From Pannonibacter carbonis (GTDB lineage Bacteria > Pseudomonadota > Alphaproteobacteria > Rhizobiales > Stappiaceae): a DNA stretch of 57,978 nucleotides. The translations under genes were made by a program, and so were the position numbers. The notes beneath the pieces were generated by a model. It did no database searches. It worked only from the letters and a program-made list of their open reading frames with translations, and was not told where the DNA came from. The stretch covers positions 1-57,978 of the forward strand of contig NZ_PUDR01000021.1 in assembly GCF_003012935.1 (NCBI RefSeq). Direction: 5' to 3'. The stretch's first letter is position 1. Each line of letters begins with the position of its first letter. Positions 1 through 57,978 of this stretch are shown piece after piece.

Positions 1-1182
<1,182 letters not shown>

Positions 1183-1301
1183 GGTGATGCTGGTGCCAGC
1201 TGCAGAGCTGGCACCGCCTAGTCCCTGATTTTGCTTGCCTAACTGGCAAGGCAGGGGCTAAACACTAGCGAGATAGGGCGGTGGTTCGCCATCGCCCGTG
1301 C
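1183..1301 (+). other. tuf / tRNA-Trp spacer with three hairpins
   Basis: Three inverted repeats fill this gap. The first is a perfect 10-bp stem at 1192-1201/1206-1215 with a GCAG loop. The second has a 6-bp stem at 1234-1239/1245-1250. The third has a 9-bp stem with one G-U pair at 1276-1284/1289-1297 and a TTCG tetraloop, ending four bases before the tRNA. None is followed by a T run, so they look more like processing or partial attenuation structures than strong terminators. That function is inference. Confidence 0.6.
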
Positions 1302-1377
<76 letters not shown>

Positions 1378-1481
1378 TTTTGTTCTTGCAGATTGGCCGC
1401 CGAGGCCTTAAAGAGGACCACTCGGGCGGGGCGCGCGGATGATTCTGCGCGCCCGCTCGTCGTGAAAAAATCGGGACCGGA

Positions 1482-1679
1482 ATGGCCAAGACCAATCCAT
1501 TTACGTTTATCCAGCAGGTGCGCTCCGAGGCTTCGAAGGTTATCTGGCCGACCCGCCGGGAAACCGTCGTCACGACCATCATGGTGTTCCTGATGGTTCT
1601 CGTCGCCTCGATATTCTTCCTGGTGGCCGATCAGCTGATGAGCTGGGGTGTCAGTCTGTTGCTCGGCCTCGGCAACTGA
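1482..1679 (+). CDS. secE: Preprotein translocase subunit SecE
   Basis: SecE clamps the SecY channel in the inner membrane as part of the SecYEG translocon. The product has 65 residues, the usual size of the short single-span form. It has an amphipathic N-terminal part with the conserved [10 protein letters not shown] motif (about residues 16-25) and one membrane span at about 30-60. The start ATG follows a GGGACCGGA stretch. It lies between tRNA-Trp and nusG as in most proteobacteria. The 104-base gap upstream contains an 8-bp GC-rich stem (1429-1436/1447-1454) with no T run. Confidence 0.97.
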
Positions 1680-1717
1680 CGACCGGTAACCTCGATACAA
1701 GATGCGGATCTGATCTC

Positions 1718-2251
1718 ATGCCCAAGCGCTGGTACATTGTGCACGCCTATTCCAATTTCGAGAAGAAGGTGGCCGATTCCATTCGCGAAAAAGCCGCGCA
1801 GAAGGGCTTGTCCGATCTCTTCGAGGAAATTCTCGTTCCGATGGAGAAGGTCGTTGAGGTGCGCCGGGGTCGTAAGGTCGATGCCGAGCGCAAGTTTTTC
1901 CCGGGCTATGTCCTGGTGAAGATGGATATGACCGACGAGGCGTTCCATCTCATCAAGAACACCCCGAAGGTCACCGGTTTCCTCGGCGCCGAACAGAAGC
2001 CGATGCCGATCTCGGAAAAGGAAGCCCTGCGCATCCTGAACCAGGTCCAGGAAGGCGTCGACCGTCCGAAGCCGTCCGTGAGCTTCGAGGTCGGCGAGCA
2101 GGTGCGTGTGTCCGACGGTCCGTTCGCGTCCTTCTCCGGCCTTGTCGAGGAAGTTGATGATGAGCGTGCGCGTCTCAAGGTGGCGGTTTCGATCTTTGGT
2201 CGTCCGACCCCGGTTGAACTTGAATTCGGTCAGGTCGACAAGCTCGGCTGA
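1718..2251 (+). CDS. nusG: Transcription termination/antitermination factor NusG
   Basis: NusG binds RNA polymerase and links it to Rho and to the ribosome. The product has 177 residues, a normal length. The NGN domain occupies about residues 1-110, with [15 protein letters not shown] at the start and the [10 protein letters not shown] polymerase-binding segment near residue 60. A flexible linker is followed by a C-terminal KOW domain at about 120-177 containing [13 protein letters not shown]. It is in the conserved secE-nusG pair with a 38-base spacer. There is no strong Shine-Dalgarno sequence before the ATG. Confidence 0.98.
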
Positions 2252-2277
2252 CCCGAACGGCAGCCCGCGTGGCTGCA

Positions 2278-2297
2278 GCAGGCGGAGTTCCGCCTGC
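2278..2297 (+). promoter_or_regulatory. Hairpin in the rplKA leader
   Basis: A perfect 8-bp stem (2278-2285/2290-2297) with an AGTT loop lies in the 145-base gap before rplK. In E. coli, ribosomal protein L1 represses the rplKA mRNA at a leader structure that imitates its 23S rRNA site. This hairpin is in the right place for such control, but the resemblance is positional only. No T run follows. Confidence 0.45.
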
Positions 2298-2396
2298 CAG
2301 TAAAGGGTGGCAGGAAAAGCGGGCCTTCGCCGGGCCGCCAATCCATACCACCACTCCTGAACGCCGGTCGCCCGGCATGCTTAATAGGAGAGCAGT

Positions 2397-2825
2397 ATGG
2401 CGAAGAAAATTGAAGGTTACATCAAGCTGCAGGTGGCTGCTGGTTCTGCCACGCCGTCGCCCCCGATCGGTCCGGCGCTGGGTCAGCGCGGCCTCAACAT
2501 CATGGAGTTCTGCAAGGCGTTCAACGCCCAGACCCAGGATATCGAGAAGGGCGCTCCGTGCCCGGTCGTCATCACGTATTTCTCTGACCGCTCCTTCACC
2601 TTCGAGATCAAGACAGCTCCGGTGAGCTTCTTCCTCAAGAAGGCCGCAGGCATCAAGTCCGGTTCCAAGACCCCGGGCAAGGGAACTGTCGGTTCGGTGA
2701 CCAAGGCGCAGGTTCGCGACATCGCTCTGGCCAAGATGAAGCATCTCAACGCCAACGATGTTGAGGCTGCAATGCTCATGGTTGAGGGTTCTGCCCGTTC
2801 GATGGGCCTCGAGGTCACGGAGTAA
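2397..2825 (+). CDS. rplK: 50S ribosomal protein L11
   Basis: L11 forms part of the GTPase-associated centre of the large subunit with L10 and L7/L12. The product has 142 residues, the standard length. The N-terminal domain has the proline-rich [19 protein letters not shown] segment near residues 20-38, and the C-terminal RNA-binding domain has [20 protein letters not shown]. The start ATG has an AGGAG site seven bases upstream. It is the first gene of the rplKA pair, with rplA following after five bases, so L1 feedback is likely. Confidence 0.98.
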
Positions 2826-2830
2826 GTACA

Positions 2831-3526
2831 ATGGCGAAGATTGGTAAGCGCATCCGTGCGGCTCGCGAAGGCATCGACCGCAACAAGACCTACGCCCTGA
2901 ATGACGCCCTGGTCATGATCAAGGACCGGGCCAAGGTGAAGTTCGACGAGACCGTCGAAATCGCCATCAACCTGGGCGTTGATCCGCGTCACGCCGACCA
3001 GATGGTCCGCGGCGTCTGCGTGCTGCCGAACGGCACCGGCAAGACGGTTCGCGTCGCCGTGTTCGCACGTGGCGACAAGGCTGACGAAGCCAAGGCTGCT
3101 GGTGCCGACATCGTCGGTGCAGAAGAGCTGGTCAACGAAGTCCAGGGCGGCAAGATCGATTTCGATCGCTGCATTGCGACCCCGGACATGATGCCGCTCG
3201 TCGGCCGCCTCGGTAAGGTTCTCGGCCCGCGCGGCCTGATGCCGAACCCGAAGGTTGGTACGGTGACCCCGGACGTGGCTTCGGCCGTGCGTGACGCCAA
3301 GGGCGGCGCAGTGCAGTTCCGCGTCGAGAAGGCTGGTATCATCCACGCCGGCATCGGCAAGCTGTCGTTCTCCCAGGATGCCCTGGTCGAGAACATCCGC
3401 GCGCTGCTAGATGCCGTCCAGAAGGCAAAGCCGTCCGGCTCCAAGGGTCAGTACCTGCGCCGCGTCGCGCTGTCCTCGACCATGGGCCCGGGCGTCAAGG
3501 TCGAGCTGGCCTCGATCAACGGCTAA
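2831..3526 (+). CDS. rplA: 50S ribosomal protein L1
   Basis: L1 forms the mobile stalk of the large subunit that guides deacylated tRNA out of the E site, and in many bacteria it represses its own rplKA mRNA. The 231-residue product has normal length. It shows [20 protein letters not shown] (about residues 127-146), the most conserved stretch of the family. It begins five bases after rplK, which suggests translational coupling. Confidence 0.98.
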
Positions 3527-3841
3527 GCCGCAACGAAGTTCCCCCCGGTAACCCCGGGGGGATCTGGCCCGACCGCAAGGCCGGGTCATCCCTGTCCGAG
3601 ACTGCAGGTGCCGGGAAACCGGTTTAAGCCGAATGGGCCTGCATAGATGGGTAAGAACAGAGGTTTCATCGCCCAAAAGGCGTCAGAACCCGTTCGAACC
3701 AACTGCCTTGCCGCGCTGCCTGCGAGGCGAGGGGGGACAGGAACCCTGAGCGTCGTCTCGCGTGTGGTCCGGACAACCGGCCCTGGCGCGGAACGGCAAA
3801 GGCAAACCGGTGGCGGCAACGCCACCAATTGGAGTAGGCAA
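3527..3841 (+). promoter_or_regulatory. rplJ (L10) leader, candidate L10-binding autoregulatory RNA
   Basis: This 315-base gap holds no gene. It opens with an 8-bp stem (3541-3548/3554-3561), then an imperfect stem capped by GCAA at about 3568-3585. Next comes a TGCAGG/CCTGCA pairing (3603-3608/3638-3643) enclosing CCGG-GAAA-CCGG at 3611-3622. That arrangement directly upstream of rplJL fits the L10 leader family, in which L10-L12 binds and represses the mRNA. The family assignment is from recalled architecture, not a search. No T-rich terminator is present. Confidence 0.7.
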
Positions 3842-4360
3842 GTGGAAAGAGCGGAAAAGCACGAGTTCGTGACGTCCCTCAACGAAGTGCTGTCTGGCAC
3901 TACGGTTGTGGTCGTTGCGCACTATGCGGGTCTCTCGGTTGCCCAGATGACCGCCCTGCGGTCTAAGGTGCGCGAATCCGGCGGGTCCGTCAGAGTTGCC
4001 AAGAACCGCCTTGTGAAACTTGCCCTTCAAGGCACTGAACTGGAGCACATCGGCGGCCTGTTCAAGGGCCCGACCCTGATCGCGTTTTCAAACGATCCGG
4101 TCGCGGCCCCGAAGGCAATGGTCGAATTCGCCAAGACGACGGACAAGTTCGTCATCCTCGGCGGTGCTCTGGGTAAGACCAACCTGAATGCGGAAGGCGT
4201 CAAGTCTCTCGCCACGATGCCGTCGCTCGATGAGCTGCGTGCACGCCTGGTGGGCATGATCCAGACCCCTGCAACCCGTATCGCCCAGGTTGTCAACGCT
4301 CCGGCCGGGCAGCTTGCCCGCGTCTTCGGCGCGTATGCCAAGAAGGACGAGGCCGCATAA
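3842..4360 (+). CDS. rplJ: 50S ribosomal protein L10
   Basis: L10 is the base of the L7/L12 stalk. The frame is open from 3647, but the GTG at 3842 is chosen because GGAG lies at 3831-3834 and the product then begins [16 protein letters not shown], like other alphaproteobacterial L10 proteins. This gives 172 residues, the family length. The N-terminal globular domain contains [14 protein letters not shown] and [11 protein letters not shown]. The C-terminal helix (about 135-172) that binds L7/L12 dimers is present. Expression is probably controlled by the long leader upstream. Confidence 0.96.
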
Positions 4361-4423
4361 GGCGCCCCACCCAAACAACACTGTCTGTAAAAAGACTATT
4401 GGTTCGAACGTAAGGTAAATAAA

Positions 4424-4795
4424 ATGACTGATCTGAACAAGCTGGTCGAAGACCTGTCCGCACTGACCGTCATGGAAGCTGCTGAGCTGTCCAAGATGCT
4501 CGAAGAGAAGTGGGGCGTGTCCGCCGCTGCTCCGGTGGCCGTTGCTGCCGTTGCCGCTGCTCCGGCTGCTGCCGTTGAAGAACAGACCGAATTCGACGTC
4601 GTCCTGGCTGACGCTGGCGACAAGAAGATCAACGTGATCAAGGAAGTCCGTGCGATCACCGGTCTCGGCCTGAAGGAAGCCAAGGAACTCGTCGAAGGCG
4701 CCCCGAAGGTTGTCAAGGAGCAGGTCTCCAAGGCTGAAGCTGAAGACCTGAAGAAGAAGCTTGAAGAAGCTGGCGCTAAGGTCGAACTGAAGTAA
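4424..4795 (+). CDS. rplL: 50S ribosomal protein L7/L12
   Basis: L7/L12 is the multicopy flexible stalk protein that recruits translation GTPases. The product has 123 residues. It has an N-terminal dimerisation domain (about 1-32), an alanine-rich hinge (about 33-52, alternating Ala, Pro and Val), and a C-terminal factor-binding domain with [20 protein letters not shown]. It follows rplJ after 63 bases, and the ATG is preceded by AAGG. Confidence 0.98.
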
Positions 4796-4813
4796 TCGAC
4801 TTCAGATGAAATC

Positions 4814-4838
4814 GCGGTCCCGGGGCTCCCGGGACCGC
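4814..4838 (+). terminator. Attenuator-like hairpin between rplL and rpoB
   Basis: A perfect 11-bp GC-rich stem (4814-4824/4828-4838) with a three-base loop lies just after rplL. No T run follows. In E. coli this interval holds a partial terminator and an RNase III site that set the ratio of ribosomal protein to RNA polymerase expression. A matching role here is inferred from position. Confidence 0.55.
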
Positions 4839-4982
4839 ATATCCAGCCCCGGCGGGTGCCACCCGTTTCCGGGGCGTCAGTCCCAGATAGGGGACGGTTA
4901 TCCGAAGCGCCTGGACCCAGTGGGTCCGATTGGATAAGGGGCGTTGCGGACAGCCGTCACCCAGGCGATGCGAGGAGCGACA

Positions 4983-9116
<4,134 letters not shown>

Positions 9117-9166
9117 ACTCCGCGGGCATGACAACGATTGATACAAGATATACCGTGCCGGGTAAG

Positions 9167-9192
9167 GGGAGCGGGCTGTTCAGCCCGCTCCC
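9167..9192 (+). other. Strong hairpin between rpoB and rpoC
   Basis: A perfect 11-bp stem (9167-9177/9182-9192) with a GTTC loop lies in the 102-base rpoB-rpoC gap and ends 26 bases before the rpoC start. It has no T run. It might protect or process the mRNA or tune beta' translation; none of these is shown by the sequence. Confidence 0.6.
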
Positions 9193-9218
9193 TATCCGCG
9201 CATCGAAGGAGAGAGCCC

Positions 9219-13418
<4,200 letters not shown>

Positions 13419-13432
13419 GTCAGATCATCTGG

Positions 13433-13463
13433 AAAGGCCGCCGCACTGGCGGCCTTTCTTTTT
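13433..13463 (+). terminator. Rho-independent terminator after rpoC
   Basis: A perfect 10-bp stem (13433-13442/13448-13457) with a five-base loop runs into a T-rich tail (13455-13463). It is 15 bases past the rpoC stop and closes the rplKAJL-rpoBC unit. Confidence 0.93.
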
Positions 13464-13482
13464 GACAAACAGGGAGGCCGCG

Positions 13483-13785
13483 ATGGCTATGAATGACAAT
13501 GACGCCGCCGACGAGCCGATCGTCTTTATCGTTGTCGGTCGGGTGTGGGAGGATCAGGAGGGTGCTTCCCAGGATGCCATCGCCGTGCATGTGCTGCTGA
13601 CGGGCCCCGATGAAGAGACGGCCATCCAGCGGGCGCTGGAAGCGCTGTCGGCCAATGGCTATGCGCTTGCCGAACTCGATCAGATCGGCGTGCTGGCCGG
13701 TGAGCCCGACGACGAGACATATGACGATGCCTATCAGGATGCGCTCGATGGCAATGTCGCCGTGATCGCCTTCAAGAGCGAGTAG
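13483..13785 (+). CDS. Small acidic protein of unknown function after rpoC
   Basis: This 100-residue protein is not recognised. The start is ATG 13483, five bases after GGGAGG; a second ATG two codons later is possible. It is strongly acidic, with many Asp and Glu residues, no signal peptide and no membrane span. Its N-terminal half reads as alternating beta strands (IVFIVVGRVWE, IAVHVLLTGPDEET) followed by a helix (AIQRALEALSANGY), which suggests a small alpha/beta fold. The C-terminus is rich in Asp and Tyr. It lies between two terminators, downstream of the one that closes rpoC, so it must depend on readthrough or its own promoter. Confidence 0.85.
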   Translation: MAMNDNDAADEPIVFIVVGRVWEDQEGASQDAIAVHVLLTGPDEETAIQRALEALSANGYALAELDQIGVLAGEPDDETYDDAYQDALDGNVAVIAFKSE

Positions 13786-13809
13786 ACCGTTCACCCGGAC
13801 TGCGGATAG

Positions 13810-13838
13810 AGGCCCTGCGCTCAGCGCGGGGCCTTTTT
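13810..13838 (+). terminator. Rho-independent terminator after the small acidic gene
   Basis: An 11-bp stem with one G-U pair (13810-13820/13824-13834) and a three-base loop is followed by five T residues (13834-13838). It lies 25 bases past the stop codon. Confidence 0.92.
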
Positions 13839-14213
13839 GCTGTCTTGGGGGCAGGGACTCAGGCGCTGCGCCCAGGGCGAGCCTGGAGCAGCTTCTGGCA
13901 TGCGTGAATCAGGCATTTACGCCCCTGCTGCGATTCCTGGGGCAGGGACTCAGTCAGCGTTAACCAGCAAAGCAAAAAGCAGGACCAGAATCAGCGCAAA
14001 TGCGGGGGTGTCCGGCGAATCTGCCTTAATAATGGGGTGGCTGCGCCGCATGGCTGACCTGCGCCGGGTGACGGTCCACTCCGCCGAGGGACATAAAATT
14101 GCGTGAAACACGGGCAAAAGTGGGCATTAATGCTCTATGTGACGGACGTGGCCTGGAAATCAGGCTCTGTCGGAGCCAGAGCCCTCGAGCCCAAGGAATT
14201 CCTGAGATTTCCC

Positions 14214-14242
14214 TTGACGTGAGGCGGGGGCGTGGGTAGTTT
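14214..14242 (+). promoter_or_regulatory. Candidate housekeeping promoter of the str operon
   Basis: A -35 box TTGACG (14214-14219) is followed by a 17-base spacer and TAGTTT (14237-14242). The -35 is good; the -10 is weak but acceptable for alphaproteobacteria. It faces rpsL and would give a leader of about 250 bases. Confidence 0.5.
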
Positions 14243-14388
14243 CCGCGCATCCCGATGGCAGGCGGTAAGTCCTGATGTGTTCCAGCGACCTAGCAAGGAA
14301 CCTGAAAACTTAAACGCTGCCGGGTTCAAAGGCGAATACGCGTCGATTGCATGACCGCGAGTAACATCGTGGTCCTCTGGTTTTCGCA

Positions 14389-14455
14389 GCGCCTCCCATG
14401 CCGTTTGGCATGGCTGAGGCGCGATTCCGTTTGACTGGAATCTGCGAGAAGCAGA
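14389..14455 (+). promoter_or_regulatory. Three-hairpin leader upstream of rpsL
   Basis: The first element pairs GCGCCTC with GAGGCGC (14389-14395/14416-14422) and contains a 7-bp stem CCATGCC/GGCATGG with a GTTT loop, broken only by a two-base bulge. The second is GATTCC/GGAATC (14423-14428/14437-14442). The third is TCTGC/GCAGA (14441-14445/14451-14455), which shares two bases with the second, so these two compete at their junction. This could be an autoregulatory site for a str-operon ribosomal protein, which is inference. Confidence 0.6.
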
Positions 14456-14496
14456 GTTGCAGATGAATTTTGGATGGCAAAGGTAAAGGGCACAGA

Positions 14497-14868
14497 ATGC
14501 CGACCATCAACCAGCTGATCCGCAAGCCGCGGAAGGACCCGCCGAAGCGGAACAAGGTGCCGGCCATGCAGGCCTGCCCGCAGAAGCGTGGCGTGTGCAC
14601 CCGTGTTTACACGACGACGCCGAAGAAGCCGAACTCGGCGCTTCGTAAGGTCGCCAAGGTGCGTCTGACCAATGGCTTCGAAGTCATCGGCTACATTCCG
14701 GGCGAAGGCCACAACCTGCAGGAACACTCTGTCGTGATGATCCGCGGCGGCCGCGTCAAGGATTTGCCGGGCGTTCGCTACCACATCATCCGCGGCGTGC
14801 TCGACACGCAGGGCGTCAAGAACCGTAAGCAGCGTCGTTCGAAGTACGGCGCGAAGCGGCCGAAGTAA
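14497..14868 (+). CDS. rpsL: 30S ribosomal protein S12
   Basis: S12 is at the decoding centre of the small subunit. The ATG at 14497 is preferred over 14470 because it gives the invariant start [12 protein letters not shown]. The length is 123 residues. Lys43 (in [13 protein letters not shown]) and Lys88 (in [13 protein letters not shown]) are both present, the wild-type state associated with streptomycin sensitivity. It is the first gene of the str operon, with rpsG ten bases downstream. Confidence 0.98.
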
Positions 14869-14878
14869 GGAGCGTTAG

Positions 14879-15349
<471 letters not shown>

Positions 15350-15373
15350 TCCTAGAGTTAAAGGGCTGACGCC

Positions 15374-17449
<2,076 letters not shown>

Positions 17450-17496
17450 ACCACCCACCGTCTTTGACAAGAAATTAAAGAAAGCGGAGCAATCCG

Positions 17497-18687
<1,191 letters not shown>

Positions 18688-18700
18688 GTGGCTGGCTTTT

Positions 18701-18727
18701 CTGCCCTTCGCCTGATGCGAAGGGCAG
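18701..18727 (+). other. Hairpin between tuf and rpsJ
   Basis: A perfect 11-bp stem (18701-18711/18717-18727) with a CTGAT loop lies 13 bases after the tuf stop and just before rpsJ. There is no T run. It could mark the str/S10 boundary as a processing site or partial terminator. Its position matches the hairpin after the other tuf copy, although the sequence differs. Confidence 0.6.
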
Positions 18728-18754
18728 GGGAGCTGCCTAATCGGGAAATCTGAA

Positions 18755-19063
18755 ATGAACGGTCAGAATATCCGGATCCGCCTCAAGGCATTCGATCACC
18801 GTATTCTTGATGCTTCCACCCGGGAGATCGTGAACACGGCGAAGCGGACCGGTGCGCAGGTGCGGGGACCCGTGCCGCTGCCGACGCGGATTGAGAAGTA
18901 CACCGTGCTTCGCGGTCCGCATATCGACAAGAAAAGCCGTGATCAGTTCGAGATGCGCACGCATAAGCGCCTTCTCGACATCGTCGATCCGACCCCGCAG
19001 ACGGTTGATGCTCTGATGAAGCTCGATCTGGCGGCCGGTGTCGACGTTGAGATCAAGCTCTGA
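18755..19063 (+). CDS. rpsJ: 30S ribosomal protein S10
   Basis: S10 is part of the 30S head and, as NusE, joins NusB and NusG in antitermination. The product has 102 residues with the family start [21 protein letters not shown] and the conserved [16 protein letters not shown] loop. It opens the S10 operon, 67 bases after tuf. The gap contains a hairpin but no obvious promoter. Confidence 0.98.
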
Positions 19064-19086
19064 GTCGGATCAAAGGGGATACGCCA

Positions 19087-19794
19087 ATGCGTTCTGGAGT
19101 GATCGCTCAGAAGGTGGGCATGACGCGCATCTATAATGATGCTGGCGAGCATGTTCCGGTCACTGTGTTGCGGCTGGAAAAGTGCCAGGTCGTTGCTCAT
19201 CGTACTGAGGAAAAGAACGGCTATACCGCGCTGCAGCTTGGCGCCGGTGCAGCTAAAGTAAAGAACACGCCGAAGGCGATGCGCGGACATTTCGCCGTTG
19301 CCAAGGTCGAGCCGAAGCGCACGATCGCCGAATTCCGCGTCAGCCAGGACAACCTGATTGACGTTGGTTCGGAGATCACTGCCGACCACTATATCGCAGG
19401 TCAGTTCGTCGACGTGACGGGCACCTCGATTGGTAAGGGCTTTGCCGGTGTCATGAAGCGCCACAACTTCGGTGGTGGCCGCGCTTCGCACGGTAACTCG
19501 GTGTCTCACCGCGCGCACGGTTCGACCGGCCAGCGGCAGGATCCGGGCAAGGTGTTCAAGGGCAAGAAGATGGCTGGTCATATGGGCGATGCCCGCGTGA
19601 CCACGCAGAACCTCAAGGTTGTCCGGACGGACGTGGAGCGCGGTCTGATCATGATCGAAGGCGCTGTCCCGGGTTCGAAGGGCGGCTGGATCCTGGTTCG
19701 CGACGCCGTCAAGAAGGCGCTGCCGGAAGGCGTGCCGGTTCCGGGCGCATTCCGGGCCGTCGACGCGGCAGCCTCGGGCAAGGAGAGTGAGTGA
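19087..19794 (+). CDS. rplC: 50S ribosomal protein L3
   Basis: L3 is an early assembly protein close to the peptidyl transferase centre. The product has 235 residues, slightly longer than the E. coli protein (209), as is common in alphaproteobacteria because of an extended C-terminus. The start [18 protein letters not shown] and the central [24 protein letters not shown] loop, which holds the glutamine methylated in E. coli, are clear. AAAGGGG precedes the ATG. Its stop codon overlaps the rplD start by one base. Confidence 0.97.
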
Positions 19795-20414
19795 TGGAAC
19801 TTGAGGTCAAAACCCTCGAAGGTTCGGCCGCCGGTTCGATCACGGTGTCGGACGAGATCTTTGGTCTCGAGCCGCGCACGGATCTGATCCACCGCGTGGT
19901 GCGCTGGCAGCTTGCCAAGCGCCAGGCTGGTACGCACAAGACCAAGGGCCGGTCTGAAGTCTCTGGTACCACGAAGAAGTTCGTGCGCCAGAAGGGTTCG
20001 GGCGGCGCCCGTCACGGCAACCGCAAGGCACCGCAGTTCCGCGGCGGTGGTAAGGCTTTCGGTCCGGTTGTGCGTGATCATGCCCATGATCTGCCGAAGA
20101 AGGTTCGTGCACTGGGTCTTGCCCATGCACTGTCTTCCAAGATCAAGGCTGGTTCGCTGATCATCGTCGAGGACGCCAAGGCGGCCGAGGCAAAGACCAA
20201 GATGCTGAAGGAAAAGTTCGGCAAGCTGGGTCTGGCCAACGCGCTGTTCATTGACGGCTCGGAGATCGACATGAACTTCGCGCTTGCAGCCCGCAACATC
20301 CCGTCCATCGACGTTCTGCCGGTTCAGGGCATCAACGTCTATGACATCCTGCGTCGCAACACCCTGGTCCTGACCAAGGCTGCGGTGCTGGCCATCGAGG
20401 AGCGGTTCAAATGA
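19794..20414 (+). CDS. rplD: 50S ribosomal protein L4
   Basis: L4 lines the exit tunnel and in E. coli represses the S10 operon. The ATG at 19794 overlaps the rplC stop by one base; a GTG one codon earlier is possible. GGAG lies at 19782-19785. The product has 206 residues, with the conserved loop [22 protein letters not shown] (about residues 63-84) that reaches into the tunnel. No E. coli-style long S10 leader is obvious here. Confidence 0.97.
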
Positions 20415-20704
20415 GCAAGGTCGCTCACTACGACAAGATCGTCAGCCCGGTGATTACCGAGAAGGCGACCATGGCTGCCGAGCAGAATAAGGTGGTCTTC
20501 AAGGTGGCCCAGACGGCGACCAAGCCGGAGATCAAGGCAGCGGTCGAGGCCCTGTTCGGGGTCAAGGTCACTGCAGTGAACACGCTGGTTCGCAAGGGTA
20601 AGGTCAAGCGTTTCCGCGGCCGTATCGGCCAGCAGTCTGACTACAAGAAGGCTGTCGTGACGCTTGCTGAAGGTCAGTCCATCGACGTGACCACCGGGCT
20701 CTGA
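20411..20704 (+). CDS. rplW: 50S ribosomal protein L23
   Basis: L23 is at the exit of the peptide tunnel and is the docking site for trigger factor and SRP. The product has 97 residues with the conserved [15 protein letters not shown] start and the [20 protein letters not shown] loop. Its ATG overlaps the rplD stop in an ATGA arrangement, indicating translational coupling. Confidence 0.98.
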
Positions 20705-20721
20705 GGCGGGGACAGGAAAAA

Positions 20722-21555
20722 ATGGCACTCAAGACATTTAACCCCACGTCCCCCGGCCGGCGCCAGCTGGTTCAGGTGGACCGCGCCGATCTTTGGAAGG
20801 GCAAGCCGGTCAAGACTTTGACCGAAGGCTTGAACAAGACCGGCGGCCGTAACAACCGCGGTCGTCTGACGGCCCGCAATGTCGGTGGTGGTCACAAGCG
20901 CAGCTATCGTCTGGTGGATTTCAAGCGTCGCAAGTTCGACGTTGCAGCCACCGTCGAGCGGCTCGAGTACGATCCGAACCGCACCGCCTTCATCGCACTC
21001 ATCCGCTATGAAGATGGTGAACTGGCTTACATCCTTGCGCCGCAGCGCCTCGCCGTAGGTGACAGTGTCGTCGCCGGTCAGGCTGTCGACGTGAAGCCGG
21101 GCAACGCGATGCCGCTGGCCTCTATCCCGGTCGGCACCATCGTGCACAACGTGGAACTCAAGCCGGGCAAGGGCGGTCAGATCGCTCGCTCTGCCGGTGC
21201 CTTCGTTCAGATCGTCGGTCGCGACCAGGGCTATACCGTCCTGCGCCTGATGTCCGGCGAGCAGCGCCGTGTCCTGGGTACCTGCATGGCGTCGATTGGC
21301 GCCGTGTCCAACCCGGACCATGGCAACATCAACCTGGGCAAGGCCGGTCGTTCCCGCTGGCTTGGCATTCGTCCGCATACTCGCGGTGTTGCCATGAACC
21401 CGGTTGACCATCCGCACGGTGGTGGCGAAGGCCGCACCTCGGGTGGCCGTCATCCGGTTACCCCGTGGGGCAAGCCGACCAAGGGCAAGCGCACGCGTCG
21501 CAACAAGTCTACGGCGAAATTCATCGTTCGTAGCCGTCATGCGCGCAAGAGTTAA
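20722..21555 (+). CDS. rplB: 50S ribosomal protein L2
   Basis: L2 is one of the largest and most conserved large-subunit proteins, needed for subunit association and peptidyl transfer. The product has 277 residues. The start [15 protein letters not shown] and the C-terminal [19 protein letters not shown] segment, with the functionally important histidine, are present. It follows rplW after 17 bases. Confidence 0.98.
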
Positions 21556-21567
21556 GAGGTACGGATC

Positions 21568-21846
21568 GTGACACGTTCGATCTGGAAAGGTCCGTTTGTC
21601 GACGGGTATCTGCTGAAGAAGGCGGACAAGGTTCGCGAGACTGGCCGCAACGAGGTCATCAAGACCTGGAGCCGCCGCTCGACAATCCTGCCGCAGTTCG
21701 TCGGCTTGACCTTCGGCGTCTACAACGGGCAGAAGCACGTTCCGGTGCTGGTGTCTGAAGAAATGATCGGTCAGAAGCTCGGCGAGTTCTCGCCGACCCG
21801 GACCTACTACGGGCATGGCGCCGACAAGAAGGCGAAGAGGAAGTAA
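21568..21846 (+). CDS. rpsS: 30S ribosomal protein S19 (GTG start)
   Basis: S19 forms a complex with S13 in the 30S head near the A site. The product has 92 residues, with [15 protein letters not shown] at the start and [20 protein letters not shown] in the middle. The start codon is GTG, supported by AAGAGG upstream and by exact agreement with the family N-terminus. It lies 12 bases after rplB and two before rplV. Confidence 0.97.
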
Positions 21847-21848
21847 CG

Positions 21849-22229
21849 ATGGGCAAGCCGAAGCGTGAGCGGACGCTCGCCGACAACGAGGCCAAGGCGG
21901 TCACGCGCATGCTGCGCGTCTCCCCGCAGAAGCTGAACCTCGTGGCGGCTGCTATCCGCGGCAAGAAGGTCGGATCCGCAATTGCGGACCTGACGTTCTC
22001 CCGCAAGCGCATCGCAGGTGACGTCAAGAAGACCTTGATGTCGGCGATTGCGAATGCCGAGAACAACCACGACCTGGACGTGGATCGCCTGGTCGTCGCC
22101 GAAGCCCATGTGGGCAAGGCGTTCGTCATCAAGCGTTTCCATGCCCGTGCGCGCGGTCGGGCTGGCCGGATCGAGAGACCGTTCTCGAACCTGACCATCG
22201 TTGTCCGTGAAGTCGAGGAGACTGCCTGA
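21849..22229 (+). CDS. rplV: 50S ribosomal protein L22
   Basis: L22 spans the large subunit, its long beta hairpin lining the peptide tunnel near the macrolide site. The product has 126 residues. The conserved [19 protein letters not shown] helix and the C-terminal hairpin [22 protein letters not shown] are present. Its stop codon overlaps the rpsC start by one base. Confidence 0.98.
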
Positions 22230-22963
22230 TGGGACACAAAGTTAACCCGATCGGCATGCGCCTCGGGATCAACCGCACCTGGGACTCGCGCTGGTACGCA
22301 AACAAGGGCGAGTACGGCAAGCTTCTCCATGAAGATTTTCGCATCCGCGAATATCTGATGGCCGAGCTGAAGCAGGCTGCGGTGTCCAAGATCGTCATCG
22401 AACGCCCGCACAAGAAGTGCCGCGTCACCATTCACTCGGGTCGTCCGGGCGTGGTGATCGGCAAGAAGGGTGCGGACATCGAGAAGCTTCGCAAGAAGCT
22501 CGCTTCGATCACAAGCTCGGAAGTGCACATCAACATCGTTGAAGTGCGCAAGCCGGAAATCGACGCGACCCTCGTGGCCGCTTCCATCGCACAGCAGCTG
22601 GAGCGCCGCGTTGCGTTCCGCCGCGCGATGAAGCGTGCGGTCCAGTCGGCCATGCGTCTCGGCGCCCAGGGCATCCGCATCAACTGCGGCGGCCGTCTCG
22701 GTGGCGCGGAAATCGCCCGCCTGGAGTGGTATCGTGAAGGCCGTGTGCCGCTGCACACCTTGCGCGCTGACATCGATTATGGCACAGCGACCGCTCACAC
22801 CGCTTATGGTGCTTGCGGCGTCAAGGTCTGGGTCTTCAAAGGTGAGATCCTCGAGCACGATCCGATGGCGTCTGAGCGCCGGGCGACCGAAGGCTCGGAA
22901 TCGAATCAGGGTGATCGCGGCCAGCGCCGGGATCGGGATCGGGGTCGCGAGCGCACTGCCTGA
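22229..22963 (+). CDS. rpsC: 30S ribosomal protein S3
   Basis: S3 lies at the mRNA entry tunnel and has helicase activity with S4 and S5. The product has 244 residues. It begins [14 protein letters not shown], contains a KH domain (about 38-108) with the GXXG loop in [16 protein letters not shown], and carries the C-terminal S3 domain with [15 protein letters not shown]. The last 25 residues form an Arg- and Asp-rich tail, common in alphaproteobacteria. It overlaps rplV by one base. Confidence 0.98.
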
Positions 22964-23003
22964 TTAGGCAGGGTCGCGTTACGCAAGAAACGAGAGAAAA
23001 ACG

Positions 23004-23417
23004 ATGCTGCAACCGAAGCGAACGAAGTTCCGCAAGCAGCACAAGGGCCGCATCCATGGCCTCGCGAAGGGCGGGACAGACCTGAACTTCGGCGAGTTCG
23101 GCCTCAAGGCCGTCGAACCGGAGCGTGTCACCGCGCGCCAGATCGAGGCAGCCCGTCGTGCCATCACCCGTCACATGAAGCGTGCGGGTCGCGTGTGGAT
23201 CCGGATTTTCCCGGATGTGCCAGTTTCGTCCAAGCCTGCGGAAGTCCGCATGGGTAAGGGCAAGGGTGCTCCGGATTACTGGGCTTGCCGTGTCAAGCCG
23301 GGCCGGGTCATGTTCGAGATCGACGGTGTGCCTGAGGATATTGCCCGCGAGGCAATGCGCCTTGGTGCTGCCAAGCTGCCGATCAAGTGCCGGTTCATCC
23401 AGCGGATCGCCGAGTAA
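23004..23417 (+). CDS. rplP: 50S ribosomal protein L16
   Basis: L16 organises the A site and the binding region for several antibiotics in the large subunit. The product has 137 residues, beginning [19 protein letters not shown], with the conserved [20 protein letters not shown] loop near residues 77-96. It follows rpsC after 40 bases, with a GAGAGAAAAACG stretch before the ATG. Confidence 0.98.
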
Positions 23418-23439
23418 GGCAGCCAGGAGATTTTGAGCC

Positions 23440-23640
23440 ATGAAGGCAAGTGATGTAAGGGCCAAGACCCTCGACGAGCTCCGCACGGAGCTCGAAGGCC
23501 TCAAGAAAGAGCAGTTCAACCTGCGCTTCCAGAAGGCAACGGGTCAGCTCGAGAACACCGGACGCGTGCGGCAGGTTCGCCGCGACATCGCCCGGATCCA
23601 GACGATCATGCGCGAAAAGCGCGTGGGCGAAAACGCGTAA
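23440..23640 (+). CDS. rpmC: 50S ribosomal protein L29
   Basis: L29 sits at the tunnel exit next to L23. The product has 66 residues and is a two-helix protein with the family pattern [20 protein letters not shown] and [26 protein letters not shown] site precedes the ATG. It lies between rplP and rpsQ as expected. Confidence 0.97.
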
Positions 23641-23650
23641 GGAGACGACC

Positions 23651-23878
23651 ATGCCAAAACGCATCCTGCAGGGCACCGTTGTCAGCAACGCGAATGACAA
23701 GACGGTGACGGTTAAGGTGGAGCGTCGCTTCACCCATCCGCTGCTGAAGAAGACCGTCCGTCGCTCGAAGAAATATCGGGCGCATGACGAAAGCAACAAC
23801 TGCCAGGTTGGCGACTCTGTTCAGATTGAAGAGTGCGCGCCGATCTCCAAGACGAAGCGTTGGACCGTGGTCGTTTGA
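23651..23878 (+). CDS. rpsQ: 30S ribosomal protein S17
   Basis: S17 is a primary 16S rRNA-binding protein of the small subunit. The product has 75 residues, a single OB-fold domain with [21 protein letters not shown] at the start and [20 protein letters not shown] in the middle. AAGGAG lies just upstream. It is the last gene of the S10 group; a 67-base gap follows. Confidence 0.97.
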
Positions 23879-23945
23879 CCACGGCCCTGTTTGACATCCG
23901 GCGCCCGTGGCAGGAGCGTCGTGGATAGAATAAGGCGGCCAAGTC

Positions 23946-24314
23946 ATGATTCAGATGCAAACAAACCTCGACGTGGCGGATAATTCCGGCGCCCGTCGTG
24001 TCATGTGCATCAAGGTGCTCGGCGGCTCGAAGCGGAAGTATGCCCGCGTTGGCGACATCATCGTTGTCAGCATCAAGGAAGCTATTCCGCGCGGCCGCGT
24101 CAAAAAGGGCGACGTGATGAAGGCGGTCGTCGTGCGTACGGCGAAGGACATTCGCCGTCCCGACGGCAGCGTGATCCGGTTCGACCGCAACGCGGCGGTC
24201 CTGGTCAACAACAACAAGGAGCCGATTGGCACCCGTATCTTTGGACCGGTGCCGCGCGAGCTCCGTGCGAAGAACCACATGAAAATCATTTCGCTCGCGC
24301 CGGAGGTGCTCTGA
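23946..24314 (+). CDS. rplN: 50S ribosomal protein L14
   Basis: L14 forms an intersubunit bridge. The product has 122 residues, the standard length, with [20 protein letters not shown] at the start and the C-terminal [24 protein letters not shown] intact. It opens the spc group. The 67-base gap before it has a TTGACA at 23891 but no matching -10 at a normal distance. Its stop overlaps the rplX start by one base. Confidence 0.98.
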
Positions 24315-24631
24315 TGGCTGCGAAAATTAAAAAAGGCGACACGGTTGTCGTGCTTGCCGGTCGTGACAAAGGCAAGACCGGCGTAGTGCTGCAGATGTTG
24401 CCGACCGATAGCAAGGCCGTCGTTCGCGGCGTCAATGTTGTCCGCCGGCACCAGCGCCAGACGCAGACCCAGGAAGCAGGCATCGTGGCAAAGGAAGCTC
24501 CGATCCACCTGTCCAACCTGGCGGTAGCTGATCCGAAGGACGGCAAGCCGTCGCGCGTCGGGTTCAAGGTTCTGGAAGACGGCCGTAAGGTCCGTGTAGC
24601 CAAGCGTTCGGGAGACCAGATCGATGGCTGA
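24314..24631 (+). CDS. rplX: 50S ribosomal protein L24
   Basis: L24 is an assembly initiator of the large subunit. The frame is open from 24005, but ATG 24314 overlaps the rplN stop by one base and yields the family start [23 protein letters not shown], a KOW motif. The product has 105 residues. It ends with an eight-base overlap with rplE, so the pair is translationally coupled. Confidence 0.97.
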
Positions 24632-25181
24632 CACCAATTACGTTCCGCGGATGAAGGCGCACTACAATGATGTAGTGCGCAAGCAGCTGCAGGAAAAGTT
24701 CAACTACACCAACCCGATGCAGATCCCGTCGCTTGAGAAGATCGTTCTCAACATGGGCGTCGGCGAGGCTGTTGCGGACAGCAAGAAGGCCAAGATCGCG
24801 GCCGATGACCTGGCTCTCATTGCCGGTCAGAAGCCCGTGATCACCAAGGCGGCCAAGTCCATCGCGACCTTCAAGGTTCGTGAAGGCATGCCGCTGGGTG
24901 TGAAGGTCACCTTGCGCCGGACGCAGATGTTTGAATTTCTGGATCGCTTGATCACCATCGCGCTTCCGCGCGTTCGTGACTTCCGCGGCCTGAACGCCAA
25001 GAGCTTTGATGGACGTGGCAACTATGCCATGGGCATCAAGGAACACATCGTGTTCCCCGAGATCGAGTACGACAAGGTCGACCAGATCTGGGGCATGGAC
25101 ATCGTGGTCTGCACAACTGCGCAGACTGATGACGAAGCGCGCGAGCTGCTGCGCGCGTTCAACTTCCCGTTCCGCAAATAA
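24624..25181 (+). CDS. rplE: 50S ribosomal protein L5
   Basis: L5 binds 5S rRNA and contacts the 30S head. The product has 185 residues with the conserved [20 protein letters not shown], the [21 protein letters not shown] segment and the C-terminal [19 protein letters not shown]. Its start lies inside the end of rplX, eight bases before that stop codon. Confidence 0.98.
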
Positions 25182-25214
25182 CGCGGACATACGGGAAAGG
25201 AACGAGGAACGACG

Positions 25215-25520
25215 ATGGCGAAGAAGAGCGCGATCGAGAAGAACAAGCGGCGCGAACGTCTTGTTAAGAAATACGCGGTCAAGCGGGCAACTCTGAAGGC
25301 GAAGGCCAATGACGAGTCCCTGTCCCTTGAAGAGCGCTTCGCGGCCCGGCTGCAGCTTGCAGCCTTGCCGCGTAACTCGGCTCCGAGCCGCATTCGCAAC
25401 CGGTGTGAAGTCACCGGTCGCCCGCGCGGCTTCTATAGGAAGCTGAAGATGTCGCGCGTTGCGTTGCGTGAACTGGGTTCCCAGGGCAAGATCCCGGGCC
25501 TGGTCAAGTCGAGCTGGTAA
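25215..25520 (+). CDS. rpsN: 30S ribosomal protein S14, zinc-independent form
   Basis: S14 is in the 30S head. The product has 101 residues and is the long form without the CXXC zinc motifs; only one cysteine (in [18 protein letters not shown]) is present. The start [16 protein letters not shown] is typical of alphaproteobacteria. It follows rplE after 33 bases, with GGAACGAGGAACG before the ATG. Confidence 0.98.
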
Positions 25521-25532
25521 GGAGAAGCTGCG

Positions 25533-25931
25533 ATGGCGATTTCCGATCCGTTGGGTGATATGATCACCCGCATCCGGAATGCCCAAATGCGCGGCAAGAA
25601 CAAGGTTTCAACACCTGGTTCCAAGCTGCGCCAGCATGTACTTGATGTCCTGGCCAAGGAAGGGTACATCCGGGGTTATTCGACGGTCGAATTCGAGGGC
25701 GGCAAGTCCGAGCTCGAAATCGAACTGAAGTATTTCGATGGCCAGCCGGTCATCCGCGAAATCACGCGGATCTCCAAGCCGGGCCGTCGGGTATACTCGT
25801 CGGTCAAGAACATTCCGCACGTGGCAAATGGCCTGGGCGTGTCGATCCTGTCGACACCGCGCGGCGTCATGGCTGACCATCAGGCGCGGGATGAAAACGT
25901 AGGTGGTGAGGTTCTCTGCCGCGTCTTCTGA
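25533..25931 (+). CDS. rpsH: 30S ribosomal protein S8
   Basis: S8 binds the 16S central domain and, in E. coli, represses the spc operon at an mRNA site near rplE. The product has 132 residues, with [15 protein letters not shown] at the start and [30 protein letters not shown] at the end in family form. It lies 12 bases after rpsN with AAGGAG upstream. Confidence 0.98.
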
Positions 25932-25972
25932 CGCGGCCGAGTGCTTTCTTTGTTTCTGACAAGGTTGATCAG

Positions 25973-26506
25973 ATGTCTCGAATTGGCAAGAAGCCAGTCC
26001 CCGTGCCAAGCGGGGTAACGGCAACGATCAACGGCCGGATGATCGAGGTCAAGGGCCCGAAGGGACAGCTGTCCCTCGAGCTCAATGACAATGTTTCGGC
26101 CGAGATTAACGAGGGTGGCATTTCGGTGCAGCCCGTCAACAAGAGCCAGACGGCGCGTGCCATGTGGGGCATGTCGCGGACGCTGGTTCAGAACCTGGTC
26201 ACGGGTGTATCGCAGGGCTTCGAACGCAAGCTCGACATCACCGGTGTGGGTTACCGTGCGCAGGTCCAGGGCAGCAATCTTCAGCTTGCTCTCGGTTATT
26301 CGCATGACGTGGTCTATCCGATCCCGGCTGGCATCGAAATCCGGTGTCCGAAGCCGACGGAAATCTACATCTCCGGCATTGACCGGCAGGTTGTAGGCCA
26401 GGTCGCTGCGAACATCCGCGAGTATCGCGGTCCCGAGCCGTACAAGGGCAAGGGCATCCGCTATGCGGGCGAATACATCGTCCGCAAAGAAGGCAAGAAG
26501 AAGTAA
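25973..26506 (+). CDS. rplF: 50S ribosomal protein L6
   Basis: L6 is near the factor-binding site of the large subunit. The product has 177 residues made of two similar alpha/beta domains. It begins [15 protein letters not shown] and ends with the conserved [25 protein letters not shown]. It follows rpsH after 41 bases. No strong Shine-Dalgarno sequence precedes the ATG. Confidence 0.98.
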
Positions 26507-26518
26507 CGGGACCGGATC

Positions 26519-26881
26519 ATGGCGAACAGCAAAATTGCTTTCGAACGGCGTCGCGATCGCGTCCGTCGTTCGATCCAGAAGGTCGCGAACGGTCGTCCGC
26601 GTCTTTCTGTATTCCGGTCGTCGAAGCAGATCTATGCCCAGATCATCGACGATCAGAAGGGGCACACGGTTGCCTCCGCTTCAACGATCGAAAAGGATCT
26701 GCGGAGCAGCCTGAAGACGGGCGCCGACGTTGCAGCAGCTGCTGCCGTTGGCAAGCTTGTCGCCGAGCGCGCTTTGGCCGCCGGTGTCAAGCAGGTCGTG
26801 TTCGACCGTGGCGGGTATCAGTATCACGGGCGCGTCAAGGCGCTTGCCGATGCGGCTCGCGAGGGCGGACTTGAATTCTGA
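26519..26881 (+). CDS. rplR: 50S ribosomal protein L18
   Basis: L18 binds 5S rRNA together with L5 and L25. The product has 120 residues, with [20 protein letters not shown] and the C-terminal [21 protein letters not shown] intact. It begins 12 bases after rplF. Confidence 0.98.
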
Positions 26882-26922
26882 CCAGCGCCCGTTGGCGCTC
26901 TGAAGAACGGAAGACTAATAAT

Positions 26923-27492
26923 ATGGCGAGACAGGACACACGGGAGCGCGATCGCGAAGAGCGCGACAGCGAGTTCGTCGACAAGCTCGTACACATCAAC
27001 CGCGTCGCTAAGGTGGTCAAGGGTGGCCGCCGGTTCGGTTTTGCCGCGCTCGTCGTCGTCGGTGACCAGAAGGGCCGCGTTGGCTTCGGACATGGCAAGG
27101 CACGTGAAGTGCCGGAAGCCATCCGCAAGGCAACCGAGGCAGCCAAGCGCGCCATGGTGCGCGTGCCGCTGCGCGAAGGCCGTACCCTTCATCACGATGT
27201 CGAGGGCCGTCATGGCGCCGGCAAGGTGATCCTGCGTGCGGCTCCGGCCGGTACGGGTATCATCGCTGGTGGCCCGATGCGCGCCGTGTTCGAGACCCTC
27301 GGGGTCCAGGACGTTGTGGCGAAGTCGCTGGGGTCCTCCAACCCCTACAACATGGTGCGTGCAACCTTTGCCGCCCTCACCAAGGAAGACAGCCCGCGCT
27401 CCGTCGCGGCCCGTCGTGGCCTTAAGGTGTCGGCGATCCAGGCGCGCCGCCGTGACAACGATGATGCGGTGGCGGTTGGCGCCGAGGCTTGA
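26923..27492 (+). CDS. rpsE: 30S ribosomal protein S5
   Basis: S5 is at the mRNA entry site and affects decoding accuracy. The product has 189 residues, somewhat longer than the E. coli protein (167) owing to the charged N-terminal segment [15 protein letters not shown] and a C-terminal tail. The double-stranded RNA-binding domain has [18 protein letters not shown], and the second domain has [15 protein letters not shown]. It follows rplR after 41 bases. Confidence 0.98.
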
Positions 27493-27533
27493 ACCTCGGC
27501 ACTTCGCACACCAGTTGAACGAGGGGTAGTTCC

Positions 27534-27728
27534 ATGGCGAACACCGAAAAGACCATTACGGTCGAACAGATCGGAAGCCCGATTCGCCGTCCGGCGTATC
27601 AGCGGGCGACCCTGATCGGTCTCGGCCTGAACAAGATGCACCGCCGCTCGACGCTGCAGGACACTCCTGAAGTGCGCGGCATGATCCACACGGTCCGGCA
27701 TCTCGTCCGCGTCGTCGAAGAAGCGTGA
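27534..27728 (+). CDS. rpmD: 50S ribosomal protein L30
   Basis: L30 is a small large-subunit protein absent from some bacteria. The product has 64 residues, with [20 protein letters not shown] and [31 protein letters not shown] stretch precedes the ATG. It lies between rpsE and rplO. Confidence 0.97.
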
Positions 27729-27748
27729 CGGGCCAGGAGTTAAGATCA

Positions 27749-28219
27749 ATGAACCTCAATGATCTCCGGGACAATCCCGGTTCCACCAAGAACCGCACCC
27801 GCGTAGGCCGCGGTATCGGTTCTGGTAAGGGCAAGACCGGTGGTCGTGGCGTGAAGGGGCAGAAGTCCCGTTCGGGCGTTGCGATCAAGGGCTTCGAGGG
27901 TGGCCAGATGCCTCTGCATCGCCGTCTCCCGAAGCGCGGTTTTACCAATATCTTTGCCAAGGACTTCAACATCGTGTCGCTGGCCCGTATCCAGCAGGCG
28001 ATCGATGACGGCAAGCTCGATGCCAATGCGGTCGTGACCGTCGAGGCACTCAAGGCTGCCGGTGTCCTGAAGCGTCTTCGGGACGGCGTTCGCCTCTTGG
28101 CTGACGGCGAGCTGAAGGCTGCAGTGTCCTTCGAGATCGCCGGCGCGTCCAAGTCGGCTATCGAAGCAGTCGAAAAGGCCGGCGGCAAGGTCGTCGTGCT
28201 TGGAGCTCAGGCCGAATAG
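27749..28219 (+). CDS. rplO: 50S ribosomal protein L15
   Basis: L15 is a late assembly protein. The frame is open from 27725, but ATG 27749 is preferred because CCAGGAG lies upstream and the product then begins [20 protein letters not shown]. It has 156 residues, with the glycine-rich [22 protein letters not shown] segment and the C-terminal domain intact. It is followed by secY after 46 bases. Confidence 0.97.
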
Positions 28220-28265
28220 GCCTGGGCTTCCCCCTTTATCGGACAGCAACCTTCCGGAGCACGGC

Positions 28266-29597
28266 ATGGCATCGGCTGCCGAACAACTTGCGGCAAATCT
28301 CAATTTCTCAGCCTTCGCAAAGGCTGACGAACTCAAGAAGCGCATCTGGTTCACACTGGGGGCGCTTTTGGTTTATCGGCTTGGCACTTACATCCCGCTG
28401 CCAGGCATCAACCCGGATGCCTTTGCCCAGGCCTTCAACCAGGCCCAGTCTGGCATCATCGGCATGTTCAACATGTTCGCCGGCGGTGCCGTCGAGCGCA
28501 TGGCTATCTTCGCCCTCGGCATCATGCCGTATATCTCCGCATCGATCATCATGCAGCTGATGACGACGGTCGTTCCGTCGCTCGAAGCCATGAAGAAAGA
28601 GGGAGAGCAGGGCCGCAAGACGATCAACCAGTACACCCGCTTCGGCACGGTGCTGCTGGCCATCGTACAGTCCTACGGCATTGCCGTGGGTCTCGAGGGG
28701 GCCTCGAACGTCGTATCCGACCCGGGCATGTTCTTCCGCATCTCGGCAGTGATCACACTGACCGGCGGGACGATGTTCCTGATGTGGCTCGGCGAGCAGA
28801 TCACCTCGCGCGGCATCGGCAACGGTATCTCGCTGATCATCTTTGCCGGGATTGTTGCCGGACTGCCGTCTGCTGTGGTGTCCACGCTCGAACTGGGCCG
28901 TCAGGGCGCGCTTGCGACCTGGATCATTCTCGGCGTGATCGTCCTTGCGATTGCCGTGATCGCGTTGATCGTGTTCATGGAGCGGGCACAGCGCCGGCTG
29001 CTGATCCAGTATCCCAAGCGCAACGTCGGCAACAAGATGTTCGAAGGCAACACGTCCTTCCTGCCCTTGAAGCTGAACACTGCCGGTGTGATTCCGCCGA
29101 TCTTCGCGTCTTCGCTGTTGCTCGTCCCCGCAACCGTTGCAGGGTTCTCGGCCGGATCGGGGAATGAGTGGCTGACCACGATCACGACGCTGCTCGGTCA
29201 CGGACAGCCATTGTACATGCTGCTGTATGCAGCCTTGATCGTGTTCTTCTGCTTCTTCTACACCGCGATCGTGTTCAATCCGACGGAAACAGCTGACAAT
29301 CTCAAGCGCCATGGCGGTTTCGTGCCGGGCATCCGTCCGGGAGAGCGGACGGCCCAGTACATCGATTATGTCCTGACCCGCGTGACCGTTGTCGGTGCCA
29401 TCTACATCACTCTTGTCTGTCTCTTACCCGAATTCCTTATTTCCGCGACTGGCGTTCCGTTCTATTTCGGTGGAACCTCGCTGCTGATCGTCGTGAGTGT
29501 AACCATGGACACTGTCTCTCAGATCCAGGGGCATCTGCTTGCGCATCAGTATGAAGGTCTTGTGAAGAAAGCGAAGTTGAGGGGGAAGCGGAGATGA
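28266..29597 (+). CDS. secY: Preprotein translocase subunit SecY
   Basis: SecY is the protein-conducting channel of the inner membrane, partnered by the SecE encoded near the window start. The frame is open from 28200, but ATG 28266 (GGAG upstream) gives the family start [14 protein letters not shown]. The product has 443 residues with ten predicted membrane spans. The plug-region start [12 protein letters not shown], the [12 protein letters not shown] segment and the cytoplasmic loop [13 protein letters not shown] are clear. It overlaps adk by four bases (ATGA). Confidence 0.98.
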
Positions 29598-30199
29598 GAC
29601 TGATTCTGGTCGGACCGCCGGGGGCAGGGAAGGGCACACAGGCAACACGCCTTGTGGCGGAGCACGGTATCCCGCAGCTGTCCACTGGTGACATGCTTCG
29701 GGCGGCCGTCGCCGCCGGTACACCGATCGGTCTTGAGGCGAAGGCCGTGATGGATGCGGGGGGGCTGGTCTCCGACGAGATCGTCGTTGGCATCATCCGT
29801 GACCGTATTGCCGAGCCGGATGCCCAGAAGGGTTTCATCCTCGACGGCTTTCCGCGTACGCTTGCCCAGGCTGAAGCGCTGCGGGAAATGCTTGCCGGAA
29901 AAGGCATCGGCCTTGATGCGGTCATTGAGCTGCGGGTCGACCAGTCGAAACTCGTGTCGCGAATCATGAACCGGGCCGAGGAAACCAAGGCTGCCGGGTT
30001 GCCTGTTCGCAAGGACGATGACCCGGAAGTCTTCAAGCAGCGTCTCGAGGCCTATAACCAGGATACTGCGGCGGTCATCCCTTACTATGAGAGCAATGGT
30101 CTTCTGACCGTGATCGATGGCATGCAGTCCATCGATGCTGTCACGGCTGCCATTGCCGATGTTCTTTCGAAGCTTGACGAAAGCGTTGAGGTTCGTTAA
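29594..30199 (+). CDS. adk: Adenylate kinase, short-LID form
   Basis: This cytoplasmic enzyme interconverts ATP plus AMP with two ADP. The product has 201 residues. The P-loop GPPGAGKGT is at residues 7-15, the AMP site is in [10 protein letters not shown], and GFPRT follows DGF near residue 85. The LID is short and lacks a zinc-binding cysteine set, as in many proteobacterial short-form enzymes. It overlaps the secY stop by four bases, so secretion-channel and nucleotide-kinase genes are translationally coupled. Confidence 0.98.
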
Positions 30200-30367
30200 A
30201 GGACGCGCTCTAATCCAAAAGATTATGTGCCGGCTCCGTCTCGTGCGGGGGCGGCACATTCTGTGCTGGTCAAGTCCGGCAAATTAACTCCCGCAGGGGC
30301 CGGGCTCCACCGGACGCGGGGAATACCAACCAGGCAGCCTTGTCGCTGCCCATAAATGGAGATGACC
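30200..30367 (+). promoter_or_regulatory. adk / rpsM spacer with leader hairpins
   Basis: A long imperfect stem closes GTGCCG with CGGCAC (30227-30232/30252-30257). A second stem pairs CCCGC with GCGGG (30290-30294/30316-30320) around an inner CCGG/CCGG pair. In E. coli the alpha-operon leader before rpsM folds into a pseudoknot bound by S4. Whether these stems do the same is unknown, and rpsD is not in this operon. No confident promoter is seen. Confidence 0.45.
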
Positions 30368-30736
30368 ATGGCACGTATTGCTGGCGTCAACATTCCGACG
30401 AACAAGCGCGTTGTGATCGCGCTTCAGTATATCCACGGCATTGGCGCGAAGTTCGCCCAGGAAATCATCGAGAAGGCGAACATCGCTGCAGAGCGCCGTG
30501 TGAACCAGCTCACCGACGCTGAAGTGCTCGCCATCCGTGAGACCATCGACCGCGATTACCTCGTTGAAGGTGACCTGCGTCGCGAGACCGCGATGAACAT
30601 CAAGCGTCTGATGGACCTTGGCTGCTACCGCGGCCTGCGTCACCGTCGCGGCCTTCCGGTCCGCGGTCAGCGCACCCATACGAACGCCCGGACCCGCAAG
30701 GGCCCTGCGAAGGCAATCGCCGGCAAGAAGAAGTAA
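30368..30736 (+). CDS. rpsM: 30S ribosomal protein S13
   Basis: S13 is in the 30S head and bridges to the large subunit and P-site tRNA. An upstream in-frame ATG at 30356 exists, but ATG 30368 has GGAG at 30358-30361 and gives the family start [15 protein letters not shown]. The product has 122 residues, with the C-terminal [23 protein letters not shown] tail intact. It opens the alpha group. Confidence 0.97.
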
Positions 30737-30802
30737 TCCGGCGCATTGCTGGTGGAGCCGCCGGAATTACGGCGGTGTCGAGATCGAAAGTAAGGATAGA
30801 AA

Positions 30803-31192
30803 ATGGCTAAGGACACGACGCGCGTGCGTCGCCGCGAACGCAAGAACATCTCTTCTGGCGTCGCACACGTGAACTCCACGTTCAACAACACCATGATCAC
30901 AATCACCGACGCCCAGGGCAACACGATCTCGTGGTCGTCCGCCGGCGCGCTCGGCTTCAAGGGTTCGCGCAAGTCGACCCCTTACGCCGCGCAGGTTGCC
31001 GCCGAGGACGCAGCCCGCAAGGCTGCCGAACATGGCATGCGGACCCTGGAAGTTGAAGTCCGTGGTCCGGGTTCGGGCCGTGAGTCCGCGCTTCGTGCCC
31101 TCCAGGCTGCCGGTTTCCTGATCACGTCCATCCGCGATGTGACGCCGATCCCGCACAACGGCTGCCGTCCGCGCAAGCGTCGTCGCGTCTGA
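30803..31192 (+). CDS. rpsK: 30S ribosomal protein S11
   Basis: S11 forms the 30S platform near the E site. The product has 129 residues, with [19 protein letters not shown] and the C-terminal [20 protein letters not shown] that is nearly invariant in bacteria. It follows rpsM after 66 bases. Confidence 0.98.
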
Positions 31193-31268
31193 GACCTTTG
31201 GTCTTGGGCATTGGTTTCCTCCAATGGCGAAGAATGGCCGGTAAATCCGGCGGGACAGCCGAAGGGGT

Positions 31269-32297
31269 ATGAGCGTGACCATTCAGAAGAACTGGCAAGA
31301 ACTTATCAAGCCGAACAAGCTGGAGGTGAAGGCGGGTGACAACCCGCGTTTCGTCGCCACCGTGATCGCCGAACCGCTGGAGCGTGGCTATGGCCTGACG
31401 CTGGGCAATGCCCTGCGCCGGATCCTTCTGTCGTCGCTTCAGGGCGCAGCGGTGACCGCGGTCCAGATTGACGGTGTGCTGCACGAGTTCTCGTCCATTC
31501 CGGGCGTGCGTGAAGACGTGACGGACCTGGTCCTGAACGTGAAGGAAATCGCGATCAGCATGCAGGGTGAAGGCCCCAAGCGCATGGTCGTGCGCAAGCA
31601 GGGCCCCGGTGTCGTGACGGCTGGTGATATCCAGACCGTCGGCGATGTCGAGGTGCTGAACCCGGACCTCGTGCTCTGCACGCTGGACGAGGGCGCCGAG
31701 ATCCGCATGGAATTCACCGTCAACACGGGCAAGGGCTATGTTGCCGCCGACCGGAACCGTCCGGAAGACGCGCCGATTGGCCTGATCCCGGTCGACAGCC
31801 TGTATTCGCCGGTCAAGAAAGTGTCCTACAAGGTGGAGAACACCCGTGAAGGCCAGGTTCTTGACTACGACAAGCTGACGCTGACGGTCGAGACCGATGG
31901 TTCGATCAAGCCGGATGATGCCGTGGCCTATGCTGCGCGCATCCTGCAGGATCAGCTTTCGATCTTCGTCAACTTCGAAGAGCCGAAGCGCGAAGTGGCC
32001 GAGGACAGTGTCCCAGAGCTCGCCTTCAACCCGGCGCTCCTCAAGAAGGTGGACGAACTCGAATTGTCCGTTCGTTCGGCAAACTGCCTGAAGAACGACA
32101 ACATCGTCTATATCGGCGACCTCATCCAGAAGACCGAAGCAGAGATGCTGCGCACTCCGAACTTTGGTCGCAAGTCGCTCAACGAGATCAAGGAAGTTCT
32201 CGCCCAGATGGGTCTCCACCTGGGTATGGACGTGCCGAACTGGCCGCCGGAGAACATCGAGGATCTCGCCAAGCGGTACGAAGATCATCAGTACTGA
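31269..32297 (+). CDS. rpoA: DNA-directed RNA polymerase subunit alpha
   Basis: Alpha dimers start polymerase assembly, and the C-terminal domain contacts UP elements and activators. From the ATG at 31269 the product has 342 residues, with the N-terminal assembly domain (to about 235) containing [14 protein letters not shown] and a C-terminal domain (about 255-330) containing [13 protein letters not shown]. The AAGGGG at 31262-31267 is only one base from this ATG but seven from the GTG at 31275, so the true start may be that GTG (340 residues). rpsD, often found just upstream in other phyla, is absent. Confidence 0.97.
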
Positions 32298-32379
32298 GGG
32301 CGCAAGCGCCCCGGTCCAGGTTCAACCAGGCGCGTCGCTGTGAGCGCCGCCTGAAGTCTAAAGTCAAAAGGAGAGGGCC

Positions 32380-32805
32380 ATGCGCCACGGTAAATCCGGC
32401 CGCAAGCTCGGCCGCACATCGAGCCACCGCAATGCGATGTTTGCCAACATGGCAGCGTCGCTGATCGAACACGAGGCGATCGTCACGACTTTGCCGAAGG
32501 CAAAGGAAATGAAGCCGATCATGGACAAGCTTGTCACCCTCGGCAAGCGTGGCGACCTGCATGCTCGCCGCCAGGCGATCTCGCAGATCCGCGACGTTGC
32601 CATGGTGCGCAAACTGTTCGAAACCCTTGCTCCGCGCTACAAGGAGCGCAACGGCGGCTACACCCGCGTTGTCAAGGCCGGGTTCCGCTATGGCGACAGC
32701 TCGCCGATGGCTGTGATCGAACTGGTTGATCGTGACCAGTCTGCTCGTGGTGCGTCGGACCGGGCTCGCGTTGCCGCCGAGCAGGCTGCTGAAAACGCAG
32801 CGTAA
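32380..32805 (+). CDS. rplQ: 50S ribosomal protein L17
   Basis: L17 surrounds the peptide tunnel exit. The product has 141 residues with the family start [20 protein letters not shown] and the conserved [33 protein letters not shown] lies six bases before the ATG. It is the last gene of the 32-kb ribosomal block and is followed by a strong terminator. Confidence 0.98.
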
Positions 32806-32830
32806 TATTCGGAAAGCAATTGCTTTTCGT

Positions 32831-32864
32831 AAAGGCGGGCCTCGGCCCGCCTTTTCTGTATTTT
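32831..32864 (+). terminator. Rho-independent terminator after rplQ
   Basis: A perfect 10-bp stem (32831-32840/32845-32854) with a CTCG loop runs into TTTTCTGTATTTT. It lies 25 bases past the rplQ stop and closes the alpha operon. A separate 14-base palindrome at 32813-32826 sits just before it. Confidence 0.93.
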
Positions 32865-32979
32865 GGACCGGTAGTCATTCGACTTTACATTCTTAGGTTG
32901 TTTGCCGGTACGTTATCGCCTTGTTAAGGCCGATGGATTCATTCTCGTCCCCAATAAATCAATTTGGGGTTTGGTATCC

Positions 32980-35160
32980 ATGACTGCCTCTTCTGGCCTG
33001 CCGAAGCAATCGAACCGAATTCTCCGGCTCTCCGTCATTATTCCCTCCTTGACCCTTGGACTTGTGCTAGCTGCCTGCACGGCCGTGGGGGTCATCGGCT
33101 ATGTGAGTGGGCGGGATGGCCTGGAACAGGCGGCGCGGGCGGAACTTGAACTGGTGGTCAAATCCCGGCAGGCCTTGCTCAATGCAAAGATGGGCAACAT
33201 CGGCGCGGATCTGACCAATGCTGCTACGAGTGCCGGCGCGGCCCTGATGATGAAAGATCTGGCCGGAACGCGGGTCAACATTGACACCGACATGCAGGCG
33301 ATCAGGGAATACTATCAAGCCCCGGGCAGCACGGCCGCCGATCGGGCCGCGCGCATCGGTTCCGACAACAAGACCATGTATTCCTGGCGCCACAGCGAAT
33401 TGCACAGCGCTTTCATGAATACATGGAAGCTTGGTGGCTACGGCGATATCTACGGTATCCTGCCGGATGGCTATGTTCTCTATTCTGTGACCAAGGGGGC
33501 TGATTTCCTGGCCTCCGTATCCGAAGGCGAAGTCGCATCGACGGGTTTGGCGCAGGCTTTCAATGCTGCTGTAAACAAGCCGTCCGGAACGCAGGCGATC
33601 ACGGATTTTGCGCCCTACGGGCCAGCTGGCGATGCACCGTCCTTCTTCGTCGCCCAGCCGGTTGTCATTGAGACTTTTGGTGAGCAGAAGTTCATGGGTG
33701 TCATGGCGCTTCGCGTCGGGGCTGAACTCGTCGACAGCATCCTGTCGGACCGCGATGGTATGGGCAAAACCGGACAGAGCTATCTGGTGGGGCAGGGCGG
33801 GGTTGTCCTCTCCAACATGCCGCTCGCTGCTCAGCCGACGGCCCTCAGCGCCCGGACCGACGCGGCACCGGTTCTTTCCGCGCTCAACGGGACGGAGGCC
33901 AGTGGCGAGGTTCGCGGCAGCGACGGGATCGCGCGGATCGTGGTTGCTCGTCCGATCTCTTTCATGGGCAAGACCTATGCGGTTGTTGCGGAGAAGAGCC
34001 TGGACGAGGCCATGGCCTCCGTCACCGCGATGCGGGACCGGATGGTGCTGTGGACGCTGATCACCCTGGCGATTGCCGCTGTCGTTGCGCTCCTTTTCGC
34101 GCGCAGCATCACACGCCCGCTGACCACCCTTGTCGGCGCGCTTGAGTCCATTGCCAATGGAAATTTGGGTGAGGACATCAAGGCTGCCCGTCGCGGCGAC
34201 GAGATTGGCGAGATCGGACGTGCCGTGGTTGCGATCCGCGAAAATGCCGCCGAAGAGCAGGAGCGCCGCACACGTGAGGAAGGCGAACGCGGCCGCACCA
34301 TCGGGCAGCAGCGTAAGGCCATGCTGGCCACACTGGCTCAGGACTTCGAGGCAAGCGTCGGCAAGGTTGTCGCCGCCGTGTCGCAGTCAGCCCATTCCCT
34401 GCAGGATGCGGCCAAGGATGTGCAGCAGATGACGGCCGAGGCCGGGGATAGTGCTTCCCGGGCCGCGGACATGTCGAACCAGGCGATGGAAGAGGTGCAG
34501 TCGATCGCGTCTGCATCTGATCAACTGTCCGGGTCGATCCGCCAGATCAGTGAACTTATCCATCGGTCTTCGACGGTTGCCCAGACTGCGACTGTTCGTG
34601 CCCAGTCAACCAATGCCACCGTCCGCTCGCTTGCAGAAGCCGCCAATCGGATTGGCGAGGTCGTCACCCTGATTTCGGACATCGCCGACCAGACCAATCT
34701 CCTGGCGCTCAATGCCACGATCGAGGCCGCGCGCGCCGGAGAGGCCGGGCGCGGCTTTGCGGTGGTCGCCTCCGAAGTGAAAGAACTGGCCTCCCAGACC
34801 GGCAAGGCAACCGGCGAGATCCAGCAGCAGATTGACGCGATCCGCGCTGCGACGGATGACGCCGTCTCCGCCATTTCCGATATTCAGGAGACAATCAACG
34901 AGATCACCATGTCGGTAACCGAGGTGTCGTCTGCGGTCGAGGAGCAGAGCGCTGCCACGCAGGGCATTGCCAGCAACACCCAACGCGCCGCACGCGGCAC
35001 GGCAGAAGTGTCGTCCAACATCCGGCGCGTCAACGAAGTGACCGATCGCACCGGGACGGCGGCGAGCGGATTTGTCGCCTCCGCTGACGAACTGTCGCAG
35101 CAGGCCAGCCATCTTGACCAGGAAGTGCGGGCCTTCCTGTCGCAGGTGCGGTCTGCCTGA
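32980..35160 (+). CDS. Methyl-accepting chemotaxis protein with Cache-like sensor
   Basis: This inner-membrane chemoreceptor would signal through CheA/CheW to the flagellar motor; no other chemotaxis gene is in the window. ATG 32980 is chosen because 32902 would add a non-family extension. The product has 726 residues. It has a membrane span at about 15-38, a periplasmic sensor (about 40-355) with the Cache-like segment GDIYGILPDGYVLYSVTKGADF, a second span at about 358-378, HAMP at about 379-432 and a signalling domain whose tip reads [22 protein letters not shown]. The ligand is unknown. A CCCCAA/TTGGGG inverted repeat (32949-32954/32964-32969) lies just before the start and the Shine-Dalgarno sequence is weak. 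Confidence 0.93.
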   Translation: MTASSGLPKQSNRILRLSVIIPSLTLGLVLAACTAVGVIGYVSGRDGLEQAARAELELVVKSRQALLNAKMGNIGADLTNAATSAGAALMMKDLAGTRVNIDTDMQAIREYYQAPGSTAADRAARIGSDNKTMYSWRHSELHSAFMNTWKLGGYGDIYGILPDGYVLYSVTKGADFLASVSEGEVASTGLAQAFNAAVNKPSGTQAITDFAPYGPAGDAPSFFVAQPVVIETFGEQKFMGVMALRVGAELVDSILSDRDGMGKTGQSYLVGQGGVVLSNMPLAAQPTALSARTDAAPVLSALNGTEASGEVRGSDGIARIVVARPISFMGKTYAVVAEKSLDEAMASVTAMRDRMVLWTLITLAIAAVVALLFARSITRPLTTLVGALESIANGNLGEDIKAARRGDEIGEIGRAVVAIRENAAEEQERRTREEGERGRTIGQQRKAMLATLAQDFEASVGKVVAAVSQSAHSLQDAAKDVQQMTAEAGDSASRAADMSNQAMEEVQSIASASDQLSGSIRQISELIHRSSTVAQTATVRAQSTNATVRSLAEAANRIGEVVTLISDIADQTNLLALNATIEAARAGEAGRGFAVVASEVKELASQTGKATGEIQQQIDAIRAATDDAVSAISDIQETINEITMSVTEVSSAVEEQSAATQGIASNTQRAARGTAEVSSNIRRVNEVTDRTGTAASGFVASADELSQQASHLDQEVRAFLSQVRSA

Positions 35161-35213
35161 CCTCATCCGGCTGCGCTTGGCATTGCGCCGCCGCGTTCCT
35201 ATCTGGCATGTAT

Positions 35214-35240
35214 CGAATCCGGCCTTAGGGGCCGGATTCG
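35214..35240 (+). terminator. Terminator-like hairpin between the chemoreceptor and degQ
   Basis: A perfect 11-bp stem (35214-35224/35230-35240) with a TTAGG loop is followed only by TCGTTCT, so the T run is poor. It probably separates the chemoreceptor transcript from the protease gene, which starts 22 bases later. Confidence 0.55.
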
Positions 35241-35262
35241 TCGTTCTGGAAGGAGAGTGTCG

Positions 35263-36705
35263 ATGCGACTGGCCAAAACGATTGCGTCGGGTCTGAAGCT
35301 GACCGCTTGTGCCGTCCTGGCGCTGGCGAGTGTCATGGCCGATCACGTCCCCGCGTTAGCGCAGGAGCGGGTGGTTCCGGTCTCCGAGGCGCAGATCACG
35401 CTGTCCTTCGCTCCAGTTGTCAGGGGCGTGGCTCCGGCCGTGGTCAACGTCTATGCAAGCCGCCTGGTGCAGCAGCCGGTATCGCCCTTCCTCGATGATC
35501 CCTTCTTCCGCCGCTTCTTCGGCGACCAGGTGCCCGGTGCCAACCGGCCGCGCCAGCGGATGGAGTCCTCGCTCGGCTCCGGTGTGATCATTTCCGCCGA
35601 TGGGGTAATCATTACCAACCACCACGTCATCAAGGATGCGGATGAGGTGCGCGTCGCGCTTGCCGACCGGCGGGAGTTCGATGCCGATATCATCCTCAAG
35701 GACGAGCGGACGGATCTTGCCGTCCTGCGCATTCGCGACGGGCAGGATGGTTTTCCGAACGTCGAATTCGCAGACTCTGATTCACTGGCTGTCGGCGACA
35801 TTGTCCTCGCTATCGGCAATCCCTTTGGGGTTGGACAGACGGTAACGCAAGGCATCATCTCGGCGCTGGCCCGCACCCGGGTCGGCATCACCGATTACCA
35901 GTTCTTCATCCAGACCGATGCGGCCATCAACCCGGGCAATTCGGGCGGGGCGCTGGTCGACATGCAAGGGCGTCTTGTCGGCATCAACACAGCGATTTTC
36001 TCGCGCGGCGGTGGTTCCAACGGCATCGGCTTTGCCATTCCGGCCAACATGGTCAAGTTCGTCGCCAATTCCGCCGTGACAGTCGGCAAGATCCAGAGGC
36101 CATGGCTTGGCGCCACCGTGCAGGTGGTCAGCGCCGAGATTGCAGAAGCGCTCGGCCTGGACAGGCCGCGCGGCGTGCTTGTGACCCAAGTATTTCCGGG
36201 TGCACCGGCGGACAAGGCCGGGCTCAAGGTGGGGGATCTGATCACCGCCGTCGATGGCGTCGAAGTGCTCGATCCGGATTCCTTCGGCTATCGCTTTGCG
36301 ACCAAGGCAGTCGGTGGCGAGACACGCTTCACGCTGCGCCGGGGCGGCAAGGAGAGCGATGCTGTCGTTGCCTTGAAGGTGGCGCCGGAAACCACGCCGA
36401 GGGACGCAAGGCTGATCCGCAGCTACTCGCCCTTCGAGGGCGCAACGGTGATGAACCTGTCGCCGGCAGTGGCGGAAGAACTGGGTCTGGAAGCGCTTGA
36501 GCGAGGTGTGGTCATTGCCGAGGTTGCAGCGGGGTCGCCGGCGGCGCGGGTTGGCCTGCAGGTTGGCGATATCGTCCTTTCAGTCAACGAGGAGCGAATC
36601 GAAACCACTGCGATGCTTGAGCGGGCGTCCAAACGCCAGCCGCGTCTGTGGCGGCTGGATGTGAAGCGCGGCGGGGAAGTCTCTCGCCTCGTGTTGCGCA
36701 GCTAG
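35263..36705 (+). CDS. Do/DegQ-like periplasmic serine endoprotease
   Basis: This is a trypsin-fold protease of the HtrA family for envelope protein quality control. ATG 35263 lies seven bases after AAGGAG; the GTG at 35257 is too close to it. The product has 480 residues. A signal peptide ends near residue 33 (PALA-QE). The catalytic triad is His121 (in TNHHV), Asp151 (in RTDLAVL) and Ser227 (in NPGNSGGAL). Two PDZ domains follow at about 250-345 and 375-475. The symbol degP or degQ cannot be decided from sequence. It lies three bases before rarA and is probably cotranscribed with it. Confidence 0.95.
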   Translation: MRLAKTIASGLKLTACAVLALASVMADHVPALAQERVVPVSEAQITLSFAPVVRGVAPAVVNVYASRLVQQPVSPFLDDPFFRRFFGDQVPGANRPRQRMESSLGSGVIISADGVIITNHHVIKDADEVRVALADRREFDADIILKDERTDLAVLRIRDGQDGFPNVEFADSDSLAVGDIVLAIGNPFGVGQTVTQGIISALARTRVGITDYQFFIQTDAAINPGNSGGALVDMQGRLVGINTAIFSRGGGSNGIGFAIPANMVKFVANSAVTVGKIQRPWLGATVQVVSAEIAEALGLDRPRGVLVTQVFPGAPADKAGLKVGDLITAVDGVEVLDPDSFGYRFATKAVGGETRFTLRRGGKESDAVVALKVAPETTPRDARLIRSYSPFEGATVMNLSPAVAEELGLEALERGVVIAEVAAGSPAARVGLQVGDIVLSVNEERIETTAMLERASKRQPRLWRLDVKRGGEVSRLVLRS

Positions 36706-36708
36706 GCC

Positions 36709-38016
36709 ATGGGAGACCTGTTCGCCGCGCCCGAGGGTCCGAGCGGCCCGAGACCGCTTGCCGACCGGCTGCGCCCCCGTCGGCTGGAGGATGTCGTCGG
36801 GCAGGACCACCTGCTTGGGCCCGATGGCACGCTGTCGCGCATGCTGCGCACCCGGACGCTCGGATCGCTGATCTTCTGGGGACCGCCCGGAACCGGCAAA
36901 ACGACGATTGCGCGGCTCTTGGCCGATGCCACGGATCTCGGCTTTGAACAGGTCTCTGCGATCTTCACCGGCGTTGCCGATCTGAAGAAGGTGTTCGAGA
37001 CGGCAAGGGTGCGGCGGCTGGCCGGACGCGGAACGCTGCTTTTCGTGGACGAGATCCACCGCTTCAATCGGGCCCAGCAGGACAGTTTCCTGCCGGTAAT
37101 GGAGGACGGCACGATCACGCTGGTGGGGGCGACGACGGAGAACCCGTCGTTCGAGCTCAACGCGGCGCTTTTGTCCCGCTCCCATGTGATGACCTTCCGC
37201 TCCCTGGACGCAGAGGCCATCGGCAAACTGCTGGACCGCGCGGAGAGCGAGGAAGGACGTCCGCTTCCGCTGGATGCCGAGGCGCGGGCTGTCCTGATCC
37301 GCATGGCCGATGGCGACGGCCGCTCGTCCCTGACGCTGGCAGAGGACGTCTGGCGGGCGGCCCAGCCGGGAGAGGTCTTTGATGCGGCCCGGCTGCAGGA
37401 CATCGTGCAGCGGCGCGCCCCGATCTATGACAAGGGGCAGGACGGGCACTACAATCTCATATCTGCGCTGCACAAGTCCGTGCGCGGGTCTGATCCTGAT
37501 GCGGCGCTGTACTGGTTCTGCCGCATGCTGGATGGCGGCGAGGGTCCGATCTATCTCGCCCGGCGCCTGATCCGCATGGCGGTCGAGGATATCGGCCTTG
37601 CCGATCCCCAGGCCCTGGTGCAGGCGAATGCTGCGCGCGATGCTTACCAGATGCTCGGCTCCCCGGAAGGGGAACTGGCGCTGGCGCAATGCGTCGTCTA
37701 TCTCGCCACAGCGCCCAAATCCAACGGCGTCTATGTCGCCTACAAGGCGGCTGTTCGGGCTGCAAAGGCGAACGGGTCGCTGCTGCCGCCCAAACATATC
37801 CTGAATGCGCCGACCAAGCTGATGAAGGCCGAAGGCTATGGCGAGGGCTATGCCTACGATCATGATGCGCCGGACGGCTTCTCCGGTCAGGACTATTTCC
37901 CGGAAAGCATGGGCCGGCAGACCTTCTATGATCCGCCGGAACGCGGCTTTGAGCGAGAGATCCGCAAGCGGCTTGACTATTGGTCGCGGTTGCGTCGGGA
38001 GCGTCGCCGGGACTAG
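36709..38016 (+). CDS. rarA: Replication-associated recombination protein A, AAA+ ATPase
   Basis: RarA (MgsA, related to eukaryotic WRNIP1) acts at stalled replication forks. The product has 435 residues, normal length. Walker A GPPGTGKT is at residues 58-65 and Walker B LFVDE at about 111-115, followed by the family motif IHRFNRAQQDSFLP. Sensor 1 is in GATTENPSFELNAALLSR. The C-terminal part matches the RarA/MgsA tetramerisation region. It starts three bases after the protease stop. Confidence 0.95.
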   Translation: MGDLFAAPEGPSGPRPLADRLRPRRLEDVVGQDHLLGPDGTLSRMLRTRTLGSLIFWGPPGTGKTTIARLLADATDLGFEQVSAIFTGVADLKKVFETARVRRLAGRGTLLFVDEIHRFNRAQQDSFLPVMEDGTITLVGATTENPSFELNAALLSRSHVMTFRSLDAEAIGKLLDRAESEEGRPLPLDAEARAVLIRMADGDGRSSLTLAEDVWRAAQPGEVFDAARLQDIVQRRAPIYDKGQDGHYNLISALHKSVRGSDPDAALYWFCRMLDGGEGPIYLARRLIRMAVEDIGLADPQALVQANAARDAYQMLGSPEGELALAQCVVYLATAPKSNGVYVAYKAAVRAAKANGSLLPPKHILNAPTKLMKAEGYGEGYAYDHDAPDGFSGQDYFPESMGRQTFYDPPERGFEREIRKRLDYWSRLRRERRRD

Positions 38017-38118
38017 ATTTCTCCGCTCTTAGCAAAGCCGAAATACCCGCCGTGGCTAGATAGGGCTGGAGGAGGAGGCGCGCCGGGGGGCGCAGCGTCC
38101 TTGGGATCGGGGGCCATC

Positions 38119-40509
38119 ATGAAGCAGATCGAGATCCGCCTGGCGCTGGTCTTTTACGGCGGCGTGTCGCTGGCGATCTACATGCACGGGGTCAGCCGCG
38201 AGATCCTCAACCTGGTCAAGGCGTCGAGCTGCCATGGCGCGCGCGAGCCGCTTGACCTCGAGGATGAGGCAAGCTGCGCTCTGCTGTCTCCCACGACACG
38301 CGTCTATATCGCCCTGCTGCAAGCCTATGACCCCGACATCAATGTCCGGGTGGTCGTAGATACGATTGCCGGCGCATCCGCGGGCGGGGTGAATGGGGTC
38401 ATGCTGTCCCGTGCCATCGCCCATGACCTGCCGCTGGATGACCATCGCAACCTGTGGCTTGAGAATGCCGATGTCACAAAGCTGGCGCAACCGCAGGACG
38501 GGCTGTCGAGATTCCTCAAGAGTGGCATGTCGCCGGTCATTGACCGGATGATCACCTCAGGCCTCAAGGCGCAGATCACCAGCGCCGAGACACGAGAGAA
38601 ACTGCGGCTCCTGACCCAGTCGCGCTGGTTTACCCCGCCGTTCTCCGGCGAGCGCTACATCGGCTGGATGCTGGACGCCTGCCGCGAGATGGACAGGGAC
38701 TGGCGCCCGAAGGCGACACTCGTCCCAAATGGCCAGACCCTCGACCTGTTTGTCACGCTGACGGACTACCATGGCCGCAGCCAGCGGATCCGCATCGACG
38801 AACCCGTCTATATCGATGAACGCGAACACCGCCGGATCCTGAAATTCTCCTGCCATCACCGGACGCCGGGCGTGCTGGACAGCCAGTTCACTCCGGCCTT
38901 CGCGCCGGCACATGTCTTTGCCGCAAGGGCGACCTCCAGTTTCCCGGGCGCCTTTCCGCCGGCGACAATCGGCGAGATGGACAAGGTTCTGGCCGAGCGT
39001 GGCGAGACCTGGGACACGCGCATGTCCTTCTTGACGAATATCCTCGGCGGAACCGAAGATGATCTGCTGCGCCGGGCTTTCGTTGACGGCAGCGTCGTCA
39101 TGAACAAGCCCTTTGCGCCGGTGATCGCCGCGATCGGCGAACGTCCGGCAACGCGCGAAGTGGCCCGGCGCCTGGTCTATGTCGATCCTGTGCCATCGAG
39201 CGGCGAGCGCGGCAAACTGCCGGAAGGCGATAGCGTTCCGGGGTTTTTCCGGGTGATCCTGTCGTCTCTGGCCCATATTCCGCGCAATGAACCGATCGGC
39301 GATGATCTGCGTGCCATCGAGGCGCGAAACCGCCGCGCCCGCCGCCTCGCCGAGGTGATTGCCGATACCGAACCAATGGTGGAGCGGGAGGTCGGCCGGA
39401 TCCTGCCGGATGCCGGCGACAAGCCGCTGACCATCGAGGAACTGACGCAATGCCGGACTGTGGCGAATGAAGCTGCGCATCGGCAGGCCGGCTACGCGCA
39501 TCTCGGCTATCAGACGCTGAAGCTGCAGGCGTTGGCGGAGCGTGTTTCCAGCCTGATTGCGGCGTTGTCGGCGCGCGCGGGGGTGATCCTCCAGGAGGAG
39601 GATGTCATCGAGGCCATGCGGGCGTTTCTTCGCGATGCTTCTGTCGTGGAAGGGCAAAGCCACAGCCGATCGAAAGCGGAACCACAGGCACGCCCGGACC
39701 GGATCATTGCCTTCCTCAGGCTGCTTGATGTCGACTACCGCATCCGCCGTCTGCGGTTTGTCGTCCGTAAGCTGAACAGCTTCTACCAGTCGCGGGCGCA
39801 TGAGGTTGCAGCCCAGAAGCCCGATGACCTCGATGCGTTGAAACGCGAACTCTATGAACAGATCGACAAGCTGCAAAATTGCTGGTCGGCGCAGTCCTAT
39901 CCGTCCGAAATCGCCGAGGCTGCGGCCGAACTGGCGGTCGGAGGCAGCAGCATCGACCTGTCGCAACTCGAAGCGGTGATGGAGCAGATCGGCCGCCACA
40001 TGGGGCTGGTCAATCTGGACCGGCTGCATGACGACGTCTTTGCGGTCATGTCGTTCACCTATCTTGTCCCGCTGCTGCGCCGCGAACTGACGCGCGCCTA
40101 TATCGGCTTTGCCTTCTATGACCTGATCACGCTGCCGGTGTTCCAGCGCAATGACTTCTCCGAGGTCAACGAGACACTGGTCGACCGTATCAGCCCGCGT
40201 GACGCCAGTTCGTTGCTGGACGAAGGGTTCCAGTTGAAGGGCTCGGCGCTGAACACGTTTGGCGCCTTCTTCAACCGCTCCTGGCGCGAGCATGATTATC
40301 TCTGGGGGCGGCTGACCGCCGCCGATCGGCTGGTCGCCATTCTTCAGTCGTCCATTCAGGCGAAGCGTCTGCCGCAGGATCAGGTCCGTGGTCTGAGGCG
40401 ACGGTTGTTCCTCGCCATTCTTGAGGAGGAGCAGCCGTTCCTCACCGCCGATCCGGAGCTGATCCCCTCGATCGAGGCTATGATTGCCAGCCGCCTCGGC
40501 AGCGATTGA
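38119..40509 (+). CDS. Large patatin-like phospholipase-family protein
   Basis: Patatin domains are serine acyl hydrolases acting on phospholipids or related lipids. ATG 38119 is preferred over an in-frame TTG at 38101. The product has 796 residues, much longer than a simple patatin. The oxyanion region GGVSLAIYMHG lies near residues 14-24, the nucleophile Ser87 is in GASAGG, and the catalytic-dyad Asp323 is in FVDGSVVMN. The C-terminal 400 residues are mostly helical and resemble the extended patatin-related family with a DUF3376-like tail. There is no signal peptide or clear membrane span, so it is probably cytoplasmic or membrane-associated. The substrate is not known. Confidence 0.88.
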   Translation: MKQIEIRLALVFYGGVSLAIYMHGVSREILNLVKASSCHGAREPLDLEDEASCALLSPTTRVYIALLQAYDPDINVRVVVDTIAGASAGGVNGVMLSRAIAHDLPLDDHRNLWLENADVTKLAQPQDGLSRFLKSGMSPVIDRMITSGLKAQITSAETREKLRLLTQSRWFTPPFSGERYIGWMLDACREMDRDWRPKATLVPNGQTLDLFVTLTDYHGRSQRIRIDEPVYIDEREHRRILKFSCHHRTPGVLDSQFTPAFAPAHVFAARATSSFPGAFPPATIGEMDKVLAERGETWDTRMSFLTNILGGTEDDLLRRAFVDGSVVMNKPFAPVIAAIGERPATREVARRLVYVDPVPSSGERGKLPEGDSVPGFFRVILSSLAHIPRNEPIGDDLRAIEARNRRARRLAEVIADTEPMVEREVGRILPDAGDKPLTIEELTQCRTVANEAAHRQAGYAHLGYQTLKLQALAERVSSLIAALSARAGVILQEEDVIEAMRAFLRDASVVEGQSHSRSKAEPQARPDRIIAFLRLLDVDYRIRRLRFVVRKLNSFYQSRAHEVAAQKPDDLDALKRELYEQIDKLQNCWSAQSYPSEIAEAAAELAVGGSSIDLSQLEAVMEQIGRHMGLVNLDRLHDDVFAVMSFTYLVPLLRRELTRAYIGFAFYDLITLPVFQRNDFSEVNETLVDRISPRDASSLLDEGFQLKGSALNTFGAFFNRSWREHDYLWGRLTAADRLVAILQSSIQAKRLPQDQVRGLRRRLFLAILEEEQPFLTADPELIPSIEAMIASRLGSD

Positions 40510-40601
40510 CCGATGACCGGCACTTGCGTTCACCGTCTGCTGTGGCATTGAGAGGTTGCCGGCGCCAATGCGTCGCCAGCATGGTGAGGTGAGGACAGGG
40601 C

Positions 40602-40979
40602 GTGGACTATCTTCTGGTGATGCTTGGCGGTGCGATTGGTGCAGGGCTAAGACATGGCGTGAACACCCATGTGCCACGCCTGCTTGGCACAGGTTTTCCT
40701 TATGCGACGCTGACCGTAAATGTTCTGGGTTCGCTGGTCATGGGCCTGTTCATCGGCTGGCTGACGCGCCAGACCGGCGGGCTGCCAACCGGTCTGCGGT
40801 TGTTCTTTGCGACCGGAATTCTTGGCGGGTTCACCACCTTCTCAGCCTTTTCCCTGGACGTTTCAGCGCTTTGGGAGCGGGGCGATACGCATCTGGCATT
40901 GATTTATGTGCTCGCCTCTGTCGTCGTTTCCATTGTCGCGCTGTTTGCCGGTCTGGCCCTGGCGCGCGCCATCAGTTGA
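40602..40979 (+). CDS. crcB: Fluoride channel CrcB/Fluc (GTG start)
   Basis: CrcB dimers export fluoride through the inner membrane. The product has 125 residues with four hydrophobic spans. The conserved GGAIGAGLRH start, TLTVNVLGSLVMG in the second span and GGFTTFSAFSLD in the third are all visible. The start is GTG 40602, supported by GAGG upstream and by the family N-terminus. No fluoride riboswitch was recognised in the 92 bases upstream. Confidence 0.95.
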   Translation: MDYLLVMLGGAIGAGLRHGVNTHVPRLLGTGFPYATLTVNVLGSLVMGLFIGWLTRQTGGLPTGLRLFFATGILGGFTTFSAFSLDVSALWERGDTHLALIYVLASVVVSIVALFAGLALARAIS

Positions 40980-41169
40980 GGCTTTCTGAGGAATTCCTTT
41001 GCCAATTTGCCCTTGCGCGCTTATGAGAGGCGCAATGACAAAAGGCTGTGGCAGACCACGGTCGGGCATCGCTTTTTAACGGCCCGGCTGCGACACTGGT
41101 CACAGCGCTGGACAGCGTCCGGTCTGGCGGCATGGGCTGCAAGGGCTGCCGCGTCACAATGAGATCCGT

Positions 41170-42171
41170 ATGTCTGGTATTGAACTGAAAACCGTGTCCG
41201 CCGACGAGGCCGGCATGCGCCTTGACCGTTGGTTCAAGGTGCACTTCCCTGGCCTTGGCTTTGGTCATCTGCAGAAGCTCCTGCGCACTGGGCAGGTGCG
41301 TGTCGATGGCAAGCGCGCTGACAGCGCCACCCGGCTTGCCGTCGGGCAGAGCGTGCGCATTCCGCCGCTTGGCATCGAGCTGAAGGCCGATGACCGGATG
41401 AACGCGCGGCCGAAGTCGAGCAAGCTGATTGATGACGACCGCAAGGCTGTCGAGGACATGATGCTGTTCGAGGACAGCATGGTGATGGTGCTGAACAAGC
41501 CGGTCGGTCTGGCCGTGCAGGGCGGTTCGGGCCTGAAGCGCCATCTTGATGGCATGCTCGATGCCTTCACCGACAGCAAGGGCAACAAGCCGCGTTTGGT
41601 GCATCGTCTCGACCGCGAGACCTCCGGCATCATCCTGGTGGCCAAGACCCGTCAGGCGGCACAGGAACTGACCAAGAACTTCCGCCATCGCAATACGCGC
41701 AAGATCTACTGGGCGATGCTCGCCGGTGTTCCGCGCCCGCGCCAGGGCCGCATCTCCACCTTCCTGGCTCGCGACGAGAGCGAGGAGCGGATGAAGATCG
41801 CCCGCCATGGCGAGGACGAGGCGCAACATGCCGTGTCGCTCTATAATGTGGTCGAGCAGTCGGCACAGAAACTGTCATGGGTGACCATGAAGCCGGTGAC
41901 GGGCCGCACGCACCAGCTGCGCGCGCATGCGGCGCATATCGGCCATCCGATCATCGGCGACGACAAGTATTTCAACATCGAGAACTGGGAGCTGCCCGGC
42001 GGCATCCAGAACCGCCTGCATCTGCTGGCACGCCGGATCATCATCCCGCATCCCTCCGGTCACGGGAAGATCGACGTGTCGGCGCCGCTGCCGCCGCACA
42101 TGCAGCAGACCTGGAACCTCCTGGGATTCGACGTGGGCGACTATGTCGAGGAGCAGGACGAAGTCGACTGA
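41170..42171 (+). CDS. rluC: RluC/RluD-family 23S rRNA pseudouridine synthase
   Basis: This family converts specific uridines in 23S rRNA to pseudouridine. The product has 333 residues. An S4 RNA-binding domain (about 15-75, with RLDRWFKVHFPGLGFGHLQK) is followed by the synthase domain. The catalytic Asp148 is in HRLDRETSG, and GRTHQLRAHAAHIGHPIIGDDKY follows. RluC rather than RluD is suggested by the S4 N-terminus and family pattern, but target uridines cannot be read from sequence. The 190-base gap upstream holds no recognised element. Confidence 0.93.
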   Translation: MSGIELKTVSADEAGMRLDRWFKVHFPGLGFGHLQKLLRTGQVRVDGKRADSATRLAVGQSVRIPPLGIELKADDRMNARPKSSKLIDDDRKAVEDMMLFEDSMVMVLNKPVGLAVQGGSGLKRHLDGMLDAFTDSKGNKPRLVHRLDRETSGIILVAKTRQAAQELTKNFRHRNTRKIYWAMLAGVPRPRQGRISTFLARDESEERMKIARHGEDEAQHAVSLYNVVEQSAQKLSWVTMKPVTGRTHQLRAHAAHIGHPIIGDDKYFNIENWELPGGIQNRLHLLARRIIIPHPSGHGKIDVSAPLPPHMQQTWNLLGFDVGDYVEEQDEVD

Positions 42172-42195
42172 GTCGCCGTCTCCCCGGCCTGAGGC

Positions 42196-42891
42196 ATGGA
42201 CCATACCGGTATGTATCTCATCCTGTTTGATTGCGATGGCACGCTGGTCGACAGTCAGGAGACCATTCTGCACGGGCTCGAGGTCGGGTTTGCTGCCGCA
42301 GGCCTTCCCATGCCCGGCAGGCGGGAGGCCCTGGCCATCGTCGGTCTGTCGCTGGAACGGGCCTTTGCGCAACTGGTTGGCCCCGAGCATCAGGACAAGG
42401 TGCTGCAGATGGCCGCCGCCTACCGGGCCTCGAAACGGGAGCGGCGGGAGTTGGGGCTGGACTTTGATCCGCTGTATCCCGGTGCACGCGAGGTCGTCGA
42501 GCGGCTTGGCGCCCGCAGCGACGTATTGCTTGGCCTTGCCACCGGCAAGGCGCGGCGTGGCGTGGCGCATCTTCTCCAGGTTCATGATCTGGAGGGACGT
42601 TTCATCACCATCCAGACGGCCGATACGAGCCCGTCAAAGCCCCATCCCGACATGATCCTGCGGGCTGTTGCCGAGACAGGCGCCGAGCTTGACCGGACCG
42701 TGATGATCGGTGACACCAGCTTCGACATGCAGATGGCGCGTGCCGCCGGGGCTCATGCGATTGGCGTCACCTGGGGCTACCATGATGGTGACTTGCTCGC
42801 GGCCGCCGGTGCGGATCTGATCATTGATACATTTGCGGCCCTGGAAAGCGCGCTGGCTAGCCAGCTCGGCTGGGCCATGGAGAAAGCCTGA
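42196..42891 (+). CDS. HAD-family phosphatase, phosphoglycolate phosphatase-like
   Basis: This is a HAD hydrolase of subfamily IA. The product has 231 residues from ATG 42196; ATG 42211 is an alternative start (226 residues), and neither has a well-placed Shine-Dalgarno sequence. Motif I is DCDGTLVDS with Asp12 and Asp14, motif II is the GLATGK segment, and motif IV is MIGDTSFDMQMA. A helical cap lies between motifs I and II. The natural substrate is unknown; the position between rluC and atp12 is common in related genomes. It overlaps the next gene by one base. Confidence 0.92.
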   Translation: MDHTGMYLILFDCDGTLVDSQETILHGLEVGFAAAGLPMPGRREALAIVGLSLERAFAQLVGPEHQDKVLQMAAAYRASKRERRELGLDFDPLYPGAREVVERLGARSDVLLGLATGKARRGVAHLLQVHDLEGRFITIQTADTSPSKPHPDMILRAVAETGAELDRTVMIGDTSFDMQMARAAGAHAIGVTWGYHDGDLLAAAGADLIIDTFAALESALASQLGWAMEKA

Positions 42892-43676
42892 TGCGCGATA
42901 TTTTCGAGGATCTGAGCGCGGATCTTGCCAAATATGATCCGGTTGAGCGGGCCCGGGAACTGTCCCGGCGGGATCTGCCCAAGCGCTTCTACACAACAGT
43001 CGGCATTGCCGAGGTTGAAGGCGGCTTTGCCGTCACGCTGGATGGTCGCCAGGTCAAGACACCGGCCCGCAACCTGCTTGCCGTCCCGGCCCGGGCGCTG
43101 GCTGAAGCTGTCGCCGCCGAGTGGGAGGCGCAGGAAACCGTCATCAACCCCGGTGTCATGCCGCTGACCCGCATGGCAAATGCGGCCATCGATGCCGTTT
43201 CCATCCGCTTCACCGAGGTTGCCGACGAGATTGCCCGCTATGCCGGCAATGATGCGCTCTGCTACCGGGCCAGCGATCCGGAGCGTCTGGCCGAACGCCA
43301 GCGCCTGACCTGGGATCCGCTGCTGGAAAGGGTAGGGGGAGCCCTAGGCGGCCAGTTCCGCCTGATCGCCGGTGTGACCCATGTGGCGCAGGAGGAGGCA
43401 CTGGTCGCGGCCTATCGCCGGGCACTCGATGACTTCACGCCGCTGCAACTGGCTGCCCTGCACACGGTGACCTCGATCACCGGGTCTGCCGTCATCGGCT
43501 TCCTTTTGGCGCGCGGTGAACATCCCGCCGAATCCCTCTGGGCGGCGGCGCATGTGGATGAAGACTGGAACGCGGAACTGTGGGGCGAGGATGACGAAGC
43601 CCGGCGCATCCGGACCTTCAAGCGCAGCGAGTATGATGCCGCGGCGCTGATCCTGGCTGCCGTCCGCTCCGCTTGA
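42891..43676 (+). CDS. Atp12-family F1F0-ATPase assembly chaperone
   Basis: Atp12 binds the F1 alpha subunit during ATP synthase assembly; it is known from mitochondria and alphaproteobacteria. The product has 261 residues. The N-terminal part has RFYTTVGIAEVEGGFAVTLDGRQVKTPARN and the C-terminal part has LHTVTSITGSAVIGFLLARGE and WAAAHVDEDWNAELWGEDDEA. Both stretches are hallmarks of the family. It overlaps the HAD gene by one base and ends an apparent rluC-HAD-atp12 operon. Confidence 0.93.
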   Translation: MRDIFEDLSADLAKYDPVERARELSRRDLPKRFYTTVGIAEVEGGFAVTLDGRQVKTPARNLLAVPARALAEAVAAEWEAQETVINPGVMPLTRMANAAIDAVSIRFTEVADEIARYAGNDALCYRASDPERLAERQRLTWDPLLERVGGALGGQFRLIAGVTHVAQEEALVAAYRRALDDFTPLQLAALHTVTSITGSAVIGFLLARGEHPAESLWAAAHVDEDWNAELWGEDDEARRIRTFKRSEYDAAALILAAVRSA

Positions 43677-43720
43677 CCGGTTAACCGCAACGGCCTTGCC
43701 GCAGCATCCGGCGCATGACG

Positions 43721-43749
43721 GACCAGACCAGACCAGACCAGACCAGACC
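43721..43749. repeat. GACCA pentanucleotide microsatellite
   Basis: Five full GACCA units plus GACC form a perfect tandem array in the 88-base gap between the convergent atp12 and anbu genes. It ends 16 bases before the anbu stop codon. A 10-base palindrome CGGTTAACCG lies at 43678-43687. Pentamer arrays are prone to slippage; its position outside coding frames makes a length change unlikely to switch a protein on or off. Confidence 0.95.
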
Positions 43750-43764
43750 GGCTGCGTCCCCTGA

Positions 43765-44496
43765 TCAGATCTCGAATTCCTCGATCTCCGTGAAGGCCTT
43801 GCGCAGGGCGCTCGACCAGGCGGCTGACAGGGTCTGGAAATACGGATCGTCCTTGTGGATCCGCTTCTGGCGCTTGGTCGTGAAACTGTCCGTGTTGTAG
43901 AGCATTAGGTCGATGGGCATGCCGACGGACAGGTTGGACCGCAAGGTGCTGTCGAAGGACAGCAGCACCAGCTTGGCGGCCTCGCCCAGCCGCATGTCAC
44001 GGCGCGTCACCCGGTCGAGGATCGGCTTGCCGTATTTGTGCTCGCCGATCTGGAAGAACATCGTATCCGACGTTGCCTCGATGAAATTGCCCGCCGAATA
44101 GATCTGGAACAGGCGCGGCTCCTCGCCCTTGATCTGCCCGCCGAGGATCATCGTCAGGAAGAAGCTTTCCGCATTGGTTGCCAGCGCCTCGCCGTCGAGG
44201 GCCCGCACATCCCGCACCGCCTGTCCAATCAGCCGGGCGGCCTGGAACATGGTGTCGACGGTCATGAGGTTGACCGGATTGAGCGTCGGCGAAGCAATCT
44301 GCTCGCTCAGGATGGTGACCACGGACTGGGTGATGGCGAGGTTGCCGGCGGTCAGCAGCGTGAAGCAGCGCTCGCCTGGCAATTCCCAAGTGTGCAGCTT
44401 CTTGAAGCAAGCGATGTTGTCCACGCCCGCATTGGTGCGCGTGTCGGCGGCGAACACCAGCCCCCGGTCCAGTTTTAGTCCGACGCAGTAAGTCAC
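43765..44496 (-). CDS. Anbu, proteasome-like N-terminal threonine hydrolase (GTG start)
   Basis: Anbu is the bacterial ancestral-beta-subunit relative of the 20S proteasome and HslV, forming homo-oligomeric peptidase rings in the cytoplasm. The GTG at 44496 is chosen over upstream in-frame starts because it places Thr at residue 2, so Met removal alone exposes the catalytic Thr1. The product has 243 residues. Asp18 in AADTRTNAG equals proteasomal Asp17, and Lys33 (mature 32) lies close to the catalytic lysine. The GNLAITQSVV and GGQIKGEEPRLFQIYSAGNFI segments are typical. It is the last gene of the ATP-grasp/alpha-E/transglutaminase operon, 40 bases after the previous gene. The natural substrate is unknown. 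Confidence 0.92.
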   Translation of the reverse strand: MTYCVGLKLDRGLVFAADTRTNAGVDNIACFKKLHTWELPGERCFTLLTAGNLAITQSVVTILSEQIASPTLNPVNLMTVDTMFQAARLIGQAVRDVRALDGEALATNAESFFLTMILGGQIKGEEPRLFQIYSAGNFIEATSDTMFFQIGEHKYGKPILDRVTRRDMRLGEAAKLVLLSFDSTLRSNLSVGMPIDLMLYNTDSFTTKRQKRIHKDDPYFQTLSAAWSSALRKAFTEIEEFEI

Positions 44497-44536
44497 GTAT
44501 CGTCTGCCTCTGATAGCGGCGGCCCGGATGGCGCGG

Positions 44537-45355
44537 CTATTGCTGCTGTTGTTGCCCTTCCGCCCGGAGGACATCCACCTCGACGTGGAGGTTCTCCTCC
44601 TTGCCGCCAAACCGGATGCCGCGGATCGGTGAAGCGGAGCGCGAGTCTAGCCCCAGCGTCAAGCGGATATAGCGATCCGTGGGGCACAAGCCGTTGGAGA
44701 CATCGAACCCGACCCAGCCGAGGCCCTCGAGCCAGGCCTCGACCCAGGCGTGATGGGCCTCGGATTCCTGCTGCTCCTCCAGATACAGGTAGCCCGAGAC
44801 GTAGCGTGCCGGGACCCCGGCCGCACGTGCGGCGGCAATGAAGATGTGGGCGTGATCCTGGCAGACGCCTTCGCCGGCGGCCAGGGCCTCGATGGCGGAG
44901 GCATGGGTTTCGGTCACCCCGATGCGATAGCCGACCTTGTCGCGGATGGCGTGCATCAGGGCATGGCAACCGGAGATCTGGTCATCGGATGTGATCAACT
45001 GCGACAGTTTGCGGATTGCCGGGTTGGCTTCGGTCAGCGACGTGACGCGGGTGTAGATCCGCACAGGCGCCTCGCCGGTCTCATGACCGATGACGCCTGC
45101 AAGATCAGCTGTTTCCACCTCGCCAGAGGCCGTAATCTCGACCTCCTCAATCGGCAGGCTGGAGGAGATCATGTGCACCAGGTTGCCGAAGGCGTCGTGA
45201 TAGGCAGTGGCCCGGTCCATGCCCGGCGCCGTGATGGACCAGTTGAGAATCCGCTGGCTGGCACAGTCCGGCGGGGTCAGCCGCAGCTGCTGCATCGCAT
45301 TGGCGAGCGGGCTGTCATAGCGGTAACGGGTGGTATGGCGAACTGTGAGGCGCAT
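44537..45355 (-). CDS. Transglutaminase-like cysteine protein of the Anbu operon
   Basis: This is a transglutaminase/papain-fold protein, which in bacteria is usually a peptidase or amidase rather than a cross-linking enzyme. The product has 272 residues. An N-terminal beta-rich domain (about 1-100, MRLTVRHTTRYRYDSPL) precedes the catalytic core. The probable triad is Cys165 (in GEGVCQDHAH), His202 (in HHAWVEAWL) and Asp218 (in GFDVSNG). There is no signal peptide, so it should act in the cytoplasm with Anbu. It lies 32 bases after the alpha-E gene and 40 before anbu. Confidence 0.92.
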   Translation of the reverse strand: MRLTVRHTTRYRYDSPLANAMQQLRLTPPDCASQRILNWSITAPGMDRATAYHDAFGNLVHMISSSLPIEEVEITASGEVETADLAGVIGHETGEAPVRIYTRVTSLTEANPAIRKLSQLITSDDQISGCHALMHAIRDKVGYRIGVTETHASAIEALAAGEGVCQDHAHIFIAAARAAGVPARYVSGYLYLEEQQESEAHHAWVEAWLEGLGWVGFDVSNGLCPTDRYIRLTLGLDSRSASPIRGIRFGGKEENLHVEVDVLRAEGQQQQQ

Positions 45356-45387
45356 GATCAGGGTTCCTCGGGCCGTGTCGGCAGGCC

Positions 45388-46332
45388 TCAGGCGAAATTG
45401 TAGTCGCGCGCGAGCCGGTCGGCGAACTTGTTGTTTCGCAAGGTGAAGTCGCTCAGGAATTCGTGCAGGCCACTGTCGAAGATGCCCGCCATCGAGCCGC
45501 TGCGCAGCTGTTCGTGGATGACTGCAGCCTGCGCCGAACTGGGCATCTCGTCACCATAGAACGCGGTGAGGTCAGCCATGGTTCCCGTGATCCAGTCGTA
45601 GCAATGGGCCAGCGAGCGCGGCATTTCCCGGCGCAGGATGAGGAAGTCGGCGACGTTCACGCCCTTGATGCGCGGGTCGGAATAAGCAAAGCGATAGCTT
45701 CTGAGGCCCGACATGACGCGCAGGATCGACGTCCACTGGTGGTGATGCGCGTTGCCGCCCACGTCGGTGTCCGGCAGGAAGATCCAGTAGCGCGTGTCCA
45801 GCACCCGGGCCGTGTGGTCGGCACGCTCGACAAAGTGGCCAAGCTGCGAAAAGTGGTAGCCATCGTCGCGCAGGATCGTTCCCAGCAGCGCGCCACGGAA
45901 CAACAGCGCGCGCTGGCCGATCCAGGCCAGAAACTCCGGCAGCTTGTCCTGGGACACGGTCTGCGGCTTGACGTCGGCAAACTCGATCCAGGTGGTGTTG
46001 ATCGCCTCCCACATGTCGGAGGTGATGCCGGTGCGCACCGAGCGGGCATTGTTGCGGGCGGTCTCCAGCCCGCAATGGATCGAGGACGGATTGGTCTTGT
46101 CGAACAGCATGAAGTTGACGACGCCGCGCTGGGAGATCTCGCCAACCTTTTCCAGATAGGCAGTTTCGCAGCCCGCACCGACAAGAACAGAGCGCCAGTC
46201 GCCGGCAGGATCGGTGCCGAGGTGCGGCAGCATGGCGGTGCGCCAGGCCGCTTCCAGCAGCTTGGCAGTGTTGTGCGCGCGCTCCTGATAGCGCGACATC
46301 CAGAACAGGGAGGAGGCGGTACGGCCAAGCAT
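45388..46332 (-). CDS. Alpha-E domain protein
   Basis: Alpha-E proteins (formerly DUF403) are all-helical, have no known catalytic residues, and are almost always encoded beside circularly permuted ATP-grasp enzymes. ATG 46332 gives the family start MLGRTASSLFWMSRYQERAHN; the longer open frame upstream lies inside the ATP-grasp gene. The product has 314 residues. Its conserved charged motifs include RYQERAHNTAKLLE near the start and GHFVERADHTARVLDTRYW in the middle. It begins four bases after the ATP-grasp stop, which implies tight coupling and probably a complex. Confidence 0.92.
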   Translation of the reverse strand: MLGRTASSLFWMSRYQERAHNTAKLLEAAWRTAMLPHLGTDPAGDWRSVLVGAGCETAYLEKVGEISQRGVVNFMLFDKTNPSSIHCGLETARNNARSVRTGITSDMWEAINTTWIEFADVKPQTVSQDKLPEFLAWIGQRALLFRGALLGTILRDDGYHFSQLGHFVERADHTARVLDTRYWIFLPDTDVGGNAHHHQWTSILRVMSGLRSYRFAYSDPRIKGVNVADFLILRREMPRSLAHCYDWITGTMADLTAFYGDEMPSSAQAAVIHEQLRSGSMAGIFDSGLHEFLSDFTLRNNKFADRLARDYNFA

Positions 46333-46336
46333 GCGA

Positions 46337-47761
46337 TCAGTCCTCCAGAACCCAGGTATCCTTGGTGCCGCCACCCTGGCTGGAATTGACCACCAGGGAG
46401 CCATTCTTCAGTGCCACGCGGGTCAGTCCGCCCGGCGTGATGCGCACCTGATCGCCGATCAGCACGAAGGGGCGCAAATCGACATGGCGCGGGGCAACGC
46501 CCGAGGCCACATGCGTCGGGCAGGCGGAAAGCGCCAGCGTCGGCTGGGCGATGTAGTTGGTCGGATTGGCCTTGAGGATCTCGCGGAAGGCGGCGATTTC
46601 CCGTTTCGAGGCGGTCGGTCCGATCAGCATGCCGTAGCCGCCCGAGCCATGCACCTCCTTGACGACGATGTCGGCCAGGTTGTCGAGCACATAGGCAAGG
46701 TCGTCGGCGCGTGAGCAGTTCCAGGTCGGCACGTTGTTCAGGATCGGCTTTTGTCCGGTGTAGAACTCGATGATGTCCGGGACATAGGCGTAGATCGCCT
46801 TGTCGTCGGCAATGCCGGTGCCCGGCGCATTGCAGATCGTCACCGTGCCGGCACGGTAGGCGTCGAACAGGCCCGGCACGCCCAGCATCGAATTCGGCCG
46901 GAAGGTGAGGGGATCCAGGAACGCGTCGTCGATGCGGCGGTAGATGACATCCACCTGCTTCGGCTTGCGCGTGGTGCGCATCCAGACCTTGCCATTGTCG
47001 ACAAAGAGGTCACGGCCTTCGACCAGCTCGACACCCATCTGGTCGGCGAGGAAAGCGTGCTCGAAATAGGCCGAGTTGTAGATGCCCGGGGTCAGGATGC
47101 AGATGGTCGGATCCCCGTTCGTCCCCTCCGGTGCAACGCTCTCCAGCGTCTGGCGCAAGAGTTCCGGGTAGTGTTCGATGGGTGCGACCCGGTGCATCTG
47201 GAAGAGGTCCGGGAACATCCGCATCATGGTTTCGCGGTTCTCCAGCATGTAGGACACGCCGGAGGGCGTGCGGGTGTTATCCTCAAGAACATAAAAGTCA
47301 TTCTCGCCGACGCGAACGAGATCAGTGCCAATGATATGAGAATAGACGCGCCGCGCCGGGGTGAAGCCGACCATCTCTGGCAGGAAGGCTGCGTTCTGGA
47401 TGATCAGGTCGGCAGGGATGCGGCCGGCGCGGATGATCTCCTGGCGGTGATAGATGTCGTGCAGGAAGGCATTGAGAGCGCGCACGCGCTGGTCGATGCC
47501 GGCCGAAAGACGCCGCCACTCGCCGGCCGAGAGGATGCGCGGGATCGGGTCAAAGGGAATGAGCCGTTCGGTCGCTGCCTGCGCGCCATAGACGGCGAAG
47601 GTGATGCCAAGGCGGCGGAAGATGGTTTCGGCCTCGCGGTTCTTGCGCGACAGGAAGCCTTTCGGCTGCTTGTCCAGCCAGTCTGCAAGCCGGGCATAGG
47701 CCGGGCGGACCGTGCCATCCAGTCCCAGCATTTCGTTGAACACCACCCGTTCTGCGGCCAT
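46337..47761 (-). CDS. Circularly permuted ATP-grasp protein
   Basis: This family is predicted to make peptide or amide bonds using ATP through an acyl-phosphate. ATG 47761 has GGGGGAG just upstream and gives the family start [20 protein letters not shown]; the frame upstream to 47965 is rejected. The product has 474 residues, the usual length. Visible signatures are [17 protein letters not shown] (about 160-176), [18 protein letters not shown] (311-328), the glycine-rich loop [15 protein letters not shown] (368-382) and the C-terminal [13 protein letters not shown]. It is the first gene of the four-gene Anbu operon. Substrate and acceptor are unknown. Confidence 0.93.
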
Positions 47762-47778
47762 GTTCTCCCCCGTCGTCG

Positions 47779-47846
47779 TTTGCCGATCATTTAGGCAAGC
47801 ATTGCAAATCACTTGGGTCTGCAAAAGCGCAATCTTCACGCTTGCC
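47779..47846. promoter_or_regulatory. Dyad-rich element between the Anbu operon and pccB
   Basis: Several overlapping inverted repeats lie in this divergent 230-base interval. TTGCC at 47780-47784 can pair with GGCAA at 47794-47798. GGCAAGC at 47794-47800 can pair with GCTTGCC at 47840-47846. ATTGC at 47801-47805 can pair with GCAAT at 47829-47833. Half-sites with TTGCAAA and TGCAAAA recall short-chain acyl-CoA regulator sites, but their spacing differs from the published pattern I know. It may bind a regulator of either operon. Confidence 0.4.
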
Positions 47847-47991
47847 TGCCTTCCCTTTAGGCACAATGTCGGGCTTGCCTGAATGTCCATCACCCGGTAG
47901 GAGCCCGGCGTCCATCTTTGTGCTGACTTTCCGGGCTTTGCGCGCTCATGATAGACCGATGGCAAAGCACGTCATGCCAAAGGGGCACACC

Positions 47992-49524
47992 ATGAAGGAA
48001 ATCCTGGCCGAACTGGAACACCGGCGCGAAACCGCGCGGCTCGGCGGCGGATTGAAGCGCATCGCCGCCCAGCACGCGCGGGGCAAGCTGACGGCCCGCG
48101 AGCGCATCGACATTTTCCTCGACGAAGGGTCGTTCGAGGAATTCGACATGTTCAAGCAGCACCGCTGCACCGACTTCGGCATGGACGAGGCGCATATCCC
48201 GGGGGATGGCGTTGTCACCGGCTGGGGCACGGTCAACGGCCGTGTCGTCTACGTCTTTTCCAAGGATTTCACGGTCTTCGGCGGATCGCTGTCCGAAACC
48301 CATGCCCAAAAAATCATCAAGATCCAGGACATGGCGCTGCAGAACCGGGCTCCGATCATCGGGCTGTTTGATGCCGGTGGCGCGCGCATCCAGGAAGGCG
48401 TTGCCGCGCTGGCCGGCTATGGCGAGGTGTTCCAGCGCAACGTGATCGCCTCGGGTGTGATCCCGCAGATCTCGCTGATCATGGGGCCCTGCGCCGGCGG
48501 CGATGTCTATTCGCCGGCGATGACCGACTTCATCTTCATGGTGCGCGACACGTCCTACATGTTCGTGACCGGTCCGGATGTGGTGAAGACCGTGACCAAT
48601 GAAACGGTGACGGCCGAGGAACTGGGCGGGGCAAGCGTCCACACCACCAAATCCTCCATCGCCGATGGCGGGTTCGACAATGACGTCGAGGCGCTTCTGG
48701 AAATGCGCCGCCTCATCGACTTCCTGCCGATGAACAACGCGGCCGACGTGCCGGAAGTCGATTGCCACGATGATCCCTCGCGGCTCGATCTCAGCCTCGA
48801 CACGCTGATCCCGAACAATCCGAACAAGCCCTATGACATGAAGGAACTGGTGCTGAAGACCGTCGACGAGAGCGACTTCTTTGAGATCCAGGCCGGATTT
48901 GCCAAGAACATCATCACCGGTTTCGGCCGCATCGAGGGACGGACGGTCGGCATCATCGCCAACCAGCCGATGGTGCTTGCGGGCGTTCTGGACAGTGACG
49001 CCAGCCGCAAGGCCGCGCGGTTCGTGCGCTTCTGCGACTGTTTCAACATCCCGATCGTCACCTTCGTCGACGTTCCGGGCTTCCTGCCTGGCACGGCGCA
49101 GGAATATGGCGGGCTGATCAAGCACGGCGCCAAGCTGCTGTTTGCCTATGCCGAAGCGACCGTTCCGAAAGTCACCGTCATCACCCGCAAGGCCTATGGT
49201 GGGGCCTATGACGTGATGAGCTCCAAGCACATCGGCGGCGACATCAACTACGCCTGGCCGACGGCCGAGATTGCGGTGATGGGGGCCAAGGGCGCAGTCG
49301 AGATCCTGTACCGCTCGGAACTCGCCGACAAGGACAAGATCGCCAAGCGGACCAAGGACTACGAGACCCGCTTCGCCAATCCCTTCGTCGCAGCCGAGCG
49401 CGGCTACATCGACGAGGTGATCATGCCCCATTCAACCCGCAAGCGCGTCTCCCGCGCGCTTGCCTTGCTCAGGGCGAAGAAAGTGGCAATGCCGCTGAAG
49501 AAGCACGACAACATTCCGCTCTGA
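47992..49524 (+). CDS. pccB: Propionyl-CoA carboxylase beta subunit (carboxyltransferase)
   Basis: The beta subunit transfers the carboxyl group from biotin to propionyl-CoA, giving methylmalonyl-CoA. The frame is open from 47842, but ATG 47992 has AAAGGGG upstream and gives the family start [20 protein letters not shown] and exactly 510 residues, the typical length. The acyl-CoA site has [20 protein letters not shown], and [14 protein letters not shown] follows; the C-terminal crotonase-like half has [14 protein letters not shown] and [14 protein letters not shown]. It faces away from the Anbu operon; its partner pccA is at 53860. Confidence 0.95.
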
Positions 49525-49560
49525 GCGGCAAAGCCGGGCCGGGCGTCACAACGCTGAATG

Positions 49561-49593
49561 AAAAAGGGCGGATCCGGGGATCCGCCCTTTTTT
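49561..49593 (+). terminator. Rho-independent terminator after pccB
   Basis: A 12-bp perfect stem (49563-49574/49579-49590), extended by A-T pairs, has a CGGG loop and a six-T tail ending at 49593. It lies 37 bases past the pccB stop. Two near-copies occur downstream at 49832-49864 and 50048-50079. Confidence 0.93.
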
Positions 49594-49831
49594 GAGACAA
49601 GGCACCGTCATTCCGGACAAGGTGAGCATGAGCGAACCGAAGATCCGGAATCCAGCTCTTCAGTGCGAGCGTGAGCGAGCTCACAGCAATGATGATCTCA
49701 AAGTCTCCGCTACATCTGGTTTGTCGCGCTCCGCGCGGCTGATTTCTGGATCCCGGGTCAGGCCCGGGACAGGTCCCGGCTCGGCACTTCGCTTGCGCTC
49801 AGTTGGGCCGGGATGACGTGCTGGGGCGGTC

Positions 49832-49864
49832 GAATGAAAAAGGGCGGCTCCGGGGATCCGCCCT
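49832..49864 (+). repeat. Degenerate second copy of the pccB terminator hairpin
   Basis: This 33-base stretch matches 49556-49588 with one difference: C replaces A after GGGCGG, which puts a mismatch in the stem. It has lost the T tail and is followed by CAGGCTGG. It carries the same 16-base left flank as the first copy, so it arose by duplication of a larger segment. Confidence 0.85.
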
Positions 49865-50047
49865 CAGGCTGGTGACAAACCCTCGATGGTCATCCCGGAC
49901 GCAGCGAAGCGGAGATCCGGGACCGGCGAGCCAAGGTCTCTCCGGGGTTAATTTATTGAAATAAAGAAACCTCGCCTCTCCGGTCCCGGCTCGGCGCTGC
50001 GCTTGGCCGGGATGACGGAGGTGAGGTCGAGGTTTGTTATCAAGCTC

Positions 50048-50079
50048 AAGGGCGGATCCAGGGATCCGCCCTTTTTTGA
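50048..50079 (+). repeat. Third copy of the pccB terminator hairpin
   Basis: This 32-base stretch matches 49564-49595 with one loop difference (A for G) and keeps the perfect stem and six-T tail. It is oriented for plus-strand termination, although no plus-strand gene precedes it here. It lies 25 bases beyond the stop of the convergent chemoreceptor gene, where the T-poor side faces that gene. Confidence 0.85.
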
Positions 50080-50103
50080 TGTCTGCACGCGTCTGTCAGG
50101 CCT

Positions 50104-51894
50104 TCAGGCGGCCTTGACGGAGGTTTCGGACACGAAGGCTTCGATGGCTTTCTGCAGCACGCTTGCGCGCTGGTTGAGGGTCTGGGCCTCGTCCTGCAGC
50201 TTGTCGGCGAGACGGCTGTTGTCCTGGGTCATCGAGCCGACCTGGTTGACCGACTGGGTCAGGGTGTCGGTGTTGTGGGTCGAGACCTGGGCAGCGCGGG
50301 CGATTTCACCGGTTGCCTCTTCCTGCTGGGCGATCGAGAAGGCGAGATCTTCAACGAAGCCCTGCATTTCGGTCAGGATGCCGTTGATCGAGTTGATCGA
50401 CGAGACCGAGCTGGTGGTCGAGCTCTGGATCGCCTCGATCTGGGTGCGGATGTCGTCGGTTGCCCGGGCAGTCTGGTTGGCGAGCGTCTTCACTTCGGCG
50501 GCCACGACCGCGAAGCCCTTGCCGGATTCGCCGGCGCGGGCGGCCTCGATGGTGGCGTTGAGGGCCAGGAGGTTTGTCTGTTCGGCAATATCCTGGATGA
50601 GGCCGATGACGGTGCCGATGCTCTCGGCCATCTTGTCGAGCCGCTCCATGTTGGTGCTGGCTTCGGACGAGACCGAACTTGCAGCGCCGATGCGGGTTTT
50701 CACATGGGTGATGCGCGAGGTGATCTCGGACAGGGACGAGGTCAGCTCGGTGGTCGCAGATGCCACCGTCTGGGCGGCGGAGCCGGCCTCGGACGTTGCC
50801 ACCAGCGAGCGGCGGGACTGTTCATCCGTTGCGCTGGCCGAGTGCTTGAGCTGGCCGGAGATGCCCTGAAGATCCTTCACCGAGCCGGACAGATCGCCAA
50901 AAATACCGGCGACGCGTTCATTGAAGGACATGGCGATGTTGCGCCGTTCGGCTGCGATGCGCTGATTGACGGCAGCGGCCTCCTCGGCTTGGCGGCTTTC
51001 CATCGCCCGCTTCTCGATCAGCGACTGACGGAAGCTCTCAAGGGCGGTCGCCATGTCGCCAATTTCGTCGCCGCGCCCCAATCCTACGATCTGTCGATCG
51101 ATCGAGCCACCGGCAATCGCGCTCATGTCCTCGCCCAGCCTGTTCATGCTGCGCAGCATGCCGAAGTAGATCATGGCGACAAGACCCATCAGGGTCGCCA
51201 GCGTCAAAGCGATTGAAATGTTCAAGATCAGGCTGGCGAAATTATCTTCGGCCTGCGCAATCTCGATGGCTGTCTGGGTGCGCTGTTCCATCATCTGGTA
51301 GAACTTGTCGACCGGCTTCATGATGTTGGCCTTGAAGCCATGGTATTGCGTGCTGTGCAGCATCTTGATCGGCTTGGCCGGATCGTCGGCCGCGATCGGC
51401 TTGCCGTCCTTGTCGAGGCCCTTGACGTAGTTCATCGCCTCGACCTCAAGGTTGACGAGGCCGTCAGAGTTTTTCTTGGCCTCATCCAGCAGCGCCAGTT
51501 CTGCCTGCGTGAAGCCCGCTTCGACCATCCGGTCCAGCAGCGCGCCAGTCTCGCCGTCCGGGCGCGGCTTTGCAGTACCGGCGGCAACAAAGTCCCAATA
51601 GATGCGGTGATAGTCCTGTGGCGTTGGCTTCTCGCCGTTGCGGATGGCCAGGATCGCGTTGTATTGCGCCTCATACTGGGCATCGCCCGTCACCACATAA
51701 GTCCGTGCAAGGCGCGTCAGGTCATCCGAACTCTGGCGCAACTCGTCGGCCAGCAGGTAGGACTGGTACTTGCCCTCGATGGCCTGTTCGAGGTGGAGAT
51801 TTGCACTCTTCGATTGCTGCAGCGCAAACACGAGGCCGGCGCCCGATGCCGCAGAGATGCCGGCTGCTACGAAGACTAGTGTGGAAATCCGCAT
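50104..51894 (-). CDS. Methyl-accepting chemotaxis protein with helical sensor
   Basis: This second chemoreceptor is unrelated in its sensor to the one at 32980. The product has 596 residues. A membrane span at about 4-24 is followed by a predicted all-helical periplasmic domain (about 25-220), which contains [20 protein letters not shown] and [10 protein letters not shown], a pattern seen in other proteobacterial receptors and hybrid kinases. A second span is at about 222-247, then HAMP to about 300 and a signalling domain with [22 protein letters not shown] near residue 438. GGAGAG precedes the ATG. The ligand is unknown. Confidence 0.93.
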
Positions 51895-52201
51895 TACAAT
51901 CTCTCCGGGAAATCAATTTTCCGTAAGGTAAGATTGCGTGCGCCGCGTAAATGAACGATTAAATTTCAAAAATTTGAAAATTGTAGAACGAGAGAATTTT
52001 CGATACTGGTTGCATTGTTTGATTGAAAAAATCTTAGATTGATTTGGTGTTTCGGTTTTATGTAGTTCTCCATTTTTTACTTATGGAGAAATTGGCATAT
52101 TTGTCTCATTCTATGTATTCGCAAACTCTGAGTAATGGCTATGTGTGCGCTGCAGTAGGGGTTTCGGCTTTATTGTCATTATTCTCATGTCTTCGTCATC
52201 T
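51895..52201. other. AT-rich intergenic region
   Basis: This 307-base gap is far richer in A and T than the rest of the window, with many runs of A and T. It must contain the promoter of the minus-strand chemoreceptor, but no -35/-10 pair stands out. It includes the near-palindrome AATTTCAAAAATTTGAAAATT at about 51962-51982. No gene was found in either strand. The composition fits a bent or silencer-bound promoter, which is inference. Confidence 0.6.
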
Positions 52202-52543
52202 TTAGTTGTCAAAAAGTCGCCCTCGGCGACTGAAAAGCGGTTCTTCGCACTGGAAGCCAATCTGGCATTGCGGTGCGTCGCGGGTCTTTTCATAGGCTGG
52301 GACGGCATCTTCCCAGCTGTCGCAATAGGCGCGGCTGGTGACAAAGCGGTCATATGTGTTCCGTCCGGTGGTGAAGACGACCGCGCCGTTTCGGGCGAGT
52401 GTCTGCTGCGCCTCGCGGCAGGTCATCTGCCGCAGGTCCGGCCTGGCCAGACTTGCCGTGGTTGTGGCGAAGAGCGCTGTCAGTGCAACGGCAATGCAGG
52501 CGACAGTTGGCCGGGTTGCTGAACGAGGCGATGGGATGGGCAT
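52202..52543 (-). CDS. Small secreted protein with four cysteines, unknown function
   Basis: This 113-residue protein is not recognised as a named family. ATG 52543 has GGAG six bases upstream; a TTG at 52555 is less likely. A signal peptide with hydrophobic core VACIAVALTALFA ends near SLA. The mature part, about 78 residues, has four cysteines (in MTCREAQ, AYCDSW, APQCQIG and FQCEEPL), enough for two disulfides. The TGRNTYDRFV segment lies between the first two. It is likely periplasmic. It sits after folB on the same strand with a 118-base gap. Confidence 0.82.
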   Translation of the reverse strand: MPIPSPRSATRPTVACIAVALTALFATTTASLARPDLRQMTCREAQQTLARNGAVVFTTGRNTYDRFVTSRAYCDSWEDAVPAYEKTRDAPQCQIGFQCEEPLFSRRGRLFDN

Positions 52544-52661
52544 GGGCTGCTCCAATAAACGACGTCTGCAACCGACCGGCCATCAAACTGTGAAGGCCGG
52601 ACCCTGGACCAGACTACATCTCTAAGATAAGCGGCAAACGGCCGACAGTAAGGCCCCGGCG

Positions 52662-53027
52662 TTAACTTTCGCGTGTGCGCTCGATCTCGACGCTGGCCCT
52701 GCCCGAGGAAATCGGCAGTGGTGCGCCCGGCTTGTGCACGCGGATGCGCACCTTCTCGATGCGCGGGTCAGCGGCCAGAACGGCTTCGGCAATCGCGCCG
52801 GCGAGACGCTCGATCAGCTTGAAGCGCGAACCCGTAACAACGCCCTCGATGATCTTCGTCAGTGACCCGTAACAGACGGTGAGGGCGTAATCGTCTTCGC
52901 GGCTGGCTGGCCCAAGATCCATCCAGCAGGCAAGGTCGACATGAAACCGCTGGCCGAGCCGGGTCTCTTCCTCATAAAGCCCATGATAGGCAAAAAAGGC
53001 GAGATCCTCGAGATAGATGACGTCCAT
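52662..53027 (-). CDS. folB: Dihydroneopterin aldolase
   Basis: FolB converts dihydroneopterin to 6-hydroxymethyl-dihydropterin in folate synthesis. The frame is open to 53105, but ATG 53027 has AGGAG upstream and begins MDVIYLEDLAFFAYHGLYEEE. The product has 121 residues, the family length. Key residues are present: the substrate-region Tyr14-His15-Gly16, Glu21, the pterin-anchoring Glu73 in KLIERLAG, and Lys99 in VHKPGAPLP. No other folate gene is in the window, so it is a lone member of the pathway. Confidence 0.93.
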   Translation of the reverse strand: MDVIYLEDLAFFAYHGLYEEETRLGQRFHVDLACWMDLGPASREDDYALTVCYGSLTKIIEGVVTGSRFKLIERLAGAIAEAVLAADPRIEKVRIRVHKPGAPLPISSGRASVEIERTRES

Positions 53028-53170
53028 GCGTCCGGCTCCTGCAATGACGGGCGGGCAAAGGCGGGCAGGGGCCCGCGCCGGCGGGGGCGCAGGCGCCTGC
53101 GTCATAGGCCAGAGGCTTGCAGAAATCCAGTCGCAGCTTGCGTGTGGTTCAATTCAGATGCGCACGCGCT

Positions 53171-53632
53171 TCAGGAACTGCGTCCCGGCGCGCAGGGCGA
53201 GCCTTTCAGCACCTCGCGAACACCGCGCAGGGAGAATTGCGAATAGCTCTCGTCTGCGAAGCGCACGGCGAGGTTCTTTGCCGCTTCCAGTTTCTTCCAG
53301 AGCATTTCCGACCGGTCGGCACAGGCCGGGCAGTCCGATTTCACATAACCTTGTTCATCGGCTGTGACGTCAAAGGCCGAGCGGTCGAGCACGATCTTGA
53401 TCGTCTTGCGAGCCGGGGCGTTGTGGCCCTTGATGTCGATGTCGAGGATCGCGCCGGCAAGACCGCGCGCCGGATTGCACCAGATGATGAAATGGGAGCC
53501 ATCCTCTGTGGAGGTGAAGTATTTTTCATAGCCCTTCACCGTTTCATGGCGCCAATAAAGCTCGTCCGCGAAGGCTGCCGTTGCAGATGTCATGGTCAGT
53601 GCCGCCGCTGCGGCAAGGATTATTCCCCTCAT
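53171..53632 (-). CDS. Secreted protein of unknown function
   Basis: This 153-residue protein is not recognised. ATG 53632 is preferred over starts up to 53662 because it begins directly with a signal peptide, MRGIILAAAAALTMTSATAAFA, cleaved near residue 22. The mature domain starts DELYWRHETVKGYEKYFTST and has four cysteines (IIWCNP, SDCPACAD, GSPCAPG). It is probably periplasmic and disulfide-bonded. A GGGGGAC stretch precedes the start. It lies upstream of folB on the same strand. Confidence 0.82.
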   Translation of the reverse strand: MRGIILAAAAALTMTSATAAFADELYWRHETVKGYEKYFTSTEDGSHFIIWCNPARGLAGAILDIDIKGHNAPARKTIKIVLDRSAFDVTADEQGYVKSDCPACADRSEMLWKKLEAAKNLAVRFADESYSQFSLRGVREVLKGSPCAPGRSS

Positions 53633-53859
53633 TGGGTCCCCCGTATTTTTCTCCATAGGCACATTCTTCGATATTTACTAAAAAAATCTTCGCCGACCGC
53701 AGATTGACCCCGCGGAATCCACGCGCTCAAGTGGCGCTCTGACTGTTAGTCAAGATGAGGGGAGTCATCCTTTGGTGATATTGCGCGGCAGGTGGACAAG
53801 CGCCTACAACCAGATCACCCAACACCAGTAAGCCAATCAATAGGCGGGGGCAGACGCGC

Positions 53860-55872
53860 ATGTTTTCCAAGATCCTGATCGCGAACCGCGGCGAAATCGC
53901 ATGCCGTGTCATCAAGACCGCGCGGCGGATGGGGATCAAGACCGTTGCGGTCTATTCGGATGCGGACAAGGACGCGCTGCACGTGGAAATGGCCGATGAG
54001 GCCGTACACATCGGGCCTGCTGCCGCGGCAGACTCCTACCTCGTGATGGACAAGATCATCGCCGCCTGCAAGGCGACCGGCGCCGAGGCCGTGCATCCGG
54101 GCTATGGCTTCCTGTCCGAACGTGCCGCCTTCCCGAAAGCCCTGGCGGACGCCGGAATTGTCTTCATCGGCCCGAACCCCAAGGCCATCGAGGCGATGGG
54201 CGACAAGATCGAATCGAAGAAATTCGCCAACGCTGCCAAGGTCAGCACCGTGCCGGGCTATCTCGGGGTCATCGAGACGCCGGAACATGCGGTGGAGATT
54301 GCCACCGAGATCGGCTTCCCGGTCATGATCAAGGCCTCGGCCGGTGGCGGCGGCAAGGGCATGCGCATTGCCTGGAACGCCGGCGAGGTGCACGAAGGCT
54401 TCGCGCGCTCCAAGTCGGAAGCCGCCTCGTCCTTCGGCGATGACCGCGTGTTCATTGAGAAGTTCATCCAGAACCCGCGCCACATCGAGATCCAGGTGCT
54501 GGGCGACAAGCACGGCAATGTCATTTATCTCGGCGAGCGCGAATGCTCGATCCAGCGCCGCAACCAGAAGGTCATCGAGGAGGCCCCGTCGCCGCTGCTC
54601 GATGAAGCCACCCGCCGCGCCATGGGCGAGCAGGCCGTGGCGCTTGCCAAGGCCGTCAACTACGACAGCGCCGGCACGGTGGAATTCGTCGCCGGTCAGG
54701 ACAAGAGCTTCTTTTTCCTTGAGATGAACACCCGCCTGCAGGTGGAGCATCCGGTGACCGAACTCATCACCGGCATTGACCTTGTCGAGCAGATGATCCG
54801 CGTCGCCTATGGCGAGAAGCTGGCGATTGCGCAGGCCGATGTGAAGCTGAACGGCTGGGCGGTCGAGAGCCGCATCTATGCCGAGGATCCCTATCGCAAC
54901 TTCCTGCCGTCCATCGGCCGTCTCGTGCGCTACAGCCCGCCGGAAGAGAAGTCGGAAGACGGCGTGACCGTGCGCAACGACACCGGCGTCGTCGAGGGCT
55001 CGGAAATCTCGATGTTCTACGACCCGATGATCGCCAAGCTCGTCACCCATGCGCCGACACGCTTGGAGGCGATCGAGGCCATGTCGGAAGCGCTCGACGC
55101 CTTCTATGTCGATGGCATCCAGCACAACGTGCCGTTCCTGACCTCGCTGATGAGCCATCCGCGCTGGCGCGCCGGCACGTTGTCGACCGGCTTCATCGTC
55201 GAGGAATATCCGGATGGCTTTACGCCGGCAGTTCCGGATGCCGAGGCCAAATCGGTCCTGGCGGCGGTGGCGCTGACCATGGAAACCCTGCGCCGCGAAC
55301 GCCTGGACCATCTGCCGGGCCGGCTGCGTCCGCACACGGGTGCCGTGCGCGAGCAGTGGACCGTGAAGATCGGCAAGGATTACATCCCGGTCCGCATCAC
55401 TGAGGGCTATCCGGCAGCACCGCTTGAAATGGATGTCTCCGTCGACGGCGGTGATGTCGTCACGGTCACTTCGGACTGGGTGCCGGGTGACCGGCTGTGG
55501 CGCGGCTCCATCGGGGACCGCCGCGTGGTGGTGCAGGTACGCCCCGTCACTTCCGGCTACCGGCTCGACTGGCAGGGCTTCTCCGTCATTGCCAAGACCA
55601 TGACCCCGCGCACGGCGGAACTCGACGCCCTGATGCCGGAAAAGCTGCCGCCGGACACTTCGAAGTTCCTGCTGTGCCCGATGCCGGGTCTCGTCGTCTC
55701 CGTCATGGTCAGCGAAGGCCAGGACGTGAAGGCCGGCGAGGCGCTCGCCATCGTCGAGGCGATGAAGATGGAAAACGTGCTTCGCGCCGAACGCGATTGT
55801 GTTATCAGCGAGATCAAGGCCAAGCCCGGCGACAGTCTCGCCGTCGATGCCGTGATCATGGAGTTTGAATGA
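53860..55872 (+). CDS. pccA: Propionyl-CoA carboxylase alpha subunit, biotin carboxylase plus biotin carrier
   Basis: The alpha subunit carboxylates its own biotin with ATP and bicarbonate and passes the group to PccB. The product has 670 residues. The biotin carboxylase domain begins MFSKILIANRGEIACRVI; the glycine-rich ATP loop is KASAGGGGKGMRIA, and the ERECSIQRRNQKVIEEAP and MNTRLQVEHPVTELITGIDLV motifs follow. A linker domain leads to the biotinyl domain with Lys636 in EAMKMEN near the C-terminus. This full fusion and length fit PccA rather than stand-alone AccC. It overlaps the next gene by four bases. Confidence 0.95.
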   Translation: MFSKILIANRGEIACRVIKTARRMGIKTVAVYSDADKDALHVEMADEAVHIGPAAAADSYLVMDKIIAACKATGAEAVHPGYGFLSERAAFPKALADAGIVFIGPNPKAIEAMGDKIESKKFANAAKVSTVPGYLGVIETPEHAVEIATEIGFPVMIKASAGGGGKGMRIAWNAGEVHEGFARSKSEAASSFGDDRVFIEKFIQNPRHIEIQVLGDKHGNVIYLGERECSIQRRNQKVIEEAPSPLLDEATRRAMGEQAVALAKAVNYDSAGTVEFVAGQDKSFFFLEMNTRLQVEHPVTELITGIDLVEQMIRVAYGEKLAIAQADVKLNGWAVESRIYAEDPYRNFLPSIGRLVRYSPPEEKSEDGVTVRNDTGVVEGSEISMFYDPMIAKLVTHAPTRLEAIEAMSEALDAFYVDGIQHNVPFLTSLMSHPRWRAGTLSTGFIVEEYPDGFTPAVPDAEAKSVLAAVALTMETLRRERLDHLPGRLRPHTGAVREQWTVKIGKDYIPVRITEGYPAAPLEMDVSVDGGDVVTVTSDWVPGDRLWRGSIGDRRVVVQVRPVTSGYRLDWQGFSVIAKTMTPRTAELDALMPEKLPPDTSKFLLCPMPGLVVSVMVSEGQDVKAGEALAIVEAMKMENVLRAERDCVISEIKAKPGDSLAVDAVIMEFE

Positions 55873-56549
55873 CGCCAGGCGCGAAGGGGATCGACACGGT
55901 CCTGTTCGATCTGGACGGGACGCTGACCGATCCCTTTGTCGGCATCACCCGCTCGATCCAGTATGCCCTTGAGAAGCTCGGCACGCCGGTCCCGGCGGCC
56001 GAGGAGCTGGGCTGGTGCATCGGTCCGCCGCTGTGGGAGAGTTTTGCCGTGCTGCTGGGCCAGGACGGCGAGACCCATGACGACAAGGCGCTGCTTGACC
56101 GTGCCGTGGCGCTCTACCGCGAGCGCTACACCAGCGTCGGCCTCTACGAGAACGAGCTGATCGCCGGCATCGCGCCGCTGGTCGAGGCGCTTACCGGCGC
56201 AGGCCTCACCCTCTATGTCGCGACCTCCAAGCCGCATGCCTATGCCGGCAAGATCGTCGAGCATTTCGGGCTCATGCCGCAGTTCCGCAAGGTCTATGGC
56301 TCGGAACTGGATGGCACCCGCTCGGCCAAGGCCGAACTGATTGCACACCTCATCGAGCAGGAAGCGCGCGATGCCGCCAGCTGCGTCATGATCGGTGACC
56401 GCAAGCATGACCTCATCGGCGCCCACGCCAATGACATGCGGGCCATCGGCGTCACCTGGGGCTATGGCGGCTACGAGGAACTGGCCGCCGAACACCCGGC
56501 CTTGATCGCCCGTCTGCCGGATGAAATCCGCGCCTGGCTTTCAGTATGA
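55869..56549 (+). CDS. HAD-family phosphatase, Gph-like
   Basis: The product has 226 residues and is a HAD subfamily IA hydrolase. Motif I FDLDGTLTD gives Asp14 and Asp16, motif II is in YVATSKPHAYA, Lys is in the SAKAELI segment, and motif IV is MIGDRKHDLIGA. It differs from the other HAD gene at 42196. It overlaps pccA by four bases (ATGA), so it is translationally coupled and could remove a damaged or side-product phosphate linked to that pathway. That role is inference. The stop codon lies inside a TTTCAG/CTGAAA hairpin (56539-56555). Confidence 0.92.
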   Translation: MTPGAKGIDTVLFDLDGTLTDPFVGITRSIQYALEKLGTPVPAAEELGWCIGPPLWESFAVLLGQDGETHDDKALLDRAVALYRERYTSVGLYENELIAGIAPLVEALTGAGLTLYVATSKPHAYAGKIVEHFGLMPQFRKVYGSELDGTRSAKAELIAHLIEQEARDAASCVMIGDRKHDLIGAHANDMRAIGVTWGYGGYEELAAEHPALIARLPDEIRAWLSV

Positions 56550-56609
56550 CTGAAAATCACCGCTTGCGCCGATGCCGGATAGCGGTTTAGTCTCCCTGCA
56601 CCAGAAACA

Positions 56610-56779
56610 GGTCCTCGGGGCGGGGTGAAACTCCCCACCGGCGGTGATGGCCTTGGGGGACTTCCGAGAGGATGGACCCAAGTCCGCAGCCCGCGAGCGC
56701 CTTTCAGCTGACGCTGGAAGGGACAGCAGATCCGGTGCAACTCCGGAGCCGACGGTTACAGTCCGGATGAAAGAGAACC
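56610..56779 (+). ncRNA. FMN riboswitch (RFN element)
   Basis: This leader RNA senses flavin mononucleotide. P1 pairs 56610-56616 (GGTCCTC) with 56773-56779 (GAGAACC). The hallmark segments appear in order: CGGGGCGGGGTGAAACTCCC, CACCGGCGGTGATGG, AGCCCGCGAGCG, GGTGCAACTCCGGAGCCGAC and GGTTACAGTCCGGATGAAAG. A variable-length stem lies between the second and third. It controls the transporter gene starting 80 bases later. No rho-independent terminator is seen, so control is probably at translation. Confidence 0.97.
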
Positions 56780-56798
56780 TGGCCAGTCGTCGCTGCGC

Positions 56799-56822
56799 GC
56801 CGGCCTTGCGGTCGGCACCGGC
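56799..56822 (+). promoter_or_regulatory. Hairpin between the FMN riboswitch and its gene
   Basis: GCCGGC at 56799-56804 can pair with GTCGGC at 56811-56816 with one wobble. An alternative pairs GCCGG (56799-56803) with CCGGC (56818-56822). The two are mutually exclusive and lie between the aptamer and the start codon, where an expression platform is expected. There is no T run. Confidence 0.4.
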
Positions 56823-56858
56823 TTGCGCCTGGCTTTGCCCCGGGTCCATTGCCACAGG

Positions 56859-57767
56859 ATGGCCCGTGTCGTGCAGACTTCGTCGTTCCCTTCAAAGCCG
56901 CTGATTGCCGCCGCCTGCATGATCGGGGCCGGGGCGAGCTTTGCCCTCGTCAATGTCTGCCTGCAGGCGGCAACCATGCAGCTCGGTCTGCCGGCCGCCA
57001 GCGCCGCCTTCTGGCAATATCTGGTGGCGCTCCTGTTCGCGCTGCCCTGGATCCTCAGGCGGGGCAGGGCGGCGCTCGTGACGCGTCAGCCAAAGCTGCA
57101 TGCGCTGCGTATTCTTCTGGCGGTCGGCGGCGTGCAGGCCTGGGTCTTCGGGCTGGCCCATGTGCCGATCTGGCAGGCCGTCGCCCTGATCATGACTTCG
57201 CCCTTCTTCGTCATCCTCGGCGCGCGGATCTTCCTGAAAGAGCAGGTCGGTCCCCTGCGCTGGATGGCAACGCTGCTTGGCTTTGCCGGCGGCATGGTGA
57301 TCCTTGCCCCCTGGAGCGAGCGGTTCGAGCTCGCCGCGCTGCTGCCGGTGCTGGCTGCTGCGCTCTGGGGCGGGGCCTCGCTGGTGACCAAGCGCCTCAC
57401 CGGAGCCGAATCCGCCGACACGGTGACGCTCTACCTTCTCCTGCTGCTGACGCCGGTCAACGGCGCGCTGGCGCTGATTGATGGTGCCGTCGTGCCAACC
57501 GGCCTCAGCCTCTATCTGGCGCTGGGCGCGGGCCTCTTTACGGTCGCGGCCAACTACCTCCTGACGCTTGCCTATTCGCGCGCCGATGCGGCCTTCGTCC
57601 AGCCCTTCGACCATCTCAAGCTGCCGCTCAACATCCTCACCGGCTGGCTCGCCTTCGGCTTCATCCCCGACGGCTACCTCTGGCCCGGCGCCGCCCTCAT
57701 CCTCGCCGGTTCGTTCCTCGTCCTGATGGAAGACCATCTCGCCCGGCGGCAGATGGCGGTGGGGTGA
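56859..57767 (+). CDS. ribN: EamA/DMT-family transporter, probable riboflavin importer RibN
   Basis: This inner-membrane protein has about ten hydrophobic spans arranged as two EamA repeats. The product has 302 residues from ATG 56859; the frame is open from a TTG at 56823, which is less likely. Its FMN riboswitch strongly suggests flavin transport. RibN of Rhizobium is an EamA protein under the same control, and the length matches. The Shine-Dalgarno region is weak (CACAGG directly before the ATG), in keeping with translational control. The name rests on context and family, so a different flavin-linked substrate is possible. Confidence 0.8.
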   Translation: MARVVQTSSFPSKPLIAAACMIGAGASFALVNVCLQAATMQLGLPAASAAFWQYLVALLFALPWILRRGRAALVTRQPKLHALRILLAVGGVQAWVFGLAHVPIWQAVALIMTSPFFVILGARIFLKEQVGPLRWMATLLGFAGGMVILAPWSERFELAALLPVLAAALWGGASLVTKRLTGAESADTVTLYLLLLLTPVNGALALIDGAVVPTGLSLYLALGAGLFTVAANYLLTLAYSRADAAFVQPFDHLKLPLNILTGWLAFGFIPDGYLWPGAALILAGSFLVLMEDHLARRQMAVG

Positions 57768-57851
57768 GGGGAGGTATGCATAGCGGCCATCTGAGCCGAT
57801 ATCAGTCCGCAGGCCTATCGCGCCATCGCAGCGGTCATCCCCGCCTTGTGC

Positions 57852-57978
57852 CACTGCTGTCCGGTTTAAGTTTCTGGACAAGGTGCATGACATTGATTCT
57901 ACTCGTGTTCAGGCGTTTAGCGACGGTCTGGACACGGGCAGGAGGTCAATGTCATGCGTCATGAGAATAGCGTGTTTC
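57852..57978 (+). mobile_element. Left end of an IS4-like insertion sequence (partial)
   Basis: The last 127 bases look like the start of an insertion sequence. CACTGCTGTCCGGTTTAAG at 57852 is a plausible left terminal repeat, followed by a short leader and a transposase start with a good ribosome site. The exact left boundary is uncertain because the right end is outside the window. The bases just before it (GGTCATCCCCGCC) resemble half of the palindromic repeats seen at 49.6-50.0 kb. Confidence 0.55.
57954..57978 (+). CDS. Transposase N-terminus, cut by the window end
   Basis: Eight codons are visible from ATG 57954, reading MRHENSVF, nine bases or so after GGAGG. This start resembles the N-terminal DUF4372 segment of IS4-family transposases (MRHxxSVF). 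The identification rests on a very short peptide. Confidence 0.5.

Follow-up and report, generated by a model that had tools for sequence, protein, structure and literature searches.

Described Anbu operons and related systems

Anbu is a proteasome-type Ntn hydrolase, and to our knowledge none of its substrates is known. Structures have been published since 2017. They were read in terms of protein degradation, while a role in peptide synthesis was considered less likely (Fuchs et al., PMC5666114). Its gene forms an operon with genes for an ATP-grasp protein, an alpha-E protein and a transglutaminase-like cysteine enzyme (TGL) in Pseudomonas, Yersinia bercovieri and other bacteria. Both the operon and the idea of a tagging and degradation system have already been published (PMC5666114, PMC6376114). 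The ATP-grasp protein of Y. bercovieri released phosphate from ATP. Its Anbu reportedly formed no stable complex and was inactive as a peptidase towards three standard substrates, and pull-downs yielded no complex of the operon proteins (PMC6376114).

The DUF2126 system has the ATP-grasp, alpha-E and TGL families in common with the Anbu operon. It comprises a DUF2126 putative amidoligase with a TGL domain, a fused ATP-grasp/alpha-E protein and a TGL, and no Anbu gene lies beside it in the loci examined. RimK/RimB follow the same logic, an ATP-grasp enzyme with a dedicated protease, with RimK and retropepsin types there and a CP_ATPgrasp and an Ntn hydrolase in the Anbu operon. RloABC combines an ATP-grasp ligase with an aspartic peptidase, and RloB is described as an inactive, membrane-bound transglutaminase (PMC12239564). 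The likeness to RimK/RimB and Rlo is one of logic only, not of family. The 20S proteasome, a proteasome-type Ntn hydrolase like Anbu, acts with Pup or ubiquitin, whereas the operon described below contains neither a modifier gene nor an AAA+ unfoldase gene.

The locus of Pannonibacter carbonis

The window, a stretch of 57,978 nucleotides from P. carbonis (contig NZ_PUDR01000021.1), contains the four-gene set at 43765-47761 on the minus strand, in the order ATP-grasp, alpha-E, TGL, Anbu and with gaps of 4, 32 and 40 nt. This arrangement and the family of each protein had been proposed in a sequence-only reading. ORF coordinates confirmed the former, Pfam profiles and, for all but alpha-E, PDB sequence matches the latter.

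46337..47761, minus strand: CP-ATP-grasp gene, 474 aa, predicted amide ligase
45388..46332, minus strand: alpha-E gene, 314 aa, all-helical model, tandem internal duplication
44537..45355, minus strand: TGL gene, transglutaminase-like cysteine enzyme, 272 aa, Cys165/His202/Asp218
43765..44496, minus strand: Anbu gene, proteasome-like Ntn hydrolase, 243 aa, GTG start, Thr2/Asp18/Lys33
47762..47958, no strand: intergenic spacer separating the operon from the divergent carboxyl transferase gene

Families, gene order and catalytic residues are those of the described Anbu operons, with no essential difference. The locus is an intact copy of an operon already in print, a known kind and not a new system. 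The host differs from those of described operons in carrying an additional, solo and divergent Anbu and an HslV (a proteasome-type gene). No DUF2126 match was found in the P. carbonis genome, and the alpha-E protein is stand-alone, unlike that of the DUF2126 sister system.

ATP12, HAD and carboxyl transferase genes are the neighbours of the operon. The operon harbors no peptide-tag gene, its gaps being too short for one, and a Pfam search found no AAA+ gene within it. The nearest AAA+ gene seen is of the MgsA type (36709-38016) and lies on the opposite strand. The intergenic region at 47762-47958 contains conserved blocks common to the second species of the genus. Scans of the DNA detected 1 sigma-70 promoter versus 0.9 expected and 5 terminators versus 2.7 expected.

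Properties of the four proteins

The ATP-grasp protein belongs to the CP_ATPgrasp family (PF14403/PF04174), with a full-length profile match (CP_ATPgrasp_2, 4e-169), and matches PDB entry 3n6x by sequence (E 4.2e-209). The ATP-grasp signatures noticed earlier are borne out: E160, D161, N162, K368, S373-G377, R448, N459 and K467 are all present. Among 99 stand-alone members (95 distinct), conservation of the motif residues is 97% or higher. They are presumed to have the metal and ATP roles usual in ATP-grasp enzymes. None of E160, N162, K368, N459 and K467 is kept in the fused ATP-grasp of the DUF2126 system (24/24).

The alpha-E protein is a full-length match to PF04168 (4.4e-82). It represents an internal duplication, comprising about residues 7-93 and 156-249, with an ER motif in each half. 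These pairs, E17 R18 and E169 R170, are invariant in 46 sequences. The predicted structure is all-helical (pLDDT 90.2). A sequence search of the PDB found no solved relative, the best E being 1.8, and a comparison of the fold gave no PDB neighbour with E at or below 0.001 among 347 matches.

TGL is a bacterial transglutaminase-like protein (PF08379 and PF01841), consisting of the N-terminal domain (Bact_transglu_N, 8.8e-22) and a core with Cys-His-Asp (Transglut_core, 1.2e-24). It matched PDB entry 3isr with E 7.2e-14 by sequence and E 9.2e-20 in a second comparison. The triad Cys165/His202/Asp218 of the earlier reading is present here, but the cysteine is no constant of the family: 68 of 82 sequences have it, and 14 lack it (13 of 78 distinct). 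Its loss appeared linked to the absence of Anbu (41/1 versus 24/12, Fisher 4e-4, the second row including two sister-system TGLs, L070 and one of L150). This link was rejected, since only 3 changes of the cysteine label occur on the tree, with 2 independent pairs on the starred branches, and significance is lost once the tree is considered. No mention of the cysteine loss, of the alpha-E duplication or of the sister system's altered ATP-grasp was met in the literature searched; Iyer et al. (2009) and Valas and Bourne (2008) may contain them.

Anbu matches the Pfam Proteasome profile (4.8e-08), and all 243 residues align with the sequence of PDB entry 5nyj (E 4.2e-102), which we take to be the Anbu of Hyphomicrobium. 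Five PDB sequences matched at E up to 0.001, namely two Anbu, one designed Anbu and two entries named Peptidase; HslV and 20S subunits were not among the five. One of the two Peptidase entries, 5lox, is called Anbu elsewhere (PMC8665760). The protein is nearer to Anbu than to HslV or 20S; its Thr directly follows the Met, and Asp and Lys match those of the solved Anbu proteins. In NCBIfam, none of the four proteins is named by a model, and Anbu scored far below the cut-off of an archaeal proteasome model. The GTG start indeed places the catalytic Thr at residue 2 with Asp18 in place, as had been read from the sequence. Across 59 sequences (56 distinct), conservation is 97% or higher at Thr2, at Asp18 and at Lys33. 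Such intact catalytic residues would only permit activity.

Conservation of the gene set

The four-gene grouping is not due to chance. Of 69 well-flanked loci from named genomes, 35 hold all four genes together, with identical order and strand in 35 of 35. These 69 loci are the best-scoring part of the scan and therefore stand for near relatives. The ATP-grasp gene was present in 69, TGL in 66 and Anbu in 38; three Aureimonas loci kept Anbu and lacked TGL. Among the 31 full loci without Anbu, 29 came from genomes in which no Anbu was found anywhere; genome completeness is not given for the 31, and some are MAGs. The absences are few independent events, with 4 changes along a 74-row tree.

The dependence of Anbu on alpha-E is nearly one-way. 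Anbu occurred without alpha-E in 1 of 190 genomes of the order sample (G240, about 530 contigs) and in 1 of 57 of the phylum sample (G413, about 170 contigs), while alpha-E lacked Anbu in 40 of 229 and 33 of 89, respectively. This asymmetry turns the hitherto vague operon link into an order of action, which epistasis between deletions in a laboratory strain could probe. Judged by the distribution, the ligase pair seems to be what stays constant, with Anbu as an optional add-on. Joint action of ATP-grasp and alpha-E is supported, because their genes are side by side in 69/69 full loci and fused in the DUF2126 system. The ATP-grasp motif is conserved while the TGL cysteine is missing in part of the family; therefore, ligation would be the more constant chemistry.

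Possible control by nitrogen

Pseudomonas putida under nitrogen limitation showed induction of PP_2686-2688 by 12.6, 11.0 and 14.7 fold in the first column of the published table. The Anbu gene PP_2685 reached 1.12 fold in this column, 4.81 and 1.45 in the other two, and PP_2685-2688 were called likely NtrC-controlled (PMC7801951). In the first column of a second study, PP2685 increased 11.1 fold, PP2686 and PP2687 6.6 and 7.1 fold (PMC3325844). The joint rise of PP2685 with PP2686 and PP2687, together with the values of 4.81 and 1.45, favours co-use of all four genes. In Burkholderia cenocepacia, a related cluster in which no Anbu is named depends on NtrC and sigma-54; it comprises DUF404/407, DUF403, a transglutaminase-like protein and a large transglutaminase-like one (PMC5491218). 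COG3484, the proteasome-type protease, is listed in a survey of the sigma-54 regulon (PMC12316311).

Using a provisional sigma-54 matrix, 400 bp upstream and 60 bp of the gene were scanned in 35 loci with starts set by script. No sigma-54-like site was found upstream of the P. carbonis operon, the best score being 13.0 of 17.5 with 0.35 of shuffles as good. Sigma-54/NtrC control through a -24/-12 promoter was rejected for this operon on the basis of this negative scan with a provisional matrix. Shuffle p values of 0.02 or below were obtained in 4 of 35 loci (L046, L056, L057, L078). A TTGGCC...TTTGCG block located 59-72 bp upstream is common to L057, L058 (p 0.11) and L078. Given this block and the few low-p loci, control looks patchy.

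Proposed function

The favoured reading, to which an even chance is given, is an amide ligase of ATP-grasp and alpha-E whose product is edited by TGL and Anbu, similar to RimK/RimB. We infer that the pair would join an amino acid or amine to the carboxylate of an acceptor in an ATP-dependent reaction, forming an amide (peptide) bond. TGL, via its Cys, and Anbu, via its N-terminal Thr, would be accessory enzymes hydrolysing or transferring this amide and thereby editing or recycling the modification or product. Anbu would serve the product of the ligase pair and be dispensable to the pair, as a trimming protease dedicated to a ligase, not as part of tagging for bulk destruction. Phosphate release by the Y. 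bercovieri ATP-grasp (PMC6376114) and the first-column values of PP_2685-2688 (PMC7801951) speak for this reading. The joint rise in the second P. putida study (PMC3325844), the solo Anbu of P. carbonis, the degradation view of Fuchs et al. (PMC5666114) and the pull-downs without a complex (PMC6376114) speak against it. If true, a proteasome-type enzyme would be tied to the editing of a ligase product instead of protein destruction.

The sequence-only reading had favoured a tagging system. In such a scheme the pair would put a mark on proteins, TGL would trim or move it, and marked proteins would be broken down by Anbu. Joint action of ATP-grasp and alpha-E is supported; degradation by Anbu as the purpose of the system is not, in view of the 31/69 full loci with the trio but no Anbu and the TGL cysteine lost in 14/82. 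The hypothesis was published earlier with citation of Valas and Bourne and Iyer et al. (PMC6376114, PMC5666114). Open-ring structures and inhibitor binding were interpreted as proteolysis (PMC5666114), one P. putida study saw Anbu rise when nitrogen was limiting (PMC3325844), and every catalytic residue is intact. It is nevertheless unlikely, as 29 of the 31 Anbu-less genomes have none found at all, the operon holds neither a tag gene in its gaps nor an AAA+ gene, and the reported assays found no complex and no activity on the three substrates (PMC6376114).

A nitrogen store is also rather improbable. Here the pair would build a small peptide-like amide compound, from which TGL and Anbu as amidases free nitrogen when it is short. 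The NtrC/sigma-54 dependence of the related B. cenocepacia cluster (PMC5491218), the likely NtrC control of PP_2685-2688 (PMC7801951) and the entry of COG3484 in the sigma-54 survey (PMC12316311) agree with such a role. Against it, the provisional matrix found no site upstream here, no polymer or metabolite is known, and control and function need not coincide. Very improbable are unlinked functions, with Anbu a housekeeping or stress protease merely travelling with the trio. Solo Anbu genes in P. carbonis and G177, divergent or distant ones in L055, L079 and L080, and the lack of a complex in the pull-downs (PMC6376114) point that way, but Anbu is hardly ever found without alpha-E, even where the genes lie apart.

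Within the favoured ligase and editing scheme, a broader model is possible, though doubtful. Alpha-E would be the acceptor-binding subunit of an invariant two-subunit amide ligase, and Anbu, the supposed ancestor of the proteasome catalytic subunit, an editing and not a degradative amidase. Lineages would swap or lose editing enzymes (Anbu, the TGL cysteine). The DUF2126 branch would have moved the ligase chemistry from the ATP-grasp to another amidoligase domain, while alpha-E and an ATP-grasp that is dead or altered were retained as a platform.

The second Anbu of the genome

The P. carbonis genome contains a single alpha-E and a single CP-ATP-grasp. An origin of the solo Anbu as recent duplicate of the operon copy was rejected at 49% identity and a branch length of 1.27, its tree placement beside another long branch being unsafe. 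Its presence suggests that some Anbu may act apart, though the genome does hold the trio.

Composition of the operon

The four genes were confirmed on the minus strand at 43765-47761, separated by gaps of 4, 32 and 40 nt. Pfam and PDB comparisons upheld the assignment, made in the sequence-only reading, to the ATP-grasp, alpha-E, transglutaminase-like cysteine enzyme (TGL) and Anbu families, and all catalytic residues listed there were found in the window's proteins. Alpha-E was the sole operon protein without a relative of known structure in the PDB sequence comparison. The genome totals 4.78 Mb on 33 contigs, of which the window is one in full.

The operon has already been published, together with a peptide-synthesis or tagging idea and a degradation alternative (PMC5666114, PMC6376114). 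Both papers cite Iyer et al. 2009 and Valas and Bourne 2008. According to the second (PMC6376114), the Y. bercovieri ATP-grasp releases phosphate from ATP, Anbu showed no peptidase activity with any of three fluorogenic substrates, and a specific complex of the operon proteins was not detected.

Gene neighbourhoods and phyletic distribution

A scan of named genomes confirmed at least 593 loci. The 80 considered are the best of these and therefore near relatives; among them, Roseibium and Stappia (Stappiaceae) are closest, judged by their alpha-E, Anbu and ATP-grasp proteins. In 69 of the 80, alpha-E is flanked by no less than 1.5 kb of upstream and 3 kb of downstream sequence, and genes were called there by profiles in six frames. 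Among these 69, ATP-grasp is present in 69, TGL in 66 and Anbu within 3 kb in 38; all four genes occur in 35, with identical order and strand in 35/35. The 31 loci lacking Anbu belong mostly to Rhizobium, Agrobacterium and kin, and Devosia. A whole-genome search, in assemblies of unstated completeness, located Anbu elsewhere in 2 of these 31 genomes. Three Aureimonas loci, also among the best 80, carry Anbu and lack TGL. Elsewhere in their genomes lie 2, 3 and 2 Bact_transglu_N domains, within reading frames 301 to 1578 aa long, so a distant TGL may serve the operon in trans. TGL is also absent from a Rugosibacter locus close to a contig end. Mapped onto a 74-row ATP-grasp tree, the Anbu label requires 4 changes and TGL absence 2. 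Anbu placement varies among hand-picked loci, being divergent in L055, several genes off in L079, and nearby on the opposite strand in L080.

Of 297 genomes sampled from the order, 190 have Anbu, 229 alpha-E and 147 the putative amidoligase DUF2126. A single Anbu genome (1/190; G240, ~530 contigs) lacked alpha-E, and 40 of the 229 alpha-E genomes lacked Anbu. Exactly one alpha-E occurs in 73/75 genomes with Anbu and no DUF2126, and exactly two in 113/115 with both; two are found in 28/32 with DUF2126 and no Anbu. Nine genomes hold alpha-E with neither. A phylum sample of 160 genomes gave Anbu in 57, alpha-E in 89 and both in 56. Outside the order, alpha-E accompanies Anbu in 39 of this sample's 40 Anbu genomes, and Anbu is missing from 31 genomes with alpha-E. 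In both samples Anbu was searched for with a single protein, which may overlook highly divergent members, for example the published Anbu-2 type. Because of common descent among the genomes, Fisher values on these counts do not measure independent events.

ATP-grasp and alpha-E are the constant part of the system, and TGL and Anbu are variable. Dependence is nearly one-way, of Anbu on the pair and not vice versa. This order of dependence fits a ligase with an edited product: ATP-grasp and alpha-E would act as the ligase, and TGL and Anbu would be amide-cutting enzymes editing what it makes. Degradation as the system's output fits less well. For the editing of a ligase product, RimK/RimB and RloABC (PMC12239564) are precedents in logic.

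Alpha-E and catalytic residues

45388-46332, minus strand, alpha-E, internally duplicated in tandem, two ER motifs

The two halves of the alpha-E family alignment, residues 7-93 and 156-249, match each other across 87 columns, with an HHalign probability of 97.8 and, taken as one comparison, an E-value of 7.5e-13. Features paired between them are the ER motifs, a Trp and a P-x-S turn. Of six segment pairs tried, four gave a clear repeat signal and one a weak signal (probability 52.5); the remaining pair, which excludes the ER motifs, gave none. AlphaFold predicts the structure with confidence (pLDDT 90.2, pTM 0.89), and the model had no PDB neighbour by Foldseek (best E 0.21, TM 0.22). The TGL model (pLDDT 91.5) best matches the putative cysteine protease 3isr (E 9.2e-20), followed by TgpA.

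Across 99 stand-alone ATP-grasps, 95 of them distinct, conservation of the motif residues is 97% or higher. The TGL set of 82 sequences, 78 of them distinct, includes four from the DUF2126 system; 68 of the 82 retain Cys165, 80 His202 and all 82 Asp218. Cys165 is missing from 14 sequences (13 distinct), which belong to Devosia and kin or to a second set (L079, L081, L124, L148). Cys-less TGLs stand in otherwise intact loci (L062-L066, L079, L081, L105, L109-L111, L124, L132, L148), several with a Gln-rich stretch close to the site.

The DUF2126 sister system

L070, 8762-11275, fused ATP-grasp/alpha-E; also in L071, L072, L074, L075, L170-L181 and L183-L189

The fusion was found in 24 of 26 sister-system loci examined. 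E160, N162, K368, N459 and K467 are kept in 0/24 proteins. D161 is kept in 20, Asp stands at 160 with a partial glycine loop in four (L072, L075, L176, L187), and Arg at 368 in three. These features count against a simple 'dead' reading, and some fused ATP-grasps may keep an altered activity. Pfam describes DUF2126 as a putative amidoligase, and ligation may therefore have shifted to it.

In L072 and L075, a stand-alone ATP-grasp and alpha-E share a cluster with the altered fusion and with either DUF2126 (in L072) or a frame of TGL type. Their stand-alone ATP-grasps keep every residue checked, and Anbu was not found in either locus. The two systems seem to have merged there.

Other copies in the genome

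C29, ~45.0-45.8 kb, solo Anbu, 49% identity to the operon Anbu (L034 1387-2217; L076 9034-9759)

The P. carbonis genome has one alpha-E, one CP-ATP-grasp and three proteasome-family genes: the operon Anbu, the solo Anbu and, on contig C28, HslV (NCBIfam HslV models, 2.2e-85). The solo Anbu, flanked by genes for ribosomal protein S4 and a family-3 solute-binding protein, carries Thr2 and the SDSRTNAG motif. Another species of the genus (G116) likewise has two Anbu matches. A second transglutaminase-core protein has no Bact_transglu_N domain, and DUF2126 had no match in the whole genome.

Regulation and flanking sequence

Published work ties P. putida PP_2685-2688 (PMC7801951, PMC3325844) and a related B. 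cenocepacia cluster (PMC5491218) to nitrogen limitation and NtrC, and COG3484 is listed in a sigma-54 survey (PMC12316311). For Anbu itself the P. putida values conflict: 1.12 fold (other columns 4.81, 1.45) in one study (PMC7801951) and 11.1 fold in the other (PMC3325844). No sigma-54-like site was found upstream of the window's operon. This region is partly conserved with a second species of the genus, so the conserved blocks may be control elements of a non-sigma-54 kind.

43721-43749, 5.8 perfect tandem copies of the 5-bp unit GACCA
47959-49524, divergent from the operon, carboxyl transferase gene
53860-55872, propionyl-CoA-carboxylase-type biotin carboxylase gene

The repeat, directly downstream of the Anbu stop codon, is a possible length-variable site. 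A carboxyl transferase gene likewise occupies the corresponding position in L042 and L049; in the window, the biotin carboxylase gene lies 4.3 kb beyond it.
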